Shown here in pieces: positions 1 to 64,000 of a DNA stretch of 64,000 nt (position 1 is the stretch's first letter; each line of letters begins with the position of its first letter). A program made the translations under genes and the position numbers. The stretch comes from Polynucleobacter sp. AP-Kaivos-20-H2. Lineage in GTDB: Bacteria > Pseudomonadota > Gammaproteobacteria > Burkholderiales > Burkholderiaceae. The stretch is from the NCBI RefSeq assembly GCF_018882215.1, contig NZ_JACVOX010000001.1, forward strand, positions 186,001-250,000, given 5' to 3'. Under the pieces are notes generated by a model. The model saw only the letters and a list, made by a program, of their open reading frames with translations. It had not been told where the DNA came from and did not search any database.

Positions 1-344
1 GTGCAATGCAAGTAAGCGAACATGGTGATTTGGCCAACTGGATGATTCCAGGAAAAATGGTCAAGGGCATGGGCGGTGCAATGGATTTGGTCGCCGGTGT
101 TAAGCATGTTGTCGTATTGATGGAGCACGTTGCCAAGAAAAAAGATGGCACTGAAGAGCTCAAAATTTTGCCGCATTGCACATTACCTTTAACGGGTGTA
201 GGCGTTATTAGCCAGATCATTACCGATCTTTGTGTTCTTGATATCACCCCTAAGGGTTTGAAGTTAACTGAATTGGCTCCAGGCGTGACTAAGGAAGAGG
301 TTATCGCTAAAACAGGAGCCCCTGTTGACACAACAGGTTTCTAA
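1..344 (+). CDS. scoB: 3-oxoacid CoA-transferase subunit B (3' part)
   Basis: C-terminal part of a class I CoA-transferase beta subunit; the gene begins before the window and the frame is open from the first bases. The visible residues carry the family signatures: a [20 protein letters not shown] block, a VVVLMEH strand, a CTLPLTG turn, and the usual tail ending in a KTGAP segment. Family knowledge: with subunit A it moves CoA between succinyl-CoA (or acetyl-CoA) and acetoacetate. The catalytic glutamate lies upstream and cannot be checked. The next gene starts 35 bases after the stop on the same strand, so co-transcription is possible. Confidence 0.88.
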
Positions 345-379
345 TCAGAGTCATCAATTAATGGAATAATGGGTTCACC

Positions 380-2254
380 ATGTCGGGCTCCCATCATTTC
401 CATTCGAAGCCATCTAAACCCCAGAATCAATCTGGAGTAGATCCTTCTCTACATGCCCATAAGAAGGGTGATGCACGGCATACCCATAGCAAGCAAGCCT
501 CTAATCAAAACCTACTATTAATTGCCTTAGTACTGACCTTAGGTTTTTCAGGGGTTGAGGGCGCTGCTGCCTATTTCGCAAATTCATTGGCGTTGATTTC
601 TGATGCGGGTCACATGGTGACTGATGCTGCCGCTTTGGGTTTAGCGCTACTTGCGCAGATTATTTCCCGTCGCCCACCATCTCCAAAGCATTCATTTGGT
701 TTTGGGCGTGCTGAAGCGCTAGCTGCATTTGTTAATAGCATTGCGATGCTAGCTTTGGTGTTATGGATCGTCATTGAGGCTGTCAGTCGTTTTGCTAATC
801 CCCATAAAGTGGATGGCTTGACTGTCACGGTTGTTGCTGCAATCGGTCTTCTGATGAACGTCGTCGTAGCATGGGTTTTATCTCGTGATAAGCAAAGTGT
901 GAATACCCGTGCGGCACTAGTTCATGTCATGGGTGATCTATTGGGTTCAGTTGCGGCATTGATTGCTGGTGTTGTGATTCAGCTTACCGGTTGGATGCCT
1001 ATCGATGCCATTCTCTCTATTTTGGTATCGCTGCTTATTCTGAAGTCCACCATCTCGATTCTGCATGAGTCTTATCACTTCCTGATGGAGGGTGTACCTC
1101 TACATATTGATTACTTACAAGTAGGTACTGATTTAAGAAATATTCCAGGCGTACTCGCGGTGCATGATTTGCATGTGTGGGAAATGACCCCTAGCTTCCC
1201 GGCCTTGATTGGCCATATTGAAATCGCTGAGATGCAGAAGTGGCCAGAAATTATGGCCAGAATCAATACGATGCTCTTGGATAAGCACGGCATCGATCAT
1301 GTGACCTTGCAGCCTGAAGAGGTTGGTGATGACCACGATCATGAGCATGATCATTTACATCATGAAATTCATAACGAAGCTCAGGCAGCAAATGTATTTC
1401 ATGACGGCGATACCTTTTACGTAGAGTGCGCTAGTGGCGATTCCACGCATCGTATGGCCTATCACGCTTGGGGAAACCCTGGCAAAAAAGTATTGCTGTG
1501 TATTCACGGCCTAACAAGACGGGGCAGCGACTTTAAGACGCTTGCGCAGGCAATGTGCAAAGACTATTACGTGGTTTGTCCAGATATAGTTGGAAGGGGT
1601 GATTCGGATCGCTTAAGCAATCCAATGCTCTATGCTGTGCCACAGTACGTTGCTGATATTGCTGCGTTAGTTAAAAAGCTTGGCGTTGCACAAGTGGATT
1701 GGCTGGGAACTTCAATGGGTGGCTTGATTGGCATGGTGTATGCCGCAATGCCAAACTCACCCATACGGAGAATGATCATCAATGATGTGGGCCCCAAGAT
1801 TGAGCCAGAGGCAATTAAACGCCTAGGTTCTTACGTCGGGCAGCCATTTACTTTTGCAGATCGCAGTCACGCACTCCAGCGCTTGAATGAGATCTGCGCC
1901 ACTTTTGGTGAGCACACTTCAGAAGAGTGGGAAATCTATAACGGCCCCATGTTGATTCAGAAAGATGGTAAATGGATCATGCATTACGACCCAGATATCT
2001 CAGTGCCGTTTGCATCCGTAAACCCCATCACGGCTAAAGCAGGTGAGATGGCGATGTGGCATGCCTTTAAGCACATTCATATTCCGATGTTGATCGTCCG
2101 AGGTGGTAACTCTGACTTGCTTTCCGCTGCTACTGTCGCAGAGATGTGCAAAGTTAATCCTTATGCACGCAGTATTGAGATTCCCAATGTGGGGCATGCG
2201 CCCGCGTTTGTGAAACCTGAGCAGATTGCTTTAGCAAAAGAATTCTTCAGTTAA
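380..2254 (+). CDS. CDF (zinc-type) cation efflux transporter fused to an alpha/beta hydrolase
   Basis: One uninterrupted 624-residue frame joins two proteins. Residues 1-40 are His-rich. Residues 44-235 hold about six membrane segments of a cation diffusion facilitator, with the metal-site pairs H78/D82 in the second segment (SDAGHMVTDA) and H182/D186 in the fifth (HVMGD). Residues 240-315 are the cytosolic CDF domain. A His/Asp-rich linker (317-332) leads to an alpha/beta hydrolase (about 338-624) with CIHGLTRRG near the oxyanion hole, nucleophile S445 in GTSMGG, probable acid D579 and H606. CDF proteins are usually about 300 residues, so the hydrolase is an addition. I infer metal (Zn) export plus a cytosolic esterase-like activity of unknown substrate. 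An internal start for a separate hydrolase cannot be excluded. Confidence 0.85.
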   Translation: MSGSHHFHSKPSKPQNQSGVDPSLHAHKKGDARHTHSKQASNQNLLLIALVLTLGFSGVEGAAAYFANSLALISDAGHMVTDAAALGLALLAQIISRRPPSPKHSFGFGRAEALAAFVNSIAMLALVLWIVIEAVSRFANPHKVDGLTVTVVAAIGLLMNVVVAWVLSRDKQSVNTRAALVHVMGDLLGSVAALIAGVVIQLTGWMPIDAILSILVSLLILKSTISILHESYHFLMEGVPLHIDYLQVGTDLRNIPGVLAVHDLHVWEMTPSFPALIGHIEIAEMQKWPEIMARINTMLLDKHGIDHVTLQPEEVGDDHDHEHDHLHHEIHNEAQAANVFHDGDTFYVECASGDSTHRMAYHAWGNPGKKVLLCIHGLTRRGSDFKTLAQAMCKDYYVVCPDIVGRGDSDRLSNPMLYAVPQYVADIAALVKKLGVAQVDWLGTSMGGLIGMVYAAMPNSPIRRMIINDVGPKIEPEAIKRLGSYVGQPFTFADRSHALQRLNEICATFGEHTSEEWEIYNGPMLIQKDGKWIMHYDPDISVPFASVNPITAKAGEMAMWHAFKHIHIPMLIVRGGNSDLLSAATVAEMCKVNPYARSIEIPNVGHAPAFVKPEQIALAKEFFS

Positions 2255-2281
2255 TTATTTCTTAATCACTCCACATTGCCA

Positions 2282-4315
2282 ATGGCAAATGCCCCCAGCA
2301 ATTCATTAAAAGAGTCAGTATTTGTAGATGCCTGGTATGGTGAGCCGGCAGAATTGCACGCAGCCGGCGTATTGCAGGTATTGCAGTCTCTTAATCTGGA
2401 TGAGGCGACATTAACTGCTGCCAGCAATATTGCCCGCACCCATGGCAAAGAAGCCCTCATCAAACTCATTGGCGAAGAGCCTGCGAAATTACTGATTGGT
2501 TACCGTGGCTTACGTCAAGCGCAAGCAAAGCTAGTTCGTAGTGATGGTGGTTTAAGTGTGACCGGCCAAGAAGAAATGTTGCGCAAAATGCTGTTGGCAT
2601 TTGGCGATGATTTGCGTGTGGTTCTGATTTATCTCGCTTCCCGCTTGCAGACCTTGCGCTGGATCGCACAAGAGAAGATCGAGATGCCTGCAGCCTGGGC
2701 TCAAGAGATCTTGAGTATCGATGCCTCATTGGCTAATCGATTAGGTATTTGGCAAATGAAGTGGGAGATGGAGGACTTAGCATTTCGAGCGCTCTCACCG
2801 CAGACTTATCGTGATATTGCCAAGATGCTGGATGCTAAACGCATTGAGCGTCAATCTTTCATCGATCAAATCGTCTTGCAACTGCAGGGCGAATTAAAGG
2901 CTGCGCAGATCGAAGGCGAAGTGCTTGGAAGGCCAAAACATATATACAGCATCTGGAAAAAGATGGAAGGTAAATCATTAGACTTTGCCAATCTTTATGA
3001 TGTCAGAGCATTTCGGGTATTGGTCGCCGATGTCAAATCTTGCTACGCTGTATTAGGCATCGTGCACAACGTCTGGCAGCCCGTACCAAGAGAGTTTGAT
3101 GATTACATTGCGCGACCTAAGCCTAACGGTTATCAATCACTGCATACAGTAGTGATGAACGAAGACGGTACCGCATTTGAGATTCAGGTCCGCACACAAG
3201 AAATGCATCAGCAGGCAGAATATGGTTTAGCTGCGCATTGGCGCTACAAGGAGGGGGCATATGCAGGTATGGCCACCCCCCCAAATCCTGCCAAAAAAAA
3301 CAAGCCAAGTGTTACTCACCCGCAAGGCACGCATAGCGCAGAGGTTGCCTATGAAAGGCAAATCGCTTGGGCTCGCCAGCTTATCTCTTGGAAAGAGGAT
3401 GCCTGGGAGCAGCTTAAGCACCATGAGATTGACGACCATATTTATGTGCTTACACCTTTAGGGAAAGTGATTTCTTTGGAGAAGGGCTCAACGCCAATCG
3501 ATTTTGCTTATGCGGTTCACACTAATCTTGGTCATCGTTGCCGGGGTGCACGTGTAGATGGCGCAATGGTGCCGCTCGAGACGGCATTGAAGAATGGACA
3601 AACCATTGAAATCATTGCTGTCAAACACGGTGGCCCATCACGCGATTGGATTAGCCCTGATAAGCACTATTTACGCTCACAAAGAGCACGCCAACGAGTT
3701 CGCGCTTGGTTTAATGCGCTCGATGATGAAGAGGCTGGGCAATCTGGAAAAGCTTTAGAGGGTAAAGCTGAGGCAATCCCTGAATTAAAGACCCCATCCA
3801 CAACACCTGAAATCGTTTTGCGCAACAGCACCCATAAAGCAGGGCGAGGGGGCGATGTTTTGGTCGTTGGCGTGGATTCATTATTGACCCAGTTAGCGCG
3901 CTGCTGCCGACCCGTTCCACCAGACACCATTGCGGGATTTGTGACCCAGGGTAGAGGCGTTTCGATTCACCGTCGCTCCTGCAAAACCTTTAGAGGTTTG
4001 CTTGAGAGGGCGCCTGAGCGGGTCATTCAAACTGCTTGGACTGCTTCTGCTGCTGATCCTGTGGTCAATCAAGAGCAAAAACGCGTCTTTCCAGCTGATT
4101 TGGTGGTGACTGGCTTAGATCGCCCCGAGTTAATGCGGGAGCTCTTTGAAATTCTGACTAGGCAGGGTGTGCATGTGATCGATTTGCGTAAATCAGCCAA
4201 AAAAGGTCTTGCTCAGATCCTTTTAACGATTGAGGTGAAGGATTCTGAAGTGCTGCGAGTCGTGCAAAACAGCCTAGAAGAGGTCAAAGGGGTCACCCAA
4301 GTGCGCCGCCGGTGA
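2282..4315 (+). CDS. relA: RelA-type (p)ppGpp synthetase
   Basis: Stringent-response enzyme transferring pyrophosphate from ATP to GDP/GTP on starved ribosomes. The N-terminal HD-like region lacks a recognisable HD hydrolase signature. The synthetase domain has the EFDD acidic motif (about residues 271-274) followed by YIARPKPNGYQSLHT; this EXDD form, rather than RXKD, marks synthesis-only RelA. Next come a TGS domain (from DHIYVLTPLG), a conserved double cysteine (LARCCRP) and a C-terminal ACT/RRM domain. At 677 residues it is a little short for the family. ATG 2282 is chosen; an in-frame TTG six bases upstream is the alternative, and neither has a clear Shine-Dalgarno sequence. Confidence 0.93.
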   Translation: MANAPSNSLKESVFVDAWYGEPAELHAAGVLQVLQSLNLDEATLTAASNIARTHGKEALIKLIGEEPAKLLIGYRGLRQAQAKLVRSDGGLSVTGQEEMLRKMLLAFGDDLRVVLIYLASRLQTLRWIAQEKIEMPAAWAQEILSIDASLANRLGIWQMKWEMEDLAFRALSPQTYRDIAKMLDAKRIERQSFIDQIVLQLQGELKAAQIEGEVLGRPKHIYSIWKKMEGKSLDFANLYDVRAFRVLVADVKSCYAVLGIVHNVWQPVPREFDDYIARPKPNGYQSLHTVVMNEDGTAFEIQVRTQEMHQQAEYGLAAHWRYKEGAYAGMATPPNPAKKNKPSVTHPQGTHSAEVAYERQIAWARQLISWKEDAWEQLKHHEIDDHIYVLTPLGKVISLEKGSTPIDFAYAVHTNLGHRCRGARVDGAMVPLETALKNGQTIEIIAVKHGGPSRDWISPDKHYLRSQRARQRVRAWFNALDDEEAGQSGKALEGKAEAIPELKTPSTTPEIVLRNSTHKAGRGGDVLVVGVDSLLTQLARCCRPVPPDTIAGFVTQGRGVSIHRRSCKTFRGLLERAPERVIQTAWTASAADPVVNQEQKRVFPADLVVTGLDRPELMRELFEILTRQGVHVIDLRKSAKKGLAQILLTIEVKDSEVLRVVQNSLEEVKGVTQVRRR

Positions 4316-4333
4316 TAAACTCTATGGCTGTAT

Positions 4334-4410
4334 AGGCTCGTAGCTCAGCTGGTTAGAGCACCACCTTGACATGGTGGGGGTCGTTGGTTCGAGTCCAATC
4401 GAGCCTACCA
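4334..4410 (+). tRNA. tRNA-Val (anticodon GAC)
   Basis: A full cloverleaf is readable. The acceptor AGGCTCG pairs with CGAGCCT, followed by discriminator A and an encoded CCA. The anticodon stem CCACC/GGTGG encloses TTGACAT, giving anticodon GAC at 4368-4370. The T-arm carries GGTTCGAGTCC. Confidence 0.96.
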
Positions 4411-4423
4411 ACGAATAGGACCC

Positions 4424-4461
4424 AAAGCGCGGTTGCCCAAAAGCTGCCGCGCTTTATTTTT
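4424..4461 (+). terminator. Rho-independent terminator after tRNA-Val
   Basis: Stem AAAGCGCGG (4424-4432) pairs with CCGCGCTTT (4447-4455) and is followed by a T tract. It separates the relA/tRNA-Val transcript from thrS. Confidence 0.85.
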
Positions 4462-4508
4462 AGGTCATTGAAGTAAAACGGAAGTACAGAAAAGAAGATG
4501 GAGTTGTC

Positions 4509-6431
4509 ATGCTTGTAGTTACTCTGCCCGATGGATCAAAACGTGAGTTTGAGGCACCAGTTCGCGTAGCGGACGTTGCTCAAAGCATCGGTAGTAGTCT
4601 TGCAAAAGCTGCTTTAGGTGGCATTGTCGATGGCAAGATGGTTGACACCAGCTTTGTGATTGATAAAGATAGTCAATTAGCCATCATCACTGACAAAAGT
4701 CCTGAGGCGCTTGAGATTGTGCGTCACTCTACAGCGCACTTATTAGCTTACGCTGTAAAAGAATTATTTCCTGAAGCACAAGTAACTATCGGTCCAGTAA
4801 TCGAGAATGGTTTTTACTATGACTTCTCTTATCACCGCCCATTTACTCCGGATGACTTAGTCGCTTTAGAAAAGAAAATGACTGAGCTTGCTAAAAAAGA
4901 TGAGCCAGTGACTCGCACCGTAATGCCGCGCGATAACGCTGTCGAGTTTTTTAAGAAGCAAGGCGAAAACTACAAAGCAGAATTGATTGCCAGCATTCCG
5001 CAGGGCGAAGATGTTTCCTTATATGCTGAAGGTAAATTCACCGATTTATGCCGCGGCCCGCACGTGCCTTCTACCGGCAAGCTCAAGGTATTTAAGCTCA
5101 TGAAGCTGGCCGGCGCTTACTGGCGTGGCGATAGTAAGAATGAGATGCTGCAGCGTATTTACGGCACCGCATGGTTACGTAAAGAAGATCAAGATGCTTA
5201 CTTACATATGCTTGAAGAATCTGAGAAGCGTGATCACCGCCGCCTCGGTAAGCAACTTGATTTATTTCATTTTCAAGAAGAAGCGCCTGGTTTAATTTTC
5301 TGGCATCCAAAAGGTTGGTCCATTTGGCAAGAAGTTGAGCAATACATGCGTCGTGTGTATCAGCAAGAAGGCTATCAAGAAGTAAAAGCTCCGCAGATTT
5401 TGGACCGCGGTCTTTGGGAAAAATCAGGCCACTGGGAAAACTATAAAGAAAATATGTTCACGACGGAGTCGGAGAATCGTGCTTACGCATTAAAGCCGAT
5501 GAACTGTCCTGGTCACGTACAAATTTATAACTCTGGCTTGCATAGCTATCGTGAGTTGCCATTACGTTTTGGTGAGTTTGGTCAATGTCACCGTAACGAA
5601 CCATCAGGTGCATTGCATGGTTTGATGCGTGTGCGCGGCTTCACTCAAGACGATGGCCATATTTTCTGTGCTGAAGATCAAATTCAATCAGAGGTTGCTG
5701 CTTTTGATAAAGCAGTGCGCGCTGTGTATCAAGATTTTGGGTTTACCGAGGTGGCTGTAAAGCTAGCCTTACGTCCTGCTAAGCGTGTAGGCGATGATGC
5801 TATTTGGGATAAAGCAGAAGAGGCCCTCCGTGGTGCCCTCAAGGCTTCAGGCCAAGAATGGGAAGAATTGCCAGGTGAGGGTGCTTTTTATGGCCCTAAG
5901 ATCGAATATCACCTTAAGGACTCGATTGGTCGTACTTGGCAATGTGGCACGATCCAGGTCGATTTCTCAATGCCAGCCCGTTTAGGTGCTGAATATGTTG
6001 CAGAAGACAATAGTCGCAAGACCCCAGTTATGCTCCATAGAGCAATTGTGGGCTCCTTAGAGCGTTTTATCGGTATTTTGATTGAAAACCATGCTGGAAA
6101 CATGCCAGTTTGGCTTGCCCCAACCCAGGCTGTTGTCCTCAATATCTCTGGAAATTCTGCTGCATATGCACAACAAGTGCAGCAATTGCTGAAAAAACAA
6201 GGGTTTAGAGTCGAATCTGATTTGCGGAACGAGAAAATTACGTATAAAATACGTGAGCACGCATTACAGAAGACCCCATTTTTGCTAGTTGTAGGTGATA
6301 AAGAGTCTGAAAGCAATACGGTGGCCGTTCGTGCCCGTGGCGGAGTGGATTTAGGTGTAATGCCTCTTGATGCCTTCGTTGCCCGACTCCAGCAGGATAT
6401 ATCACAGAAAGTCGGACCCGAGCTTAGCTAG
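4509..6431 (+). CDS. thrS: Threonyl-tRNA synthetase
   Basis: Class II aminoacyl-tRNA synthetase charging tRNA-Thr, 640 residues as usual. Domains in order: N-terminal TGS (1-62), the editing domain with [16 protein letters not shown] (HxxxH) and the later Cys-containing DLCRGPHVP, the catalytic core with motif 2 ([25 protein letters not shown]) and the zinc-binding MNCPGH, motif 3 around [14 protein letters not shown], and the anticodon-binding domain from about residue 540. It heads the thrS-infC-rpmI-rplT-pheS-pheT cluster. A purine-rich stretch precedes the ATG. Confidence 0.98.
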
Positions 6432-6473
6432 GGTTAGAACGGTTTTTATTGTTTTTTTAAAGGAATTAAGAAG

Positions 6474-6998
6474 ATCGCTACTGAAAAATTGCAGCGCATT
6501 AACCGGGAAATTACTGCTCCTGAAGTGCGTTTGATTGGAATTGATGGAGAGCCCATCGGTGTAGTTAAGTTGAGTGAAGCCTTGGCTTTGGCAGAAGAGA
6601 AAGAGACCGATTTGGTTGAAATTGCTCCGACGGCTGTGCCACCTGTAGTCCGCATCATGGACTTCGGCAAATTCAAATACCAAGAAGCCAAGCGGATGCA
6701 TGAAGCTAAGCTGAAGCAAAAAGTAATTCAGGTGAAGGAAGTGAAGTTCCGCCCTGGTACTGATGATGGTGACTACGGTGTGAAGCTACGCAATCTAATC
6801 CGCTTTTTGGAAGATGGCGATAAGACAAAGATTACTCTGCGGTTTCGGGGTCGTGAAATGGCCCACCAAGAAATCGGAGTCAGAATGTTGGAGCGTTTGA
6901 AGTTGGATCTCGTTGAATACGGCCAAGTCGAACAGTTTCCAAAGATGGAAGGCCGCCAGATGGTGATGGTATTGGCCCCTATCCGTAAGGCTAAGTAA
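6474..6998 (+). CDS. infC: Translation initiation factor IF-3
   Basis: IF3 binds the 30S subunit, blocks 50S joining and checks start codons. The 174-residue protein has the N-domain ([18 protein letters not shown]), the lysine-rich linker and the C-domain ([28 protein letters not shown]). I place the start at ATC 6474, nine bases after the Shine-Dalgarno AAAGGA (6459-6464), giving [13 protein letters not shown]. There is no in-frame ATG near the N-terminus, and TTG 6489 has no ribosome site. Rare AUU/AUC starts are a known hallmark of infC and allow IF3 to repress its own translation. Confidence 0.96.
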
Positions 6999-7125
6999 CT
7001 AGGTTCTACCTGGTTCTTATGTAGGGAGGTATCGAAAGATATCGGTAGTTTGAAGTGCTTCTGGGTACAGGAAGAGTAACCGTCGGTTACCACCTATGTT
7101 GCACAAGTAATTGAAGGGGTGCTTT

Positions 7126-7323
7126 ATGCCCAAGATGAAGAGCAAGAGTAGCGCTAAAAAGCGCTTCACGGTTCGCGCAGGCGGAACGATTAAACGAGGA
7201 CAGGCTTTCAAACGCCATATCCTCACCAAGAAGACCACAAAGAATAAGCGTCACTTACGTGGTACCACCGAAGTTGCGAAAGCTGACGTTAAGTCAATTC
7301 GCTCCATGCTTCCATACGCTTAA
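7126..7323 (+). CDS. rpmI: Ribosomal protein bL35
   Basis: A 65-residue, very basic 50S protein beginning [14 protein letters not shown] and ending SIRSMLPYA, both typical of L35. The ATG at 7126 is used because GAAGGGG (7113-7119) lies at correct Shine-Dalgarno spacing; an in-frame TTG at 7111 would only add five residues. It sits between infC and rplT as in most bacteria. In model species this pair is repressed by excess L20. Confidence 0.97.
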
Positions 7324-7348
7324 CCTCAGACTAGATTAGGAGAAATAA

Positions 7349-7714
7349 ATGCCAAGAGTCAAACGTGGGGTTACAGCAAGAGCCCGTCATAAGAAAATTA
7401 CCGATGCCGCTACAGGTTACCGTGGCCGTCGTAAGAACGTATTCCGTATTGCTAAGCAAGCGGTTATGCGTGCTGGTCAATATGCCTATCGTGACCGTCG
7501 CAATAAGAAACGTGTATTCCGCGCATTGTGGATTGCCCGTATCAACGCGGCAGTTCGTCAGCATGACATGACCTATAGCGTATTCATGAATGGTATGAAG
7601 AAAGCTGCGATCGAACTCGACCGCAAAGTGCTTTCTGATATGGCCATTGCTGACAAAGCAGCTTTTGCTGCTTTGGTTACTCGGATCAAATCCGTAGTAA
7701 ACGCTGCAGCTTAA
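7349..7714 (+). CDS. rplT: Ribosomal protein bL20
   Basis: L20 binds 23S rRNA early in 50S assembly. It has 121 residues with the typical N-terminus [16 protein letters not shown], the basic helix [20 protein letters not shown] and the globular end [10 protein letters not shown]. Its start follows an AGGAG ribosome site, 25 bases after rpmI. It precedes pheS directly. Confidence 0.98.
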
Positions 7715-7738
7715 TCTTAGTTTTCTAAACTAAGCTGC
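7706..7738 (+). promoter_or_regulatory. Two mutually exclusive hairpins at the rplT-pheS junction
   Basis: GCAGCTTA (7706-7713) is exactly complementary to TAAGCTGC (7731-7738). CTTAGTTT (7716-7723) is exactly complementary to AAACTAAG (7727-7734). Both need TAAG 7731-7734, so only one can form at a time. There is no U tract, so a terminator is unlikely. The structures end two bases before the pheS ATG, which has no obvious Shine-Dalgarno sequence. Confidence 0.4.
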
Positions 7739-7739
7739 A

Positions 7740-8786
7740 ATGGTTTCTCTCGACCACATTGTCGAGGATGCTAAACGTGATTTCCTCGGAGCTGCCGATG
7801 CGGCAGCTCTAGAGGACGCGAAAGCCAAGTATCTCGGTAAGTCAGGTGTTCTCACTGAGCGTTTAAAAGCGCTTGGTGGAATGTCGCCTGATGAACGCAA
7901 GAGTGCTGGCGCCCAAATTAATCAAATCAAAACCCAAGTAGAAGCTGCATTACAAGAGCGTCGCCAAGCTTTGGCTGATGCCGTCTTGTTGCAACGTCTT
8001 GCAGCGGAGTCTATCGATGTTTCCTTGCCTGGCCGTGGCCAAGCAGTAGGTAGCTTGCATCCTGTGATGCGCACTTGGGAACGTGTTGAAGAGATCTTCC
8101 GCTCAATAGGTTTTGATGTAGCAGATGGCCCTGAGATTGAAACCGATTGGTTTAATTTCACCGCCTTAAATAGCCCTGAGAATCATCCTGCACGTTCAAT
8201 GCAGGATACTTTTTATATCGATGGCAAAGACTCTAACGAGAAGCCGTTGCTATTACGTACGCATACCAGCCCCATTCAGGTTCGTTATGCGAGCGAACAT
8301 GTTAAGAAATACGCTAACGCCGATGTCATGCCGCCAATCAAAGTAATTGCGCCAGGAAGAACATATCGTGTTGATAGCGACGCAACCCATTCACCCATGT
8401 TCCATCAAGTTGAAGGCTTGTGGATTGCTGAGAGTGTTTCATTTGCAGACCTCAAAGGCGTCTATACAGATTTCTTGAGAACCTTCTTTGAAACGAATGC
8501 ATTGCAAGTTCGTTTCCGACCTTCATATTTCCCGTTTACAGAGCCTTCAGCTGAGATTGATATGGCCTTCGGTAGCGGCAAACTTGTCGGCCGTTGGTTA
8601 GAAATCTCCGGAGCAGGGCAGGTTCATCCTAATGTCTTACGCAATATGGGTATCGACCCAGAGCGCTATACCGGCTTCGCATTTGGATCTGGTCTAGAGC
8701 GCTTAACGATGCTGCGTTACGGTGTAGATGACTTGCGCCTCTTCTTTGAAAACGATCTGCGTTTTTTAGCGCAGTTCCCTGCATAA
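7740..8786 (+). CDS. pheS: Phenylalanyl-tRNA synthetase alpha subunit
   Basis: Catalytic subunit of the (alpha-beta)2 PheRS. After an N-terminal coiled-coil tRNA-binding region (residues 1-95) comes the class II core: motif 1 with [19 protein letters not shown], the [18 protein letters not shown] loop, motif 2 around [21 protein letters not shown], and motif 3 near [20 protein letters not shown]. It has 348 residues, normal for proteobacteria. pheT follows 33 bases later. Confidence 0.98.
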
Positions 8787-8819
8787 CCAAACTATTTATT
8801 ACTAAACTAAGATCGCGCT

Positions 8820-11276
8820 ATGCAATTTTCTGAATCTTGGCTTCGTCAGTATGTAAACCCATCACTGGATAGTGATGCGCTTGGTCATGCAATGACAATG
8901 GCCGGTTTAGAAGTTGAAGAGCAACATTCAGTAGCCCCTGCATTTACTAAGATCGTGATTGCGCAAATCTTGTCTGCAGAGCAACATCCTGATGCAGACC
9001 GTTTACGTGTTTGTAAAGTAGACGCTGGTACTGGTCAAGAGTTACAAATTGTTTGTGGTGCGCCTAATGCGCGTGCTGGGATCAAGATTCCGTGCGCTAT
9101 GGTTGGCGCTGAATTGCCCCCTGCTGAAGCCGGCGGCAAGCCATTCATGATCAAAGTGGGTAAGCTACGCGGTGTTGAAAGCCAAGGTATGTTGTGCTCT
9201 GGCCGTGAGCTTGGCTTGGGCGATGATCACGAAGGCATCCTAGAGTTACCTGTGGATGCGCCAGTTGGCAAAGATATTCGTGAATATCTGAATCTTGATG
9301 ATCAAATCTTTGTTATTAAATTAACCCCGAATAAAGCAGATTGCCTCTCATTAATGGGTATGGCAAGAGAAGTTTCCGCCATTACTGGCGCTACGCTCTG
9401 CGCGCCGAAGTGGACACCACCAGCAGTATCGATTGACGATAAGCGCAAAGTTACCGTAGAAGATAAAGAACTCTGTGGACGTTTTGCTGGTCGCGTGATT
9501 CGTGGTGTTAATCCGCAGGCTAAAACACCCGAGTGGATTGTGCAGCTTTTATCCCGCGCAGGTCAAAGAAGTATTTCTGCATTAGTAGATCTCTCTAACT
9601 ACGTCATGCTAGAGATGGGTCAACCTACCCACGTATTTGATATTGATAAATTGAATGGCGATATCACTGTTCGTTGGGCTAAAGCAGGCGAAACTCTTGA
9701 ATTATTAAATGGTCAGACTGTGACTTTGCAGGGCCCCGACTCTGCGGGCAAGTTACAGGAAGCTGGCGTGGTTGCTGATCAGAATGGCCCGGTAGCGCTT
9801 GCCGGAATCATGGGCGGCAATCATTGCGCCGTATCTGATGACACCAAGAATATCTATGTTGAGGCTGCATATTGGTTGCCTTCAGCTATTCAGGGCCGTG
9901 CCCGCCGCTTTAACTTCAGCACAGATGCAGCGCATCGCTTTGAGCGCGGTGTAGATCCCCAAAATACAGTTAATTGTCTAGAGTATCTCAGTGCCTTAAT
10001 TATTGAGGTCTGCGGTGGTCAAGCTGGCCCAGTGGATGATCAAGTATTGAACGTGCCAGACCGTAAGCCAGTCAAAATGCGTTTGGCTAGAGCAGAAAAA
10101 GTAATTGGTATTCCACTAACAAATGAAGTGGTTGCTGATGTATTTCAGCGTCTTGGTTTTGAGTTTAAGCAAGAGGGTGATGCCTTTGTTGTAATGCCCC
10201 CAAGCTATCGTTTCGATATTGAGATCGAAGAAGATTTGATCGAAGAAGTCGCACGTATGTACGGCTTTGAAAATATTCCGGATCAACCACCAGTAGCCTC
10301 ATTGAAAATGAGTGCTAAAGCAGAAGCAAAACGCGGTGTTCATTTATTGCGCCAGCGTTTGGCTCTCCAAGGTTATCAAGAGGCAGTAAATTTTGGCTTC
10401 ACAGATCTCGAAAGTGAAAAGCGTTTAACTAGCGCCACTGAAACAGAGATCATTGCGGTGTTAAATCCTATTGCCAGCCAATACGGTGTGATGCGCAGTA
10501 CGCTATGGGGCGGTTTGTTAAATAACCTCAAGGCGAATTTGAACCGTGGAGCAGGGCGTGTACGCCTGTTTGAGACTGGCCGTGTATTTAAGCGTGACGT
10601 GAATGTTCAAGAAGAGGCTGGCAAGGTGGCTGGCTTTTATCAGCCCCAAAAAATTGGCGGCCTTGCTTATGGATCTTTTGTTCCTGAGCAATGGGCCAAT
10701 GCAACCCGTGCGGTTGATTTCTTTGATGTGAAGGGTGATCTGGAGCGTGTTTTAGATCCCCTGCATTTTGTCACTGAAGCCGCACAGCACCCTGCATTAC
10801 ATCCGGGTCGCAGTGCAAAGATATTCTTGACTGCAGCCAAGAATCGTATTGAAGTAGGATTCATTGGAGAGCTTCATCCTGGTTTGCAACAAGCATATGA
10901 GTTGCCACAAGCGCCTGTTTTATTTGAATTAGACTTAGATCCTATTCGTGAGCTTGGCTTGCCGGTGCCTGAAGATTTGAGTAAATTTCCTGCAGTGCAA
11001 CGTGATTTGGCCTTGGTTGTGAAGCAAAGCGTTTCTGCGCAGTCACTGTTAGATGTTATGGCTGCTAGCAAGCAAAATTTTGTGCGTAATATTGAACTCT
11101 TTGATGAGTTCAAGCCTAAGGCTGGATCAAGTAGTATGGCGGATGATGAGAAGAGCTTGGCTTTCCGAGTAACCCTCTTAAACCCTAATGAGACATTACA
11201 GGATCCCCAAATTGATGCAGCAATGGCTGCTTTATTGGGCGCAGTTGAAAAAAAGTGCGCAGCTCGTTTGCGCTAG
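8820..11276 (+). CDS. pheT: Phenylalanyl-tRNA synthetase beta subunit
   Basis: The 818-residue partner of PheS. It has an N-terminal EMAP-like tRNA-binding domain (about 40-150, with HPDADRLRVCKVD), the B3/B4 editing region, B5 domains, a degenerate class II fold and a C-terminal ferredoxin-like anticodon-binding domain (from PEDLSKFPAVQRDLALVV). Editing of mischarged Tyr-tRNA-Phe is known for the family. It is probably co-transcribed with pheS and ihfA, the classical pheST-ihfA order. Confidence 0.98.
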   Translation: MQFSESWLRQYVNPSLDSDALGHAMTMAGLEVEEQHSVAPAFTKIVIAQILSAEQHPDADRLRVCKVDAGTGQELQIVCGAPNARAGIKIPCAMVGAELPPAEAGGKPFMIKVGKLRGVESQGMLCSGRELGLGDDHEGILELPVDAPVGKDIREYLNLDDQIFVIKLTPNKADCLSLMGMAREVSAITGATLCAPKWTPPAVSIDDKRKVTVEDKELCGRFAGRVIRGVNPQAKTPEWIVQLLSRAGQRSISALVDLSNYVMLEMGQPTHVFDIDKLNGDITVRWAKAGETLELLNGQTVTLQGPDSAGKLQEAGVVADQNGPVALAGIMGGNHCAVSDDTKNIYVEAAYWLPSAIQGRARRFNFSTDAAHRFERGVDPQNTVNCLEYLSALIIEVCGGQAGPVDDQVLNVPDRKPVKMRLARAEKVIGIPLTNEVVADVFQRLGFEFKQEGDAFVVMPPSYRFDIEIEEDLIEEVARMYGFENIPDQPPVASLKMSAKAEAKRGVHLLRQRLALQGYQEAVNFGFTDLESEKRLTSATETEIIAVLNPIASQYGVMRSTLWGGLLNNLKANLNRGAGRVRLFETGRVFKRDVNVQEEAGKVAGFYQPQKIGGLAYGSFVPEQWANATRAVDFFDVKGDLERVLDPLHFVTEAAQHPALHPGRSAKIFLTAAKNRIEVGFIGELHPGLQQAYELPQAPVLFELDLDPIRELGLPVPEDLSKFPAVQRDLALVVKQSVSAQSLLDVMAASKQNFVRNIELFDEFKPKAGSSSMADDEKSLAFRVTLLNPNETLQDPQIDAAMAALLGAVEKKCAARLR

Positions 11277-11293
11277 GTTTAATATTAGGCATA

Positions 11294-11306
11294 AATCAAA
11301 TAATTA
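11294..11306 (+). promoter_or_regulatory. Consensus IHF-binding site upstream of ihfA
   Basis: AATCAAATAATTA matches the IHF consensus WATCAANNNNTTR at every defined position and ends 23 bases before the ihfA start. Autoregulation of ihfA by IHF is established in E. coli; here it is an inference. The local A+T-rich sequence raises the chance of an accidental match. Confidence 0.45.
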
Positions 11307-11329
11307 ATTAGTTACCAAAGAGACAAGTA

Positions 11330-11653
11330 ATGACTGAATTGATTTCTAACGATACCGTTACCAAGAATGAGCTATCTGAAGCTCTTTTTGATCAAGTTGG
11401 ACTAAATAAGCGCGAAGCAAAAGATATGATCGATGCTTTCTTTGATCATATTGGGCAGTCCCTTGAAGCGGGCGTAGAAGTGAAAATTTCCGGTTTCGGT
11501 AATTTTCAGTTGCGCAATAAATCGGCTCGCCCTGGCCGAAATCCAAAGACAGGTCAAATGATTCCGATTGCAGCTAGACGCGTAGTTACATTTCACGCAA
11601 GTCAAAAGCTTAAAGATGTAGTGGAGTCACATGCTCGAGAAAACCGAGTTTGA
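11330..11653 (+). CDS. ihfA: Integration host factor alpha subunit
   Basis: DNA-bending HU/IHF-family protein of 107 residues. It begins [20 protein letters not shown] and has the DNA-binding arm segment [20 protein letters not shown] with the intercalating proline region, then the C-terminal helix. The [16 protein letters not shown] start region and the position after pheT identify the alpha subunit. The 3' end overlaps the following regulator by 23 bases, implying translational coupling. Confidence 0.96.
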
Positions 11654-11981
11654 TGCTAGCTCAGCGCTGCTGAGCTCTCAACTTCCCCCGATACCAGCAA
11701 AGCGCTATTTCACCATTGGTGAAGTAGCTGATCTTTGTGGTGTGCGCTCACACGTATTGCGTTATTGGGAGCAGGAGTTTACTCAACTCAGCCCACAAAA
11801 GCGCCGCGGTAACCGTCGTTACTACCAGCACCATGAAGTGGTCTTGATCAGAAAGATTCGCTCACTCCTCTATGAAGAAGGCTTTACGATTAGCGGTGCT
11901 CGCAATCGCCTTGAAGAGGCTCGTGGCGATCTCCGTCTGCGTGAAGAATTGCAAGCTGTCCTGCAGATTCTCTCTAAATAG
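11631..11981 (+). CDS. MerR-family transcriptional regulator
   Basis: A 116-residue protein with an N-terminal MerR winged-helix domain (about 24-93: [26 protein letters not shown], then [20 protein letters not shown]) and a short helical tail. There is no cysteine-based metal site, so it is not a classic metal sensor. This small MerR-like gene is a routine neighbour of ihfA in Beta- and Gammaproteobacteria. Its target is unknown. Overlap with ihfA suggests the two are made together. Confidence 0.9.
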
Positions 11982-12006
11982 TTACTGATACAATTTTGCT
12001 TTTCGT

Positions 12007-12083
<77 letters not shown>

Positions 12084-12106
12084 TTCAAACTAATCCCACC
12101 ATCTCC

Positions 12107-12520
12107 ATGACAAGCGAAACAAAACCCGTTGAATACTTTGGTCTCAAGATTCCTTTTTTGGCGCATTTGGGCGTAGTTCCTGAGTATGCGAAAGAGGGTA
12201 AGTCCCGAATTAGCCTTGACCTTAAGCCTGAGTATGAGAATAGCTTTGGTATTGCCCATGGCGGTGTCATCATGACACTACTGGATTTTGCAATGGGGGC
12301 AGCAGCTAGGAGCATTTCCGAGGCTCCCTTGGGGGCAATGACGATTGATATGTCGGTCAGCTTCCTGCGTCCCAGCACCGGCAAAATCGTGGTGGAGGGC
12401 ACCATTCTCAAACCAGGAAAGACGATTAACTACTGCGAAGCAATTGTGTTGAATGAGGCAGGGGAGATAACTGCAAAATCCAGCGGTACATTTATGCTCA
12501 GAGAATCAAAAACAGTTTAA
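12107..12520 (+). CDS. PaaI-family (hotdog-fold) acyl-CoA thioesterase
   Basis: A 137-residue hotdog protein. The motif NSFGIAHGGVIMTLLDFAMG is the PaaI/YbdB-type active-site helix, with HGG followed by a likely catalytic Asp, and the SVSFLRPSTGKIVVEG strand is typical. Such enzymes hydrolyse aryl- or acyl-CoA thioesters; the substrate cannot be told here. The frame is open upstream through tRNA-Pro, but ATG 12107 (MTSETKPVEYFG) is chosen because it begins after the tRNA. There is no strong Shine-Dalgarno sequence. Confidence 0.86.
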   Translation: MTSETKPVEYFGLKIPFLAHLGVVPEYAKEGKSRISLDLKPEYENSFGIAHGGVIMTLLDFAMGAAARSISEAPLGAMTIDMSVSFLRPSTGKIVVEGTILKPGKTINYCEAIVLNEAGEITAKSSGTFMLRESKTV

Positions 12521-12591
12521 TTAAATATAATATTTATAAAGATTATGTCTTTTATTAACCTGAGCTGATATAGCCCTAATAAATATTGTTA

Positions 12592-12693
12592 ATTATTCCG
12601 AATAATATATATTGCCTGATAGATTAATGTATATATAATAAACATCTAATAAGGCTTATATAAGCCCTATAAAACAAACTATTATTCGGAGAG
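12592..12693 (+). promoter_or_regulatory. A+T-rich leader of the H-NS gene with palindromes and a possible ribosome-site lock
   Basis: Within this very A+T-rich gap there are two perfect palindromes: ATTATTC-C-GAATAAT (12592-12606) and GGCTTATATAAGCC (12653-12666). CCGAATAAT (12598-12606) is also fully complementary to ATTATTCGG (12681-12689), which runs into the Shine-Dalgarno GGAGAG (12688-12693). Curved A+T-rich DNA is the known preferred target of H-NS proteins, so autorepression is plausible. The RNA pairing is inference. Confidence 0.4.
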
Positions 12694-12703
12694 TGAAAAG
12701 AAT

Positions 12704-12988
12704 ATGTCTTCTTATAAAGAGCTTTTAGCCCAACGCGAGCAGTTGGATAAACAGATTAAAGAAGCAATTGCTCATGAAAAGGCTGATGGCATTGCCAAGG
12801 CCAAAGTCATTATTGAGCAATATGGCTTAACTGCATCCGATCTATTTAGCCGTAAAGCCGGTGTAAAGAGTGCTGGCGGTAAGGTGGCTCCTAAATATCG
12901 CAATCCATCTACAGGCGAAACTTGGACTGGAAGAGGTAAGGCGCCAAAGTGGATTGAAGGCAGAGATCGTAGTAGCTATTTGATCTAA
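12704..12988 (+). CDS. H-NS-family nucleoid-associated protein
   Basis: A 94-residue histone-like protein. The first about 45 residues form a charged coiled coil for oligomerisation (SSYKELLAQREQLDKQIKEA). The C-terminal domain has YRNPSTGETWTGRGKAPKWI, the H-NS DNA-binding loop with the xGRGK core. It is shorter than enterobacterial H-NS (137) but normal for betaproteobacterial BpH3-like versions. It would silence A+T-rich, often transferred DNA such as the islands later in this window. A strong terminator follows. Confidence 0.93.
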   Translation: MSSYKELLAQREQLDKQIKEAIAHEKADGIAKAKVIIEQYGLTASDLFSRKAGVKSAGGKVAPKYRNPSTGETWTGRGKAPKWIEGRDRSSYLI

Positions 12989-13015
12989 GTGCTTGTTTTG
13001 CTTAAGTTTTGTACC

Positions 13016-13039
13016 AAAGGCCGCTTATAGCGGCCTTTT
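13016..13039 (+). terminator. Rho-independent terminator after the H-NS gene
   Basis: AAAGGCCGCT (13016-13025), loop TAT, then AGCGGCCTTTT (13029-13039): a ten-pair stem with a T run. Because the A's precede the stem it may also serve the convergent gene on the other strand. Confidence 0.9.
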
Positions 13040-13070
13040 CATTTGTTCCTTTCTTGATCTGAATTACCCT

Positions 13071-13769
13071 CTAAGCACACTTCCTAGCCAAAGCTTCTAC
13101 AAATAGGGGTTCTAGTAACTCATGCCGACTGCCATGAGGCCAGTTTCCATCAGTCTCTGGATTAGTTGCAGGGTAGCCAATAATGAGTGGGTTGAGGTCA
13201 ATTAAACCGTTTTCAAGCTCCTGTTTGATGCTTTCGCTCAAGGGATGCTTACTGCCCGAGTTCTCGTCTGCCAGCGCAACTACGCCAGGGTGTAGCTTGA
13301 TAAAGCCTTCATCTACTAGTATAGGTATGCGCTGAGTGTCCTTGTTTTTGCTCAAATAATGGATTAAATGGACTTGCTCTACAGGTGGAATAAGAGCATC
13401 TAAAAAGATCAAATCGGGGGCAATGGAAACTGCCTTCATTAAGCCCTCTAGGCTATCTACCGCCATTTCCATGTCTACCTTGAGCTGCCAATCGGCAATA
13501 GACTCTAATAATTCTTGGCCATTCTCGGATCTTCTAAATATCCCCATAGCTACACAGTTTTGAGTGGTCTTTTGACGCATAGCCCTTTTTCTGCGTTGTA
13601 ATTGCTGTTCTAAGGAGCTTGCCAATATACGTCTGTGCCCGCCACGGGTTTTCCAAGCAATAAGTTCGCCTAATTCCACCATTTTCTGAACGGTGCCTAG
13701 GGAAACCTGTAAAACCTTGGCGCTTTGGCGAGTACTGAGATATTCCGTTTCTGGGGTAATTAATTTCAT
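13071..13769 (-). CDS. HTH (excisionase/MerR-like) protein with a degenerate receiver-like domain
   Basis: A 232-residue regulator of unknown target. Residues 10-50 form an excisionase-type HTH (YLSTRQSAKVLQVSLGTVQKM, then a wing GGHRRI). After a basic linker (57-68), residues 72-190 resemble a response-regulator receiver: APDLIFLDALIPP places D124 where the phospho-acceptor Asp would be. The acidic pair expected near the receiver N-terminus is not seen, so phosphorylation is doubtful. The last about 40 residues are unassigned. It is transcribed divergently from sucA, 299 bases away. No kinase gene is adjacent. Confidence 0.7.
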   Translation of the reverse strand: MKLITPETEYLSTRQSAKVLQVSLGTVQKMVELGELIAWKTRGGHRRILASSLEQQLQRRKRAMRQKTTQNCVAMGIFRRSENGQELLESIADWQLKVDMEMAVDSLEGLMKAVSIAPDLIFLDALIPPVEQVHLIHYLSKNKDTQRIPILVDEGFIKLHPGVVALADENSGSKHPLSESIKQELENGLIDLNPLIIGYPATNPETDGNWPHGSRHELLEPLFVEALARKCA

Positions 13770-14068
13770 ATTTCCCTTAATTTCATTTAATTGTTTGAAG
13801 ATTTAGAGAATAAAAATCAAATTCATTTGAATCTGTCGGCAAACCTTTAAAGCGGAGTAGGAAAGTTCTTATTAATTCTCTTTGATAGGGAGATACCCCC
13901 AAATTCTTTGAAATCAGGGAAAGCCCTTTAAGTACCAATGGGCATTCGTGTTAAATTACACCTGTAGCACCAGTATTCGCACAGATCAATTCGCTAAACG
14001 GTAGAGCCGTGTAACGAATGGTTTTAACCACAGTTTTTATTCGGGAAACCCGATGAAAGGTGAGCATC
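13770..14068. other. Divergent intergenic region upstream of sucA
   Basis: 299 bases without a gene. It must hold promoters for the leftward HTH/receiver-like gene and the rightward sucA operon; no convincing -35/-10 pair stands out. The sucA leader contains ACGG-TAGAG-CCGT and, just before the ribosome site, a small hairpin TCGGG-AAA-CCCGA (14041-14053), followed by AAAGG (14056-14060). Confidence 0.5.
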
Positions 14069-16924
14069 ATGATGCAGGATCAAAGAGATAATTCCTATCT
14101 CTTCGGCGGAAACGCACCCTACGTAGAGGAACTCTACGAATCCTACTTGCACGATCCAGCTTCAGTAGCTGATCATTGGCGAGATTATTTCGATAACGTG
14201 AAACAGGTTCCTGCGGTTGACGGTTCATCTCGAACTGACATTGCCCACGCACCTATTGTTGCTTCATTTGCTGAGCGCGCTAAGCAAGGCCCAATCAGAA
14301 CGATATCTGATTCGGCTGACTCAGAGATGGGCCGTAAGCGCGTTGCTGTTCAGCAGTTAATTGCTGCGTATCGCAACGTTGGTAATCGCTGGGCTAATAC
14401 TGATCCTCTCAAGCGGACAGAGCGCCAGGATATTCCTGAGTTAGATTCTGCTTTCTATGGCTTCACTGACGGCGATATGGATATCGTCTTCAATACAAGT
14501 AATACATTCTTTGGTAGAAACGAGATGTCCTTGCGCGATTTGCTGCAAGCATTGCGTGAAACCTATTGCGGGACTATTGGCGCTGAATATATGTTCATCG
14601 CTGACCAAAAAATTAAAAAATGGTGGCAGGAAAAGTTAGAGTCCATACGCTCGAACCCATCATTTAATCAAGAAAAAAAACGTCAAATCCTTGATCGCGT
14701 TACTGCTGCAGAAGGCTTGGAGCGCTACCTTCAAGCTAAATATGTTGGCCAAAAGCGCTTCTCTCTCGAGGGAGGCGAAAGTTTTATTGCCTGTATGGAT
14801 GAGGTCATTCATGAGGCTGGCGCTAAAGGCGTCCAAGAGATTGTAATTGGCATGGCCCACCGTGGGCGCCTGAATGTGTTGGTTAATACCTTAGGAAAGA
14901 TGCCCAAGGATCTATTTGCAGAGTTTGAGCACAAAGGTCCTGAAACATTGCCTGCTGGTGATGTGAAATATCACCAAGGATTTTCAAGCGATATCTCTAC
15001 ACCAACCGGACCAGTACACGTATCTTTGGCATTTAATCCATCGCACTTGGAGATTGTGAATCCTGTGGTTGAAGGTTCTGCACGCGCTCGAATGGATCGT
15101 CGTGGAGATGTTTTGGGTCAGCAGGTATTGCCTGTTCTAGTTCATGGTGATGCTGCAATTGCAGGCCAAGGAGTGATGCAAGAAACCTTAGCAATGGCTG
15201 AGGTTCGTGGTTACTCGACTGGCGGCACTTTGCATATTGTGATTAACAACCAAATTGGTTTTACGACTTCAGACCCGCGTGACTTGCGTTCAAGCTTGTA
15301 TTGCACGGACATCATGAAAATCATTGATGCACCGGTATTGCATGTGAACGGTGATGATCCTGAAGCGGTTGTGTTGGCAACTCAGCTGGCGATAGAGTTC
15401 CGTACACAGTTTCACAAGGATGTAGCCATTGATATTGTTTGCTTTAGAAAATTAGGCCACAACGAGCAAGATACGCCATCAATGACTCAGCCTTTGATGT
15501 ATAAGATCATTGCCGCTCATCCTGGTACTCGTAAGCTTTATGCCGACAAACTAGAAGCTGAGGGAACATTGCCCGCCGGCTCTGGCGAGGAGATGGTGAA
15601 GGCCTACCGTGCTGCGATGGATGCGGGTATACAGACTTCAGACCCAGTGCTGAGTAACTACAAGGGTAAGTTTGCGGTTGATTGGTCACCATTCTTAAAT
15701 AAAAAATGGACAGACGAGGCTGATACAGCAATTCCTTTGACTGAATGGAAGCGATTGGCAGAACGCATTTCCACTCCTCGTGAGGGCTTTAAAGTTCACC
15801 CATTGGTAGAAAAGGTCTTAAATGACCGTGCTGCAATGGGTCGCGGCGAGGTCAATGTCGACTGGGGTATGGGGGAGCATATGGCTTTTGCATCCCTGGT
15901 TGCTAGTGGCTACCCCGTTCGGCTATCTGGTGAAGATAGTGGTCGTGGAACATTTACCCATCGTCATGCAGTGCTACACAATCAAAATCGTGAAAAGTGG
16001 GATACCGGAATTTATATTCCACTGCGCCACGTCGCTAAAGATCAAGCACCATTTTTGGTAATTGACTCCATTCTCTCTGAAGAGGCGGTGCTTGGTTTTG
16101 AATACGGTTATGCCGCTGCAGAACCTAATACGTTAACTATTTGGGAAGCCCAGTTCGGCGACTTTGCTAACGGAGCACAGGTAGTAATTGACCAATTCAT
16201 CGCCTCAGGCGAGGTGAAGTGGGGTCGTGCTAATGGCTTAGTCATGATGTTGCCGCACGGTTATGAAGGTCAAGGCCCAGAGCATTCTTCTGCACGTCTT
16301 GAGCGTTTTATGCAGTTGTGCGCTGATACTAATATGCAAGTCATTCAGCCAACTACTGCTTCACAGATATTCCATGTATTACGTCGTCAGATGATTCGTC
16401 AATTCCGCAAGCCGCTAATATTGATGACTCCAAAATCACTGCTGCGTAATAAGGAGGCAGCATCGCCTCTGTCTGAGTTTACCAAGGGTGGATTTAAGAC
16501 TGTATTAGGTGAGCGTGATGACTCGATTGATGCCAGCCAGGTAACTCGACTTGTAATGTGTTCTGGTAAGGTCTATTACGACTTAGTTAAACAACGTACG
16601 GAGAAGAAGATTGGTGATGTTGCCATTATTCGCTTGGAGCAGTTGTATCCATTCCCACACAAAGCATTAACTGCTGAGTTGAAGAAATATCCAAAATTGG
16701 AGGAGATTATTTGGTGCCAAGATGAGCCTCAAAACCAAGGCGCCTGGTTCTTTGTACAGCACAACATCTTGGAAAATATGTCTGATGGTATGAAACTAGC
16801 TTATGTAGGTCGTCCTGCATCAGCATCACCAGCCTGTGGTTATGCCCATCTTCACCAAGAACAGCAGAAGTCATTACTGAATACGGCATTTGCCAAACTC
16901 AAAGGGTATGTGATCACGAAATAA
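14069..16924 (+). CDS. sucA: 2-oxoglutarate dehydrogenase E1 component
   Basis: Thiamine-diphosphate-dependent decarboxylase of the TCA cycle 2-oxoglutarate dehydrogenase complex. It has 951 residues, the usual length. The N-terminus has the E1o signature (NSYLFGGNAPYVEELYESYLHDP). The core shows GMAHRGRLNVLVN, the thiamine-binding GDAAIAGQGVMQET, and the transketolase-like domain with EDSGRGTFTHRHAVLHNQ and GYEGQGPEHSSARLERFMQLC. ATG 14069 is chosen, eight bases after AAAGG; a GTG at 14060 overlaps that ribosome site. It leads sucB and lpdA in one operon. Confidence 0.98.
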   Translation: MMQDQRDNSYLFGGNAPYVEELYESYLHDPASVADHWRDYFDNVKQVPAVDGSSRTDIAHAPIVASFAERAKQGPIRTISDSADSEMGRKRVAVQQLIAAYRNVGNRWANTDPLKRTERQDIPELDSAFYGFTDGDMDIVFNTSNTFFGRNEMSLRDLLQALRETYCGTIGAEYMFIADQKIKKWWQEKLESIRSNPSFNQEKKRQILDRVTAAEGLERYLQAKYVGQKRFSLEGGESFIACMDEVIHEAGAKGVQEIVIGMAHRGRLNVLVNTLGKMPKDLFAEFEHKGPETLPAGDVKYHQGFSSDISTPTGPVHVSLAFNPSHLEIVNPVVEGSARARMDRRGDVLGQQVLPVLVHGDAAIAGQGVMQETLAMAEVRGYSTGGTLHIVINNQIGFTTSDPRDLRSSLYCTDIMKIIDAPVLHVNGDDPEAVVLATQLAIEFRTQFHKDVAIDIVCFRKLGHNEQDTPSMTQPLMYKIIAAHPGTRKLYADKLEAEGTLPAGSGEEMVKAYRAAMDAGIQTSDPVLSNYKGKFAVDWSPFLNKKWTDEADTAIPLTEWKRLAERISTPREGFKVHPLVEKVLNDRAAMGRGEVNVDWGMGEHMAFASLVASGYPVRLSGEDSGRGTFTHRHAVLHNQNREKWDTGIYIPLRHVAKDQAPFLVIDSILSEEAVLGFEYGYAAAEPNTLTIWEAQFGDFANGAQVVIDQFIASGEVKWGRANGLVMMLPHGYEGQGPEHSSARLERFMQLCADTNMQVIQPTTASQIFHVLRRQMIRQFRKPLILMTPKSLLRNKEAASPLSEFTKGGFKTVLGERDDSIDASQVTRLVMCSGKVYYDLVKQRTEKKIGDVAIIRLEQLYPFPHKALTAELKKYPKLEEIIWCQDEPQNQGAWFFVQHNILENMSDGMKLAYVGRPASASPACGYAHLHQEQQKSLLNTAFAKLKGYVITK

Positions 16925-16976
16925 TCGTTTTCATAACTCAACATACACACATACATACATATAAACAGGATTAATC

Positions 16977-18170
16977 ATGGCTATTTTCGAAGTTAAAGTT
17001 CCACAACTCTCCGAGTCAGTTGCTGAAGCAATTTTGTTGCAATGGAAAAAGAAGGTTGGTGACGCTGTTGGTCAAGATGAGATCTTGATTGAAATTGAAA
17101 CCGATAAAGTGGTTCTCGAGGTTCCAGCGCCTTCCGCTGGTGTCTTGACAGAAATCGTTGTTGCTGACGGTGGTACCGTTGTTGCTGAGCAATTGATTGC
17201 AAAGATCGATAGCACTGCTGTTGCCGCTGCCGCACCTGCTCCAGCTGCCGCTCCCGCAGCAGCCCCAGCAAAAGCACCTGCTCCTGCCGCTAAAGCTGGC
17301 ACAGCGGCTGCACCTTCCGCTGCAAAAATTCTGGCTGAGAAAAATATCGACGCTGGTCAAGTTGCCGGTTCTGGTCGTGATGGCCGTATCACCAAGGGTG
17401 ATGCATTGAATGCTTCTACAGGCGGTACTAAATCTGCTGCATTACCAAGCGCACCAGTTCCAATGGGTGATCGCCCAGAAGAGCGTGTACCAATGAGCCG
17501 TTTGCGTGCTCGTATTGCTGAGCGTTTGCTTGAGTCCCAAGCTAACAACGCCATCTTGACTACATTCAATGAAGTCAATATGGCTCCAGTAATCGCTATG
17601 CGTAATAAGTACAAAGATCAGTTTGAAAAAGTCCATGGTGTGAAGTTGGGCTTCATGTCTTTCTTCGTTAAAGCGGCTACACATGCTCTGAAGAAATTCC
17701 CACTCCTGAATGCTTCGGTTGATGGCAATGACATCGTTTACCACGGTTACTTTGATATCGGTATCGCAGTAAGCTCACCACGCGGCTTGGTAGTTCCTAT
17801 TTTGCGTGACGTTGATCAAATGAATTTGGCTGACATTGAGAAGAAAATTGCTGAGTTCGGTGCTAAAGCACGTGATGGTAAATTGTCGATTGAAGAGTTG
17901 ACTGGTGGCACATTCTCCATCTCTAACGGCGGCGTATTCGGATCGATGTTGTCCACTCCGATCATCAACCCACCGCAATCGGCTATTTTGGGTATCCACG
18001 CAACTAAAGATCGTGCCGTAGTTGAAAACGGTCAAGTAGTTGTTCGTCCAATCAACTATCTTGCTTTGTCATATGACCACCGCATTATTGACGGTCGCGA
18101 GGCTGTACTTGGTTTAGTTGCTATGAAGGATGCTTTAGAAGATCCTTCTCGTCTTCTCCTTGATTTGTAA
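16977..18170 (+). CDS. sucB: Dihydrolipoamide succinyltransferase (E2)
   Basis: Core of the 2-oxoglutarate dehydrogenase complex, moving succinyl groups from lipoamide to CoA. One lipoyl domain (1-75) carries the lipoylated K44 in [11 protein letters not shown]. An Ala/Pro-rich swinging linker (about 78-115) precedes the peripheral-subunit-binding domain ([20 protein letters not shown]) and the catalytic domain with the SYDHRIIDG active-site histidine near the C-terminus. 397 residues. It starts 52 bases after sucA; the gap contains a run of ACATAC repeats and a CAGGA ribosome site. Confidence 0.97.
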
Positions 18171-18182
18171 AAAGGGAAGATC

Positions 18183-19619
18183 ATGATCCAAGTTTTTGAC
18201 GTAGTAGTAATTGGTGCTGGCCCTGGTGGCTATATCGCCGCGATTCGTGCAGCGCAACTTGGTTTTAAGGTTGCCTGTGCTGAATCTAGTTCCTATGATG
18301 ATCCTAAAGGTGAAACACGTTTGGGCGGTACCTGCTTAAACGTGGGTTGTATTCCCTCTAAGGCATTGTTAGCATCTTCTGAGGAATTTGAAAAGATCAG
18401 CCATCATGCTGCAGATCATGGCATTAAAGTGGGTGCAGTAAGCATCGACTCTAAAAAGATGATTGCCCGTAAAGATGACATCGTTACCAAGATGACTGGT
18501 GGTATTCAGTACTTATTCCGTAAGAACAAAATCACTTTATTAAAAGGCCATGCTTCGTTCGAAGGTAAGGGCGCCGATGGATATCAAGTGAAGATTGCTG
18601 GCAAAGACAAAGAAACGGTTACTGCAAAGAATGTAATCATTGCTACCGGCTCTAAAGCGCGTCACCTCCCAGGCATTAATGTTGACAACGTCTTGATCTG
18701 CGATAACGAAGGTGCACTCAAATTTGACTCCGCCCCTAAGAAATTAGGTGTAATCGGTGCTGGTGTAATCGGCCTGGAGTTGGGATCTGTATGGCGTCGT
18801 CTCGGTGCTGAAGTGACTGTGCTTGAAGCTATGCCTTCATTCTTGGGTGCTTGTGATATCGGTATTGCCAAAGAAGCTCAAAAGCTCTTTGCTAAGCAAG
18901 GCTTAGATATTCATACTGGCGTGAAGATTGGTGATGTTAAAGCCGACAAGAAGGGTGTAGTAGTTAATTACACCGATAGCGCTGGTAAGGCTGCTAAGTT
19001 GGAATGTGATCGCTTAATTGTTTCCGTTGGTCGTGTACCTAACACCGACAAATTGGGTTTAGACAAGATTGGTCTTAAAGTGGATGAGCGTGGCTTCATT
19101 CCAATTGATGATCACACTTGTGCTACTGCGGCTCCCGGCGTTTACGCTGTTGGTGACGTGGTACGTGGCCCAATGTTGGCCCATAAAGCAGAAGACGAAG
19201 GCGTCTTGGTTGCTGAAGTGATTGCCGGTCAAAAGCCTCATATCGATTACAACTGCATACCTTGGGTTATCTATACCGATCCTGAAATTGCCTGGGTTGG
19301 TAAAACTGAACAAGCACTCAAAGAGGCGGGCATTGCTTATAAAGCAGGTCAGTTTCCCTTTGCTGCTAACGGCCGTGCGTTGGGTATTGGTCGTGCTGAT
19401 GGTTTCATCAAAGTGTTAGCAGATGCTAAGACAGATGAGATTCTTGGCGTACATATTATTGGTGCCAATGCTTCTGACTTAATTGCTGAAGCAGCGGTTG
19501 CAATGGAATTTAAAGCAGCAGCAGAAGATATTGCTCGTATCTGTCATGCACATCCAAGTTTGTCTGAAGTGATGCGCGAAGCAGCATTGGCGACAGACTC
19601 ACGTGCATTAAATATGTAA
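18183..19619 (+). CDS. lpdA: Dihydrolipoamide dehydrogenase (E3)
   Basis: Flavoprotein that reoxidises dihydrolipoamide with NAD+. The FAD-binding [17 protein letters not shown] lies at 11-27, the redox disulfide C51/C56 in [13 protein letters not shown], the NAD-binding [20 protein letters not shown], and the C-terminal His-Glu pair in [14 protein letters not shown]. 478 residues, standard. It is the last gene of the sucA-sucB-lpdA operon, twelve bases after sucB. Its TAA is followed at once, in the same frame, by the TTG start of the next gene. Confidence 0.98.
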
Positions 19620-20723
19620 TTGAAAACCATTGAGTTTTACCAACAAGAGTTAAAGGCGCGCGGGTATCAAAGTGATCCCGCGCAGCTTCGTGCTGTTGAG
19701 CGTCTTCAGGAGTGTGAAGATGAATGGATTGCTTACAAAGAAATCCGCAGCAATACCTTAAAGAAAAAGATATTTAAACCAACGCTTCCCCGCGGTATTT
19801 ACCTATGGGGTGGGGTAGGTCGTGGCAAATCCTTCTTGATGGACTGCTTTTATGCGGCCTCACCATTAGAAAAGAAAATTCGCATTCATTTTCATGAGTT
19901 CATGCGTGAAGTCCATCGCGAACTCCATGAGTTATCAGGTTTATCAGACCCGCTTGATGAGCTTGCTAAGCGTATTTCAAATCGCTATCGTCTTATTTGC
20001 TTTGATGAGTTTCACATCAACGACATTGCGGATGCGATGATTCTCTATCGCTTGCTAAGTGCATTATTTGCTGACCGCGTGCAGTTTGTGATGACATCAA
20101 ACTATTGTCCAGATCAGCTCTATCCGAATGGTTTGCATCGAGATCGATTGATTCCTGCAATTAAGCTCCTAGAAGAAAAGCTAGATGTCTTAAACGTAGA
20201 TGCAGGTAATGATTACCGCCGGGTTCAAATGGCGCAAGTCGAGGCCTATCTCACTCCGGTCAATGCAGAAACACAAGCAACGCTCGGTCAAATGTTTCAA
20301 ACCTTAATTGGTAATCAGAAAGAGGCGCGTAATCCAGTCCTTAATATTGAGTCGCGTGAGTTACGACCACTTCACATGGCGGACGGTGTGGTTTGGTTCG
20401 ACTTCAAAACTTTGTGTTGTGGCCCACGCTCGCAAAATGATTACTTGGAGATTGCTAACCAGTTTCATACGGTGATTTTGTCTGGGGTGCCTTATATGCC
20501 CCCAAGAATGACAAATGAAGCCCGCCGCTTTATTTGGCTAATCGACGTCTTGTATGACCACAAGATTAAGTTAATCATGTCTGCTGAGGTTCCAGCTCCA
20601 GATTTGTACACTGAGGGCCAAATTACGTCTGAATTCTCTCGAACCGTCTCCCGTTTGATTGAGATGCAGTCTCGTGACTACCTAGATGCACCGCGCCGGG
20701 TAATTGATACCAGCTTGACCTAA
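19620..20723 (+). CDS. zapE: AFG1/ZapE-family ATPase
   Basis: A 367-residue P-loop ATPase. Walker A is GGVGRGKS (about residues 64-71) and Walker B is LICFDEFH. The AFG1 family is known in E. coli as the division-associated ZapE and in mitochondria as a protein-quality factor. The only usable start is TTG 19620, the codon right after the lpdA stop and in the same frame; no ATG or GTG occurs before the Walker motif and no ribosome site is visible. Translation therefore probably depends on ribosomes finishing lpdA. Confidence 0.93.
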   Translation: MKTIEFYQQELKARGYQSDPAQLRAVERLQECEDEWIAYKEIRSNTLKKKIFKPTLPRGIYLWGGVGRGKSFLMDCFYAASPLEKKIRIHFHEFMREVHRELHELSGLSDPLDELAKRISNRYRLICFDEFHINDIADAMILYRLLSALFADRVQFVMTSNYCPDQLYPNGLHRDRLIPAIKLLEEKLDVLNVDAGNDYRRVQMAQVEAYLTPVNAETQATLGQMFQTLIGNQKEARNPVLNIESRELRPLHMADGVVWFDFKTLCCGPRSQNDYLEIANQFHTVILSGVPYMPPRMTNEARRFIWLIDVLYDHKIKLIMSAEVPAPDLYTEGQITSEFSRTVSRLIEMQSRDYLDAPRRVIDTSLT

Positions 20724-20732
20724 AATAGGGTT

Positions 20733-21584
20733 ATGAGCAGCTTTTCTCCCATAAACGCCGACTTGCATTGCCATTCAGTGATTTCTGACGGGACTTTGAC
20801 GCCTGAACACTTAGCGGAGCGTGCTAAAGCCAATGGAGTGCATTTGTGGGCCTTGACCGATCATGATGAATTGGGTGGTCAGAAACGTGCTCGAGAAGCA
20901 GCTGGCGCATTAAAGATCGATTACCTTGCTGGTGTAGAAATTTCTGTCACTTGGATGGGTGAGACTATTCATATTGTTGGTCTTGGAATTGATGCTGAGC
21001 ATGTTGGCATCATCGAAGGACTTCGTCGCACTCGTGATGGCCGAGGCAATCGCGCCAAACTGATGGCCGAACAATTACTCAAAGCAGGTATTCCTGCAGC
21101 TTATGAAGGCGCACTGCATTTTGCAGGGAATCGCGATTTGATTTCAAGAACACACTTTGCGCGTTTCTTGGTAGAGCAGGGTGTGTGTCGTAATACCGAG
21201 CATGTATTTAAAAATTATTTAATTGAAGGCAAGCCAGGATATGTACCTCATCAGTGGGCTACTCTAGATGACGCTGTTAGCTGGATTAAATCAGCAGGTG
21301 GTGTAGCGGTGATTGCTCATCCTGGACGCTACAGTAGACTCAATGCCATGCAAATGGATGAGCTCTATAAACACTTTAAGGACATTGGTGGCCTAGCAAT
21401 TGAGGTTATTACAGGTAGCCATAGCCCGGACCAATACAAAACCTTTGCAAAGATTGCGCAGCAATATGGCTTTTTAGCTTCTCGTGGCTCAGATTTTCAT
21501 GACCCAAGCGAGAGTCATATAGATTTAGGCAATTTGCCGCACTTACCGGACCACCTTACGCCAGTATGGTCTGCCTTTCATTAA
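20733..21584 (+). CDS. PHP-domain phosphoesterase (YciV/RNase AM-like)
   Basis: A 283-residue PHP protein with the metal motifs ADLHCHSVISDGTL (5-20), LTDHDELGG, AHPGRYSR and SRGSDFHDP. The closest known group is YciV/RNase AM and 3',5'-nucleoside bisphosphate phosphatases, which trim RNA 5' ends or remove pAp. The position just before trpS fits the yciV neighbourhood in other proteobacteria. ATG 20733 follows zapE by nine bases. Confidence 0.88.
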   Translation: MSSFSPINADLHCHSVISDGTLTPEHLAERAKANGVHLWALTDHDELGGQKRAREAAGALKIDYLAGVEISVTWMGETIHIVGLGIDAEHVGIIEGLRRTRDGRGNRAKLMAEQLLKAGIPAAYEGALHFAGNRDLISRTHFARFLVEQGVCRNTEHVFKNYLIEGKPGYVPHQWATLDDAVSWIKSAGGVAVIAHPGRYSRLNAMQMDELYKHFKDIGGLAIEVITGSHSPDQYKTFAKIAQQYGFLASRGSDFHDPSESHIDLGNLPHLPDHLTPVWSAFH

Positions 21585-21649
21585 ACGATTAATTCATTCA
21601 TTCATTAATTAATTCCATCATCACTTAACTACTTAGAAAAAGAATACAG

Positions 21650-22852
21650 ATGTTTGCTGAACGCGTTCTCTCTGGCATGCGACCAACCGGTAGCTTGCAC
21701 TTGGGTCACTACCATGGTGTATTAAAGAACTGGGTGCGCTTGCAGTCAGAGTATCCGTGCTTCTTTTTTGTGGCTGATTGGCATGCATTAACTACTCATT
21801 ACGAGACTCCGGATGTCATTGAGCAGTCTGTATGGGATATGGTGATTGATTGGTTGGCAACGGGCGTTGATCCAAATCAGGCGACCTTGTTTATTCAAAG
21901 CAAAGTGCCTGAGCATGCCGAACTGTTTCTATTGCTCTCCATGGGAACCCCATTGGGCTGGCTTGAGCGGGTACCTACCTATAAAGATCAAATTGAGAAA
22001 CTCAAGGAAAAAGATCTCCAAACTTATGGTTTCTTGGGTTATCCATTGCTGCAGGCAGCTGACATATTGATGTACCGCGCACAGTTGGTGCCAGTTGGTG
22101 AAGATCAGGTGCCACATGTAGAGATGACTCGTGAAGTAGCGCGCCGCTTTAATTATTTGTACGGACGCGAACCCGGATTTGAAGAAAAAGCTTTAGAGGC
22201 AGTTAAAAAATTAGGCAGCAAGCGCGCCAAAATGTATGCAGAATTACGAGTGGCCTTCCAAGAGCGCGGCGATGATGAGGCGTTAGAGCAAGCAAAGGCT
22301 TTATTGCAAGAAGCTCAAAGTCTATCCATGGCCGACCGAGAAAGACTCTTTGGTTTCCTTGAAGGGGCTCGCAAAATTATTCTGCCTGAGCCACAAGCAT
22401 TACTCACAACGGCATCACGTATGCCTGGTATCGATGGTCAGAAGATGTCAAAGTCTTATGGCAACACCATTAGCATTCGCGAAAATCCTGAGGATGTGAT
22501 TAAAAAGATTCGCACAATGCCTACTGATCCAGCGCGTGTTCGCAGAACCGATGCCGGAGATCCAGCACGTTGCCCTGTATGGCAACTGCATACCGTTTAC
22601 TCCAATGAAGAAACAAAACAATGGGTTGATAAGGGTTGTAAATCCGCAGGTATTGGATGTCTCGAGTGCAAGCAACCTGTGATTGATTCAATTCTGGCTG
22701 AGCAGCAGCCGATGTTTGAGCGTGCGCAGAAGTATTTGGATGATCCTAGTTTGCTGCGCTCCATCATTGCTGACGGTTGCGACAAGGCGCGCAAGGTTGC
22801 CCAGGAAACCATGCGTGAGGTTCGCGAAGCAATGGGCCTTGCCTACGATTGA
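21650..22852 (+). CDS. trpS: Tryptophanyl-tRNA synthetase
   Basis: Class I synthetase. The HIGH motif is in GSLHLGHYHG (about 14-23) and the KMSKS motif in GQKMSKSYGN. At 400 residues it is longer than E. coli TrpRS (334) because of a charged helical insertion between the two catalytic halves (roughly GREPGFEEKALEAVKKLGSK through QSLSMADRERLFGFLEG), a form I associate with Betaproteobacteria. The 65-base gap upstream contains ATTC tetranucleotide repeats. Confidence 0.97.
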   Translation: MFAERVLSGMRPTGSLHLGHYHGVLKNWVRLQSEYPCFFFVADWHALTTHYETPDVIEQSVWDMVIDWLATGVDPNQATLFIQSKVPEHAELFLLLSMGTPLGWLERVPTYKDQIEKLKEKDLQTYGFLGYPLLQAADILMYRAQLVPVGEDQVPHVEMTREVARRFNYLYGREPGFEEKALEAVKKLGSKRAKMYAELRVAFQERGDDEALEQAKALLQEAQSLSMADRERLFGFLEGARKIILPEPQALLTTASRMPGIDGQKMSKSYGNTISIRENPEDVIKKIRTMPTDPARVRRTDAGDPARCPVWQLHTVYSNEETKQWVDKGCKSAGIGCLECKQPVIDSILAEQQPMFERAQKYLDDPSLLRSIIADGCDKARKVAQETMREVREAMGLAYD

Positions 22853-22861
22853 GGTCAGACC

Positions 22862-23425
22862 TTGCCTAGTTCGCATGATGTAATTCTGAATGCCTCTTCT
22901 TGGGTAAGAAGATTTGCGCCTCTCATTTCAAAGGGTGGGGTGGTATTGGATTTAGCCTGCGGATCAGGGCGGCACTCTGAGTTATTGGCAAGCATGGGTC
23001 ATGATGTCTTGGCGGTTGATCAAGATGTCACAGCAGTAGGTTCTGTTGGCAACCCTTTAATCACTCCAAAGCCTCTCAATCTTGAAGAAGCTGATTGGCC
23101 TCTGATAGGTTCGGAGTTCAGTGCGATCGTAGTGACAAACTACCTCTATCGTCCGCACTTAGACCAATTGCCCAAAATGCTGCAAAAGGGTGGTGTTTTG
23201 ATCTATGAAACCTTCGCCCTGGGGAATGAGGAATTTGGTAAGCCATCCAACCCTCATTTCCTGTTAAATCCAGGGGAATTACTCACTTTTGCCTCCCGTC
23301 ATAGTCTTAAGGTAGTGGCTTATGAGGATATTTACGTAGATCAACCCAAACCAGCTATGGTTCAGCGCCTGTGCGCGGTAAAAGGTGAGCTAAAACAGCG
23401 CATTCCGTTACAATTTCAGGGTTAA
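22862..23425 (+). CDS. Class I SAM-dependent methyltransferase
   Basis: A 187-residue Rossmann methyltransferase with motif [17 protein letters not shown] (about 28-43) and an acidic residue ending strand 2 (AVDQD). It is a Methyltransf_11/25-like protein without a known substrate; related tellurite-resistance TehB-like proteins share this layout. The start is TTG 22862, with a good GAGGT Shine-Dalgarno sequence six bases upstream. It follows trpS by nine bases. Confidence 0.85.
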
Positions 23426-23451
23426 GACAGCTAAAAATCGGTGCATATTCG

Positions 23452-24375
23452 GTGACAAATACAGCTCATTCCAAAGGTAGCAAAAAGCCCATCGCTGGCA
23501 GTATGCCGGCTATCGTAACTCCCATGTTCGAAGATGGCAGCTTGGATTACGCTAGCTTGCGTTCCTTGTTGGATTGGCATGTGTCTGAAGGCACCGACGG
23601 CATTGTAATTGTTGGTACTAGCGGTGAGTCTCCAACAGTTTCTGTTCAAGAGCATTGCGAGCTCATTCGCGTGACAGTAGAGCAGATTGCTGGACGCATT
23701 CCAGTGATTGCTGGCACCGGCGGTAACTCTACGATTGAAGCGATTGAATTAACTCAATTTGCTAAGCAGGTTGGCGCAGATGCCAGCTTGCAGGTAGTGC
23801 CGTATTACAACAAGCCAACGCAAGATGGCATGTTTGCCCACTTTAAAAAGATTGCTGAGTCGGTTGATTTACCAGTAATTTTGTATAACGTTCCCGGTAG
23901 AACGGTTGCTGATTTGGCTGGCGATACGGTAGTTCGTTTAGCGGGCGTGCCAGGCATTATCGGTATTAAAGAGGCGACAGGCAGTTTAGAGCGTGGCACC
24001 TTATTGATTAATGATCTCAAGCGCGCTGGTCATCAAGACTTCTCCGTATTTTCGGGCGACGATCTGACTGCAGCCATGTTGATGTTGATGGGTGGCAAGG
24101 GCAATATTTCTGTCACGGCCAATATTGCTCCGCGTTTGATGCATGAGCTCTGCGTAGCCGCCATGTCAGATGATGTAAAAAGAACCCGTGAAATTCAATA
24201 CCAATTGATTGCAGTCCATAAAGCTATGTTTACAGAGGCTAACCCAATCCCAGTGAAGTGGGCATTACACGAGATGGGCAAGATTACTGCTGGCATTCGT
24301 TTGCCATTAACACCTTTAAGCAATTCCTTGCGTGAGCCTTTGAAGGCAGCGTTAAAACAGGCCAACCTATTATGA
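23452..24375 (+). CDS. dapA: 4-hydroxy-tetrahydrodipicolinate synthase
   Basis: Condenses pyruvate with aspartate semialdehyde for lysine and peptidoglycan synthesis. Schiff-base lysine K173 is in [11 protein letters not shown]145 in VILYNVPGR and the GTSGESPT pyruvate-binding loop are present. 307 residues from GTG 23452; the extra N-terminal residues before [10 protein letters not shown] match what I know from related betaproteobacteria, although ATG 23503 is an alternative. Its stop overlaps the bamC start by four bases (ATGA). Confidence 0.96.
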
Positions 24376-25520
24376 TGAATTTGCTCCAACTATCCCGTCG
24401 ATATCTATCGATTCTGGCTCTAATTGCTATTGCTTCTGCTGCATTGACTTCCTGTAAGTCAGTTACGAGTAGCGATACCGTTGACTACAAGAGTGCAGGT
24501 GCTGTGCGCGGCCCTAATTTGTCATACCCGCCAGACTTAATCACAGCACAGGCTGACCGCCGCTACATCGTTCAGGATGGTACGGCTACGATGTCTGAAT
24601 ACAATGCAGCCGTTAAGAAATCAGCGCAGATGCGCAGTAATGTCATGACGGGTATTCCTGGTATGCGCATTGCGCGTGACGGTGAGCGTCGTTGGTTGGT
24701 AGTTGAAAAACCAGCCCCTGAGCTCTACCCACAAGTAAAAGATTTCTGGCAAGAGAATGGCTTCTTATTGGTAATCGATTCACCATCAACCGGCATTATG
24801 GAAACCGACTGGGCAGAAAATCGCGCAAAGATTGCACAAGATTGGATTCGTTCGACCATTGGCGGCGCACTTGATACCATTTATGACACCGGTGAGCGCG
24901 ATAAATATAAAACACGTTTAGAAGTTTCTAAGCCTGGCGAAACGGAGATTTACATTACCCAACGCGGCGCGATTGAGAAATGTACGACCGACACCACTGG
25001 CGCTTGTTTATCTACTATTTGGACACCTCGTCCTAGCGACCCAGAATTAGAAGCAGTATTCTTGGCTCGTTTGATGGAGCGCTTGGGTATGAGTCAAGAG
25101 CAAGCAAAGGCAATGGTTGCAGCACCTCTTGGTCCAAAGACCCCTAAAGCAAAGTTTGTCCAAGAGGGCGTCAACCAGGCTTATATTGAGCTCAGTACAA
25201 GCTTTGATCGCTCTTGGCGTGATGTTGGATTAGCCCTAGATCGTTCTAACTTCACGGTTGAGGATCGAAATCGCTCAACTGGTGTTTACTATGTTCGTTA
25301 CGTGAACCCTAAAGACTTGGGCGACACCAAAGGCTTTTTCTCTAATCTCTTTAGTAGTAAAGATGATTCCGGTATGAAGGCTAAAAAATATCAGGTGCTT
25401 GTGAAGAGTACTGGTGAGAATTCTGCAAATGTTTATGTACAGAACGCGGATGGCAAGCCAGAAAATACGCCTGCTGGTTTCCAATTATTAACTTTGCTAA
25501 CTGAGCAGCTAACCAAGTAA
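24372..25520 (+). CDS. bamC: Outer-membrane assembly lipoprotein BamC
   Basis: Lipoprotein of the beta-barrel assembly complex. A signal peptide with lipobox LTSC (lipidated Cys about 28) is followed by the unstructured segment with [20 protein letters not shown], typical of BamC, and two helix-grip domains (about 75-210 and 255-382). 382 residues. It is translationally coupled to dapA, the same dapA-bamC order as in E. coli. Confidence 0.94.
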
Positions 25521-25540
25521 TGCATTTTCTAAGGCAAATA

Positions 25541-25568
25541 AAAAAGCCGCTTTTCAGCGGCTTTTTTT
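25541..25568. terminator. Bidirectional terminator between bamC and the small lipoprotein
   Basis: AAAAAGCCGC, loop TTTTCA, then GCGGCTTTTTTT. A-rich on the left and T-rich on the right, so it can end transcription from both convergent genes. Confidence 0.9.
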
Positions 25569-25582
25569 CTTCATGAAGAAGA

Positions 25583-25762
25583 TTACTTCTTAGCGTCAGC
25601 AGCAGGAGCAGCTGGAGCTGGAGCTGGAGCAGCAGCAGGAGCTTCAGCAGCAGGAGCAGCTGGAGCAGCAGCAGGAGCTTCAGCAGGTTTTGGTTCTTCT
25701 TTTTTACCGCAAGCGGCCAAGGCGATTGCTAACATTGCAGCGAATACGAGTGACTTCTTCAT
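25583..25762 (-). CDS. Small Ala/Pro-rich lipoprotein
   Basis: A 59-residue gene read on the minus strand, starting MKKSLVFAAMLAIALAACGK. It has a clear lipoprotein signal peptide with lipobox ALAAC (Cys 18), then a charged KKEEPKPAE stretch and an Ala/Pro-only tail built of two related repeats, [12 protein letters not shown] and EAPAAAPAPAPAAPAA, ending DAKK. An AAAGGA ribosome site lies upstream. The repeats are near-identical in DNA (GCTCCTGCTGCTGCTCCAGC units). Probably an abundant envelope lipoprotein; function unknown. Similar short lipoproteins are known to me from related genera. Confidence 0.88.
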   Translation of the reverse strand: MKKSLVFAAMLAIALAACGKKEEPKPAEAPAAAPAAPAAEAPAAAPAPAPAAPAADAKK

Positions 25763-25871
25763 TTGTAAATTCCTTTAAAAAATTAATAACAATTACCGGT
25801 AATTGTTCTTTGGATATACCGAGGGAATGCCCCTAAGTAGTTTCCAGTAAATATTATATCCATCTCCGTAT

Positions 25872-27104
25872 TCAGTGTTCAAAAACCAACCATCCGGCTA
25901 AATAAGCTTCATAAAGGCTGGATTGATCAGGCTGTTTGAGCCTGCCCACCCTGAGTTCTTTATGTGCCGAGATGCTCTGCCAGGCCGAAAGAATATCTGT
26001 GGCTTGCCCCTGGGTCATGGATTCTCCATTGCAATACACCTGTTTTCCAAGGCTCAGAATACGGGTTTGCAGATGAGGGAGAAGTCTGTTAGCCCCAAGT
26101 TTCTTAAGGAAGGCATTCGGTTTTAGGGGTCTATCGGGTGCATCAAAAAGGGCTTGTTGTTTGGGCTCAGATAGATAGGCGGTAATCCCAGGTAGAAATC
26201 CATCAATTTGGTCTAGTTTTAGCTCTTTGAGTTTTGAACCTAGTTGTTTGATGAGCTCTTCGGGCAATTGCTCTGCATTATGGGTCGCGCCTTGTTGGGG
26301 GTCTGCAAACTTGCTCTCTAGGGCGGGAATATTTTCCAAAGATTCTGCTAGGCGCCACAAACCTTCTTGCAGTAATTCTTTAAAGCTGGGGGAACGAAAT
26401 CCAACAGACCATGTTTGGCAACCCCCATCTAGCGCAATACCATCATGTGCAACATGTGGCGGTAAATACAACATATCACCAGGCTCTAGCACCCACTCCT
26501 GCTCAGGTTTAAAGTTACGCAGAATTTTTAGCGGTAGATTAGGGTTGAGGCTCAGATCTTTTTGTTCTGAAATTTTCCACTGCCTTCTACCAGACATTTG
26601 AATCAGGAAGACGTCGTATGAATCAAAGTGGGGGCCAACGCCGCCTCCAATACCAGCAATGCTAATCATTAAGTCATCTAAGCGCGCATCGGGAATAAAG
26701 CGGAACCAAGACAGAATTTTTGCAGCTGCTGGGTGATGGGCTTCCATTCCTTGAAGTAATAAAGTCCAGTCGGGCTTGTTGATAGATGGAATTGCCCTTT
26801 TAGAAAATGGTCCGTTATCAAAGCTCCATGGATTGGATTTAACCAAGCGCGCCTCTACCTCATCTTGTAGGGCAAATTTGAGTAACTCTTTGGCGGAAAT
26901 AGGGCTATCCAGGAGTGCACCATCTTGAGTCGAAAGGGTAAATGCCGGAATTGCCCCGCGGATGAGAAGGGGCTTTTTATGCCAATACCGCGCCATGAAC
27001 TGGTCTGGGCTAATACTCCCAAATAAGGCCCAGGGCTCGCCTAAAGCGAGGTTTGCAGGGGCCTGGGGAGGCTCATAGGGTTTGCTCAAGTAAAATGAGG
27101 TCAT
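25872..27104 (-). CDS. JmjC/cupin 2-oxoglutarate oxygenase, RoxA (YcfD)-like
   Basis: A 410-residue Fe(II)/2-oxoglutarate oxygenase. The N-terminal part has FMARYWHKKPLLIRGA, the typical entry of the YcfD family. The iron ligands are visible as HFDSYDVF (H and D) and later HVAHDG. The C-terminal about 130 residues form the winged-helix-like part of ribosomal oxygenases. E. coli YcfD hydroxylates an arginine of ribosomal protein uL16; the same role is inferred. Transcribed divergently from the slyD-like gene. Confidence 0.88.
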   Translation of the reverse strand: MTSFYLSKPYEPPQAPANLALGEPWALFGSISPDQFMARYWHKKPLLIRGAIPAFTLSTQDGALLDSPISAKELLKFALQDEVEARLVKSNPWSFDNGPFSKRAIPSINKPDWTLLLQGMEAHHPAAAKILSWFRFIPDARLDDLMISIAGIGGGVGPHFDSYDVFLIQMSGRRQWKISEQKDLSLNPNLPLKILRNFKPEQEWVLEPGDMLYLPPHVAHDGIALDGGCQTWSVGFRSPSFKELLQEGLWRLAESLENIPALESKFADPQQGATHNAEQLPEELIKQLGSKLKELKLDQIDGFLPGITAYLSEPKQQALFDAPDRPLKPNAFLKKLGANRLLPHLQTRILSLGKQVYCNGESMTQGQATDILSAWQSISAHKELRVGRLKQPDQSSLYEAYLAGWLVFEH

Positions 27105-27158
27105 AAAGTAAAAAGCTGTTTAGAAACTGATTAAAAACAAATGTTCGACAAATTCCGC

Positions 27159-27761
27159 ATGAAGATTGAAAAAAATACCATCGTATCCCTTCGCTATAAG
27201 TTAACCGATGCGCAAAACAATGTTATCGAGGAACCCGATTCTCCGATGGTATACCTGCACGGTGGTTATGAAGGCACTTTTCCTAAAATCGAGACCCTGC
27301 TTGATGGCCAAGATATTGGTTATGAGGCAACGATTCAGCTAGAGCCTAGTGAAGCCTTTGGTGAATATGATCCTGAGTTGTTAAAGATCGAACCGCGCAC
27401 CCGTTTCCCTGAGCCTTTAGAAGTAGGGATGCAATTTGAAGGTGTTCCTGATGCAGATGAGGATGCCGCAGTAGATGATCCTGAAGATGATGAGCCTTTA
27501 ATCTATACCGTTACAGATGTTGCAGATAGTCAGGTCGTGTTAGATGGCAATCATCCCTTAGCAGGCATGGCATTACGTTTTTGGGTTCAAGTTGAAGATG
27601 TTCGCGCAGCCACTGATGATGAAATTGAAAATCGTCATCCAGAAGGTGGAGAAAGTTTTTCGTTTGGAATGCCCAATGATGATGGCGATGACGATGAAGG
27701 GGAGGAATTTCCAGGCGGTGCATTAGGTAGTGATAGCACTGGCCCACGTACGCTGCATTAA
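27159..27761 (+). CDS. FKBP-type peptidyl-prolyl isomerase, SlyD-like
   Basis: A two-domain FKBP chaperone. The FKBP half opens with MKIEKNTIVSLRYKLTDAQ, then PMVYLHGGYEGTFPKIE and the inserted flap domain with EPSEAFGEYDPEL. A highly acidic insertion (DADEDAAVDDPEDDE) and an acidic tail are unusual. The His/Cys metal-binding tail of E. coli SlyD is missing, so nickel delivery is not supported. I use ATG 27159; ATG 27141 would add MFDKFR and cannot be ruled out because neither start has a good ribosome site. Confidence 0.88.
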   Translation: MKIEKNTIVSLRYKLTDAQNNVIEEPDSPMVYLHGGYEGTFPKIETLLDGQDIGYEATIQLEPSEAFGEYDPELLKIEPRTRFPEPLEVGMQFEGVPDADEDAAVDDPEDDEPLIYTVTDVADSQVVLDGNHPLAGMALRFWVQVEDVRAATDDEIENRHPEGGESFSFGMPNDDGDDDEGEEFPGGALGSDSTGPRTLH

Positions 27762-27781
27762 TTAAAACCAAACTTGCATAA

Positions 27782-27809
27782 AAAAAGGAATAGCATGCTA
27801 TTCCTTTTT
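27782..27809. terminator. Bidirectional terminator between the slyD-like gene and cysE
   Basis: AAAAAGGAATAGCA joined directly to TGCTATTCCTTTTT forms a near-perfect 28-base palindrome with A and T tails. It lies between two convergent genes. Confidence 0.85.
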
Positions 27810-27855
27810 CTTTGCATCATTTCTTCTGCATGACCCCAAGGGTGGCTGCGAAGCA

Positions 27856-28620
27856 CTATTCCCTTAGCCACTGTTTAATCGCATCAAGGTCGCGTTTGGT
27901 ATCGCTAGAGCCTTCAGCATCAACGCCAGCAGGGGTGTTGCTTAACTTGGCTAACGCCTTCTCTAGTGCTGCAATCTTGGCTTCTTGTTCGATCGTGGCA
28001 TCAATTAAACCTTTGAGCGCCATTGATACAGGATCATCTACATTCGGTGTCACTCCATAAGCAGAAAAATATTCCTTTGTTTTGCTATCAGGACTTTGCG
28101 GTAAATCTGGATGCAGGATGCGCGCAGGAATACCAACTGCAGTTGCACCTGCAGGAATTTCTTTTAGTACCACGGCATTGGATCCAACTCGTGCGCCATC
28201 GCCTACAGTAAATCCACCGAGAACTTTTGCACCAGCACTGACCACAACACCTTTACCAAGAGTGGGGTGGCGCTTAACGCCTTTATAAAGCGAAGTACCG
28301 CCCAAGGTAACGCCTTGATAAATCGTGCAGTCATCACCAATTTCAGTCGTCTCACCAATCACAATACCAAGTCCATGGTCCAGAAATACTCGGCGACCAA
28401 TCTTTGCACCAGGATGAATTTCTATCCCAGTGAAAAAACGCGCAAACATGGACAACACGCGGGCAAGCCATTTCAGACCAAGATTCCATAAAAAATGGGA
28501 GATGCGATGCAGCCAAACTGCATGCAAGCCTTGGTAGCAAGTGATGACCTCGAGACGATTCCGGGCTGCTGGGTCTCTGGCAATAATGGAGTCGACTTGG
28601 TCGAATAGGGGATTTGACAT
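27856..28620 (-). CDS. cysE: Serine O-acetyltransferase
   Basis: First step of cysteine synthesis, acetylating serine. 254 residues: a helical N-terminal domain, then a left-handed beta-helix of hexapeptide repeats with the signatures [17 protein letters not shown] and VGIPARI. The catalytic His lies in FLDHG. The last about 60 residues are poorly conserved, so feedback by cysteine cannot be judged. The gene runs leftward after trmJ, 23 bases from it. Confidence 0.95.
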
Positions 28621-28643
28621 AGCTTGATTTTAACGGGATGCGC

Positions 28644-29396
28644 TTATTTTCTCAGGAGCATCTGTTTTGCAATACCGCGTAGCAGATCAATCTCTTCTTT
28701 ATGAAGGCGGCTACGAGCAAACAGCGCTTGAATACGGGGCATCAGTTTCTTGGGGTTGGCTGGATCTAAATACCCAATAGCCTCCAAACCTTCGCGCCAA
28801 TGTTCCACCATCGCTGCAACGGCCGCAGGATCGGCAAAATCAGCCATTTCTTCCCGGCTAGATAAGGCATTTCGCCCTCCCAAATGCCGGGAGAGTGTTT
28901 CCCTAAGGGTGTAAGCGCAGACCATAATTGCCTGGGCCAAGTTAAGAGACGGGTAGTCAGGATTGGCATCTAACCAGACCCTATGGGTGCATAAGGCCAA
29001 ATGATCGTTATCCAAGCCAGTTCTTTCTGGACCAAAGAGCAGGGCAACCTGTGCTCCTCCTGCTGTCGTATCGGTTATTAAGGTCCGAGCGGTTTGCCAG
29101 TCTAAGGCTGGCGGGCCAAACTCTCGATCACGGCTGGTTAAGCCTAAAACTAGTGAGCAACCCTCTACGGCGGAAGATAAAGAGCTTGTTTCTGAGGAGT
29201 GCTGAAGGATATCTGCCGCACCGCTGGCTAGAGCAATGGCATCCGCATTGGCTGCTATATCTTTGATCTTGGGATTAATAAGGCGCAGGTCGCTAAAGCC
29301 CATCGTTTTAAGGGCGCGAGCAGCTGAACCCACGTTTCCTGGGTGACTGGTTTCGACTAAAACCCAGCGCAGTAGTTCAGATTTGTCGATATTCAT
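28644..29396 (-). CDS. trmJ: tRNA/rRNA 2'-O-methyltransferase TrmJ-like (SPOUT)
   Basis: A 250-residue SPOUT methyltransferase. VLVETSHPGNVGSAARALKTMGF is the TrmH/TrmJ N-terminal motif; LLFGPERTGLDNDHLALC and PSLNLAQAIMVCAYTL form the trefoil knot that binds SAM. A C-terminal helical extension of about 85 residues matches TrmJ, which methylates tRNA position 32. ATG 29396 is used; a TTG three codons upstream is less likely. Divergent from suhB. Confidence 0.9.
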   Translation of the reverse strand: MNIDKSELLRWVLVETSHPGNVGSAARALKTMGFSDLRLINPKIKDIAANADAIALASGAADILQHSSETSSLSSAVEGCSLVLGLTSRDREFGPPALDWQTARTLITDTTAGGAQVALLFGPERTGLDNDHLALCTHRVWLDANPDYPSLNLAQAIMVCAYTLRETLSRHLGGRNALSSREEMADFADPAAVAAMVEHWREGLEAIGYLDPANPKKLMPRIQALFARSRLHKEEIDLLRGIAKQMLLRK

Positions 29397-29536
29397 CAAT
29401 GCCAATGGGAGTGTTTATAGGGGGTAATAGATGCTAATCGTTTAGAATCAGTCTGTTAGCTTCGTATTGTCATGCAATTTTCCTTTTTGCAGGCATTACA
29501 AGGAGCTTGTTCTTATTTAATTTGTCCATCAATACT

Positions 29537-30325
29537 ATGCATCCCATGTTAAATGTGGCCGTCAAGGCCGCCCGTCGCGCTGGAACAGTTATTAATCGTG
29601 CTTCTTTGAACTTGGAGCGCTTGCAAGTTGACCGTAAGCAACACAACGATTTCGTCACCGAGGTGGACAAAGCCGCAGAAGCGGCCATCATTGAAACGCT
29701 TAGCGAAGCCTATCCAACCCATGGATTTTTGGCTGAAGAAACAGGCGAGCACAATGCGGATGCAGAAAACGTTTGGATCATTGATCCACTAGATGGCACA
29801 ACTAATTTTATTCACGGCTTTCCGCAGTATGCAGTTTCGATTGCGCTCGCAGTCAATGGCGTGACTCAACAAGCCGTTGTTTATGACCCAACACGTGATG
29901 AGTTATTCACTGCTACCCGTGGTGCGGGTGCGTATTTGGATCGTCGGCGTTTGCGTGTAGCTACGCAAGATCGCTTGGCAAATTCTTTGCTCGGTACTGG
30001 CTTTCCGTATCGTGAAGACCAGGACTTAGAAAAGTATTTAAAGATCTTTGCTGAAATGTCACGTCAATGCGCGGGCTTACGTCGCCCAGGCGCTGCATCA
30101 TTGGATTTGGCTTATGTAGCAGCTGGTCGTTACGATGGATTTTTTGAGAGCGATCTCAAACCATGGGACATGGCTGCTGGTGCATTGCTAATTACTGAAG
30201 CAGGTGGACTGATTGGTAACTATCGCGGCGAAGAAGGCTTTCTGAAAAGTGGCGAAGTCATGGCTGCTAATCCACGCATCTTCGCGCAGATGGTGCAGTC
30301 ACTCTCTAAATACTCAGTTTCTTAA
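29537..30325 (+). CDS. suhB: Inositol-1-monophosphatase family protein SuhB
   Basis: A 262-residue Mg-dependent phosphatase. The metal motif [21 protein letters not shown] and the C-terminal [16 protein letters not shown] are all present. In proteobacteria SuhB also joins rRNA antitermination complexes; that role is family knowledge only. The start [16 protein letters not shown] is the classical one; an upstream TTG 29507 lies only one base after an AGGAG and is rejected. Confidence 0.94.
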
Positions 30326-30357
30326 TTCAATTTCTCGAACTGAGAAGTCTGTAGCGT

Positions 30358-31140
30358 TTAGTGCTTAATGAGGTCGAGATAGCGCGCTCCAGCACTATCG
30401 ATCAGTAGGGCGCTTGACCGAGGGTGAAGGCTCTCAGGGTGATCGAGATCCCAGTCAGATAAAACCCAGCGCTGCCAAGCCTGGGTATTCAAAGATTCTT
30501 CATGATGGGCTGGCAAGTGAGTATGCCCATGAACTAATCTGTCGCCAGATTGATCTTTCATCACAGCTGCACAAGCTTCTCGCGTGACATCCATTTTGAG
30601 TTGATTTGCAGCAGAGCGTTGCTGTGTTTGATATTGACTATGACTATTGCTACGTAGATGCTGGGCAACACCTTTGCGCCAATTGAGGGGCAAGGTTAAA
30701 AAGAGTTTTTGCACCCAAGGTTTTCTAACCCAACTACGAAATACCTGATAGCCAAAGTCTGCAGTGCATAAAGCATCACCATGGGCTAAGACCCATTTGT
30801 GTGAGGCTAATTCAACTACGCTAGGATCTGGCAAGAGCGTCATGCCAGTCTTTTTAATAAAACTTTTGCCGATTAAAAAATCTCGATTGCCATGGATGTA
30901 ATATGTTTTTACTTTGGCAGAAAGATTGGCGATGGCACGCTGAACTTCTTGTTGAAAAGGTGAAGATGCGGATACATCGTCACCAACCCAATACTCAAAT
31001 AAGTCACCCAAAATAAATACAGCCTCAACTTTAGGAGCGTCTTTTTCACAGAAGTCAAAAAAGCGTTGCGCCGTCAAGGGCATTGACGGCGTGAGATGTA
31101 AGTCTGATATGAGCAGCGCGCTCGCGTGTTGCGGAATCAT
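30358..31140 (-). CDS. lpxH: UDP-2,3-diacylglucosamine diphosphatase
   Basis: Lipid A enzyme cutting UDP-diacylglucosamine to lipid X plus UMP. A 260-residue calcineurin-like phosphoesterase with [39 protein letters not shown] and GHTHLPAHH, the full set of metal-binding motifs. It overlaps ppiB by four bases and is the last gene of the TPR lipoprotein-ppiB-lpxH unit. Confidence 0.95.
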
Positions 31141-31640
31141 TCCTCGAGAACAGTAGCCTTCTCAATCACAACATCTTCAGCAGGAACATCTTGGTGAAAG
31201 CCGGAGCTACCAGTCTTGACTTTGCGAATGGTGTCAACGATATCCATGCCGCCAGTAACTTTGCCGAATACCGCATAACCCCAGCCTTGGGCATTCGGAG
31301 CGGTGTGGTTTAAGAAATCGTTGTCATTCACATTGATGAAGAATTGAGCGGTTGCAGAATGTGGGTCGCTGGTACGCGCCATGGCTACAGTGTAGCGATC
31401 ATTCTTGAGGCCATTATTAGCTTCGTTTTCAATTTCTGCGCCTGTAGGCTTTTGCTTCATGCCCGCAGTCATGCCGCCGCCTTGAACCATAAAGTTATCA
31501 ATGACACGATGAAAGATTGTGCCATCGTAGTGACCGCTTTTTACGTATTGCAAAAAGTTAGCAACACTTTTCGGTGCCTTAGCTGCATCAAGAGTGAGGG
31601 TGATCTCACCCTTATTGGTTTTTAAGAGAACTTTCGCCAT
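31137..31640 (-). CDS. ppiB: Peptidyl-prolyl cis-trans isomerase B (cyclophilin)
   Basis: A 167-residue cytosolic cyclophilin with no signal peptide. The catalytic [14 protein letters not shown] and the substrate-pocket segments [13 protein letters not shown] and [16 protein letters not shown] are present. It overlaps the upstream lipoprotein gene by 29 bases and lpxH by four, so the three are translated as one tight operon. Confidence 0.95.
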
Positions 31641-32526
31641 TATTAGGTCTACTTTCTAGAGAGTTAGTGGATGGAGTATTGCTAGGCAGAGTATCTGCAG
31701 AATTGAGGGCGCGATTAACAGGGCGCTTTGCAGGGGGCTTGAGCACATCTAAGAGCGCTTTAGCGCGGTTGGAGTATTGGCGCTGATTCAGTGTTGCATT
31801 TTTCGCAGCGTCTTCATACGCTTGAGCGCCAAGGCGAATATAGATCTCACCCAAATTAGCTGAGGCAATGGCATAGCTAGGACGCAGCTTTAATGCAAGC
31901 TCTAAATAATCTCGCGCTTCAATCCATTGACCTTGGTTGGCAGCTATCGCGGCAAGATTGTTATAAGGCTCTGGTAATTCTGGGAACTGCTGAGTAATTT
32001 CAATCAACGTTTTTTTGGCTTGATCGAATTGGCGCATCTCAATTTGTAAGCGCGCTTTTACAAAACGCAATTGCACATTGCGTGGCGTCTTCTTGAGATC
32101 CGTATTGATTTGGGTAACCGCATCTTGGTATTTACGTGCCTTGATGAGTTTTTCTACATCGGATGGCACTGCATTTTTGGTGATGGGGTCCGGCTCAATA
32201 ATCAAGAAGGATAAAAATGGGACGCCAACGGTCTCTGATAACTCTGGGTTTAATGGGTCATAGCCCATATCCGCCGATAACCTAGGGGGATCCGTTGGAC
32301 TGTAACCACCTAAATAGGGTTGTGGAGCCAATTGGCCTGACTTCATTTCTTGGGTATTTAATGCCTGAATTTCAGCATCGGCACGTTGCTGGGCAGGCGT
32401 GCTGCAGCCTGTCATCAGTACCAGCGATACCAAAGTGGCAAAAGCTGGGACTAAGATCTTATTCAGGGCAGGGTGTGGCGCTGGGGCGTTGTGGGGCATA
32501 GAGGAAGGGGTGTGAAACGGGCTCAT
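31612..32526 (-). CDS. TPR-containing lipoprotein
   Basis: A 304-residue envelope protein. After an N-terminal signal peptide, the lipobox is LMTGC (Cys about 41). Residues 125-265 hold TPR-like repeats ([57 protein letters not shown]). The C-terminal tail is Ser/Asn/Pro-rich. Function unknown; it may act in cell-envelope assembly. ATG 32499 (MPHNAP) is an equally possible start. Divergent from cysS by about 60 bases. Confidence 0.82.
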
Positions 32527-32586
32527 TCGATATACTCAGCGCTCAGTCTAACAAATTGGCGCTACTTGCCCCACCTTTATAGCCCT

Positions 32587-34008
32587 ATGCTGCAAATCTA
32601 TAACACCCTTAGCCGTTCTAAACAGGTCTTTAAGCCCATAGTGCCGGGCAAGGTCAAGATGTACGTCTGTGGCATGACGGTTTATGACTTTTGTCATATT
32701 GGCCATGCCAGGGTCATGATTGTCTTTGATATGGTGGTGCGTTGGCTTAGGGCTAGCGGCTATGAAGTGCTTTATGTGCGCAATATCACTGATATTGATG
32801 ACAAGATCATCAACCGTGCCATTGAGAATGGCGAACCCATTTCTGCATTAACCAATCGCTTTATCGATGCGATGCATGCCGACTCGGATGAATTGGGTTT
32901 AATGCATCCCGATCAAGAGCCGCGCGCTACCGATTACATCGCCCAAATGCAGGGCATGATTGGCAAACTCATTGAAAACGAATTGGCTTATCAAGCCAAT
33001 GATGGTGATGTCAATTTTGCGGTGCGTTTATTGCCGCGTTATGGTCAGCTATCCGGTAAGACGCTTGATGAATTAAATGCTGGCGAGCGGGTGGCAGTGG
33101 GTGATGGCAAACGTGACCCACTGGATTTCGTTTTATGGAAAAGTGCTAAAGCAGAAGAGCCGGCTGATACTCGCTGGAAATCGCCATGGGGCGAAGGCCG
33201 TCCAGGCTGGCATATTGAGTGCTCAGCAATGTCTTGTGACTTACTGGGCGAGCATTTTGATATTCATGGTGGCGGTGCCGATTTGCAATTCCCGCACCAC
33301 GAAAATGAAATTGCCCAAAGCGAAGGCGCTTTGTATGGCAAGGATCGCAAAGATGACGATGCTCCCTTTGTAAATTACTGGATGCATAATGGCCACATTC
33401 GGGTCAATGAAGAAAAGATGTCTAAGTCGTTAGGCAATTTCTTCTTAATTCGGGATGTGCTTAAAAGCTTTGATCCTGAAGTATTGCGCTTCTTCATGCT
33501 CAAGGCGCATTACCGTAGTCCGATAAATTACAGCGATGCACAACTAGAAGAGGCGCGCTCAGGCCTTGGTCGTCTATATACCGCCTTGGCTCAAGCCCCA
33601 AAAGCGCAAGCAATTAATCTGGATCCACATAACCCGTGGGCCAAGCGCTTTGCGGATGCCATGAATGATGATTTCAATACACCAGAGGCGATTGCAGTCT
33701 TGTTTGACCTGGCCAGCGAAGTTAACCGTGCACAAGGCGAAGAAAAGCAATTGCTCGCCAATACAATGAAGGCCCTAGGCGCTTCATTGAATTTCTTGCA
33801 GCGTGATCCAACCGCATTTTTACAAGCGGGCTCCAAAAATCAGGATGGCTTAAGTCCTGCACAAATTGAAGAACATATCGCTGCACGTGTGGCTGCCAAA
33901 CAGGCAAAAGATTTTGCCCAAGCAGACTTAATTCGTAAGACATTACTAGAGCAAGGAATTGTTCTGGAAGATAAACCCGGCGGCTTAACAGAATGGCGTA
34001 GGGCTTAA
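32587..34008 (+). CDS. cysS: Cysteinyl-tRNA synthetase
   Basis: Class I synthetase of 473 residues. It has the zinc-coordinating [20 protein letters not shown] with the HIGH motif, [13 protein letters not shown] and [11 protein letters not shown] zinc ligands, and the KMSKS motif in [16 protein letters not shown]-type helical anticodon domain follows. ATG 32587 ([13 protein letters not shown]) is the family start; the frame is open upstream but unsupported. Its last base is shared with the start of the next gene (TAATG). Confidence 0.97.
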
Positions 34009-34682
34009 TGACTGCAGCAAAAGAAATAAAAGTAGAAAAAGCAGAATCAATTCTTGAGGAAATTGCTCCAGACTATTGGGAGCAGGCTTGCAAGGAATTG
34101 ATGAAGCATGATCGTATTCTGAAAAAACTGATTCCTAAAATTGGATCTGGATTTTTAGTGACGCGCGGCGATTCATTTAATACTTTGGCAAGATCGATTG
34201 TAGGGCAGCAGATTTCAGTAGCAGCAGCCCAATCCGTTTGGAATAGAGTGGTTGCCGCTAGCAAAAAGAAAGTCACCCCCAAAAATATCCTAGCGCTCTC
34301 TGTAGAAGAATTGCGTGCAGCGGGATTGTCTGGGCGCAAGGCGGAGTACATCCGTGATTTGGCAGATCACTTTGATTCTGGGCGCCTGCATGCCAATCAG
34401 TGGAAAGATATGGATGATGAGAGCGTGATCAAAGAATTAAGCTCTATTCGGGGAATTGGGCGCTGGACTGCTGAAATGTTCCTCATTTTTAATATGGTTC
34501 GCCCTAATATCCTTCCTCTAGACGATGTTGGTCTAATTAAAGCTATTTCCCTCAATTACTTCAGCGGTGAGCCTGTTAGCCGCCATGAGGCGAGGGAGGT
34601 GGCTGCCAATTGGGCCCCATGGCGAACGGTAGCTACCTGGTATATGTGGAGAAGTCTCGACCCCGCCCCAGTTGAACATTAA
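34008..34682 (+). CDS. DNA-3-methyladenine glycosylase II-like (HhH-GPD)
   Basis: Base-excision repair glycosylase of 224 residues. A helical HhH-GPD fold with SIVGQQISVAAAQSVWNRV, the hairpin LSSIRGIGRWTAEMFLIF and the catalytic Asp in LPLDDVGL. The N-terminal TBP-like domain of E. coli AlkA is missing, making it closer to the short MAG/AfAlkA-like forms. It would remove alkylated purines. It overlaps cysS by one base, so re-initiation is likely. Confidence 0.9.
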   Translation: MTAAKEIKVEKAESILEEIAPDYWEQACKELMKHDRILKKLIPKIGSGFLVTRGDSFNTLARSIVGQQISVAAAQSVWNRVVAASKKKVTPKNILALSVEELRAAGLSGRKAEYIRDLADHFDSGRLHANQWKDMDDESVIKELSSIRGIGRWTAEMFLIFNMVRPNILPLDDVGLIKAISLNYFSGEPVSRHEAREVAANWAPWRTVATWYMWRSLDPAPVEH

Positions 34683-34691
34683 AATCAGACT

Positions 34692-35663
34692 ATGAAAACG
34701 ACTTTCCTGGATTTTGAGCAGCAAATCGCCGAATTAGAGTCAAAGATTGAAGAGCTGCGTTTTGTACAAGACGAGTCATCGGTAGATATCTCCGATGAGA
34801 TCAAAACTCTTTCCGAAAAAAGTCAGCAATTAACAAAAGATGTTTATGCCAATTTGACTCCTTGGCAGGTCTCTCAAGTAGCGCGTCATCCACAGCGTCC
34901 TTACACCTTAGATTATGTTGACGCCTTATTTACCGACTTCCATGAACTGCATGGTGATCGCACTTTTGCAGATGATCAATCAATCATTGCTGGATTAGCC
35001 CGTTTTGAAAATCAGCCTTGTATGGTGATTGGTCATCAGAAGGGCCGCGATACTAAAGAGCGTGCCCTCAGAAACTTCGGCATGAGTCGGCCAGAAGGTT
35101 ATCGCAAAGCAATGCGCCTTATGCGTCTTGCAGAAAAGTTTGGCATTCCGGTATTTACTTTTGTGGATACCCCAGGCGCATTCCCTGGTATTGATGCAGA
35201 AGAGCGCAATCAGTCTGAAGCGATTGGTCGCAATTTGTTTGTGCAAGCAGAGCTTGAAGTTCCAATCATCGCCACCATTATTGGTGAAGGTGGTTCCGGT
35301 GGTGCGTTAGCAATTGCTATGGGCGATGTGGTCTTAATGTTGCAGAACTCCACTTACTCAGTAATCTCTCCTGAAGGCTGCGCCTCTATCCTCTGGAAGA
35401 CCGCCGATAAGGCTCCTGAGGCGGCTGAGCAGCTGGGCCTCACAGCTCAGCGCTTAAAGGCTTTGGGTTTAATCGATAAGATCGTTGCTGAGCCTATTGG
35501 TGGCGCACATCGTGATTACGACAATATGATGAGCAATATGCGCAAAGCACTTGCTGAATCCTTAAAAACTTTTGATGGCATGAAGGTAGATGCATTACTT
35601 GAACGTCGTCATGAGCGTTTGATGAGCTATGGCAAGTTCAAGGAAATTACAGCAAAGTCCTAA
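34692..35663 (+). CDS. accA: Acetyl-CoA carboxylase carboxyltransferase alpha subunit
   Basis: Carboxyltransferase half-subunit for malonyl-CoA synthesis; pairs with AccD encoded elsewhere. 323 residues: a helical N-terminus ([17 protein letters not shown]) and a crotonase core with [26 protein letters not shown] and [15 protein letters not shown], the oxyanion-hole glycines. Its end overlaps tilS by 35 bases. Confidence 0.97.
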
Positions 35664-36942
35664 GCCGGGAAAACGAATTGCGGTTGCCTTAAGTGGCGGC
35701 CTCGATTCGGTTGTGTTGCTCGACACGGTTTGCAAGGCGCAAGCTAAAGAAGCAACACAAAACAAAAACCAAACCAAGAACGAGATTTACGCTTTTCATA
35801 TTCATCATGGCTTGCAAAAATCAGCAGATGAGTGGTTAATCTTTTGTGAGAAGCTAGCAAAAAAATACAAGATCCATTTTGATTTTCGACTCTTGCATCT
35901 AGACAATCCACACGAGCAAGGCAATATCGAGGCTAGAGCAAGAGCAGGGCGTTACGAAGCGCTCGCCGATCTCTGTGAAGAATATTGCATCGAAGATTTA
36001 CTCTTGGCCCATCACCAAAACGATCAAGCGGAAACCGTTCTCCTGCAGCTCCTGCGGGGCTCAGGCGTAGCTGGCTTGTCTGGTATGCCAACCAGTAGGG
36101 GAGTTTCAAGCAATCAAAGTCTCACCCTATGGCGACCACTTTTAAATCAAAGTAGACAAGAGCTTGAGGCTTACGCAAAAGAACATAAGCTCCAATGGAT
36201 TGAAGATCCCAGCAATCAAGATACAAAATATCGCCGTAATGCCGTTCGTAAAAGAATTATTCCAGTACTAGAAAAGATTCAACCAGAAGCCTTGGCTAAT
36301 ATGGCGCGCAGTGCAGAGCTTCTTGGCGAAGCACAAACACTACTTAACCGACTAGCAACACAAGATGGCAGAAGCATTCTCAATAAAGATCAATTGAAAG
36401 TAAGCCCATTACTAGCTCTTGCTAAAGATGATTTACCGGCAGCAAACAATGTCTTGCGCCATTGGTTGCAAACGCAGCAGTTGGCGATGCCATCTCAGGA
36501 GCGCCTACAAGCTTGGTGGCGTGATCTTGCTAAAGTCAAAGCAGATGCCAAATTAGAGTGGTTGCATGATGAGAAAAAAATCTACCTATGGCGTGGGGCA
36601 CTGCAAGTATCCAATCCAGAAGAAGGGGGTTGGGTTCTCAAATTACTTCCAGCGAATTCCAAGCAATTAGGTCTGCCTGCAGATTGGGTAAAAGCTGCCC
36701 AAGAGAATAATCAAATCACCCTTAGAGAGCGCCTAGGCTCGGAGAAGATCCAGGTTAAGCCTAAGACGCCCCGTAAAACCCTTAAAAACCTCTACCAGGA
36801 GGCTGATATCCCACCCTGGGAGCGTCAGGCCCCCTTGCTCTATATCAACGATGAATTGATCGCGGTGGCTGGTATTGGGCTGAGTTACCCACATCTGACT
36901 TCAGATGGCAAACGTTTCCTGCCAATTTGGACTAAGGCGTAA
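35629..36942 (+). CDS. tilS: tRNA(Ile)-lysidine synthase
   Basis: Makes lysidine at the anticodon wobble base of tRNA-Ile so that it reads AUA. The PP-loop SGGLDS (residues 22-27), [11 protein letters not shown], and [20 protein letters not shown] are diagnostic. The C-terminal domain (from about 360) matches the TilS_C region with [11 protein letters not shown]. 437 residues. It begins inside accA and ends eleven bases into the convergent toxin gene. Confidence 0.95.
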
Positions 36943-37225
36943 TCCCAGATTCTTTTTGATGACGTATGGTGCAAATGAGCACGGCATTTTTAGTTTCATC
37001 AAAGCTGTATAGCGCTACGTAACCAGACTTTCCGCGGGAGATAATTAATTCTCTGATGTGGGCATCGCAGGTGCGACCGATGTAAGGGTGTTCAGACAAT
37101 ATCTGAATTGCGCTCTCAATAATTTCTAAAGTAGCTAGAGCAGCATTTTTGTCACTTTCAACTAAAAAGTCAGTAAGTCTCTCGAGATCTAATAGGGCTC
37201 TTGGGGAGAAAACAATTCTTACCAA
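36932..37225 (-). CDS. RelE/ParE-family toxin
   Basis: A 97-residue type II toxin candidate. It begins VRIVFSPRALLDLERLTDFLVE, the usual ParE/RelE first strand and helix pair, and later shows HPYIGRTCDAHIRELII and a YVALYSFDETKNAVLICTIRH strand ending in His. The start is TTG 37225, placed within the last codons of the antitoxin (seven-base overlap). RelE members cut mRNA and ParE members block gyrase; which applies here cannot be said. Confidence 0.85.
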   Translation of the reverse strand: MVRIVFSPRALLDLERLTDFLVESDKNAALATLEIIESAIQILSEHPYIGRTCDAHIRELIISRGKSGYVALYSFDETKNAVLICTIRHQKESGITP

Positions 37226-37503
37226 TTCGTTGCTTTCAAGGTTGACTTCTTACCGGCAATGCGTGCTTTTAAATGTTTAAAGACTTTATCTGCATCATGC
37301 ACTTTACCTTCTTGTAAAACCTCCTTGCGAGCATTGTTAGCGTCTTCAATAAAAGATCTCCGCAATTCCGCATTGATGCTTGCTTGCTTAATTGCTTCAA
37401 CCATAAAGGCGTGAGTAGTAATGCCAAGATCTTTGGCCGCATTGGCTGCTTGGAGTTTGATTTCATCAGTGAGTTTGAGGGAGGTCGTACTTATAGGGCT
37501 CAT
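37219..37503 (-). CDS. Ribbon-helix-helix antitoxin
   Basis: A 94-residue partner of the adjacent toxin. The N-terminal TSLKLTDEIKLQAANAAKDLGITTHAFMVEAI is a CopG-type ribbon-helix-helix, here the DNA-binding dimerisation unit. The C-terminal half (RRSFIEDANNARKEVLQEGK) would wrap the toxin. It is the first gene of the pair, as usual. Direct repeats just upstream look like its own operator. Confidence 0.85.
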   Translation of the reverse strand: MSPISTTSLKLTDEIKLQAANAAKDLGITTHAFMVEAIKQASINAELRRSFIEDANNARKEVLQEGKVHDADKVFKHLKARIAGKKSTLKATNW

Positions 37504-37527
37504 GGAAGCTCCAAAGGAAACATTGAG

Positions 37528-37545
37528 GTAACACTAAAGTAACAC
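37528..37545 (-). promoter_or_regulatory. Direct-repeat operator of the toxin-antitoxin pair
   Basis: GTAACAC-TAAA-GTAACAC: two identical seven-base repeats with an 11-base period, one helical turn apart. They start 25 bases upstream of the antitoxin ATG. Ribbon-helix-helix antitoxins commonly bind such repeats on one face of DNA; binding here is inferred. Confidence 0.5.
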
Positions 37546-37581
37546 CATGCTAAACCGGCCCTAGTGCAAAGTCAACGAGTT

Positions 37582-37622
37582 GGGCTTAAGCCCTACAAAA
37601 CCCTGTAAAATAAGCCCTTTTT
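37582..37622 (+). promoter_or_regulatory. Terminator-like hairpin in the lysC leader
   Basis: GGGCTTA (37582-37588) is complementary to TAAGCCC (37611-37617), which is followed by five T's. GGGCTTA can also pair locally with the adjacent TAAGCCC as the palindrome GGGCTTAAGCCC (37582-37593). It resembles a terminator or attenuator 50 bases before lysC. No lysine riboswitch is recognisable. Confidence 0.35.
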
Positions 37623-37674
37623 AGACCTCCAAGGATTCATTTCCTTGTTACAGATAGTTAAATAGACGGTTTTT

Positions 37675-38925
37675 ATGGCTCTTATCGTTCATAAGTACGG
37701 CGGCACCTCAATGGGCTCAACAGAGCGCATTGCCAATGTTGCCAAGCGCGTTGCCAAATGGATGCGTGCAGGTCACCAAGTGGTGGTCGTGCCCTCGGCC
37801 ATGTCTGGCGAAACTAATCGCTTGCTCGGCCTTGCAAAAGAAATTAATCCGGATGCAAACCCACGCGAGTTAGATCAAATTGCATCTACTGGTGAGCAAG
37901 TTAGCTCCGGTCTCTTAGCGCTGGCGTTAATCCGTGAGGGTATCGATGCAGTGAGTTACGCTGGTTGGCAAGTAACAGTCCACACGGATTCTGCATTTAC
38001 CAAAGCGCGCATTAAGAGCATTGATAGCGAAAAGATTCTCAAAGACCTTAATGCTGGTCGAGCAGTGGTTGTTACTGGTTTCCAGGGCGTTGATCCTAAC
38101 GGCAATATCACCACATTAGGTCGTGGTGGTTCAGATACCTCAGCGGTTGCCATGGCAGCGGCCTTAAAGGCCGATGAGTGCTTAATCTACACAGACGTTG
38201 ATGGTGTTTATACAACTGACCCTCGTGTTTGTGAGGACGCACGTCGCCTAGACAAGATTACCTTTGAAGAGATGCTAGAAATGGCAAGCTTAGGTTCAAA
38301 GGTATTGCAGATTCGTTCAGTAGAGTTTGCAGGTAAGTACAAAGTTAAAACCCGGGTTCTGTCTTCTTTGACAGACCCATTGATGCCCTTAGACATTGAG
38401 ATGAAGTCGGGCACCTTGATTACATTTGAAGAGGACAGCACTATGGAAGCCGCAGTTATTTCCGGCATCGCCTTTGCGCGTGATGAAGCGAAGATTACCG
38501 TTCTTGGAGTTCCTGATCGTCCAGGTATTGCGTATCAAATTCTTGGCCCGATTGCGGATGCCAATATTGATGTGGACATCATCATTCAGAACCAATCTGT
38601 AGAAGGTAAGACAGACTTCACATTTACAGTGCCACGTGCTGATTATCAAAAAGCATTAGACATACTGAAGACCACAGTACAAGCCCATATCGAAGCAAAA
38701 GAAATTTCTGGTGATCCAAAGGTTTCTAAAGTTTCAGTAGTTGGTGTTGGCATGCGTTCTCACGTTGGTATCGCCAGCAAGATGTTCCGCACCTTGTCAG
38801 AAGAGGGCATCAATATCTTGATGATCTCCACCAGCGAAATCAAGATCTCAGTAGTGATTGATGAGAAATACATGGAATTGGCTGTACGCGCCTTACATAA
38901 GGCATTTGAGCTGGATCAGAAGTAA
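37675..38925 (+). CDS. lysC: Aspartate kinase
   Basis: First enzyme of the Lys/Thr/Met pathway. 416 residues: the kinase core with VHKYGGTSMGSTERI at the N-terminus, STGEQVSSGLLALAL, GRGGSDTSAVAMAAAL and YTDVDGVYTTDPR, then two ACT domains (from about 265) with VPDRPGIAYQILGPIADANIDVD for amino-acid feedback. It precedes tRNA-Ser and is the last chromosomal protein gene before the putative island. Confidence 0.97.
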   Translation: MALIVHKYGGTSMGSTERIANVAKRVAKWMRAGHQVVVVPSAMSGETNRLLGLAKEINPDANPRELDQIASTGEQVSSGLLALALIREGIDAVSYAGWQVTVHTDSAFTKARIKSIDSEKILKDLNAGRAVVVTGFQGVDPNGNITTLGRGGSDTSAVAMAAALKADECLIYTDVDGVYTTDPRVCEDARRLDKITFEEMLEMASLGSKVLQIRSVEFAGKYKVKTRVLSSLTDPLMPLDIEMKSGTLITFEEDSTMEAAVISGIAFARDEAKITVLGVPDRPGIAYQILGPIADANIDVDIIIQNQSVEGKTDFTFTVPRADYQKALDILKTTVQAHIEAKEISGDPKVSKVSVVGVGMRSHVGIASKMFRTLSEEGINILMISTSEIKISVVIDEKYMELAVRALHKAFELDQK

Positions 38926-38997
38926 GTAAAAAGCGTAATAAACCCCTCAGGAGCGGTTATCCGTTAAACTGTGGGGCGTTGTAATAGTAAGAAGTAC

Positions 38998-39092
38998 GGA
39001 GACGTGGCCGAGCTGGTCGAAGGCACTCCCCTGCTAAGGGAGCATCGGGGCTAAAACTCTGATCGGAGGTTCGAATCCTCTCGTCTCCGCCA
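38998..39092 (+). tRNA. tRNA-Ser (anticodon GCT)
   Basis: Acceptor GGAGACG pairs with CGTCTCC, then discriminator G and encoded CCA. Anticodon stem TCCCC/GGGGA-type pairing around CTGCTAA gives GCT. A long variable arm (CATCGGGGCTAAAACTCTGATC) marks a class II serine tRNA. Its 3' end is repeated at 54647, consistent with use as an integration site. Confidence 0.95.
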
Positions 39093-39139
39093 GTACTTTT
39101 GGTATTTTTTCTGTTTTTCACTATATGCATCAATGACTT

Positions 39140-39161
39140 AGCCCCATAACCGGGGCTTTTT
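39140..39161 (+). terminator. Terminator after tRNA-Ser
   Basis: AGCCCC, loop ATAACC, GGGGCT followed by TTTTT. It lies 48 bases after the tRNA and is conserved in the right-hand repeat copy. Confidence 0.85.
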
Positions 39162-39173
39162 CTTTATCACTCC

Positions 39174-39194
39174 CGCTTACCAGTACGCTTACCA
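39174..39194 (+). repeat. Tandem CGCTTACCA repeats, left copy
   Basis: CGCTTACCA-GTA-CGCTTACCA, two identical nine-base units with a 12-base period. The same arrangement occurs at 54742-54762, and a single unit at 54517-54525. The spacing and position near the tRNA end suggest integrase arm-type sites, by inference. Confidence 0.55.
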
Positions 39195-39314
39195 CTCAAG
39201 CAATATTTGATTCCGGATGTGTGGCTAATGCAATTTAAGCTAACGATTACTCAGCACACCTTGATGGCATGGTTAATTAATTGTTGAGAAGCTAAAAACG
39301 TTCAATAGATTCGG

Positions 39315-39914
39315 TTAGAAAACAGAACTATAAGAATTTGCATCAGGCCTTTGCTTATTGGGCTTATGAACCGAGATAGTGCCGATAGTGATGAAGCACA
39401 GAGGCTCCTCTTTATCCTTAAGTAAAAATAACTCCCTCATCTTTTGGCTGTATAGAGCCTTACCGCTTGATAGTCCTGAACCAAATCCTAAAGAATTAGC
39501 CATTAGTAAAATATTTTGAATTGCACATCCTGCGGAGATGAGTTTTTCTTGCTCGGGAATGTTGTCAAGTTCATTGTTCAGCTTAGCAGTTGCCAATAAA
39601 AGCAAGGGGCCTCGAAAAGCTTTCTGCTTTGCTTCATCAATTTGAGTTGGCGTTGCGCTTGGGTCTCTTGCTATGAGCGCGTCTGCAAACAAGTCGCCTA
39701 ATAAATTACGACTTTCGGGGCTGACTTCATAAAAGTGCCAAGGCGTTACCTTTCCATGGTCGGGGGCGGCTCCAGCCGCATTCAGAATTTCTAATTTCTG
39801 GGGTAGGTTAGGGCCTGGTGCAATCAGTCTTTTAGGAGAAACATGCTGGCGACTATGGATCAGCGCATGAGCAAAGCCTCCGAGTGAATCTAAATTATCA
39901 GAAGCCAAAATCAC
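39315..39914 (-). CDS. Nitroreductase-family protein
   Basis: A 199-residue flavin oxidoreductase-like protein. [13 protein letters not shown] is the phosphate-binding start of the FMN site, [20 protein letters not shown] the dimer/flavin segment, and [19 protein letters not shown] plus LCFITIGTI the typical C-terminal half. Close to the YdjA-type small nitroreductases. Substrate unknown; being in a nitrogen island does not make it a nitrate enzyme. Its start overlaps the upstream DUF1348 gene by 17 bases. Confidence 0.85.
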
Positions 39915-40365
39915 TTAGTCCTGGATGGTCATCAGGTCTTCTTCCTAGGGGCCAAAAAAACTTTCGGTCAGATTCTTTAATGGGTAAATCATTGATGCTA
40001 GCGAAACGTCTCATCATGAAACCATTTTCATTGAACTCCCAATTCTCATTACCAAAGCTTCGCGACCAGTTACCAGAGTCATCATGACATTCGTAGGCAA
40101 AACGAACCGCAATGCGGTTATCTGTAAATGCCCATAATTCCTTAATCAGGCGGTAGTCAAGCTCCTTGGCCCATTTGCGGCGAAGAAACTCTTTTACTTG
40201 CTCTCTACCTTTTGGAAATTCAGCCCGATTTCGCCAAATAGTGTCTTCCGTATAAACCAAGGAAACCTTCTCGGGATCTCTGGTATTCCAAGCATCTTCA
40301 GCCATTCGAATCTTCTGAATAGCGGTTTCTTTGGTAAAAGGGGGTAATGGCAGTTTCTGTTCCAT
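39898..40365 (-). CDS. DUF1348 / NTF2-like protein
   Basis: A 155-residue single-domain NTF2-fold protein. [30 protein letters not shown] is the DUF1348 start, followed by [31 protein letters not shown] and [19 protein letters not shown]. The family is widespread but its reaction is not established. It is the upstream gene of a two-gene leftward unit with the nitroreductase. Confidence 0.88.
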
Positions 40366-40499
40366 GATTCGCTTTATTGAGGGTTATATAGCTCTAAGGT
40401 TACACAAAATACTTTATACAATATAGAGCAATATGCCATTTTTGGTGCATTCGCCGTTCTAATAGATGGAATTTTTTTCTGCAAAAATTATTTAAAAGC

Positions 40500-41003
40500 T
40501 TGATTGAGTATTTCAATAGGATAGCTCCACGACAAGACCAATATTCTTGGTTTGATAGGTTGCGAGTATCGATTGGTGTTGGCCTAACTATTTTTGCGAT
40601 AGCCCTATTGAATCTTCTATGGGGTGATATGACTCAAGATGAAAACATGGTGACGGCAGTTTTTGGAGTCAGCGCTTTATTTATTTTCCTATTTCCCAAT
40701 AGTAAATTCTTTTCGCCCTTAACTTTAATAGAAGCAAATCTATTAGCTTCCTGCGTAGCCTTCATTTGTGTTTATCTGATTCCATCGATTTCTGTGGGCA
40801 TTCCATTAGCCGTCATTGGCACGATGGTTGGAATGTATTTACTGGGGTGTATGCACCCGCCAGCGGTTTTCTTAAGTATTTTTATAGTAATGGCTGGAAC
40901 TAATAGCTATGAATTTGCCTTGCATCCTGTTTTGGCCGACTCTCTTGTATTGATCTTGGCGAGTTTTTTAAATAAAGCTTTAATAAAGCGTTCGTTAGGC
41001 TAA
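40500..41003 (+). CDS. HPP-family membrane protein (first)
   Basis: A 167-residue integral membrane protein with four or five hydrophobic segments. The family signature is CMHPPA (about residues 122-127). HPP proteins of cyanobacteria and plant plastids have been shown to transport nitrite, which fits the neighbouring nitrite reductase genes. The start is TTG 40500 with no clear ribosome site, so the N-terminus is uncertain. It ends six bases from the convergent second HPP gene. Confidence 0.75.
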   Translation: MIEYFNRIAPRQDQYSWFDRLRVSIGVGLTIFAIALLNLLWGDMTQDENMVTAVFGVSALFIFLFPNSKFFSPLTLIEANLLASCVAFICVYLIPSISVGIPLAVIGTMVGMYLLGCMHPPAVFLSIFIVMAGTNSYEFALHPVLADSLVLILASFLNKALIKRSLG

Positions 41004-41009
41004 GCTGTG

Positions 41010-41519
41010 CTACCCCCACACACTCCAATCCTTGGATTGTGGTGAAGGTTCATTCCACTTCACTGGGTAATGCAGGGATTTCCCGGGAGTGAGGCGACTC
41101 CAGATGGCTGCTACAACCGCAAGAATTGTCACCCCTACCAAGACTACTACTACGAGATGGCCAAAGCCAGCGTGCGCCTGGATCATGATAAGTGGATTTG
41201 CACCAGCTGGCGGATGTACAGTTTGTGTAAGCAACAAGACTGCCAAAGTAATTACCTCCGCAAGCAAGTAAACCCATAAAGCATCATCAAAGAGCTGGTA
41301 GCAGACAATACCAATAAGTGCGCTGATGAGGTGCCCGCCAAATAAAGCTCTTGGCTGTGCTGCAGGAGCACCAGTCAAGCCAAACAGAAATATTGTTGAA
41401 CCGCCTAGCGAAGCAAGTAGTAATGGCGTTGTTGGTGGTTTAGTGGCAAGCAGGGCCAAGCCAAGCGCAACGATTGCTCCCAATGAAACCCATGCCAAAC
41501 GTTTAACTGTTCTGAGCAT
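41010..41519 (-). CDS. HPP-family membrane protein (second)
   Basis: 169 residues, about four membrane helices, with the diagnostic TVHPPAGANPL (about 101-111) and LASLGGSTIFLFGLTGAPAAQPRALFGGH. It lies three bases after ybiB at the end of the leftward nitrate operon, so it is most likely expressed with nasA and nirBD. A nitrite transporter or exporter role is inferred from studied HPP proteins. Confidence 0.85.
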   Translation of the reverse strand: MLRTVKRLAWVSLGAIVALGLALLATKPPTTPLLLASLGGSTIFLFGLTGAPAAQPRALFGGHLISALIGIVCYQLFDDALWVYLLAEVITLAVLLLTQTVHPPAGANPLIMIQAHAGFGHLVVVVLVGVTILAVVAAIWSRLTPGKSLHYPVKWNEPSPQSKDWSVWG

Positions 41520-41522
41520 CGC

Positions 41523-42431
41523 TTAGTGTAATCCAGCCATCGTAGATATTTGAATGGCTTGTCTGAGAATTGAGCTCGGACATTTGACTTGCCCAGATAG
41601 AATTTGCTCGGTAACGGATGCGGTTGAAATGGCATCAATGTCTAAAAACGGACTGAGATCTTCAAAGCGCTCTTCGGGGGTTGTAATTTCATTCGCATTT
41701 GCATGCAAAAAATGCATTTCAGGTAATCGTTGCAGGGAGGCAGTTGGTTCACCCTCGCTCCCTCTAATCAAAATTGCATTGGCTGAACGAAGTTGAAAAA
41801 ATTCTCGTAGTTTTTCTGGGTATTCTGGATGGGTGTAGTTGGAAACTTGCCAAGGCTTCTGAAGGGTTGGGTTAATGAGTTTTGCCAGCACATGACTAGT
41901 ATTCCGCAGACCTATTCGCTCCCTGATATCTAATAACTTTTGAAGCGCTGGGGAAATAACATTAAGAGAGCAAAAGATCGGTTGATTCAATGCCAGGAGT
42001 GCACCAAATTCATCTTTCGTTTTGAGAATTGGCCAGCCAAGGGACTTAAAGATTTCATGGCTCGTTATCCTGGTTTGATCTTTTTCGACCCCCTGAACAA
42101 GCACTGTAAAACCATAACTAACAAGCATGCCGGAAAGAAGTGGTGTGAGATTTGCTTGTTTTCTAGCCCCGTTATAGCTTGGTAAGACTATGGTTGGACG
42201 TGTGCCAAGATTTAGTAAATTTAGATGTGGTTGCAGAGCATCCATAAAGCCCATGAGCTCAGATACGGACTCACCCTTGATGCGCATAGCAATACAAAAT
42301 GCACCGAGCTCAAGATCGCTGACATTGCCATCTAGAATTTGAGTGAATACTTCTTTAGCCTGATTGCGATCAAGATCGCCGGCACCTTTGCTGCCTCGGC
42401 CAATAACTTTTAAGAATGATGTGATGCTCAT
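41523..42431 (-). CDS. ybiB: YbiB/TrpD2-family DNA-binding protein
   Basis: A 302-residue protein with the fold of anthranilate phosphoribosyltransferase: an N-terminal helical bundle (SKGAGDLDRNQAKEVFTQILDGNVSDLELGAFCIAMRIKGES) and an alpha/beta part. The PRPP-binding glycine motif of TrpD is degenerate (LPSYNGARKQANLTPLL), as in YbiB, which binds nucleic acid rather than making tryptophan. It sits seven bases after nasA, so its role is probably tied to this operon. Confidence 0.85.
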   Translation of the reverse strand: MSITSFLKVIGRGSKGAGDLDRNQAKEVFTQILDGNVSDLELGAFCIAMRIKGESVSELMGFMDALQPHLNLLNLGTRPTIVLPSYNGARKQANLTPLLSGMLVSYGFTVLVQGVEKDQTRITSHEIFKSLGWPILKTKDEFGALLALNQPIFCSLNVISPALQKLLDIRERIGLRNTSHVLAKLINPTLQKPWQVSNYTHPEYPEKLREFFQLRSANAILIRGSEGEPTASLQRLPEMHFLHANANEITTPEERFEDLSPFLDIDAISTASVTEQILSGQVKCPSSILRQAIQISTMAGLH

Positions 42432-42438
42432 TGCAGGA

Positions 42439-45279
42439 TTATGCCGCTACTTCCACTTTCTTGAGAAAGCTGACAATAATTTGCTTGACTTCGGGCTTGC
42501 AGGATCCACAATTAGTTCCACATTGCGTTTCTGATTGAAGTGAGCTCATAGCATCATCGGGGGAGGTTCCTGCAGGCATCTTGCTTAAGCATTGCTTCAT
42601 TGTGTCTGCAGATACATTAAAGCAATTACAAATGGCCTTACCTTTGGGTTTAATTTCTACAGGGGGTTTGCTGACAGGCATCAACAAAGACCGACCAAGC
42701 GCTTTTGCATCTAAACCGCTTTCTAGGTACTCTCTTAACCAGGCAGTACTTGCTAGGCTGCCAATAGGGCCGGTAAGCATGGCAGATAGAACCTTCTCTT
42801 GAGCGCGAACAAGTCGAACTACGCCCCTGCGCTTATCAATATAGCGCATTACAGGTTCTCCAGATGCTTCATCTAGCTTGAATTTCTGCATCACTTGCTT
42901 TAAAGCTTGCGCGGCAAGAGATTCTGATTCTTCTAGCGGGTCATCGTGGTGAGCGGCCTTGAATGAAACTCCAATGAGGCCACCATCCTGCTCTCTACCA
43001 AATAGAACACATTGGGCAGAATCGAAATGAGGCAGGATGCTGCGCAAACTGTTTTGAACAGAAAATACTTCTTCTTTAGGAAATAAGCCGAAAGCTACTA
43101 AATGCCAGGGAAGATTAGCGGGCAAAATCTTTACGGCTGAATGTTTCAGTTCGGGCTGACCGGATGAAGGGTCGATCATGTTACAAGTAAGGCCGTTGAC
43201 TCCGCGGCCCGGTGTTTTACCAGCAGCGCCTGAAATAAATTCAGAACCCCAGTGCATAGCAATAAAGGCTTGCGAGGAGGCGATATCGTCTGAGACTTTG
43301 ATTGGGAAGATCTCACTACCTCTGCGACTAGTGACATGAACTAAATCACCATTTTCTAGATTCATCCTGCCGGCATCTTTAGGTGATAGTTCTACACAAG
43401 GCTCAGGTGAGTGCCCATAAAGCGTTCCAATGGTTCCGGTTCTACTCATACCGTGCCATTGATCTCTGAGGCGCCCAGTATTTAAGGCAAATGGATATCG
43501 TGCATCCACTGATTCTGCAGTTGCCTTATGAGGCGCAGCGATAAAGTGTGCTTTCTTATCTTTAGTTGGGAATATTCCATCTTCATAGAGACGTTTCTTT
43601 CCCGAATCTGAACCTACTGGCATTGGCCACTGTTGAGGCCCACGCTCCTCAAGGATTTTGTAGCTTAAACCAGTAATATCGAGATCGCGACCGGCTGTAC
43701 TCTCACGATGCTCATTCCAAATATCCTCAGGTCCGGCGTAAGGAAATAGAGTGGATGTTCCTTCTTTTCTATTGCCTGGTAATAGCGCTTCAAGAGCTAA
43801 TCCAATTTCAAGAGCGATCTGCCAATCATGTTTAGCAGACGCATAGGGATCAATTGCGGGATTTACTTTGGAAATTCTTCGCTCTGAATTAGTAACTGTT
43901 CCCACTTTTTCTGCCCAGGTAGTGGTGGGCAATAATACGTCTGCATATAAGGTAGTGGCCGTGTGCGCATAAGCTTCCTGCACCACAACAAATTCTGCCT
44001 TGCTTAATCCCTCGTGAACTGCATTGAGATCAGGCATTGATTGTGCAGGGTTTGTACAGACAATCCATATGGCTTTTAGTTTTTCAGTACGCAATGCCTC
44101 AAACATGGGAATGGCACTAAGACCTGGCTTTTCGGGAACTGAATCCACCCCCCACAGGTTTGCAACTTCTGCACGATGTTCTGGGTTAGCAAGATCACGG
44201 TGTGCGGATAGTAGATTGGCTAAACCTCCAACTTCCCGGCCACCCATGGCATTGGGTTGTCCAGTCAAAGAGAATGGACCAGCACCAGCTTTCCCTATTT
44301 GACCGGTGGCCAAGTGTAGATTTACTAAAGCAGCATTCTTGGCTGTACCTGATGCTGATTGATTTAATCCCTGGCAGTACATCGATAGAGTTGCGGGAGA
44401 AGTTGCAAACCATTGCGCTGCTTGGAACAAGTCTTTTTCGTTAATGCCACAGATCTGACTTACTGCCTTAGGCGTGAAATCTCTAACCAAATCACGCAGC
44501 GCATCAAAATCTGCCGTATATGAGTTGATATAAGACTCATTAATCCATTTCTCCCAGAGCATGATGTAAAGCATCCCGTGATAGAGGGCAACATCAGTAC
44601 CAGGTTGTATCTGTAGGTAGAGATCAGCCTCTTTGGCGGTATCGGTTTTTCTGGGATCAACAACAATAACTTTGAGATCCGGATTATTTTTACGGGCATC
44701 CTCAAGACGTCTATATAAAATCGGATGAGCAAAAGCGGTATTTGATCCCGTAATAAAAATAGTGGATGCAGAATCAATATCTTCATAGCAACAGGGTGGG
44801 GCATCCATTCCCAAAGTTTGCTTGTAGCCAGCTACCGCACTAGACATACATAGGCGTGAGTTGGTATCAATATTGTTAGAGCCAATTAGGCCCTTCATTA
44901 ACTTATTAAAGATGTAATAGTCTTCGGTCAGTAATTGACCAGACACATAAATGCCAACAGATTCTGAACCATGCTCTTGAATGATGTCGGCAAATTTTTG
45001 GGCAACAGTTTGAATTGCCTCGGGCCAAGAAATATCTACCGGATCTTCGCCTCTTGCCTTGCGGATTGCTGGTGAACCCAGCCGAGCCTGCATCTGAAGG
45101 CTTGGGTTTGCAGTGAGGTGAAGGGTGGAGCCTTTACTGCAGAGTCTGCCAAAGTTTGCAGGATGATCGGGGTCGCCGCGAACCCCGGTTACCTCGATCT
45201 TTCCGTTACTTTCTGCGGTTTCAATAATGACGCCACAGCCAACACCGCAATAGCAACAGGTGCTCTTAACTTCAGCCAT
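42439..45279 (-). CDS. nasA: Assimilatory nitrate reductase catalytic subunit
   Basis: Cytoplasmic molybdenum enzyme reducing nitrate to nitrite. 946 residues. An N-terminal [4Fe-4S] site (C8, C11, C15 in CCYCGVGCG and a fourth Cys in GRLCSKGS), the Mo-bisMGD domains with SNNIDTNSRLCMSSAVAGY, GLNQSASGTAKNAALVNLHLATGQIG and GRLRDQWHGMSRTG, and a C-terminal BFD-like [2Fe-2S] domain (CNCFNVSAD ... CGTNCGSCKPE). There is no Tat signal. No NasB-type diaphorase is nearby, so its electron donor is unknown. It overlaps nirD by eight bases. Confidence 0.96.
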   Translation of the reverse strand: MAEVKSTCCYCGVGCGVIIETAESNGKIEVTGVRGDPDHPANFGRLCSKGSTLHLTANPSLQMQARLGSPAIRKARGEDPVDISWPEAIQTVAQKFADIIQEHGSESVGIYVSGQLLTEDYYIFNKLMKGLIGSNNIDTNSRLCMSSAVAGYKQTLGMDAPPCCYEDIDSASTIFITGSNTAFAHPILYRRLEDARKNNPDLKVIVVDPRKTDTAKEADLYLQIQPGTDVALYHGMLYIMLWEKWINESYINSYTADFDALRDLVRDFTPKAVSQICGINEKDLFQAAQWFATSPATLSMYCQGLNQSASGTAKNAALVNLHLATGQIGKAGAGPFSLTGQPNAMGGREVGGLANLLSAHRDLANPEHRAEVANLWGVDSVPEKPGLSAIPMFEALRTEKLKAIWIVCTNPAQSMPDLNAVHEGLSKAEFVVVQEAYAHTATTLYADVLLPTTTWAEKVGTVTNSERRISKVNPAIDPYASAKHDWQIALEIGLALEALLPGNRKEGTSTLFPYAGPEDIWNEHRESTAGRDLDITGLSYKILEERGPQQWPMPVGSDSGKKRLYEDGIFPTKDKKAHFIAAPHKATAESVDARYPFALNTGRLRDQWHGMSRTGTIGTLYGHSPEPCVELSPKDAGRMNLENGDLVHVTSRRGSEIFPIKVSDDIASSQAFIAMHWGSEFISGAAGKTPGRGVNGLTCNMIDPSSGQPELKHSAVKILPANLPWHLVAFGLFPKEEVFSVQNSLRSILPHFDSAQCVLFGREQDGGLIGVSFKAAHHDDPLEESESLAAQALKQVMQKFKLDEASGEPVMRYIDKRRGVVRLVRAQEKVLSAMLTGPIGSLASTAWLREYLESGLDAKALGRSLLMPVSKPPVEIKPKGKAICNCFNVSADTMKQCLSKMPAGTSPDDAMSSLQSETQCGTNCGSCKPEVKQIIVSFLKKVEVAA

Positions 45280-45622
45280 GAGTAGCTTGCAATTCCTCGC
45301 GGCTTAGCCAAACCACACCAGACTCTACTTTGACTGCAAAGGATTTAGCACAGCCTTCATCTGGGGCAACTGCACAGCCAGTGGAGAGATCTATATTCCA
45401 GGAATGCAGTGGACAGGTTACGGATTTTCCATGGACAATGCCCTGAGACAGGGGGCCACCCTTATGCGGGCACTTATCCAATACGGCAAATACTTCGTCT
45501 TCTGAATTTCTGAAAATAGCTATTTGACCAGCTGGCGCCTCAATAACCCGAGATCCCAGAACAGGAATCTCATCAACTGTTGTGATTTTTTGCCACTGAT
45601 CAAGTTGGGCGGTATTAGACAT
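45272..45622 (-). CDS. nirD: Nitrite reductase small subunit (Rieske-type)
   Basis: A 116-residue Rieske-fold protein with both cluster motifs, CPHKGGPL and CPLHSW, so it can bind a [2Fe-2S] cluster, unlike some NirD forms that have lost it. It pairs with NirB for NADH-dependent nitrite reduction to ammonium. The start MSNTAQLDQW (45622) overlaps the nirB stop by eight bases; a longer in-frame extension lies inside nirB and is rejected. Confidence 0.94.
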   Translation of the reverse strand: MSNTAQLDQWQKITTVDEIPVLGSRVIEAPAGQIAIFRNSEDEVFAVLDKCPHKGGPLSQGIVHGKSVTCPLHSWNIDLSTGCAVAPDEGCAKSFAVKVESGVVWLSREELQATHG

Positions 45623-48065
45623 TTCCAACCTCGACAATAGGGATGGTTTTAAATTGACGAACATCTACACCAGCACGTTCAAAGTCTTTCCAGGGATCTG
45701 GAGCATCTTTTAGATCAAACAGCAGTCTTTCGTAGAGAGCTTTACGACTTTCAGCATCGTCGACCACTTTTTGCTTAATGTATTCCATGCCAACTCTTGC
45801 CAAGTAATGGACAGTTCGATCCAAATACCAAGCTTCTTCGCGGTACAGCTGTAAGAAGGCACCAGAATATTCACGAACTTCCTCATCAGTTTTAACTTTA
45901 CAGAGAAATTCCGCTACTTCAGTTTTAATGCCGCCGTTACCACCAATATAGAGTTCCCAGCCAGATTCAACACCAATGATTCCAACATCTTTGATGCCAG
46001 CTTCTGCGCAGTTTCGTGGGCAGCCAGATACTGCAAGCTTCACTTTGTGAGGTGCGTACATACCAAAGAGCATTCTCTCTAGATCTACGCCCATTTTCAT
46101 GGAGGACTGGGTACCAAAACGACAGTGCTCATCACCAACACAAGTTTTCACTGTGCGAATTGATTTGCCATAGGCATGACCTGACGGCATATCCAACTCT
46201 TTCCAAACCGCTGGGAGATCATCCTTCTTGATGCCAAGTAAGTCAATTCGTTGGCCGCCAGTGACCTTCACTGTGGGCACTTGGTATTTCTCAGCAACGT
46301 CAGCAATTCTTCGTAGTTCAGAAGGAGTAGTTAGACCACCAAACATCCGCGGAATAACTGAGTAGGTGCCATCTTTCTGGATATTGGCATGAGCACGTTC
46401 ATTAATGAAGCGGGATTGTGGATCATCTTTTGCTTCATGTGGCCATGTGGAGATCAAATAATAATTTAAGGCAGGGCGACAAGTCGCGCAACCGTTAGGT
46501 GTTCTCCAATTCAGCTCGGTGCGAACTTGCTCTTGAGAAATTAAGTGACCGGAGCGTATGGCTTGACGAATTTCATCATGAGAAAGATCGGAGCATCCAC
46601 AAATTGATTTCTTTCTAGGGGTTGCTGAATAGTCTGTGCCAAGAACATTCATCAGCACTTGCTCAACTAGGCCTGTACATGAGCCACAGGAGCTGCTTGC
46701 TTTAGTACATTTCTTTACTTCATCAAGCGTGAATAAACCCTGTTCCCGAATAGCCTTGACAATGGTGCCTTTGGTAACCCCGTTGCATCCGCAAATTTCA
46801 TCTGCATCAGTCATTCCGGCCGCTTTATTGTGACCTTGATGGCCAACATCACCAATATTGGATTCACCAAACATCAATGTGTCACGAATTTCTGCAATGC
46901 TTTGTTCGTCACGCATGAGCTTGAAATACCAAGTGCTGTCTGCTGTATCGCCAAACATGCAGGCGCCAATTAAACGATCATCCTTAAGAACTAATTTTTT
47001 ATACACGCCACCAATAGGATCGGCTAGAGTAATTTCTTCAGTGCCTTCGCCTCCCATAAAGTTTCCAGCGGAGAAGAGGTCAACACCTGTTACTTTCAGT
47101 TTTGTTGACGTTACTGAGCCCTCATAGCGACCAATACCGTGTTCGGCAAGGTGATTTGCACAAACCTTAGCCTGCTCAAATAAAGGCGCAACTAAACCAT
47201 AGGCAGTTCCTCGATGGCTTGCGCACTCGCCAACTGCATAGACTCTTGGATCAAACGTTTGCAAAGTGTCATTAACAACAATGCCTCTTTGGCAATGTAA
47301 ACCTGCAGATTCAGCTAAAGCTGTATTGGGCTTAATACCCGCCGCCATAACAACTAAGTCAGCCGGTATTTCTAGCCCGCCTTTGAAGCGGATATGGCCG
47401 ACACGATCGCCAGCTGCATTAGGGGTAATTGCCTCGGTAGAAGTTTTCAGTAAAAACTTAAGACCCTTTTCTTCCAAGGATTTTTGTAGTAAATCAGCCG
47501 CTGTTTTATCTAGCTGTCTTTCCATCAACCATTCAGCCAGATGGACCACAGTCACACTCATACCCCTGAGAGCCAAACCATTTGCAGCTTCTAGACCAAG
47601 TAGGCCGCCACCAATGACAACGGCATTTTTGTAACGCGTTGCCACATCAATCATCTCATTGGTATCTTTGATATCACGATACGCAATCACGCCAGGTAAA
47701 TCATTTCCCGGAACAGGCAAGATGAATGGTAAAGAGCCCGTAGCTAGCAATAAGCGATCGTAGCTTTCAACGGTGCCATCATCGGCAATAACCGTGCGCT
47801 CTTTGCGATCAATCTTAGTTATGGTTTTGCCAAGATGAAGATGGATGCCATTACTCTTGTACCAATCGAGGTCATTTAGAACAATTTGCTCAAGAGTCTG
47901 TTCGCCAGCCAATACTGGGGACAGCAAAATGCGGTTGTAGTTGGGATGGGGCTCAGCACCAAAGATGGTGATGTCATAAAGCTCTGGGTCGAGCTTTAAT
48001 AGTTCCTCGATGGTCCTAACTCCGGCCATCCCATTGCCAATCATGACGAGTTTTTGTTTTTTCAT
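45615..48065 (-). CDS. nirB: NADH-dependent assimilatory nitrite reductase, large subunit
   Basis: 816 residues. An N-terminal FAD/NADH domain (MIGNGMAGVRTIEELL; second nucleotide site VVIGGGLLGLEAANGLALRG), two BFD-like [2Fe-2S] domains (CGCNGVTKGTIVKAIREQG with CGSCTG; CGCSDLSHDEIRQAI with CATCRP), a ferredoxin-like domain, and the sirohaem/[4Fe-4S] site TCVGDEHCRFG and SGCPRNCAEAG. Reduces nitrite by six electrons to ammonium in the cytosol. The start MKKQKLVMIGNG shares ATGA with the upstream stop. Depends on sirohaem, whose methyltransferase gene lies across the divergent promoter region. Confidence 0.97.
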   Translation of the reverse strand: MKKQKLVMIGNGMAGVRTIEELLKLDPELYDITIFGAEPHPNYNRILLSPVLAGEQTLEQIVLNDLDWYKSNGIHLHLGKTITKIDRKERTVIADDGTVESYDRLLLATGSLPFILPVPGNDLPGVIAYRDIKDTNEMIDVATRYKNAVVIGGGLLGLEAANGLALRGMSVTVVHLAEWLMERQLDKTAADLLQKSLEEKGLKFLLKTSTEAITPNAAGDRVGHIRFKGGLEIPADLVVMAAGIKPNTALAESAGLHCQRGIVVNDTLQTFDPRVYAVGECASHRGTAYGLVAPLFEQAKVCANHLAEHGIGRYEGSVTSTKLKVTGVDLFSAGNFMGGEGTEEITLADPIGGVYKKLVLKDDRLIGACMFGDTADSTWYFKLMRDEQSIAEIRDTLMFGESNIGDVGHQGHNKAAGMTDADEICGCNGVTKGTIVKAIREQGLFTLDEVKKCTKASSSCGSCTGLVEQVLMNVLGTDYSATPRKKSICGCSDLSHDEIRQAIRSGHLISQEQVRTELNWRTPNGCATCRPALNYYLISTWPHEAKDDPQSRFINERAHANIQKDGTYSVIPRMFGGLTTPSELRRIADVAEKYQVPTVKVTGGQRIDLLGIKKDDLPAVWKELDMPSGHAYGKSIRTVKTCVGDEHCRFGTQSSMKMGVDLERMLFGMYAPHKVKLAVSGCPRNCAEAGIKDVGIIGVESGWELYIGGNGGIKTEVAEFLCKVKTDEEVREYSGAFLQLYREEAWYLDRTVHYLARVGMEYIKQKVVDDAESRKALYERLLFDLKDAPDPWKDFERAGVDVRQFKTIPIVEVGNV

Positions 48066-49357
48066 GCTTTGATCTTGAAGCCATCTGCATAAGCAGCAGG
48101 GTTGGAGCCATTCCACACAACACCATCAAATAATTTGCTGGAGCGCATATCACTTTTTGGTAATGGGGTTTTGGAGGCCGTAGCCGCATCTTTGTAGATA
48201 GCGATATTGTTAACCTTCTTCGCAACTGCCAAGTAATCTGGATGTTCTTTGAGTAATCCCCAGCGCTTATGTTGAGTCATAAACCACATGCCATCAGATA
48301 GGTATGGGAAAGTCGCTAAACCGTCGTTATAAAACTTCATCGCATGCGGGTCATCCCAGGTCTTGCCGATACCATTGTTATAGCGACCCATCATCCGATC
48401 TTGAATCACACTAACATCAGTATTGACAAACGAAGGCGCAGACACTACTTCTGCAGTTGTATGTTTATTAGTTGTCGATGCATCTATGTATTTACCTGCT
48501 TCTAAGATCGCAGCTGTAACAGCGCGACAAGTATTGGGGTACTTTTTAGCGAAATCAGAAGTTGTTCCTAAAGCTTTTTCCGGATGATCTTGCCAAATTG
48601 CTTGTGTAGTAATGGCTGTAAAGCCAATGCCGTCAATGATTGCGCGGGCATTCCAGGGCTCACCTACACAATAGCCATCCATATTTCCGCTACGCATATT
48701 CGCGACCATTTGTGGGGGCGGAACAGTGATAATTTTCGCGTCTTTAAATGGATTAATGCCGTAGTTCGCCAACCAGTAGTAGAGCCACATAGCGTGCGTA
48801 CCGGTTGGGAAAGTTTGCGCAAAAGTGTAGTCACGCTTTTCTTTATCCATCAAAGCTTTAAGGCTTGCCCCATCAGTAACGCCCTTTTGGTAAAGCGCTT
48901 TAGATAAAGTAATTGCTTGGCCGTTATTGTTCAAGGACATCAGGAGAGACATATCTTTTTGTTGTCCACCGATACCCATTTGCAGTCCGTACATCAAGCC
49001 ATACAGAATGTGCGACATGTCATTTTCACCATTCACTAGCTTGTCACGGATTGCAGCCCATGATGCTTCTTTGGTGGGGATGATCTTGACGCCGTACTTC
49101 TTATCTAGACCAAGATGGTTGGCCATGACAACCGATGAGCAGTCTGTAAGGGCAATGAAACTGACCTTTACATCCGTTTTCTCAGGGGCGTCGGAGCCTG
49201 CTGCCCAAGCTCCTGCTTTAACCATTGGGTCTATTAAAGACAGAATGCTTGCAGAGCCAATACTTTGGATAAGTTTGCGACGCGTAGGATTCGCATCAGC
49301 AACAGTGGGGGTAGTAGCTTCTGGTAATAAGCCGCTAATGCTTGTTTTCTCTTTCAT
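48062..49357 (-). CDS. NrtA-type nitrate ABC transporter substrate-binding protein
   Basis: 431 residues. A Tat-like signal (TRRKLIQSIGSASILSL) precedes an NrtA/CmpA-type binding domain with VSFIALTDCSSVVMANHLGLDKKYG and the YCVGEPWNARAI loop. It begins at ATG 49357, which has the strong ribosome site AAAGGAG. No permease or ATPase follows on this strand: nirB comes next. It may therefore share the importer encoded on the other side of the divergent region, or act as a nitrate sensor like NasS. Confidence 0.88.
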   Translation of the reverse strand: MKEKTSISGLLPEATTPTVADANPTRRKLIQSIGSASILSLIDPMVKAGAWAAGSDAPEKTDVKVSFIALTDCSSVVMANHLGLDKKYGVKIIPTKEASWAAIRDKLVNGENDMSHILYGLMYGLQMGIGGQQKDMSLLMSLNNNGQAITLSKALYQKGVTDGASLKALMDKEKRDYTFAQTFPTGTHAMWLYYWLANYGINPFKDAKIITVPPPQMVANMRSGNMDGYCVGEPWNARAIIDGIGFTAITTQAIWQDHPEKALGTTSDFAKKYPNTCRAVTAAILEAGKYIDASTTNKHTTAEVVSAPSFVNTDVSVIQDRMMGRYNNGIGKTWDDPHAMKFYNDGLATFPYLSDGMWFMTQHKRWGLLKEHPDYLAVAKKVNNIAIYKDAATASKTPLPKSDMRSSKLFDGVVWNGSNPAAYADGFKIKA

Positions 49358-49428
49358 GCTGAGCTCCTTTGGTCGATAACTAACAATAAAGAAGTTGAAA
49401 GTTGCGAGATTAATGAAATGGCTCAGAA

Positions 49429-49449
49429 TTGGTGCACCAAACCAATGCA
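49429..49449. promoter_or_regulatory. Divergent nitrate promoter region with an NtrC-like site
   Basis: TTGGTGCACCAA (49429-49440) is a perfect palindrome midway between the two divergent operons. TGCACC-N5-AATGCA (49433-49449) matches the NtrC pattern TGCACC-N5-GGTGCA except at two positions. No convincing sigma-54 -24/-12 element was found beside it. Confidence 0.4.
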
Positions 49450-49508
49450 TGAGCACTTTTGGTTCACATAGAGAATTTAGGGCTATTGCTGACTGTTACA
49501 AATGATGC

Positions 49509-50312
49509 ATGGAACAAATTGCACCAAGAACAGTCAAAGCACCCAAATTAAATGGGGCGTTGCCTGGCGTCTACCTCATCGGTGCTGGGCCTGGAGCCTC
49601 TGATCTCATAACTGTTCGGGGTTCAAGAATTTTGGCTCAGGCAGACATTGTTTTTTATGATGCACTCATTGATATTTCTATGTTGGAGTGGTGTCCTAGC
49701 ACTAGGTTGGTGCAGGTAGGCAAAAGATGCGGATCGCATTCAAGCTCTCAGCACTTCATCAACAAGCAATTGGTGGATGCTGCAGGTAAGTACTCAGTAG
49801 TTGTGCGCTTAAAAGGCGGAGATCCAATGATCTTTGGTCGTGCACAGGAAGAGATTGATGCTCTTGAGAAAGCAAACGTGCGCTATGAGATTGTTCCAGG
49901 TATCACTACTGCCTTAGCGGCCTCGGCAGAATTAAAGCAGCCTCCAACTACGAGAGAGTTAAGTAGAACCCTGACGCTGACTACACTTCCAGGCCGTTGT
50001 GCACACGAAGATCATAAAACCGCTATTTACTATATGGCGCGTGATCAGCTATCTGAGGTTGCGACAACATTGATTGCTCAGGGCTACACGGTAGATACCC
50101 CTGTTTGCTTGATGGAATCGGTCAGTCTGCCAACGCAACGCAGTTTCGCCTGCACATTAGATGAATTGCGCTTTGGTGATGTTCATCATCATTTTTTAGA
50201 TAAGCAACCTGTTGTGGTGATGGTCGGAGAGGTTTATAGAAAAAAACTGCATACGCTTATCCCATTAATCGAGTCACAAAATCATTTCAACGTATTTCAA
50301 GCGGCATCTTAA
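49509..50312 (+). CDS. cobA: Uroporphyrinogen-III C-methyltransferase
   Basis: SUMT enzyme of 267 residues that methylates uroporphyrinogen III to precorrin-2, the entry to sirohaem. It has the signatures VYLIGAGPGASDLITVRG, YDALI, RLKGGDPMIFGRAQEE and VPGITTALAA. It lacks the CysG oxidase/ferrochelatase half, so those steps must come from elsewhere. The gene faces away from nirB across a shared promoter region, a sensible pairing because NirB needs sirohaem. Confidence 0.94.
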   Translation: MEQIAPRTVKAPKLNGALPGVYLIGAGPGASDLITVRGSRILAQADIVFYDALIDISMLEWCPSTRLVQVGKRCGSHSSSQHFINKQLVDAAGKYSVVVRLKGGDPMIFGRAQEEIDALEKANVRYEIVPGITTALAASAELKQPPTTRELSRTLTLTTLPGRCAHEDHKTAIYYMARDQLSEVATTLIAQGYTVDTPVCLMESVSLPTQRSFACTLDELRFGDVHHHFLDKQPVVVMVGEVYRKKLHTLIPLIESQNHFNVFQAAS

Positions 50313-50332
50313 TTACTTACTAGGAGCTATAA

Positions 50333-51706
50333 ATGAATTCATATCGTCCTTTTGATCCAGATAGACCTCTGTTTAGCAACCGCTGTAGCTGTGGACAGCA
50401 TGCATCTGAGTTAGATCATGCAAACTCGCTTTCAGCAATGATGGATGCCGAGCAGCAAAGCGCAGATTTTGTTGAGGCCAGCTTAGTTAAGGCTCTTTTT
50501 CCTCAAGAAGATCGTAGACGCGCATTTTTAAAGGCTGTTGGAGTTGGTGGAGCAATGAGCGCTCTCTCGGGCTTCTTGCCGGTAGGGTCCTTGCAGGCAA
50601 TGGCGCAAGAAAAAGCGCCATTAGAAAAACCAGACCTAAAAATTGGCTTTATCGCAATTACTTGTGCGACTCCACTCATCATGGCCGACCCACTAGGTTT
50701 TTATAAAAAACAAGGCCTGAACGTTACCCTTAATAAGACCGCAGGTTGGGCTTTAATTCGTGACAAGATGCTCAATAAAGAGCATGATGCCTCACACTTT
50801 TTATCACCAATGCCGATCTCAATGTCAATGGGCTTGGGTTCTGATCCTTCTCAGATGCGTGTGGCCACAATTCAGAACGTGAATGGTCAGGCTATTACGT
50901 TAGCTAACAAGCACAAAGATAATCGTGATCCGAAAAACTGGAAAGGCATGAAGTTTGCTGTTCCATTCGAATACTCAATGCATAACTTCTTGCTGCGTTA
51001 TTACGTAGCTCAAGCTGGCTTAGATCCAGATAAAGATATTCAGATTCGCGTTACACCTCCACCAGAGATGGTGGCTAATTTACGTGCCGGCAATATTGAT
51101 GGTTTTTTAGGGCCTGATCCATTTAACCAGCGCGCAGTGTATGACGAGGTCGGATTTATACACATCCTGACTAAGCAGATTTGGGACGGTCACCCTTGCT
51201 GTGCTTTTGGAACCTCAGAAGATTTTATCCGCAAGAATCCAAATACCTTTGCAGCCCTCTATCGTGCAGTCTTAAATGCTTCGACGATGGCGCGTGATCC
51301 TGCGAATAGACCTTTAATTGCTAAAGTAATTTCTACGCCAAATTACCTTAACCAGCCAGAGACAGTTGTAATGCAAGTTCTCACTGGTAAGTTTGCAGAT
51401 GGTCTAGGCAATGTGCAAAACGTACCAGATCGCATCGACTTCAACCCAATTCCTTGGTACTCCATGGCAACCTGGATGTTGACTCAAATGCAGCGCTGGG
51501 GCTATGTCAAAGGCGATGTGAATTACAAGGACATCTCTGAAAAAGTATTCTTGTTGACCGACGCTAAAAAGTATATGGGTGAGACTGGCATTGCAGTTCC
51601 ACCATTAGCTAAAGTGGGATACAAAAAAGACAAGATTATGGGTAAAGAGTTTGACCCTAGTCAGCCAGCAGCCTATTTGAAATCTTTTCAAACTAATAAA
51701 GCATGA
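50333..51706 (+). CDS. Nitrate/cyanate ABC transporter substrate-binding protein with N-terminal CxCGxH segment
   Basis: 457 residues of the NrtA/CynA type. Unusually, about 65 residues come before the Tat-like motif RRRAFLKAVGVGGA; this extension has RCSCGQHASELDHA, whose two Cys and His could bind metal. The binding domain (from KIGFIAITCATPLIMADPLGFY) resembles the protein of the other operon. It lies next to a permease, an ATPase and cynS, so cyanate, nitrate or nitrite are candidate ligands. Confidence 0.88.
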   Translation: MNSYRPFDPDRPLFSNRCSCGQHASELDHANSLSAMMDAEQQSADFVEASLVKALFPQEDRRRAFLKAVGVGGAMSALSGFLPVGSLQAMAQEKAPLEKPDLKIGFIAITCATPLIMADPLGFYKKQGLNVTLNKTAGWALIRDKMLNKEHDASHFLSPMPISMSMGLGSDPSQMRVATIQNVNGQAITLANKHKDNRDPKNWKGMKFAVPFEYSMHNFLLRYYVAQAGLDPDKDIQIRVTPPPEMVANLRAGNIDGFLGPDPFNQRAVYDEVGFIHILTKQIWDGHPCCAFGTSEDFIRKNPNTFAALYRAVLNASTMARDPANRPLIAKVISTPNYLNQPETVVMQVLTGKFADGLGNVQNVPDRIDFNPIPWYSMATWMLTQMQRWGYVKGDVNYKDISEKVFLLTDAKKYMGETGIAVPPLAKVGYKKDKIMGKEFDPSQPAAYLKSFQTNKA

Positions 51707-51721
51707 ATGTAAGGTAAATGA

Positions 51722-52582
51722 ATGAAAACAGTATCAATTAAGGTTAAAGGTGCAATTCTATCGGTTGTGATTTTGCTCATGTGCTTATTTATCTGGCATA
51801 TGGCGACAACACAAAAAGTTACACCGCCGCCTGGGGTATCAACTGCCTCTAGTGAATACAACAGCCTCATGGGTCAGGGCGGTAGTGAGCCTGTTCAAAA
51901 AACTGGATTTCCAACCTTAACGCAGATGGGGGAGACTATCTATAAGCAGTTGTCACACCCTTTTTATGACAATGGTCCAAACGATAAGGGAATTGGTATT
52001 CAGCTGGCCTATTCTTTGGCGCGTGTTGCCTTAGGATTCTTGTTGGCAATGATTGTCGCTATTCCGTTTGGATTCTGGATTGGGATGTCACCATTAGCTT
52101 ATGAGGCATTTAATCCTTTCATTCAAATCCTAAAGCCGATTTCTCCATTGGCTTGGATGCCGATTGCGCTATACACCATCAAAGACTCTGCGATTTCTGG
52201 TATTTTTGTGATCTTTATTTGTTCCGTATGGCCAATGCTCCTAAACACAGCATTTGGAGTTGCTAATGTACGTAAAGAATTATTAAACGTTGCCAAGACA
52301 TTGGAAGTCTCTCCTTTACGTAAGGCATTCTTAGTCATTCTTCCTGCGGCTGCACCAACTATTTTGACTGGTATGCGCATCTCTATGGGTATTGCCTGGT
52401 TAGTGATCGTTGCTGCTGAGATGCTTGTCGGCGGCACCGGAATTGGTTACTTCTTATGGAATGAGTGGAATAACCTATCGCTCTCCAGTGTTATTTTTGC
52501 AATTCTTTTAATTGGTATTGTTGGAATGTTGCTAGATACAGCATTTGGCAAGTTACAAAAGGCGGTTTCGTATGCAGATTGA
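51722..52582 (+). CDS. ABC transporter permease, NrtB/CynB type
   Basis: A 286-residue inner-membrane permease with about six helices. The first helix (ILSVVILLMCLFIW) is followed by a periplasmic segment; the conserved coupling region is ELLNVAKTLEVSPLRKAFLVILPAAAPTILTGMRISMGIAW, the EAA loop. Closest to the nitrate/sulfonate/taurine class. It overlaps the ATPase gene by eleven bases. Confidence 0.92.
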   Translation: MKTVSIKVKGAILSVVILLMCLFIWHMATTQKVTPPPGVSTASSEYNSLMGQGGSEPVQKTGFPTLTQMGETIYKQLSHPFYDNGPNDKGIGIQLAYSLARVALGFLLAMIVAIPFGFWIGMSPLAYEAFNPFIQILKPISPLAWMPIALYTIKDSAISGIFVIFICSVWPMLLNTAFGVANVRKELLNVAKTLEVSPLRKAFLVILPAAAPTILTGMRISMGIAWLVIVAAEMLVGGTGIGYFLWNEWNNLSLSSVIFAILLIGIVGMLLDTAFGKLQKAVSYAD

Positions 52583-53435
52583 AAATACATTCCTCAAAGT
52601 TTCAAACCTCAGCAAGTCGTATAAAGCTGACGCACCTCCAGTATTTGAAGGAATAGATTTTGAAATCGAAAAAGGAGAGTTTGTTTGTATCATCGGTCAC
52701 TCCGGATGTGGCAAAACCACTATTTTGAATGTGCTTGCTGGTCTTGAAGAAGCAACTGGCGGCGATGCCATCATGCTTGGTAAGCGCATTCAGGGCCCCG
52801 GTTTAGAGCGTGGCGTTGTATTCCAAGGGCATGCTTTAATGCCGTGGATGACAGTACTGCAGAATGTGGCTTTTGCAGTGAAGTCAAAGTATCCCGATTG
52901 GTCAAAAGAGCAGATTACTGAGCATTCCAAAAAGTATCTGGCGATGGTCGGCTTGGTAAATGCTGAAAATAAAAAACCATCTGAATTATCTGGCGGTATG
53001 AAGCAAAGGGTTGGTATTGCAAGAGCCTTTGCAATTGAGCCAAAAATGCTACTACTTGATGAACCATTCGGAGCCTTGGATGCGTTAACTCGCGGGGTTA
53101 TTCAGGATGAGCTTCTCAAAATTTGCAAAGAAACAAATCAAACTGTATTTATGATCACCCATGATGTTGATGAGGCAATCTTGCTTTCTGACAAAATTAT
53201 GCTGATGAGCAACGGCCCTAATGCACGTATCGCTGAAATCGTTGTCAACACTTTGCCCAAAGGAAGAAAGCGGGCCAATTTACATCATGATGCTATGTAT
53301 TACCCAATGCGAAACCATTTAGTAGATTTTCTAGTCAATCGATCAAAGGATCTACAGGTAAAAGGTGCTAAGGGTGAGTTGGATGGTTACAAGCCTGTAA
53401 TAGTGCTTCCAGGCGTTGATGCGGTTGTTGCTTAA
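52572..53435 (+). CDS. ABC transporter ATP-binding protein, NrtD/CynD type
   Basis: A 287-residue ATPase with Walker A GHSGCGKTT, Q-loop VFQGHALMPW, signature LSGGMKQR, Walker B MLLLDEPFGALD and the switch His in MITHDVDEA. The C-terminal tail of about 60 residues, including NHLVDFLVNRSK, is typical of nitrate-type ATPases. ATG 52572 is used: it follows AAAGGCGG, whereas the longer frame begins inside the permease. Confidence 0.93.
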   Translation: MQIENTFLKVSNLSKSYKADAPPVFEGIDFEIEKGEFVCIIGHSGCGKTTILNVLAGLEEATGGDAIMLGKRIQGPGLERGVVFQGHALMPWMTVLQNVAFAVKSKYPDWSKEQITEHSKKYLAMVGLVNAENKKPSELSGGMKQRVGIARAFAIEPKMLLLDEPFGALDALTRGVIQDELLKICKETNQTVFMITHDVDEAILLSDKIMLMSNGPNARIAEIVVNTLPKGRKRANLHHDAMYYPMRNHLVDFLVNRSKDLQVKGAKGELDGYKPVIVLPGVDAVVA

Positions 53436-53465
53436 TACACTAAAACTTAAAACTAGGAGAAAAAG

Positions 53466-53909
53466 ATGGATCGTTCAGTAGTTACACAAAAAATTATCGA
53501 AGCCAAAGTTCGCAATGGCATGAAGTGGAGTGATATCGCAAAGGCAATCGGCGAATCAAAGGAGTGGGTTACTGCAGGCTGTTTAGGTCAAATGACCTTT
53601 ACTAAGGTGCAGGCTGAAGCCGCTGGTAAGTTATTTGATTTGACTGATGAAGAGATGGCTTGGTTGCAAATTGTTCCTTATAAAGGATCTCTGCCAACCG
53701 CCGTACCAACAGACCCATTGATCTATCGTTGGTATGAGATTGTGAGTGTTTATGGCACTACTATTAAAGAGTTAATCCATGAAGAGTTTGGCGATGGCAT
53801 TATGAGTGCAATCGATTTCTCAATGGATATCCAACGTGAGCCGGATCCGAAGGGCGACCGTGTGCAGGTTGTATTATCAGGTAAGTATCTTTCTTATAAG
53901 ACTTACTAA
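53466..53909 (+). CDS. cynS: Cyanate hydratase (cyanase)
   Basis: Converts cyanate plus bicarbonate to ammonia and CO2. 147 residues: an N-terminal HTH-like helical bundle and the C-terminal catalytic domain. The active-site residues R88, E91 and S114 match E. coli R96, E99 and S122 with identical spacing (YRWYEIVSVYGTT, GIMSAI). It is the last gene of the ABC operon, with an AGGAG ribosome site, and is followed by a terminator. Confidence 0.97.
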   Translation: MDRSVVTQKIIEAKVRNGMKWSDIAKAIGESKEWVTAGCLGQMTFTKVQAEAAGKLFDLTDEEMAWLQIVPYKGSLPTAVPTDPLIYRWYEIVSVYGTTIKELIHEEFGDGIMSAIDFSMDIQREPDPKGDRVQVVLSGKYLSYKTY

Positions 53910-53928
53910 AAATATAATCGCACCCTAG

Positions 53929-53950
53929 AACCACTTTCGGGTGGTTTTTT
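53929..53950 (+). terminator. Terminator after cynS
   Basis: AACCAC, loop TTTCGG, GTGGTTTTTT. A compact stem with six T's. Confidence 0.88.
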
Positions 53951-53997
53951 ATTGGGGTATTCTTAGCGACAACTTACTAAAAAAATTGAGATTAAAT

Positions 53998-54423
53998 ATG
54001 TCAGGCATTATAGATTTTAAGGCGCTCGTTAGTCAGATTGGCGAGGCTGTAATCATTTCTGATCGGGATGAAAATATCTTGTTTTGGAATGTTTCTGCTG
54101 AGCGTATTTTTGGCTACGGTTCGGCAGAGGCTGTGGGGAAAACCCTCAGTATTATTACGCCTGAACGTTTTAGGGAAAGGCACTCTAAAGGGTATTTCCA
54201 CACCATACAGACTGGTGTAACAAAGTATGGAAATACTTTGTTAAGAGTTCCTGCGATGCATAAGGATGGGCGTTCTATCTCCATTGCTTTTTCAGTAAGC
54301 ATGCTTTTTGATGATAAAAAACAACCCATTGCCATAGCTGCGATTGTCCGAGATGAAACTGAACGTTTTCAAGAAGAGCGTAATTTGAAGGTCAAACTGG
54401 CAGCATATGAGAGAAGCGAGTAA
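53998..54423 (+). CDS. Stand-alone PAS-domain protein
   Basis: A 141-residue protein made of a single PAS domain (about 5-125): VSQIGEAVIISDRDENILFWNVSAERIFGY is the canonical first half and GRSISIAFSVSMLFDDKKQPIAIAAIVRDET the second. There is no kinase, cyclase or HTH output. The ATG at 53998 lies past the cynS terminator, so it probably has its own promoter. It could sense redox or a ligand and act through a partner protein; target unknown. Confidence 0.85.
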   Translation: MSGIIDFKALVSQIGEAVIISDRDENILFWNVSAERIFGYGSAEAVGKTLSIITPERFRERHSKGYFHTIQTGVTKYGNTLLRVPAMHKDGRSISIAFSVSMLFDDKKQPIAIAAIVRDETERFQEERNLKVKLAAYERSE

Positions 54424-54516
54424 GACCCCAATGCTAAGGTTGCTATAAATCTGCTTAGATTTAGCTCTTTTGTTTCTCCTTCGCCATTGCTTATGCCCAT
54501 AATGGGCTCACCATCC

Positions 54517-54525
54517 CGCTTACCA
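54517..54525 (+). repeat. Single CGCTTACCA unit inside the right boundary
   Basis: The ATCCCGCTTACCAGT context matches the tandem sites at 39174 and 54742 in its last 13 bases. It lies 122 bases before the right tRNA-end copy, where an arm-type integrase site would be expected. Confidence 0.45.
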
Positions 54526-54707
54526 GTGAAACATGGATTTTAGTAAGTTTGAATGGATTACTCGGGAGTAGAGTCTACCTTCTAAGCCATATGGGCAAGG
54601 GGTTTAATGGACATTGGTAGGTTTTACAGGAGGGTCAAAATCTAGATCTCGTCTCCGCCAGCACTTTTGGCATTTTTTCTTCTTTTTACTATGCGCAACA
54701 TAGACTT

Positions 54708-54729
54708 AGCCCCCTAACCGGGGCTTTTT
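54708..54729 (+). terminator. Terminator within the right flank repeat
   Basis: AGCCCC, loop, GGGGCT followed by TTTTT; counterpart of the stem behind tRNA-Ser. It may insulate the metallophosphoesterase gene from island transcripts. Confidence 0.75.
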
Positions 54730-54741
54730 CTTTATCACTCC

Positions 54742-54762
54742 CGCTTACCAGTACGCTTACCA
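54742..54762 (+). repeat. Tandem CGCTTACCA repeats, right copy
   Basis: CGCTTACCA-GTA-CGCTTACCA, unchanged from the left copy although neighbouring bases differ, suggesting selection or recent exchange at this element. Confidence 0.55.
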
Positions 54763-54899
54763 CCCAAACAATATGTGATTGCAGATATGTGGCTAATACC
54801 AATTAAGCTAACAATCGCTTATTACATCCTGATGGCATGGTTAATTATTGAATACACTAGATTTCAATATAAAAGCCAAAATCGTGTCTTATCCAATTT

Positions 54900-55667
54900 A
54901 TGAAACTTCATGTACTGAGTGATTTGCATCTAGAGTTTGCTGACTTTACCCCTACATCAAATACGGCAGATGTTATTGTTCTGGCGGGTGATATCGGCCT
55001 TCGCGCGGAAGGTGTAACTTGGGCCAGGAAATCTTTTCCGGATCAAGAAATTATTTATGTGGCTGGCAACCATGAGTTCTATGGTTCTCAGCGTTCTCAT
55101 GTCATTGAGGACATCCAAAATACATGTGCAGAAAACGGCATTCATTTCCTAGATGACGATGGGATTGAGCTTCATGATCCCCAATCAAATACTCCCGTCC
55201 GTTTTTTAGGGGCTACGTTATGGACGGACTTTTTATTATTTGGCGAAGATCTTAAATCTAAATGCTTATCGTATGGCGAGCTTTACTTAAATGACTTCCG
55301 AAGAATCCGTGACGGAGGCAGAAATTTTTCTCCAAAAAAGTCTATCCAATTGCATGAAAAGTCACTGGCTTGGCTGCAAAAAGAATTCGAGAATCCGTTT
55401 GATGGCAAGACGGTAGTGGTTACCCATCACCTACCTTCAATGCTATCGGTTGCACAGCGCTATAAGCCCGATCTACTATCCGCCTGTTTTGCCTCCGAGT
55501 TAGCCCATCTCTTTGGAAGAATGTCTCTATGGATTCATGGGCATACGCATGACTCCTGTGATTATCAAATGAATGGCACTAGGGTGGTTTGTAATCCTCG
55601 CGGTTATGTGCGTTCTAACCATGCTGAGAACCCAGCATTTAATTCATCTTTAATAATTGAAATCTAG
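54900..55667 (+). CDS. Calcineurin-like metallophosphoesterase
   Basis: A 255-residue cytosolic phosphoesterase with the full metal-site series: LSDLHLEF, AGDIG, AGNHEFYG, VVTHHLPS and IHGHTHDS. Substrate unknown. It is the first gene right of the repeat and carries no signal peptide. The family includes phage and island-borne enzymes; a role in nucleotide or phosphate metabolism is possible but not shown. Confidence 0.9.
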   Translation: MKLHVLSDLHLEFADFTPTSNTADVIVLAGDIGLRAEGVTWARKSFPDQEIIYVAGNHEFYGSQRSHVIEDIQNTCAENGIHFLDDDGIELHDPQSNTPVRFLGATLWTDFLLFGEDLKSKCLSYGELYLNDFRRIRDGGRNFSPKKSIQLHEKSLAWLQKEFENPFDGKTVVVTHHLPSMLSVAQRYKPDLLSACFASELAHLFGRMSLWIHGHTHDSCDYQMNGTRVVCNPRGYVRSNHAENPAFNSSLIIEI

Positions 55668-55696
55668 TTACCCATCACACGCTTCATAATGAGAGC

Positions 55697-57004
55697 TTAG
55701 TTTTTGGCTAGTGTCTTGATTAATTCAGTGCTGCAAATATCATCGATATGCCTATAGGCTAGAGAGATTTCTTCGATTTGATCTGCAGCAATTCCAAGGT
55801 TTTCGAAGTGTGTTTTCCATTGCCTAGTTACTCGCCATACACGATCGATAATGTCGCTTGCTTGCTGCGCGGATAGGCCAAAGCGCTCTTTGGCACCATA
55901 GGCATTATCTAGTGTGGCCAATTTACCTTGTGGTCCAACACCTAGATGTTGATAACGCTCACTTGCAATGACTGCATGAGGCATCACGTCATAGAGTGGA
56001 CTCAGGCTCCAGCCTTTAAGCGCATGGCTCCATAAGAATGCATGATTGCGTAGATGATCATCATCGTTACTAACAAAAATATTAAAGATCATGCGTGTAT
56101 ATAGTTCTTCAATATCAGCTTTGACTGTATGAACCACGCAATATCTGCGGATGGCATCCGCAATATCCATATAGCTTTTTGTATTGGATTCTGATTCGTG
56201 ACAGGTAACTAAGGTGAGGGCGCTAACGACATGATGACGAATTTCTACTGGCCGAGCAAAAGCAGTCCAAGAGCGATCAAAGCGTTTGACCATCAACACT
56301 TTTTTCTTGCCAACTTGTTCCAATTGAGTTTGCGCTACATTAAGACCGGCTAACTGCGCAAGTTTGAGTGTGGCGTATTCAATGCTCGGCACATCTAAAG
56401 CGCCATCATTGTTGCCTGGAAACTTGGCCATCCATAAAATGTTTTCATCATCGCGCACACTTGCCTTAGGGCGCATGCCCCCAAGACCGCTACCCACAAT
56501 CAAAATTCTGGATAGTGCTTCTGATACTGGCAAGCCCGCCTCAATCTTTTGCGCACCCTCGAGTACGTATGACAGATTGTGAATACTTTCGTGAGCAGGG
56601 CGCTCCTCTTGATCTAAAGAAGATCGAATGTCTAAAGCTCCAACACGATCACTGCCCGCTTCGAGTAGATAGGTTGATTCTGGAAGGCTATTGGCTGGAA
56701 CCTTAAGCCTAGCTTCAATCACTCTTCTTCCCCAAGAATCAGGAGCAGCATCCCGAATTCCACCAAAAGCCTCTAAGCCGTTAGGTGGAATGAGGCGTTT
56801 ACCTTTGATCTCACTTTTACTCCTAAGGCTAAGAGCGACTGGATCCACTTCTTGTGCGTTGCTCCTATCTAAGTAACGCAAGCCATAAGCAAATGAAGAG
56901 GCAATAAGTCTTGAGCCTTCCTCATCTACTTGCAGTTGACCTGCTGGTACAAATTCACCATCAAGATTGGCAAAGACAAAAAGATCCTTAGTGGTATTGG
57001 CCAT
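55697..57004 (-). CDS. hipA: HipA-like Ser/Thr kinase toxin
   Basis: 435 residues of the HipA family. An N-subdomain (LDGEFVPAGQLQVDEEGSRL), the P-loop-like VGSGLGGMRPKASV, a kinase core with MVKRFDRS, the catalytic loop FNIFVSNDDDHLRNHAFLW and the metal-binding LSPLYDVMP. HipA of E. coli phosphorylates glutamyl-tRNA synthetase and causes persistence; the target here is unknown. Its ATG shares one base with the stop of the antitoxin gene (TGATG), so the two are coupled. Confidence 0.88.
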   Translation of the reverse strand: MANTTKDLFVFANLDGEFVPAGQLQVDEEGSRLIASSFAYGLRYLDRSNAQEVDPVALSLRSKSEIKGKRLIPPNGLEAFGGIRDAAPDSWGRRVIEARLKVPANSLPESTYLLEAGSDRVGALDIRSSLDQEERPAHESIHNLSYVLEGAQKIEAGLPVSEALSRILIVGSGLGGMRPKASVRDDENILWMAKFPGNNDGALDVPSIEYATLKLAQLAGLNVAQTQLEQVGKKKVLMVKRFDRSWTAFARPVEIRHHVVSALTLVTCHESESNTKSYMDIADAIRRYCVVHTVKADIEELYTRMIFNIFVSNDDDHLRNHAFLWSHALKGWSLSPLYDVMPHAVIASERYQHLGVGPQGKLATLDNAYGAKERFGLSAQQASDIIDRVWRVTRQWKTHFENLGIAADQIEEISLAYRHIDDICSTELIKTLAKN

Positions 57005-57360
57005 CAGAAATCAAGCGCTTTCATTTCCGCTGCACTTAAATCACGCACGCGTTGTGGACGTGAGCGACGCTCTAAAGCAATGATCGCAGGATCATCTCCG
57101 CTTAAGAGTTGCAATAAGTTCATGCCTGGAGCGATTGCATCTAAGTAACGCAGGAGCGCACCAACGGCTACGCCAGGATCACCCTTTTCAATGCGCTGGG
57201 CAGTAGCGCGAGATAGGCCGGCACGGATTGCTGCTTCACCTTGGCGAACACGACGCGCAAGACGCAAAGAAACAAGGCATTGCGCTATTTCAGCGGATTG
57301 GCCAAGCTGCTTTGATGCTAGGGTCAGTTCTTGATCTACGCGCATAGTTGCCTCATGCAT
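57004..57360 (-). CDS. HipB-like XRE-family antitoxin
   Basis: A 118-residue HTH protein and the upstream partner of hipA. The HTH is in LRLARRVRQGEAAIRAGLSRATAQRIEKGD (about 32-61), a XRE-type repressor fold. The N- and C-terminal extensions are longer than in E. coli HipB (88). It should bind HipA and repress the pair from the palindromes just upstream. ATG 57345 is an alternative start. Confidence 0.86.
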   Translation of the reverse strand: MHEATMRVDQELTLASKQLGQSAEIAQCLVSLRLARRVRQGEAAIRAGLSRATAQRIEKGDPGVAVGALLRYLDAIAPGMNLLQLLSGDDPAIIALERRSRPQRVRDLSAAEMKALDF

Positions 57361-57374
57361 TTTGTTAAGTATGA

Positions 57375-57432
57375 GGCGTTAATATACCTGTTTATACGCC
57401 ATAGGTCAATAAATATGACTCATAAATGAGTC
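57375..57432 (-). promoter_or_regulatory. Palindromic operators of the hipBA-like pair
   Basis: GGCGT (57375-57379) and ACGCC (57396-57400) flank A+T-rich DNA, and GACTCAT-AA-ATGAGTC (57417-57432) is a perfect seven-base inverted repeat. Both lie in the 75 bases upstream of the HipB-like start. HipB-type repressors are known to bind several palindromes of this kind. Confidence 0.5.
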
Positions 57433-57601
57433 TTTAAGTGTTTTAATGATTTATTTATAAGTCATTTAATGGTTTACAGTAGAAAATTTAGACTTGTAAT
57501 TCCGTCAAAGGGACACCTCTTTACCGGACAGATTCTCCATGCGTTTTTCTATAAAGTCCTCCCAGTCGGTCATCAAGCAAACCCGTTTTTCCTAATGACT
57601 A

Positions 57602-58150
57602 TTAGTTAAAGCCGTTGACCGCCTGCATATAGCCTTGAATATATTGTGGTGGTAAAAAGAGTTCAGTCTTAATTCCTGATTTGGAAGAAACGGTCAGGAT
57701 GAAACCCTTCTTCATCTTATCTTTGAGGAATGCCTCAGGTATTTGAATAGAGACCACTTCTCTAAAGATGCAACCTCTATCACCACAAGCACCAGCTTCT
57801 CTACCTACAACTTTAAATGTAGTGCTAGGTGTGTTTTCTAGTATTGCAGAGTCGTAATAACGCCATTGTGAAAAATACGTTAGTTGCGCGTTGAGCTCAT
57901 AAGTCTTTGCGCCTTGCTTTGGTTGCTCGGCTCTAAGGCTAAACATTTCATAAGTATTGGCTTCATCCATCGTGTTGATAGGAGGGCCCTGATAGGTTTT
58001 TCCACCAGTTGCAGAATTTGGCGTGATGATGGTCGAGTGATAGACATCATTAATTTCCCAGCCACTAATTTTTTTATCATTTTGGTTGCAGGCAAGAAGG
58101 CCGGCACTAATGGCAAGTAATAAGACGATTCGGTAGATGATGCGTTGCAT
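57602..58150 (-). CDS. Lipoprotein of unknown function
   Basis: 182 residues. A signal peptide (IIYRIVLLLAISAGLLAC) ends in lipobox LLAC with Cys 21. The mature part has two cysteines close together (AGACGDRGC) that could form a disulfide, and beta-rich segments. I do not recognise the family. It has its own gap on both sides (241 bases to the HipB-like gene, 63 to the SDR gene), so it is probably transcribed alone. Confidence 0.75.
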   Translation of the reverse strand: MQRIIYRIVLLLAISAGLLACNQNDKKISGWEINDVYHSTIITPNSATGGKTYQGPPINTMDEANTYEMFSLRAEQPKQGAKTYELNAQLTYFSQWRYYDSAILENTPSTTFKVVGREAGACGDRGCIFREVVSIQIPEAFLKDKMKKGFILTVSSKSGIKTELFLPPQYIQGYMQAVNGFN

Positions 58151-58213
58151 ATAAAGCTCCTAGATAATCACCAAATCATACTATCCCTTGGTGTAGAGCT
58201 TGATTTCTGGGAT

Positions 58214-59038
58214 TTAGACGTATTTCCCGGTCAGGCCGCCATCCACTACCAGCTCAGTGCCGGTGATGTAGGAGGCAGCATCTGAGACTAAAAAGGCACA
58301 AGCATGAGCCACATCCCATGCTGTCCCAGAGCGACCCATAGGTACCTGGCGGTCACGCGCAGCCCGGGCCTCATCTAGGCCATTTTCAGAGAACATCTTG
58401 GCAACGGTATTAGCAATCCGAGGAGTATCGATTAGGCCTGGAACTACCGTATTAGCCCGAATTCCTTTATCCACATATTGTTGAGCAATCATCCGAATAA
58501 ATTGGGTATTAGCAGCCTTGGTAACGCTGTAGGCTAGGTGAGGGTAGCCAAGATAGCGCATACCAGCGACCGAAGAGATCGCAATGATGTTGCCAGTACC
58601 GCGTGCCACCATTTCAGGCAATACTTCTTGAGCTGCTAGCAATAAGCTCCGCACATTGACCTTGTGAATGCGGTCAAAATCTTCAGCGCTGGTTTCCATT
58701 GGTCCGCCAACTTTGCCAATGCCCACGTTGTGGTGCAGAACATCAATAGGACCAAATTGTTTACGTGCTTCGCTAAAAAGTCTTTTCACATCCTCTTCTT
58801 CAGAAACATCTCCAACAAAAGTCTGCGCTATACCGCCTTCATCCAGAATGATCTTGGTAGTTTCTTCTGCGGAAGCTTGATCTCGATCGACTACACAGAC
58901 CTTTGCACCTAAGCGAGCATAGGTAACACATGATGCTCTACCAATACTCCATCCAGGACCTGCAGATCCGCCACCAGAGACGAAGATTACTCGATCAGTG
59001 AGATCTGTTGGCAAACCAGGAGGATGATTACTTTCCAT
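58214..59038 (-). CDS. Short-chain dehydrogenase/reductase (first)
   Basis: A 274-residue classical SDR. A glycine-rich cofactor loop (SGGGSAGPGWSIGRA, longer than usual), NVG at the NAG position, and the Ser-Tyr-Lys triad in ISSVAGMRYLGYPHLAYSVTKAA. A basic residue is absent and an acidic one follows strand 2 (VVDRD), favouring NAD(H). Its ATG follows the stop of the next upstream SDR without any gap (TAA-ATG). Substrate unknown; last gene of the catabolic operon. Confidence 0.9.
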   Translation of the reverse strand: MESNHPPGLPTDLTDRVIFVSGGGSAGPGWSIGRASCVTYARLGAKVCVVDRDQASAEETTKIILDEGGIAQTFVGDVSEEEDVKRLFSEARKQFGPIDVLHHNVGIGKVGGPMETSAEDFDRIHKVNVRSLLLAAQEVLPEMVARGTGNIIAISSVAGMRYLGYPHLAYSVTKAANTQFIRMIAQQYVDKGIRANTVVPGLIDTPRIANTVAKMFSENGLDEARAARDRQVPMGRSGTAWDVAHACAFLVSDAASYITGTELVVDGGLTGKYV

Positions 59039-59779
59039 TTATTGGCTCAGTCCCACTGTCATGCCGCCACAAACATAAACAACCTGACCAGTAGTAAAGC
59101 CGGCGCGATGATCAAGTAGTGAAGCGGCAATATGAGCCACTTCCTCTGGTTGGCCAATGCGACCAAGCGGCACGCTATCTAAGATGCGTTGCGTAGCAGG
59201 TACGCCAGGAGGGTTGGCACTCTGAAAGAGCTCAGTTGCTATCGGGCCTGGTCCAATCGCATTAACCGTAATGCCATCATTTGCGAGCTCTAAAGCCAAA
59301 GTGCGAGTCAATCCCAGTAATCCTGCCTTAGAAGTCGCATACGAAATACGCTCTTCTTTACCCAAAGCAGCACGACTAGCAATATTCACAATGCGACCAA
59401 AATGAGCGGCTTTCATAGTGGGAAGTAAGGCTTGCACGCAAATAATGGCAGCCGCGACATTCACATTCATGACCGCTTGAAAATCTGCAATCGTAGTCTT
59501 CTCGATTGTGGCGGGGCGCACGATTCCTGCGTTATTGACTAAACGAGTGATTGCAAATTGAGACGCTATCTTGGCTAATGCATCACGCAAAACTTTTTCA
59601 TCTGAAACATCTACTTTGATGAAGGTTTCATGCTTAGCAATATTGCCAGGGACTTCTTTATCAAGGTTAATTACATGCATGCCATCCGCAATCAGGCGCT
59701 CTGATATCGCACGCCCGATGCCGCGGCTAGCGCCAGTGACTAATACGCATTCCCTGGTTGATTTGACTTCAGAAACCAT
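59039..59779 (-). CDS. Short-chain dehydrogenase/reductase (second, FabG-like)
   Basis: A 246-residue SDR with TGASRGIG, NNAG, and the catalytic IASRAALGKEERISYATSKAG. The acidic NLDKE after strand 2 again favours NAD(H). It is most similar in layout to 3-hydroxyacyl-CoA/ACP dehydrogenases. It lies two bases after the lyase gene. Together with the other SDR it suggests two oxidation steps in one pathway. Confidence 0.9.
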   Translation of the reverse strand: MVSEVKSTRECVLVTGASRGIGRAISERLIADGMHVINLDKEVPGNIAKHETFIKVDVSDEKVLRDALAKIASQFAITRLVNNAGIVRPATIEKTTIADFQAVMNVNVAAAIICVQALLPTMKAAHFGRIVNIASRAALGKEERISYATSKAGLLGLTRTLALELANDGITVNAIGPGPIATELFQSANPPGVPATQRILDSVPLGRIGQPEEVAHIAASLLDHRAGFTTGQVVYVCGGMTVGLSQ

Positions 59780-59781
59780 TA

Positions 59782-60561
59782 TTAGCCAATCTTATTGGCG
59801 CCATCCACAAACGGAATGGCATGTTCAATCGTGTCCCAAATAAAGCGACCAGATGGGCTTTGTTGCTCCTCAACAATATGGGCCACTAAGCCAGCAGAGC
59901 GGGAGATGACCGCAAAGCCACGCATCACAGCTGTAGGAATGCCAATCTCACCTAATAGGGCGGCAACCGCACCAGTGGCATTAATCGTAATGGGGCGACC
60001 AGCCACTTCATCCACTGCTTTAGATAGGGTCTCAAGAGCTCTAATGTGATCACCTTTGAGTTCTTTCTCAGCACGGCCCATGTCTAATAGTTTGTATGCT
60101 CGTGGATCTAACGGCTTATGCAGGTGATGTCCAAAGCCAGGAACAGCACCTTTAATGCTCTTGTAATGATGCGCAATGGAAAGAGCTTCAGCGTATTGGT
60201 CTTTGGCGGCAATGATGCGATCAAGCAAGGCGGAACAATTTTCCATTGTGCCAATAAAGGAGCTGCCAACAGCAAGTAAGCCTGCAGAAACTGCGCCTTG
60301 AAGGTTCTCTGGGGCGCTCATATAGATCAAGCGTGTGGCTATTGCACTCGGCGTTAAACCATGCTCCATCAACACAATCAGCACTACGTCTGTAATGCGA
60401 ATATCAACACCACGAGGCTCTCTACCTAAAATCTGCATCAACATCACTTCGGTAAATGTTTTCTTGCCCATCAAATCTTTCACTAAATCTGCATCGCGAT
60501 AATGCAGGCTAGTCAGGGTATGGGTGCATAAGCCAGTGATAGGAGTTTTTTTGTCAGTCAT
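59782..60561 (-). CDS. Citryl-CoA lyase / citrate-synthase-superfamily protein
   Basis: A 259-residue protein equal to the small-domain plus core of citrate synthase. VPGFGHHLHKPLDPRAYKL matches the second catalytic-His region (GFGH ... DPRA) and LMEHGLTPSA could hold the first His. The segment that normally gives NVD has NATGAV, so the catalytic Asp appears to be replaced. It is annotated in related bacteria as citryl-CoA lyase, but the true reaction is uncertain; a retro-Claisen C-C cleavage of a CoA ester is inferred from context. Confidence 0.8.
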   Translation of the reverse strand: MTDKKTPITGLCTHTLTSLHYRDADLVKDLMGKKTFTEVMLMQILGREPRGVDIRITDVVLIVLMEHGLTPSAIATRLIYMSAPENLQGAVSAGLLAVGSSFIGTMENCSALLDRIIAAKDQYAEALSIAHHYKSIKGAVPGFGHHLHKPLDPRAYKLLDMGRAEKELKGDHIRALETLSKAVDEVAGRPITINATGAVAALLGEIGIPTAVMRGFAVISRSAGLVAHIVEEQQSPSGRFIWDTIEHAIPFVDGANKIG

Positions 60562-60584
60562 AGTCTATAAGTATTCAATATTGT

Positions 60585-62093
60585 CTAGGCAGGAGTTTGA
60601 AGTTTTTGAATCACAGCACTCTTAAGAAGCTTGCCCACATTGGAGCGTGGCAAGCTCTCATAGAAATGGACGTGCTTAGGAGTTTGTACTGGCCCCAATA
60701 AATTGCGAACAAATGCAATCAGTTCTGCTTCATCCGCTTTTTGTCCAGGATGTAATTGGACGGCAGCTTGAACAGTTTCACCCCACTTTTCGTCGGGGAG
60801 GCCAAAGACAAGGCATTCGTGAACGGCAGGGTGCTGACTTAAGGCGTTCTCAACATCCACTGGGTACACATTAAATCCGCCAGTAATCACGATGTCCTTA
60901 AGGCGATCCTTGAGATACAAAAATCCACGTTCATCAATTAGGCCGCGATCACCAGTATGAAGCCAGCCATCGATAATGGTTTCAGCAGTCTTTTCAGGCA
61001 TGCGCCAATAGCCACTCATCAGCAGATCACCTCGGGCAACCACTTCACCGATTTCACCGGTAGGTAATAACTTTCCTTCGGGAGACATGATGGCCACATC
61101 ACTAAACCAAGTGGGTCTGCCAACAGCTGCCCAGTTGTTGGGATCTTCAAAATCCTCAGGCCGCATGACCGTCAAAATTTGCGGCGCTTCGGTTTGACCA
61201 TAGGTCGTACCCAATACTGGGCCAAAGAAATCACGCACCTTACGCACTTGTTCTGGAGGCATTGGCGCGCCGCCATAAATCAGCCTGCGTAACTTTGGAA
61301 AATCGTTTCTAGATGCATTGGGTAATGCCATCAACATATAAACAAGGGTTGGCGGCATAAAGCAGACAGTGCCGCGACGCTCACGAAACGCAGTTCTCAC
61401 CACTTCAGCTCCTGCACCATCCATAATCACATGACAACCACCTTGCGCCAAGATCGGAACAATATAGGTAGATGTGCCATGCGTAATCGGAGCGGCAACA
61501 ACATAGCGCTCATGCTCATCAAATCCCCATACCTGAATCTGATTGCTGATGTTTGCCATCCAAGCGCGATAGGGCTGCATTACACCCTTAGGAGCCCCAG
61601 TAGTGCCACCGGTAAATTTAATGGCCTGAATTGCATCTAGGGGTAATTCAAAAGAAGGTTGCGGCGCATCTTCATGCAATTGAATTAATTCGTTCATACT
61701 CCGCGCAGAAGCATCAGAGTCAGTGCCTGTATAAACCCATGCCCCTGCAGCGCCTTTAAGTAATGCTTGATTAGTGGCATCCAAAATCACAATAGAAGGC
61801 TTGGTGACATTAACAATACGCTGAATCTCAGGGTGGGTGCTCTTAGGGTTCAGTGGTACCCAGACCTTGCCACAAGCCAAAATAGCTAATAAGGCAGTAA
61901 TGTGATCAGCGCTATTACCAGCACATATAGCAACACGACTCTGAAGGCTGGGGTCTAAAGCTGTGAGTCCTGCGGATAAGGCTTTAACGCGCTTCGCTAG
62001 GGTGGCGTAATGAATCGGGCCACTCGGTGTATCAATGGCAATGCGATCGGGCCAACGCTGTGCGGCCCTCCAAAAAAAATCAATCGGAAACAT
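60585..62093 (-). CDS. Acyl-CoA synthetase (AMP-forming)
   Basis: A 502-residue adenylate-forming ligase. The P-loop is KFTGGTTGAPKGV, followed by TYGQTEAP, SGYWRMPEKT, the hinge GDRGLIDERGFLYLKDRLKDI and the catalytic lysine in SNVGKLLK. It would activate the imported carboxylic acid with CoA. Resembles ligases for medium-chain, cyclic or aromatic acids; the acid-binding pocket cannot be read by eye. Six bases separate it from the solute-binding-protein gene. Confidence 0.92.
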   Translation of the reverse strand: MFPIDFFWRAAQRWPDRIAIDTPSGPIHYATLAKRVKALSAGLTALDPSLQSRVAICAGNSADHITALLAILACGKVWVPLNPKSTHPEIQRIVNVTKPSIVILDATNQALLKGAAGAWVYTGTDSDASARSMNELIQLHEDAPQPSFELPLDAIQAIKFTGGTTGAPKGVMQPYRAWMANISNQIQVWGFDEHERYVVAAPITHGTSTYIVPILAQGGCHVIMDGAGAEVVRTAFRERRGTVCFMPPTLVYMLMALPNASRNDFPKLRRLIYGGAPMPPEQVRKVRDFFGPVLGTTYGQTEAPQILTVMRPEDFEDPNNWAAVGRPTWFSDVAIMSPEGKLLPTGEIGEVVARGDLLMSGYWRMPEKTAETIIDGWLHTGDRGLIDERGFLYLKDRLKDIVITGGFNVYPVDVENALSQHPAVHECLVFGLPDEKWGETVQAAVQLHPGQKADEAELIAFVRNLLGPVQTPKHVHFYESLPRSNVGKLLKSAVIQKLQTPA

Positions 62094-62099
62094 AATGAG

Positions 62100-63092
62100 T
62101 TATTCGGCTTTAGCGCCGGAAGCCTTTACAACATCTCGCCAGCGTTTAACTTCGGTTGCTTCAAATGCAGCCATTTTTTCTGGTGAACCAGGCTCTGGTG
62201 TTGCGGCTAACTCTTGCATGCGCTGACGCACCTCAGGTGAGTTAAGTGCTTTATTCAGAGCGGCATTTAGTTGTGTGATGACTGGTTTTGGAGTTCCGGC
62301 TGGGGCGACTAATGCAAACCAAGACTGCACATCAAAACCGGGATAGCCTGATTCAGCAATAGTTGGAACATCTGGCAAAAATGGGGAGCGTTGGGCGCTA
62401 GTCACAGCAATCGGACGAAGTTTTCCGGCCTTAATATGAGGTAATGCAGAGGGTGCGTTGTCAAACATGGATTCCACTTGACCGCCAAGCAAATCCGTTA
62501 CTGCAGGAGCGCTACCTTTATAAGGAATATGCAGCATTTGAATTTTTGCTTGCATCTTAAACATTTCACCGGAAAGGTGAATAGATGAGCCGCTACCAGA
62601 GGAGGCAAAGGTTACGCCATCTTTCGCATCCTTAGCGTAGCGCACGTATTCTGCAAGCGTTTTTACTGGAAGATTTGGGTTTACTACCAAAATATTCGGG
62701 ATCTTGGCAATCATGCCGATCGGCTCAAAATCTTTAATCGGGTCATAGCTTAGGTTCGGATAGAGCGTGGCGTTAATCGTATTCGCAATGGAAAAGGCGT
62801 AAAGCGTATAGCCATCTGCAGGTGAGCGAGCCACAATTTCTGCGCCAACGTTGCTATTGGCGCCTGGGCGGTTTTCTACCACGATAGATTGACCTAAGGT
62901 ATTGCCCATGCCAACTGATACCAAGCGGGTTAATACATCGGTTGCACCACCAGCGGAATAGCCAACAATAATTTTGATGGGTTTGGTAGGCCAGGCAGCG
63001 TTAGATTGCGCTAGGGCCGGAATTGAAGCGGCCGTGATGAGGGCAGCAAAAACAGTCAGCAAGCCTTTTTTGGGCGTGAAATGTAAAGACAT
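62100..63092 (-). CDS. Tripartite tricarboxylate transporter (Bug/TctC) solute-binding protein
   Basis: A 330-residue periplasmic binding protein with a signal peptide cleaved near ALAQ-SNA. The Bug-family motifs are WPTKPIKIIVGYSAGGATDVLTR, NRPGANSNVGAE and MQELAATPEPGSPE. It starts after a GAAGGAG ribosome site and leads the operon. The membrane subunits TctA/TctB are not in the window, so it must use a shared transporter. It probably defines the substrate of the downstream ligase, a small carboxylate. Confidence 0.92.
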   Translation of the reverse strand: MSLHFTPKKGLLTVFAALITAASIPALAQSNAAWPTKPIKIIVGYSAGGATDVLTRLVSVGMGNTLGQSIVVENRPGANSNVGAEIVARSPADGYTLYAFSIANTINATLYPNLSYDPIKDFEPIGMIAKIPNILVVNPNLPVKTLAEYVRYAKDAKDGVTFASSGSGSSIHLSGEMFKMQAKIQMLHIPYKGSAPAVTDLLGGQVESMFDNAPSALPHIKAGKLRPIAVTSAQRSPFLPDVPTIAESGYPGFDVQSWFALVAPAGTPKPVITQLNAALNKALNSPEVRQRMQELAATPEPGSPEKMAAFEATEVKRWRDVVKASGAKAE

Positions 63093-63267
63093 AGATCTCC
63101 TTCAATTGGTAGGGTGCTTTAAGACAGTCTTAAGAAGCCCCAATTTCTTATTTATTCAGTATTTATAACACCAAAGCGGCTTAAACACCCCAATAAGGCT
63201 GCAGTCAAGGCAATCCCAAATCCCTTTTATTAGGGTATCTCATTACTAAATTATTACACTTCACAAC

Positions 63268-63295
63268 TTCACAACTTCAGAAGTTGTGATATAGT
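63268..63295 (+). promoter_or_regulatory. Promoter with a 21-base operator palindrome in its spacer
   Basis: -35 TTCACA (63268-63273) and -10 TATAGT (63290-63295) are 16 bases apart. A perfect palindrome (arm TCACAACTTC, centre A, 63269-63289) fills the spacer. A second TCACAACTTC half-site overlaps it upstream (63261-63270). Position and symmetry point to a repressor operator. Confidence 0.55.
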
Positions 63296-63314
63296 GTTGG
63301 TACTGGGAGATGAA

Positions 63315-63494
63315 ATGAAGAGACAGGTACCGAAAACACATCAAGCCTTGGAGTGGGTGGGGAAGGGTATGACCGCTGCTCAAGCGGCCAGAAAGATGCA
63401 GATTTCAGAATCCAGTGTGTATGCCGCCCTTAGAAAGACAAAGGCGAAAGAAGTGGGTTGTTGTCCAACGTGTGGTCACAAAATAAGGAACTAA
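63315..63494 (+). CDS. Mini HTH protein with a CxxC zinc knuckle
   Basis: A 59-residue protein. Residues 8-40 form a small HTH (HQALEWVGKGMTAAQAARKM, then ISESSVYAALRK), as in resolvase or phage-type DNA-binding proteins. The end has CCPTCGHK, half of a zinc ribbon. ATG 63315 follows GGGAG by six bases. The gene faces away from the Bug operon and starts right behind a strong palindrome, so it may be an autoregulator. I do not recognise a named family. Confidence 0.75.
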   Translation: MKRQVPKTHQALEWVGKGMTAAQAARKMQISESSVYAALRKTKAKEVGCCPTCGHKIRN

Positions 63495-63495
63495 G

Positions 63496-63795
63496 ATGAA
63501 AAAGACTCTATTAGCAGCCGTAACAATCTCTGTTGCTGCATTCGCTTATGCGAATACATCGCCGTCAGATTCTTCTGAGTTAGTAAATCAGCAGTGCAAG
63601 ATATCTGCTGAAGCGGTATCCACTTTGAAGGGTCTTCGTTACGGCAATACTGCAATCCGCAAAGATGTATCTACATTAATTAATGCCAGCCTTAAGACTC
63701 CAGAAAATCGCGAGCTGGCGCAGAAGACCTTGAACCTCATGGTTGACGATAAGACAGCTGATACACGGGGTTTAGAGGGTAAGTACTGCTCTTAA
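63496..63795 (+). CDS. Small secreted protein of unknown function
   Basis: 99 residues with a Sec signal peptide (KKTLLAAVTISVAAFAYA, cleavage before NTS). The mature part is helical with two cysteines (QQCKIS and KYCS) near its ends that could form a disulfide. It starts only one base after the mini HTH gene, so the two are co-transcribed. No family recognised. Confidence 0.75.
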   Translation: MKKTLLAAVTISVAAFAYANTSPSDSSELVNQQCKISAEAVSTLKGLRYGNTAIRKDVSTLINASLKTPENRELAQKTLNLMVDDKTADTRGLEGKYCS

Positions 63796-63818
63796 GGAGT
63801 TCAGTCTGATTTTGTAAG

Positions 63819-64000
63819 GTGGCACATAACGCTGAATGTCCTGATTGTGGAAATATGCGGGCATTGTTTAATCAGTGTCCGCATTGCGGTTCTGTCAATT
63901 TTCCTATCTTGAGCTCAGATACGATTGAGCTCAATATTAAGCAAGATGGGCCATATGTTGAAGAGGCGTTAGAGCGGCTGACCGACTATTTACGCAAGTC
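63819..64000 (+). CDS. Zinc-ribbon protein with a Smr-like segment (5' part)
   Basis: Begins at GTG 63819 and runs off the window. The first residues contain CPDCG and CPHCG, a four-cysteine zinc ribbon, followed by IELNIKQDGPYVEEALERLTDYL, which resembles the start of a Smr endonuclease-type domain. A TAAGGAG sequence lies 20 bases upstream, rather far. Only about 60 residues are visible, so the assignment is tentative. Confidence 0.55.
   Translation, partial: MAHNAECPDCGNMRALFNQCPHCGSVNFPILSSDTIELNIKQDGPYVEEALERLTDYLRK

Follow-up and report, generated by a model that had tools for sequence, protein, structure and literature searches.

The window, that is, the whole stretch of 64,000 nucleotides of Polynucleobacter sp. 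AP-Kaivos-20-H2 DNA analysed here, carries five open reading frames between positions 58,214 and 63,092, all on the minus strand, and the coordinates and families given for them in a preliminary description were found to be correct. The first gene in the order of transcription (BUG, 62100..63092) encodes a periplasmic carboxylate-binding protein of the TctC/Bug type (PF03401, E = 1.1e-76, 258 bits). It is followed by the genes of an AMP-forming acyl-CoA ligase (ACS, 60585..62093; PF00501 and PF13193), a citrate-synthase-fold CoA lyase of the dyad-less clade described below, which is annotated as citryl-CoA lyase (CCL, 59782..60561; PF00285, NF004867), a classical SDR (SDR1, 59039..59779; PF13561/PF00106), and an SDR with a stretched glycine motif (SDR2, 58214..59038; PF13561/PF00106). 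In the same order, the intergenic gaps measure 6, 23, 2, and 0 bases, in agreement with the range of 0-23 bases given before. Each of the five genes belongs to a known family.

Several other features surround the operon. A gene for a predicted lipoprotein of 182 amino acids (57602-58150, minus strand) lies 63 bases past SDR2 on the same strand; a scan of this protein against Pfam and NCBIfam gave no match, and its family occurs in seven of the 80 loci compared below, all from Polynucleobacter (L003-L009) and each time directly after SDR2. A HipA_C gene (PF07804) and a helix-turn-helix gene (PF13560) form a HipAB-like pair at 55697-57360 (minus strand). Divergent to the operon, a 66-aa open reading frame (63294-63494, plus strand) resembles a helix-turn-helix and zinc-ribbon protein and is a possible regulator. 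A scan detected four promoter-like and five terminator-like sites, compared with 10.0 and 6.3, respectively, in shuffled sequences, and these sites were set aside.

The PF03401 domain assigns BUG to the Bug/TctC solute receptors, and its relatives in the PDB include Bug27, BugD, and terephthalate-binding proteins. This domain is shared with the receptors of tripartite tricarboxylate (TTT) uptake systems, but in the window neither a TctA nor a TctB gene adjoins BUG. The single TctA match in the window genome lies on another contig, and uptake probably proceeds via this protein. ACS has the two domains and the conserved motifs of AMP-forming acyl-CoA ligases; across 81 aligned rows, its FTGGTTG.PKGV motif is invariant, as is the Lys in the last motif, VGK.LK. 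Both SDRs contain the Rossmann-type domain of classical SDRs, with active-site Ser, Tyr, and Lys invariant in 26 rows for SDR1 and in 53 rows for SDR2 (52 of the 55 loci with this gene plus the window, after short rows were dropped); an Asp after the second strand suggests that both are NAD-type. Sequence searches of the PDB with BUG, ACS, SDR1, and SDR2 returned broad families only and pointed to no substrate.

To define the conserved part of the gene set, one genome per species was scanned with CCL, and the loci of the best 80 of 154 relatives were compared. With identities of 78-98%, these loci represent one close ortholog group; among these best 80, the closest named loci are those of Polynucleobacter (up to 98% identity). 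Going by record titles, all are from Burkholderiales, save one MAG named simply Proteobacteria bacterium. Genes were called, here and in the distant loci below, by simple callers of our own, the later of which missed the lyase in L150 and L160. In all 80 loci the CCL gene is directly preceded by the ACS gene on the same strand; BUG directly precedes ACS in 78, the exceptions being L011, which has no BUG match, and L067, in which BUG is broken into two pieces. A chance cluster was rejected in view of these adjacencies, and the five genes are co-inherited. SDR2 is present in 55 of the 80 loci and SDR1 in 25 (it is missing from 55); the full set of five genes, for which a joint search had been suggested, occurs in 25 loci, and another 25 have neither SDR. 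The conserved core is therefore BUG, ACS, and CCL, three genes and not five. An IclR-type regulator gene accompanies 59 of the 80 loci (PF01614 was checked in one member). Of the 13 Polynucleobacter-type loci (L003-L015), 12 have both SDRs, 12 have the full five-gene form, and none has the IclR gene.

The two oxidations that the preliminary description had placed in the pathway do not hold as a core step. Besides the loci without SDRs, no SDR2 ortholog was found in any of the 19 genomes searched (completeness unstated) of the 25 whose locus is without SDR2: one such genome gave a match of 42% identity, and in all three control genomes the ortholog was found at 73-79%. This absence elsewhere in the genome indicates that the oxidations are accessory, and a two-oxidation pathway was rejected as the core logic of the operon.

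Within the genus Polynucleobacter the trait is patchy, as CCL is present in 17 of 121 genomes (E <= 1e-60). Ten of these 17 genomes consist of a single contig, and in the deposited records of all ten CCL lies between 0.84 and 0.97 Mb on the minus strand, as would be expected if a single ancestral site had been lost in other lineages. Recent mobile transfer was judged unlikely on the basis of these ten single-contig relatives, which share strand and region; the window genome is split over 15 contigs. Another Polynucleobacter relative (G397) carries BUG-ACS-CCL-SDR1 at 50, 59, 66, and 55% identity, respectively, in a different neighbourhood, and this more distant version, with its CCL at 66%, was probably gained separately. 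At low identity, a single cluster with the order IclR-ACS-CCL-SDR1-TctC-TctB-TctA-SDR2 is found in Ponticoccus, where TctA, TctB, and TctC thus lie in the same cluster.

Additional genes accompany the operon in some genomes. An amidase gene family is located upstream on the same strand in five Polynucleobacter-type loci, L011-L015 (PF01425 in L011 and L013), directly before the operon in L011, L013, L014, and L015, so the acid may be derived from an amide. In the Delftia loci L045, L067, and L072, three genes on the strand of CCL come after it and may extend the pathway; they encode a family III CoA-transferase, a second Bug protein, and an enoyl-CoA hydratase, with Pfam assignments taken from L045 only.

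The central enzyme of the core is CCL. It scores 479 bits against NF004867, the NCBIfam equivalog for citryl-CoA lyase (cut-off 409), and the best PDB fold match of its structure model, which is of medium confidence (pLDDT 74), is the citryl-CoA lyase of Hydrogenobacter thermophilus (6hxp; TM 0.70, 31% identity over 210 columns). CCL has the fold and size of this enzyme and of the citryl-CoA lyase module of ATP-citrate lyase, and a large part of the active-site frame is common to all three. It also shares the PF00285 superfamily with citrate synthase and 2-methylcitrate synthase, but its match covers profile positions 145-350 of 357 and the N-terminal part of the synthase domain is missing. 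Over 81 close sequences, 119 of 259 positions are invariant, including His67, His145, and Arg221, which are also kept in the dyad-less alignment; in citrate synthase the corresponding sites are the positions that hold the oxo acid. His145 (codon 60127..60129, minus strand), at the site of citrate-synthase His320, is invariant both in the 81 sequences and in the 27-row dyad-less alignment.

In pig citrate synthase, His274 and Asp375 form the pair that acts on the acetyl-CoA side, and both are replaced in CCL. The site of the catalytic Asp is occupied by Thr196 (codon 59974..59976, minus strand) and that of His274 by Phe102 (codon 60256..60258, minus strand), each without exception in 81 of 81 close sequences. 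Neither the Asp of the NVDG/NIDG motif nor the His of the GxxHGG motif of free-standing lyases is therefore present. 6hxp has both residues at these sites, and the ATP-citrate lyase module (6hxn) has a Phe at the His site like CCL, but keeps the Asp. A misaligned Asp column was considered and rejected, since phmmer (with 6hxp, 6s6f, and 6hxn), MAFFT, the profile search with hmmsearch, and hhalign (27 dyad-less lyases, aligned once with 15 dyad-intact lyases and once with 13 synthases) all place Thr196 there; Phe102 takes the His site wherever the alignment partner has His (6hxp and the hhalign sets). The earlier assignment of CCL as a citrate-synthase-type lyase is thus borne out for the fold, and yet this label hides the replacement of both members of the catalytic pair.

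The replacement extends far beyond the close orthologs. A superfamily tree of 80 rows was built from 93 rows, less one short row and duplicates, with nine Burkholderiales rows added; it is a quick tree with SH-aLRT support only, and the two trait columns were left out of its building. Thirty-eight rows have the His together with Asp (34) or Glu (4), 42 have neither, and none is mixed. A clade with an SH-aLRT of 97 contains 41 of the 42 dyad-less rows; when the long-branch outlier L179 is included, support is 73. A single change on the tree suffices to explain the pattern. In 40 of the 42 dyad-less rows, the residue at the Asp site is Thr, Ser, or Asn. The NCBIfam name is citryl-CoA lyase on both sides of the split. 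When ten further proteins were scanned with NCBIfam, seven of the eight dyad-less ones matched best to NF004868 and one to NF004867 (below the cut-off of this model, above that of NF004868), and the two intact ones to NF004864 and NF004869; since the intact L132 also passes the NF004868 cut-off, the model boundary does not track the dyad exactly. Further relatives were matched, by sequence only, in a haloarchaeon and in Streptomyces.

Genes for CoA ligases or CoA-transferases are frequent near the dyad-less lyases. In each of the eight distant loci L151-L158, the lyase is next to a gene of one cluster, whose member in L152 was confirmed as CoA-transferase family III; L159 contains a ligase gene. 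Of 14 named plasmid loci with a dyad-less lyase (two window-type ones were excluded), eight have a ligase or CoA-transferase at most two genes from the lyase, three have one only at a greater distance, and three show none in their gene tables, which are incomplete. Neighbours across the clade include intradiol dioxygenases, LeuC/LeuD or aconitase-type proteins, and acyl-CoA dehydrogenases with hydratases. On a Burkholderia glumae plasmid (L176), the lyase gene occurs with those of an intradiol dioxygenase, a family III CoA-transferase, and LeuC/LeuD-type hydratases; in L151 it occurs with a dioxygenase, and in L153 a Bug gene and an aconitase gene of the LeuC type are its companions, neighbourhoods suggesting an undescribed ring-cleavage route. 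These surroundings point to a family that cleaves CoA-activated acids in several pathways.

Based on these data, we interpret the locus, with moderate confidence, as an operon for the breakdown of a small carboxylic acid: the acid would be taken up and activated with CoA, and a divergent citrate-synthase-fold lyase would then cleave a C-C bond of the hydroxy- or oxo-acyl-CoA. These three steps of the logic proposed earlier fit the conserved three-gene core, and the two oxidations fall outside it. BUG would bind the acid in the periplasm and pass it to a TctAB-type permease encoded elsewhere, ACS would convert it to the CoA thioester, and CCL would cut the C2-C3 bond of the 3-hydroxy- or 3-oxo-acyl-CoA; the products would be an acyl-CoA and a small carbonyl compound or carboxylate. 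The alignments show that CCL has kept the oxo-acid side of the site (His67, His145, and Arg221) without the His/Asp pair of the acetyl-CoA side, and it is therefore probably not a citryl-CoA lyase. SDR1 and SDR2 would be optional, feeding hydroxylated precursors or both stereoisomers into the core, or processing the product.

A variant that we consider rather unlikely gives the SDRs a larger part. A 3-oxo acid would be formed from a 3-hydroxy acid by SDR1 and SDR2, and CCL would take the role of a thiolase, cleaving the 3-oxoacyl-CoA with water in a retro-Claisen reaction; the acid formed could protonate the enolate, which would make the Asp dispensable. An SDR gene indeed adjoins the dyad-less lyase in L116, L117, L118, and L178, with an acyl-CoA dehydrogenase paired in the last three and a MaoC-type hydratase in L117 and L118. 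In 55 of the 80 window-type loci, moreover, the gene after CCL is SDR2 or SDR1, and one SDR1 relative lies two genes from a beta-keto-acid cleavage enzyme, which is on the opposite strand. However, the 25 loci with neither SDR mean that the core must also function without them, and L171 and L173, in which a hydratase is listed but no dehydrogenase in the stretch shown, are a better fit to a retro-aldol cleavage.

An ordinary citrate or citramalate route was rejected as the first choice and retained as a rival, one that we regard as distinctly unlikely. ACS would then make citryl-CoA or a close analogue, and CCL would be a working citryl-CoA lyase whose acid/base residues are replaced by others nearby. 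The score above the equivalog cut-off, the true citryl-CoA lyase as top fold match, and the retained oxo-acid-binding positions all agree with this, and a Bug protein suits a di- or tricarboxylate. Against it stand the AMP-forming nature of the adjoining activator (PF00501), whereas the citryl-CoA synthetase of Hydrogenobacter, the type of partner with which such a lyase works, is ADP-forming, and the clade-wide replacement of both His and Asp without a single mixed row. It was reported that human ATP-citrate lyase with Asp changed to Ala (D1026A) forms and accumulates citryl-CoA but produces no acetyl-CoA (PMC10115795), which also speaks against a working citryl-CoA lyase. The authors of that study conclude that the citryl-CoA lyase module is an allosteric and not a chemical site (PMC10115795). 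The Asp is thus important in the human enzyme, but as its chemical role there is disputed, its loss in CCL is no proof of a different reaction. The loss of the dyad may thus be taken as strong but not conclusive evidence that CCL catalyses a reaction other than that of citryl-CoA lyase.

That the dyad-less protein is not a lyase at all, but a thioesterase, a hydratase, or a CoA-binding partner of ACS, is highly improbable: the loss of both acid/base residues could be the trace of a change in function, and citrate synthase mutants in older work reportedly had altered partial reactions, but a thioesterase would undo the work of the adjoining CoA ligase in a futile cycle wherever the locus has no SDR, and the many invariant positions of CCL, among them the three retained active-site residues, argue for catalysis.

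Judged by titles and the openings of abstracts, none of the papers listed in a literature search deals with the operon or the dyad-less clade, in line with the earlier statement that no named pathway has this gene combination, and no phenotype linked to the locus was found in the Polynucleobacter species descriptions searched. Citryl-CoA lyase serves as a marker for one version of the reverse TCA cycle. Since annotation gives this name to proteins without the two catalytic residues, automated pathway calls may be wrong. C. metallidurans CH34 carries this locus, and the genome paper describes the strain as being without the citryl-CoA synthetase/lyase pair (PMC2864759).

Returning to the reading of CCL as a divergent lyase, we tentatively propose, short of an even chance, that the large clade now named citryl-CoA lyase, which is proteobacterial with at least one actinobacterial member, is a separate, dyad-independent class of citrate-synthase-fold C-C lyases, possibly with an acid group derived from the substrate as the proton donor. 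Such enzymes would provide the cleavage step, or a substitute for thiolase, in many uncharacterised CoA-dependent catabolic pathways, including the one formed by this three-gene core and its dehydrogenases. The small size of the core makes the question experimentally tractable. Should the clade prove to be a lyase of its own kind, one of the most thoroughly studied enzyme folds would gain a new reaction, and common bacteria of fresh water and soil would seem to feed on organic acids in a way not yet recognised.
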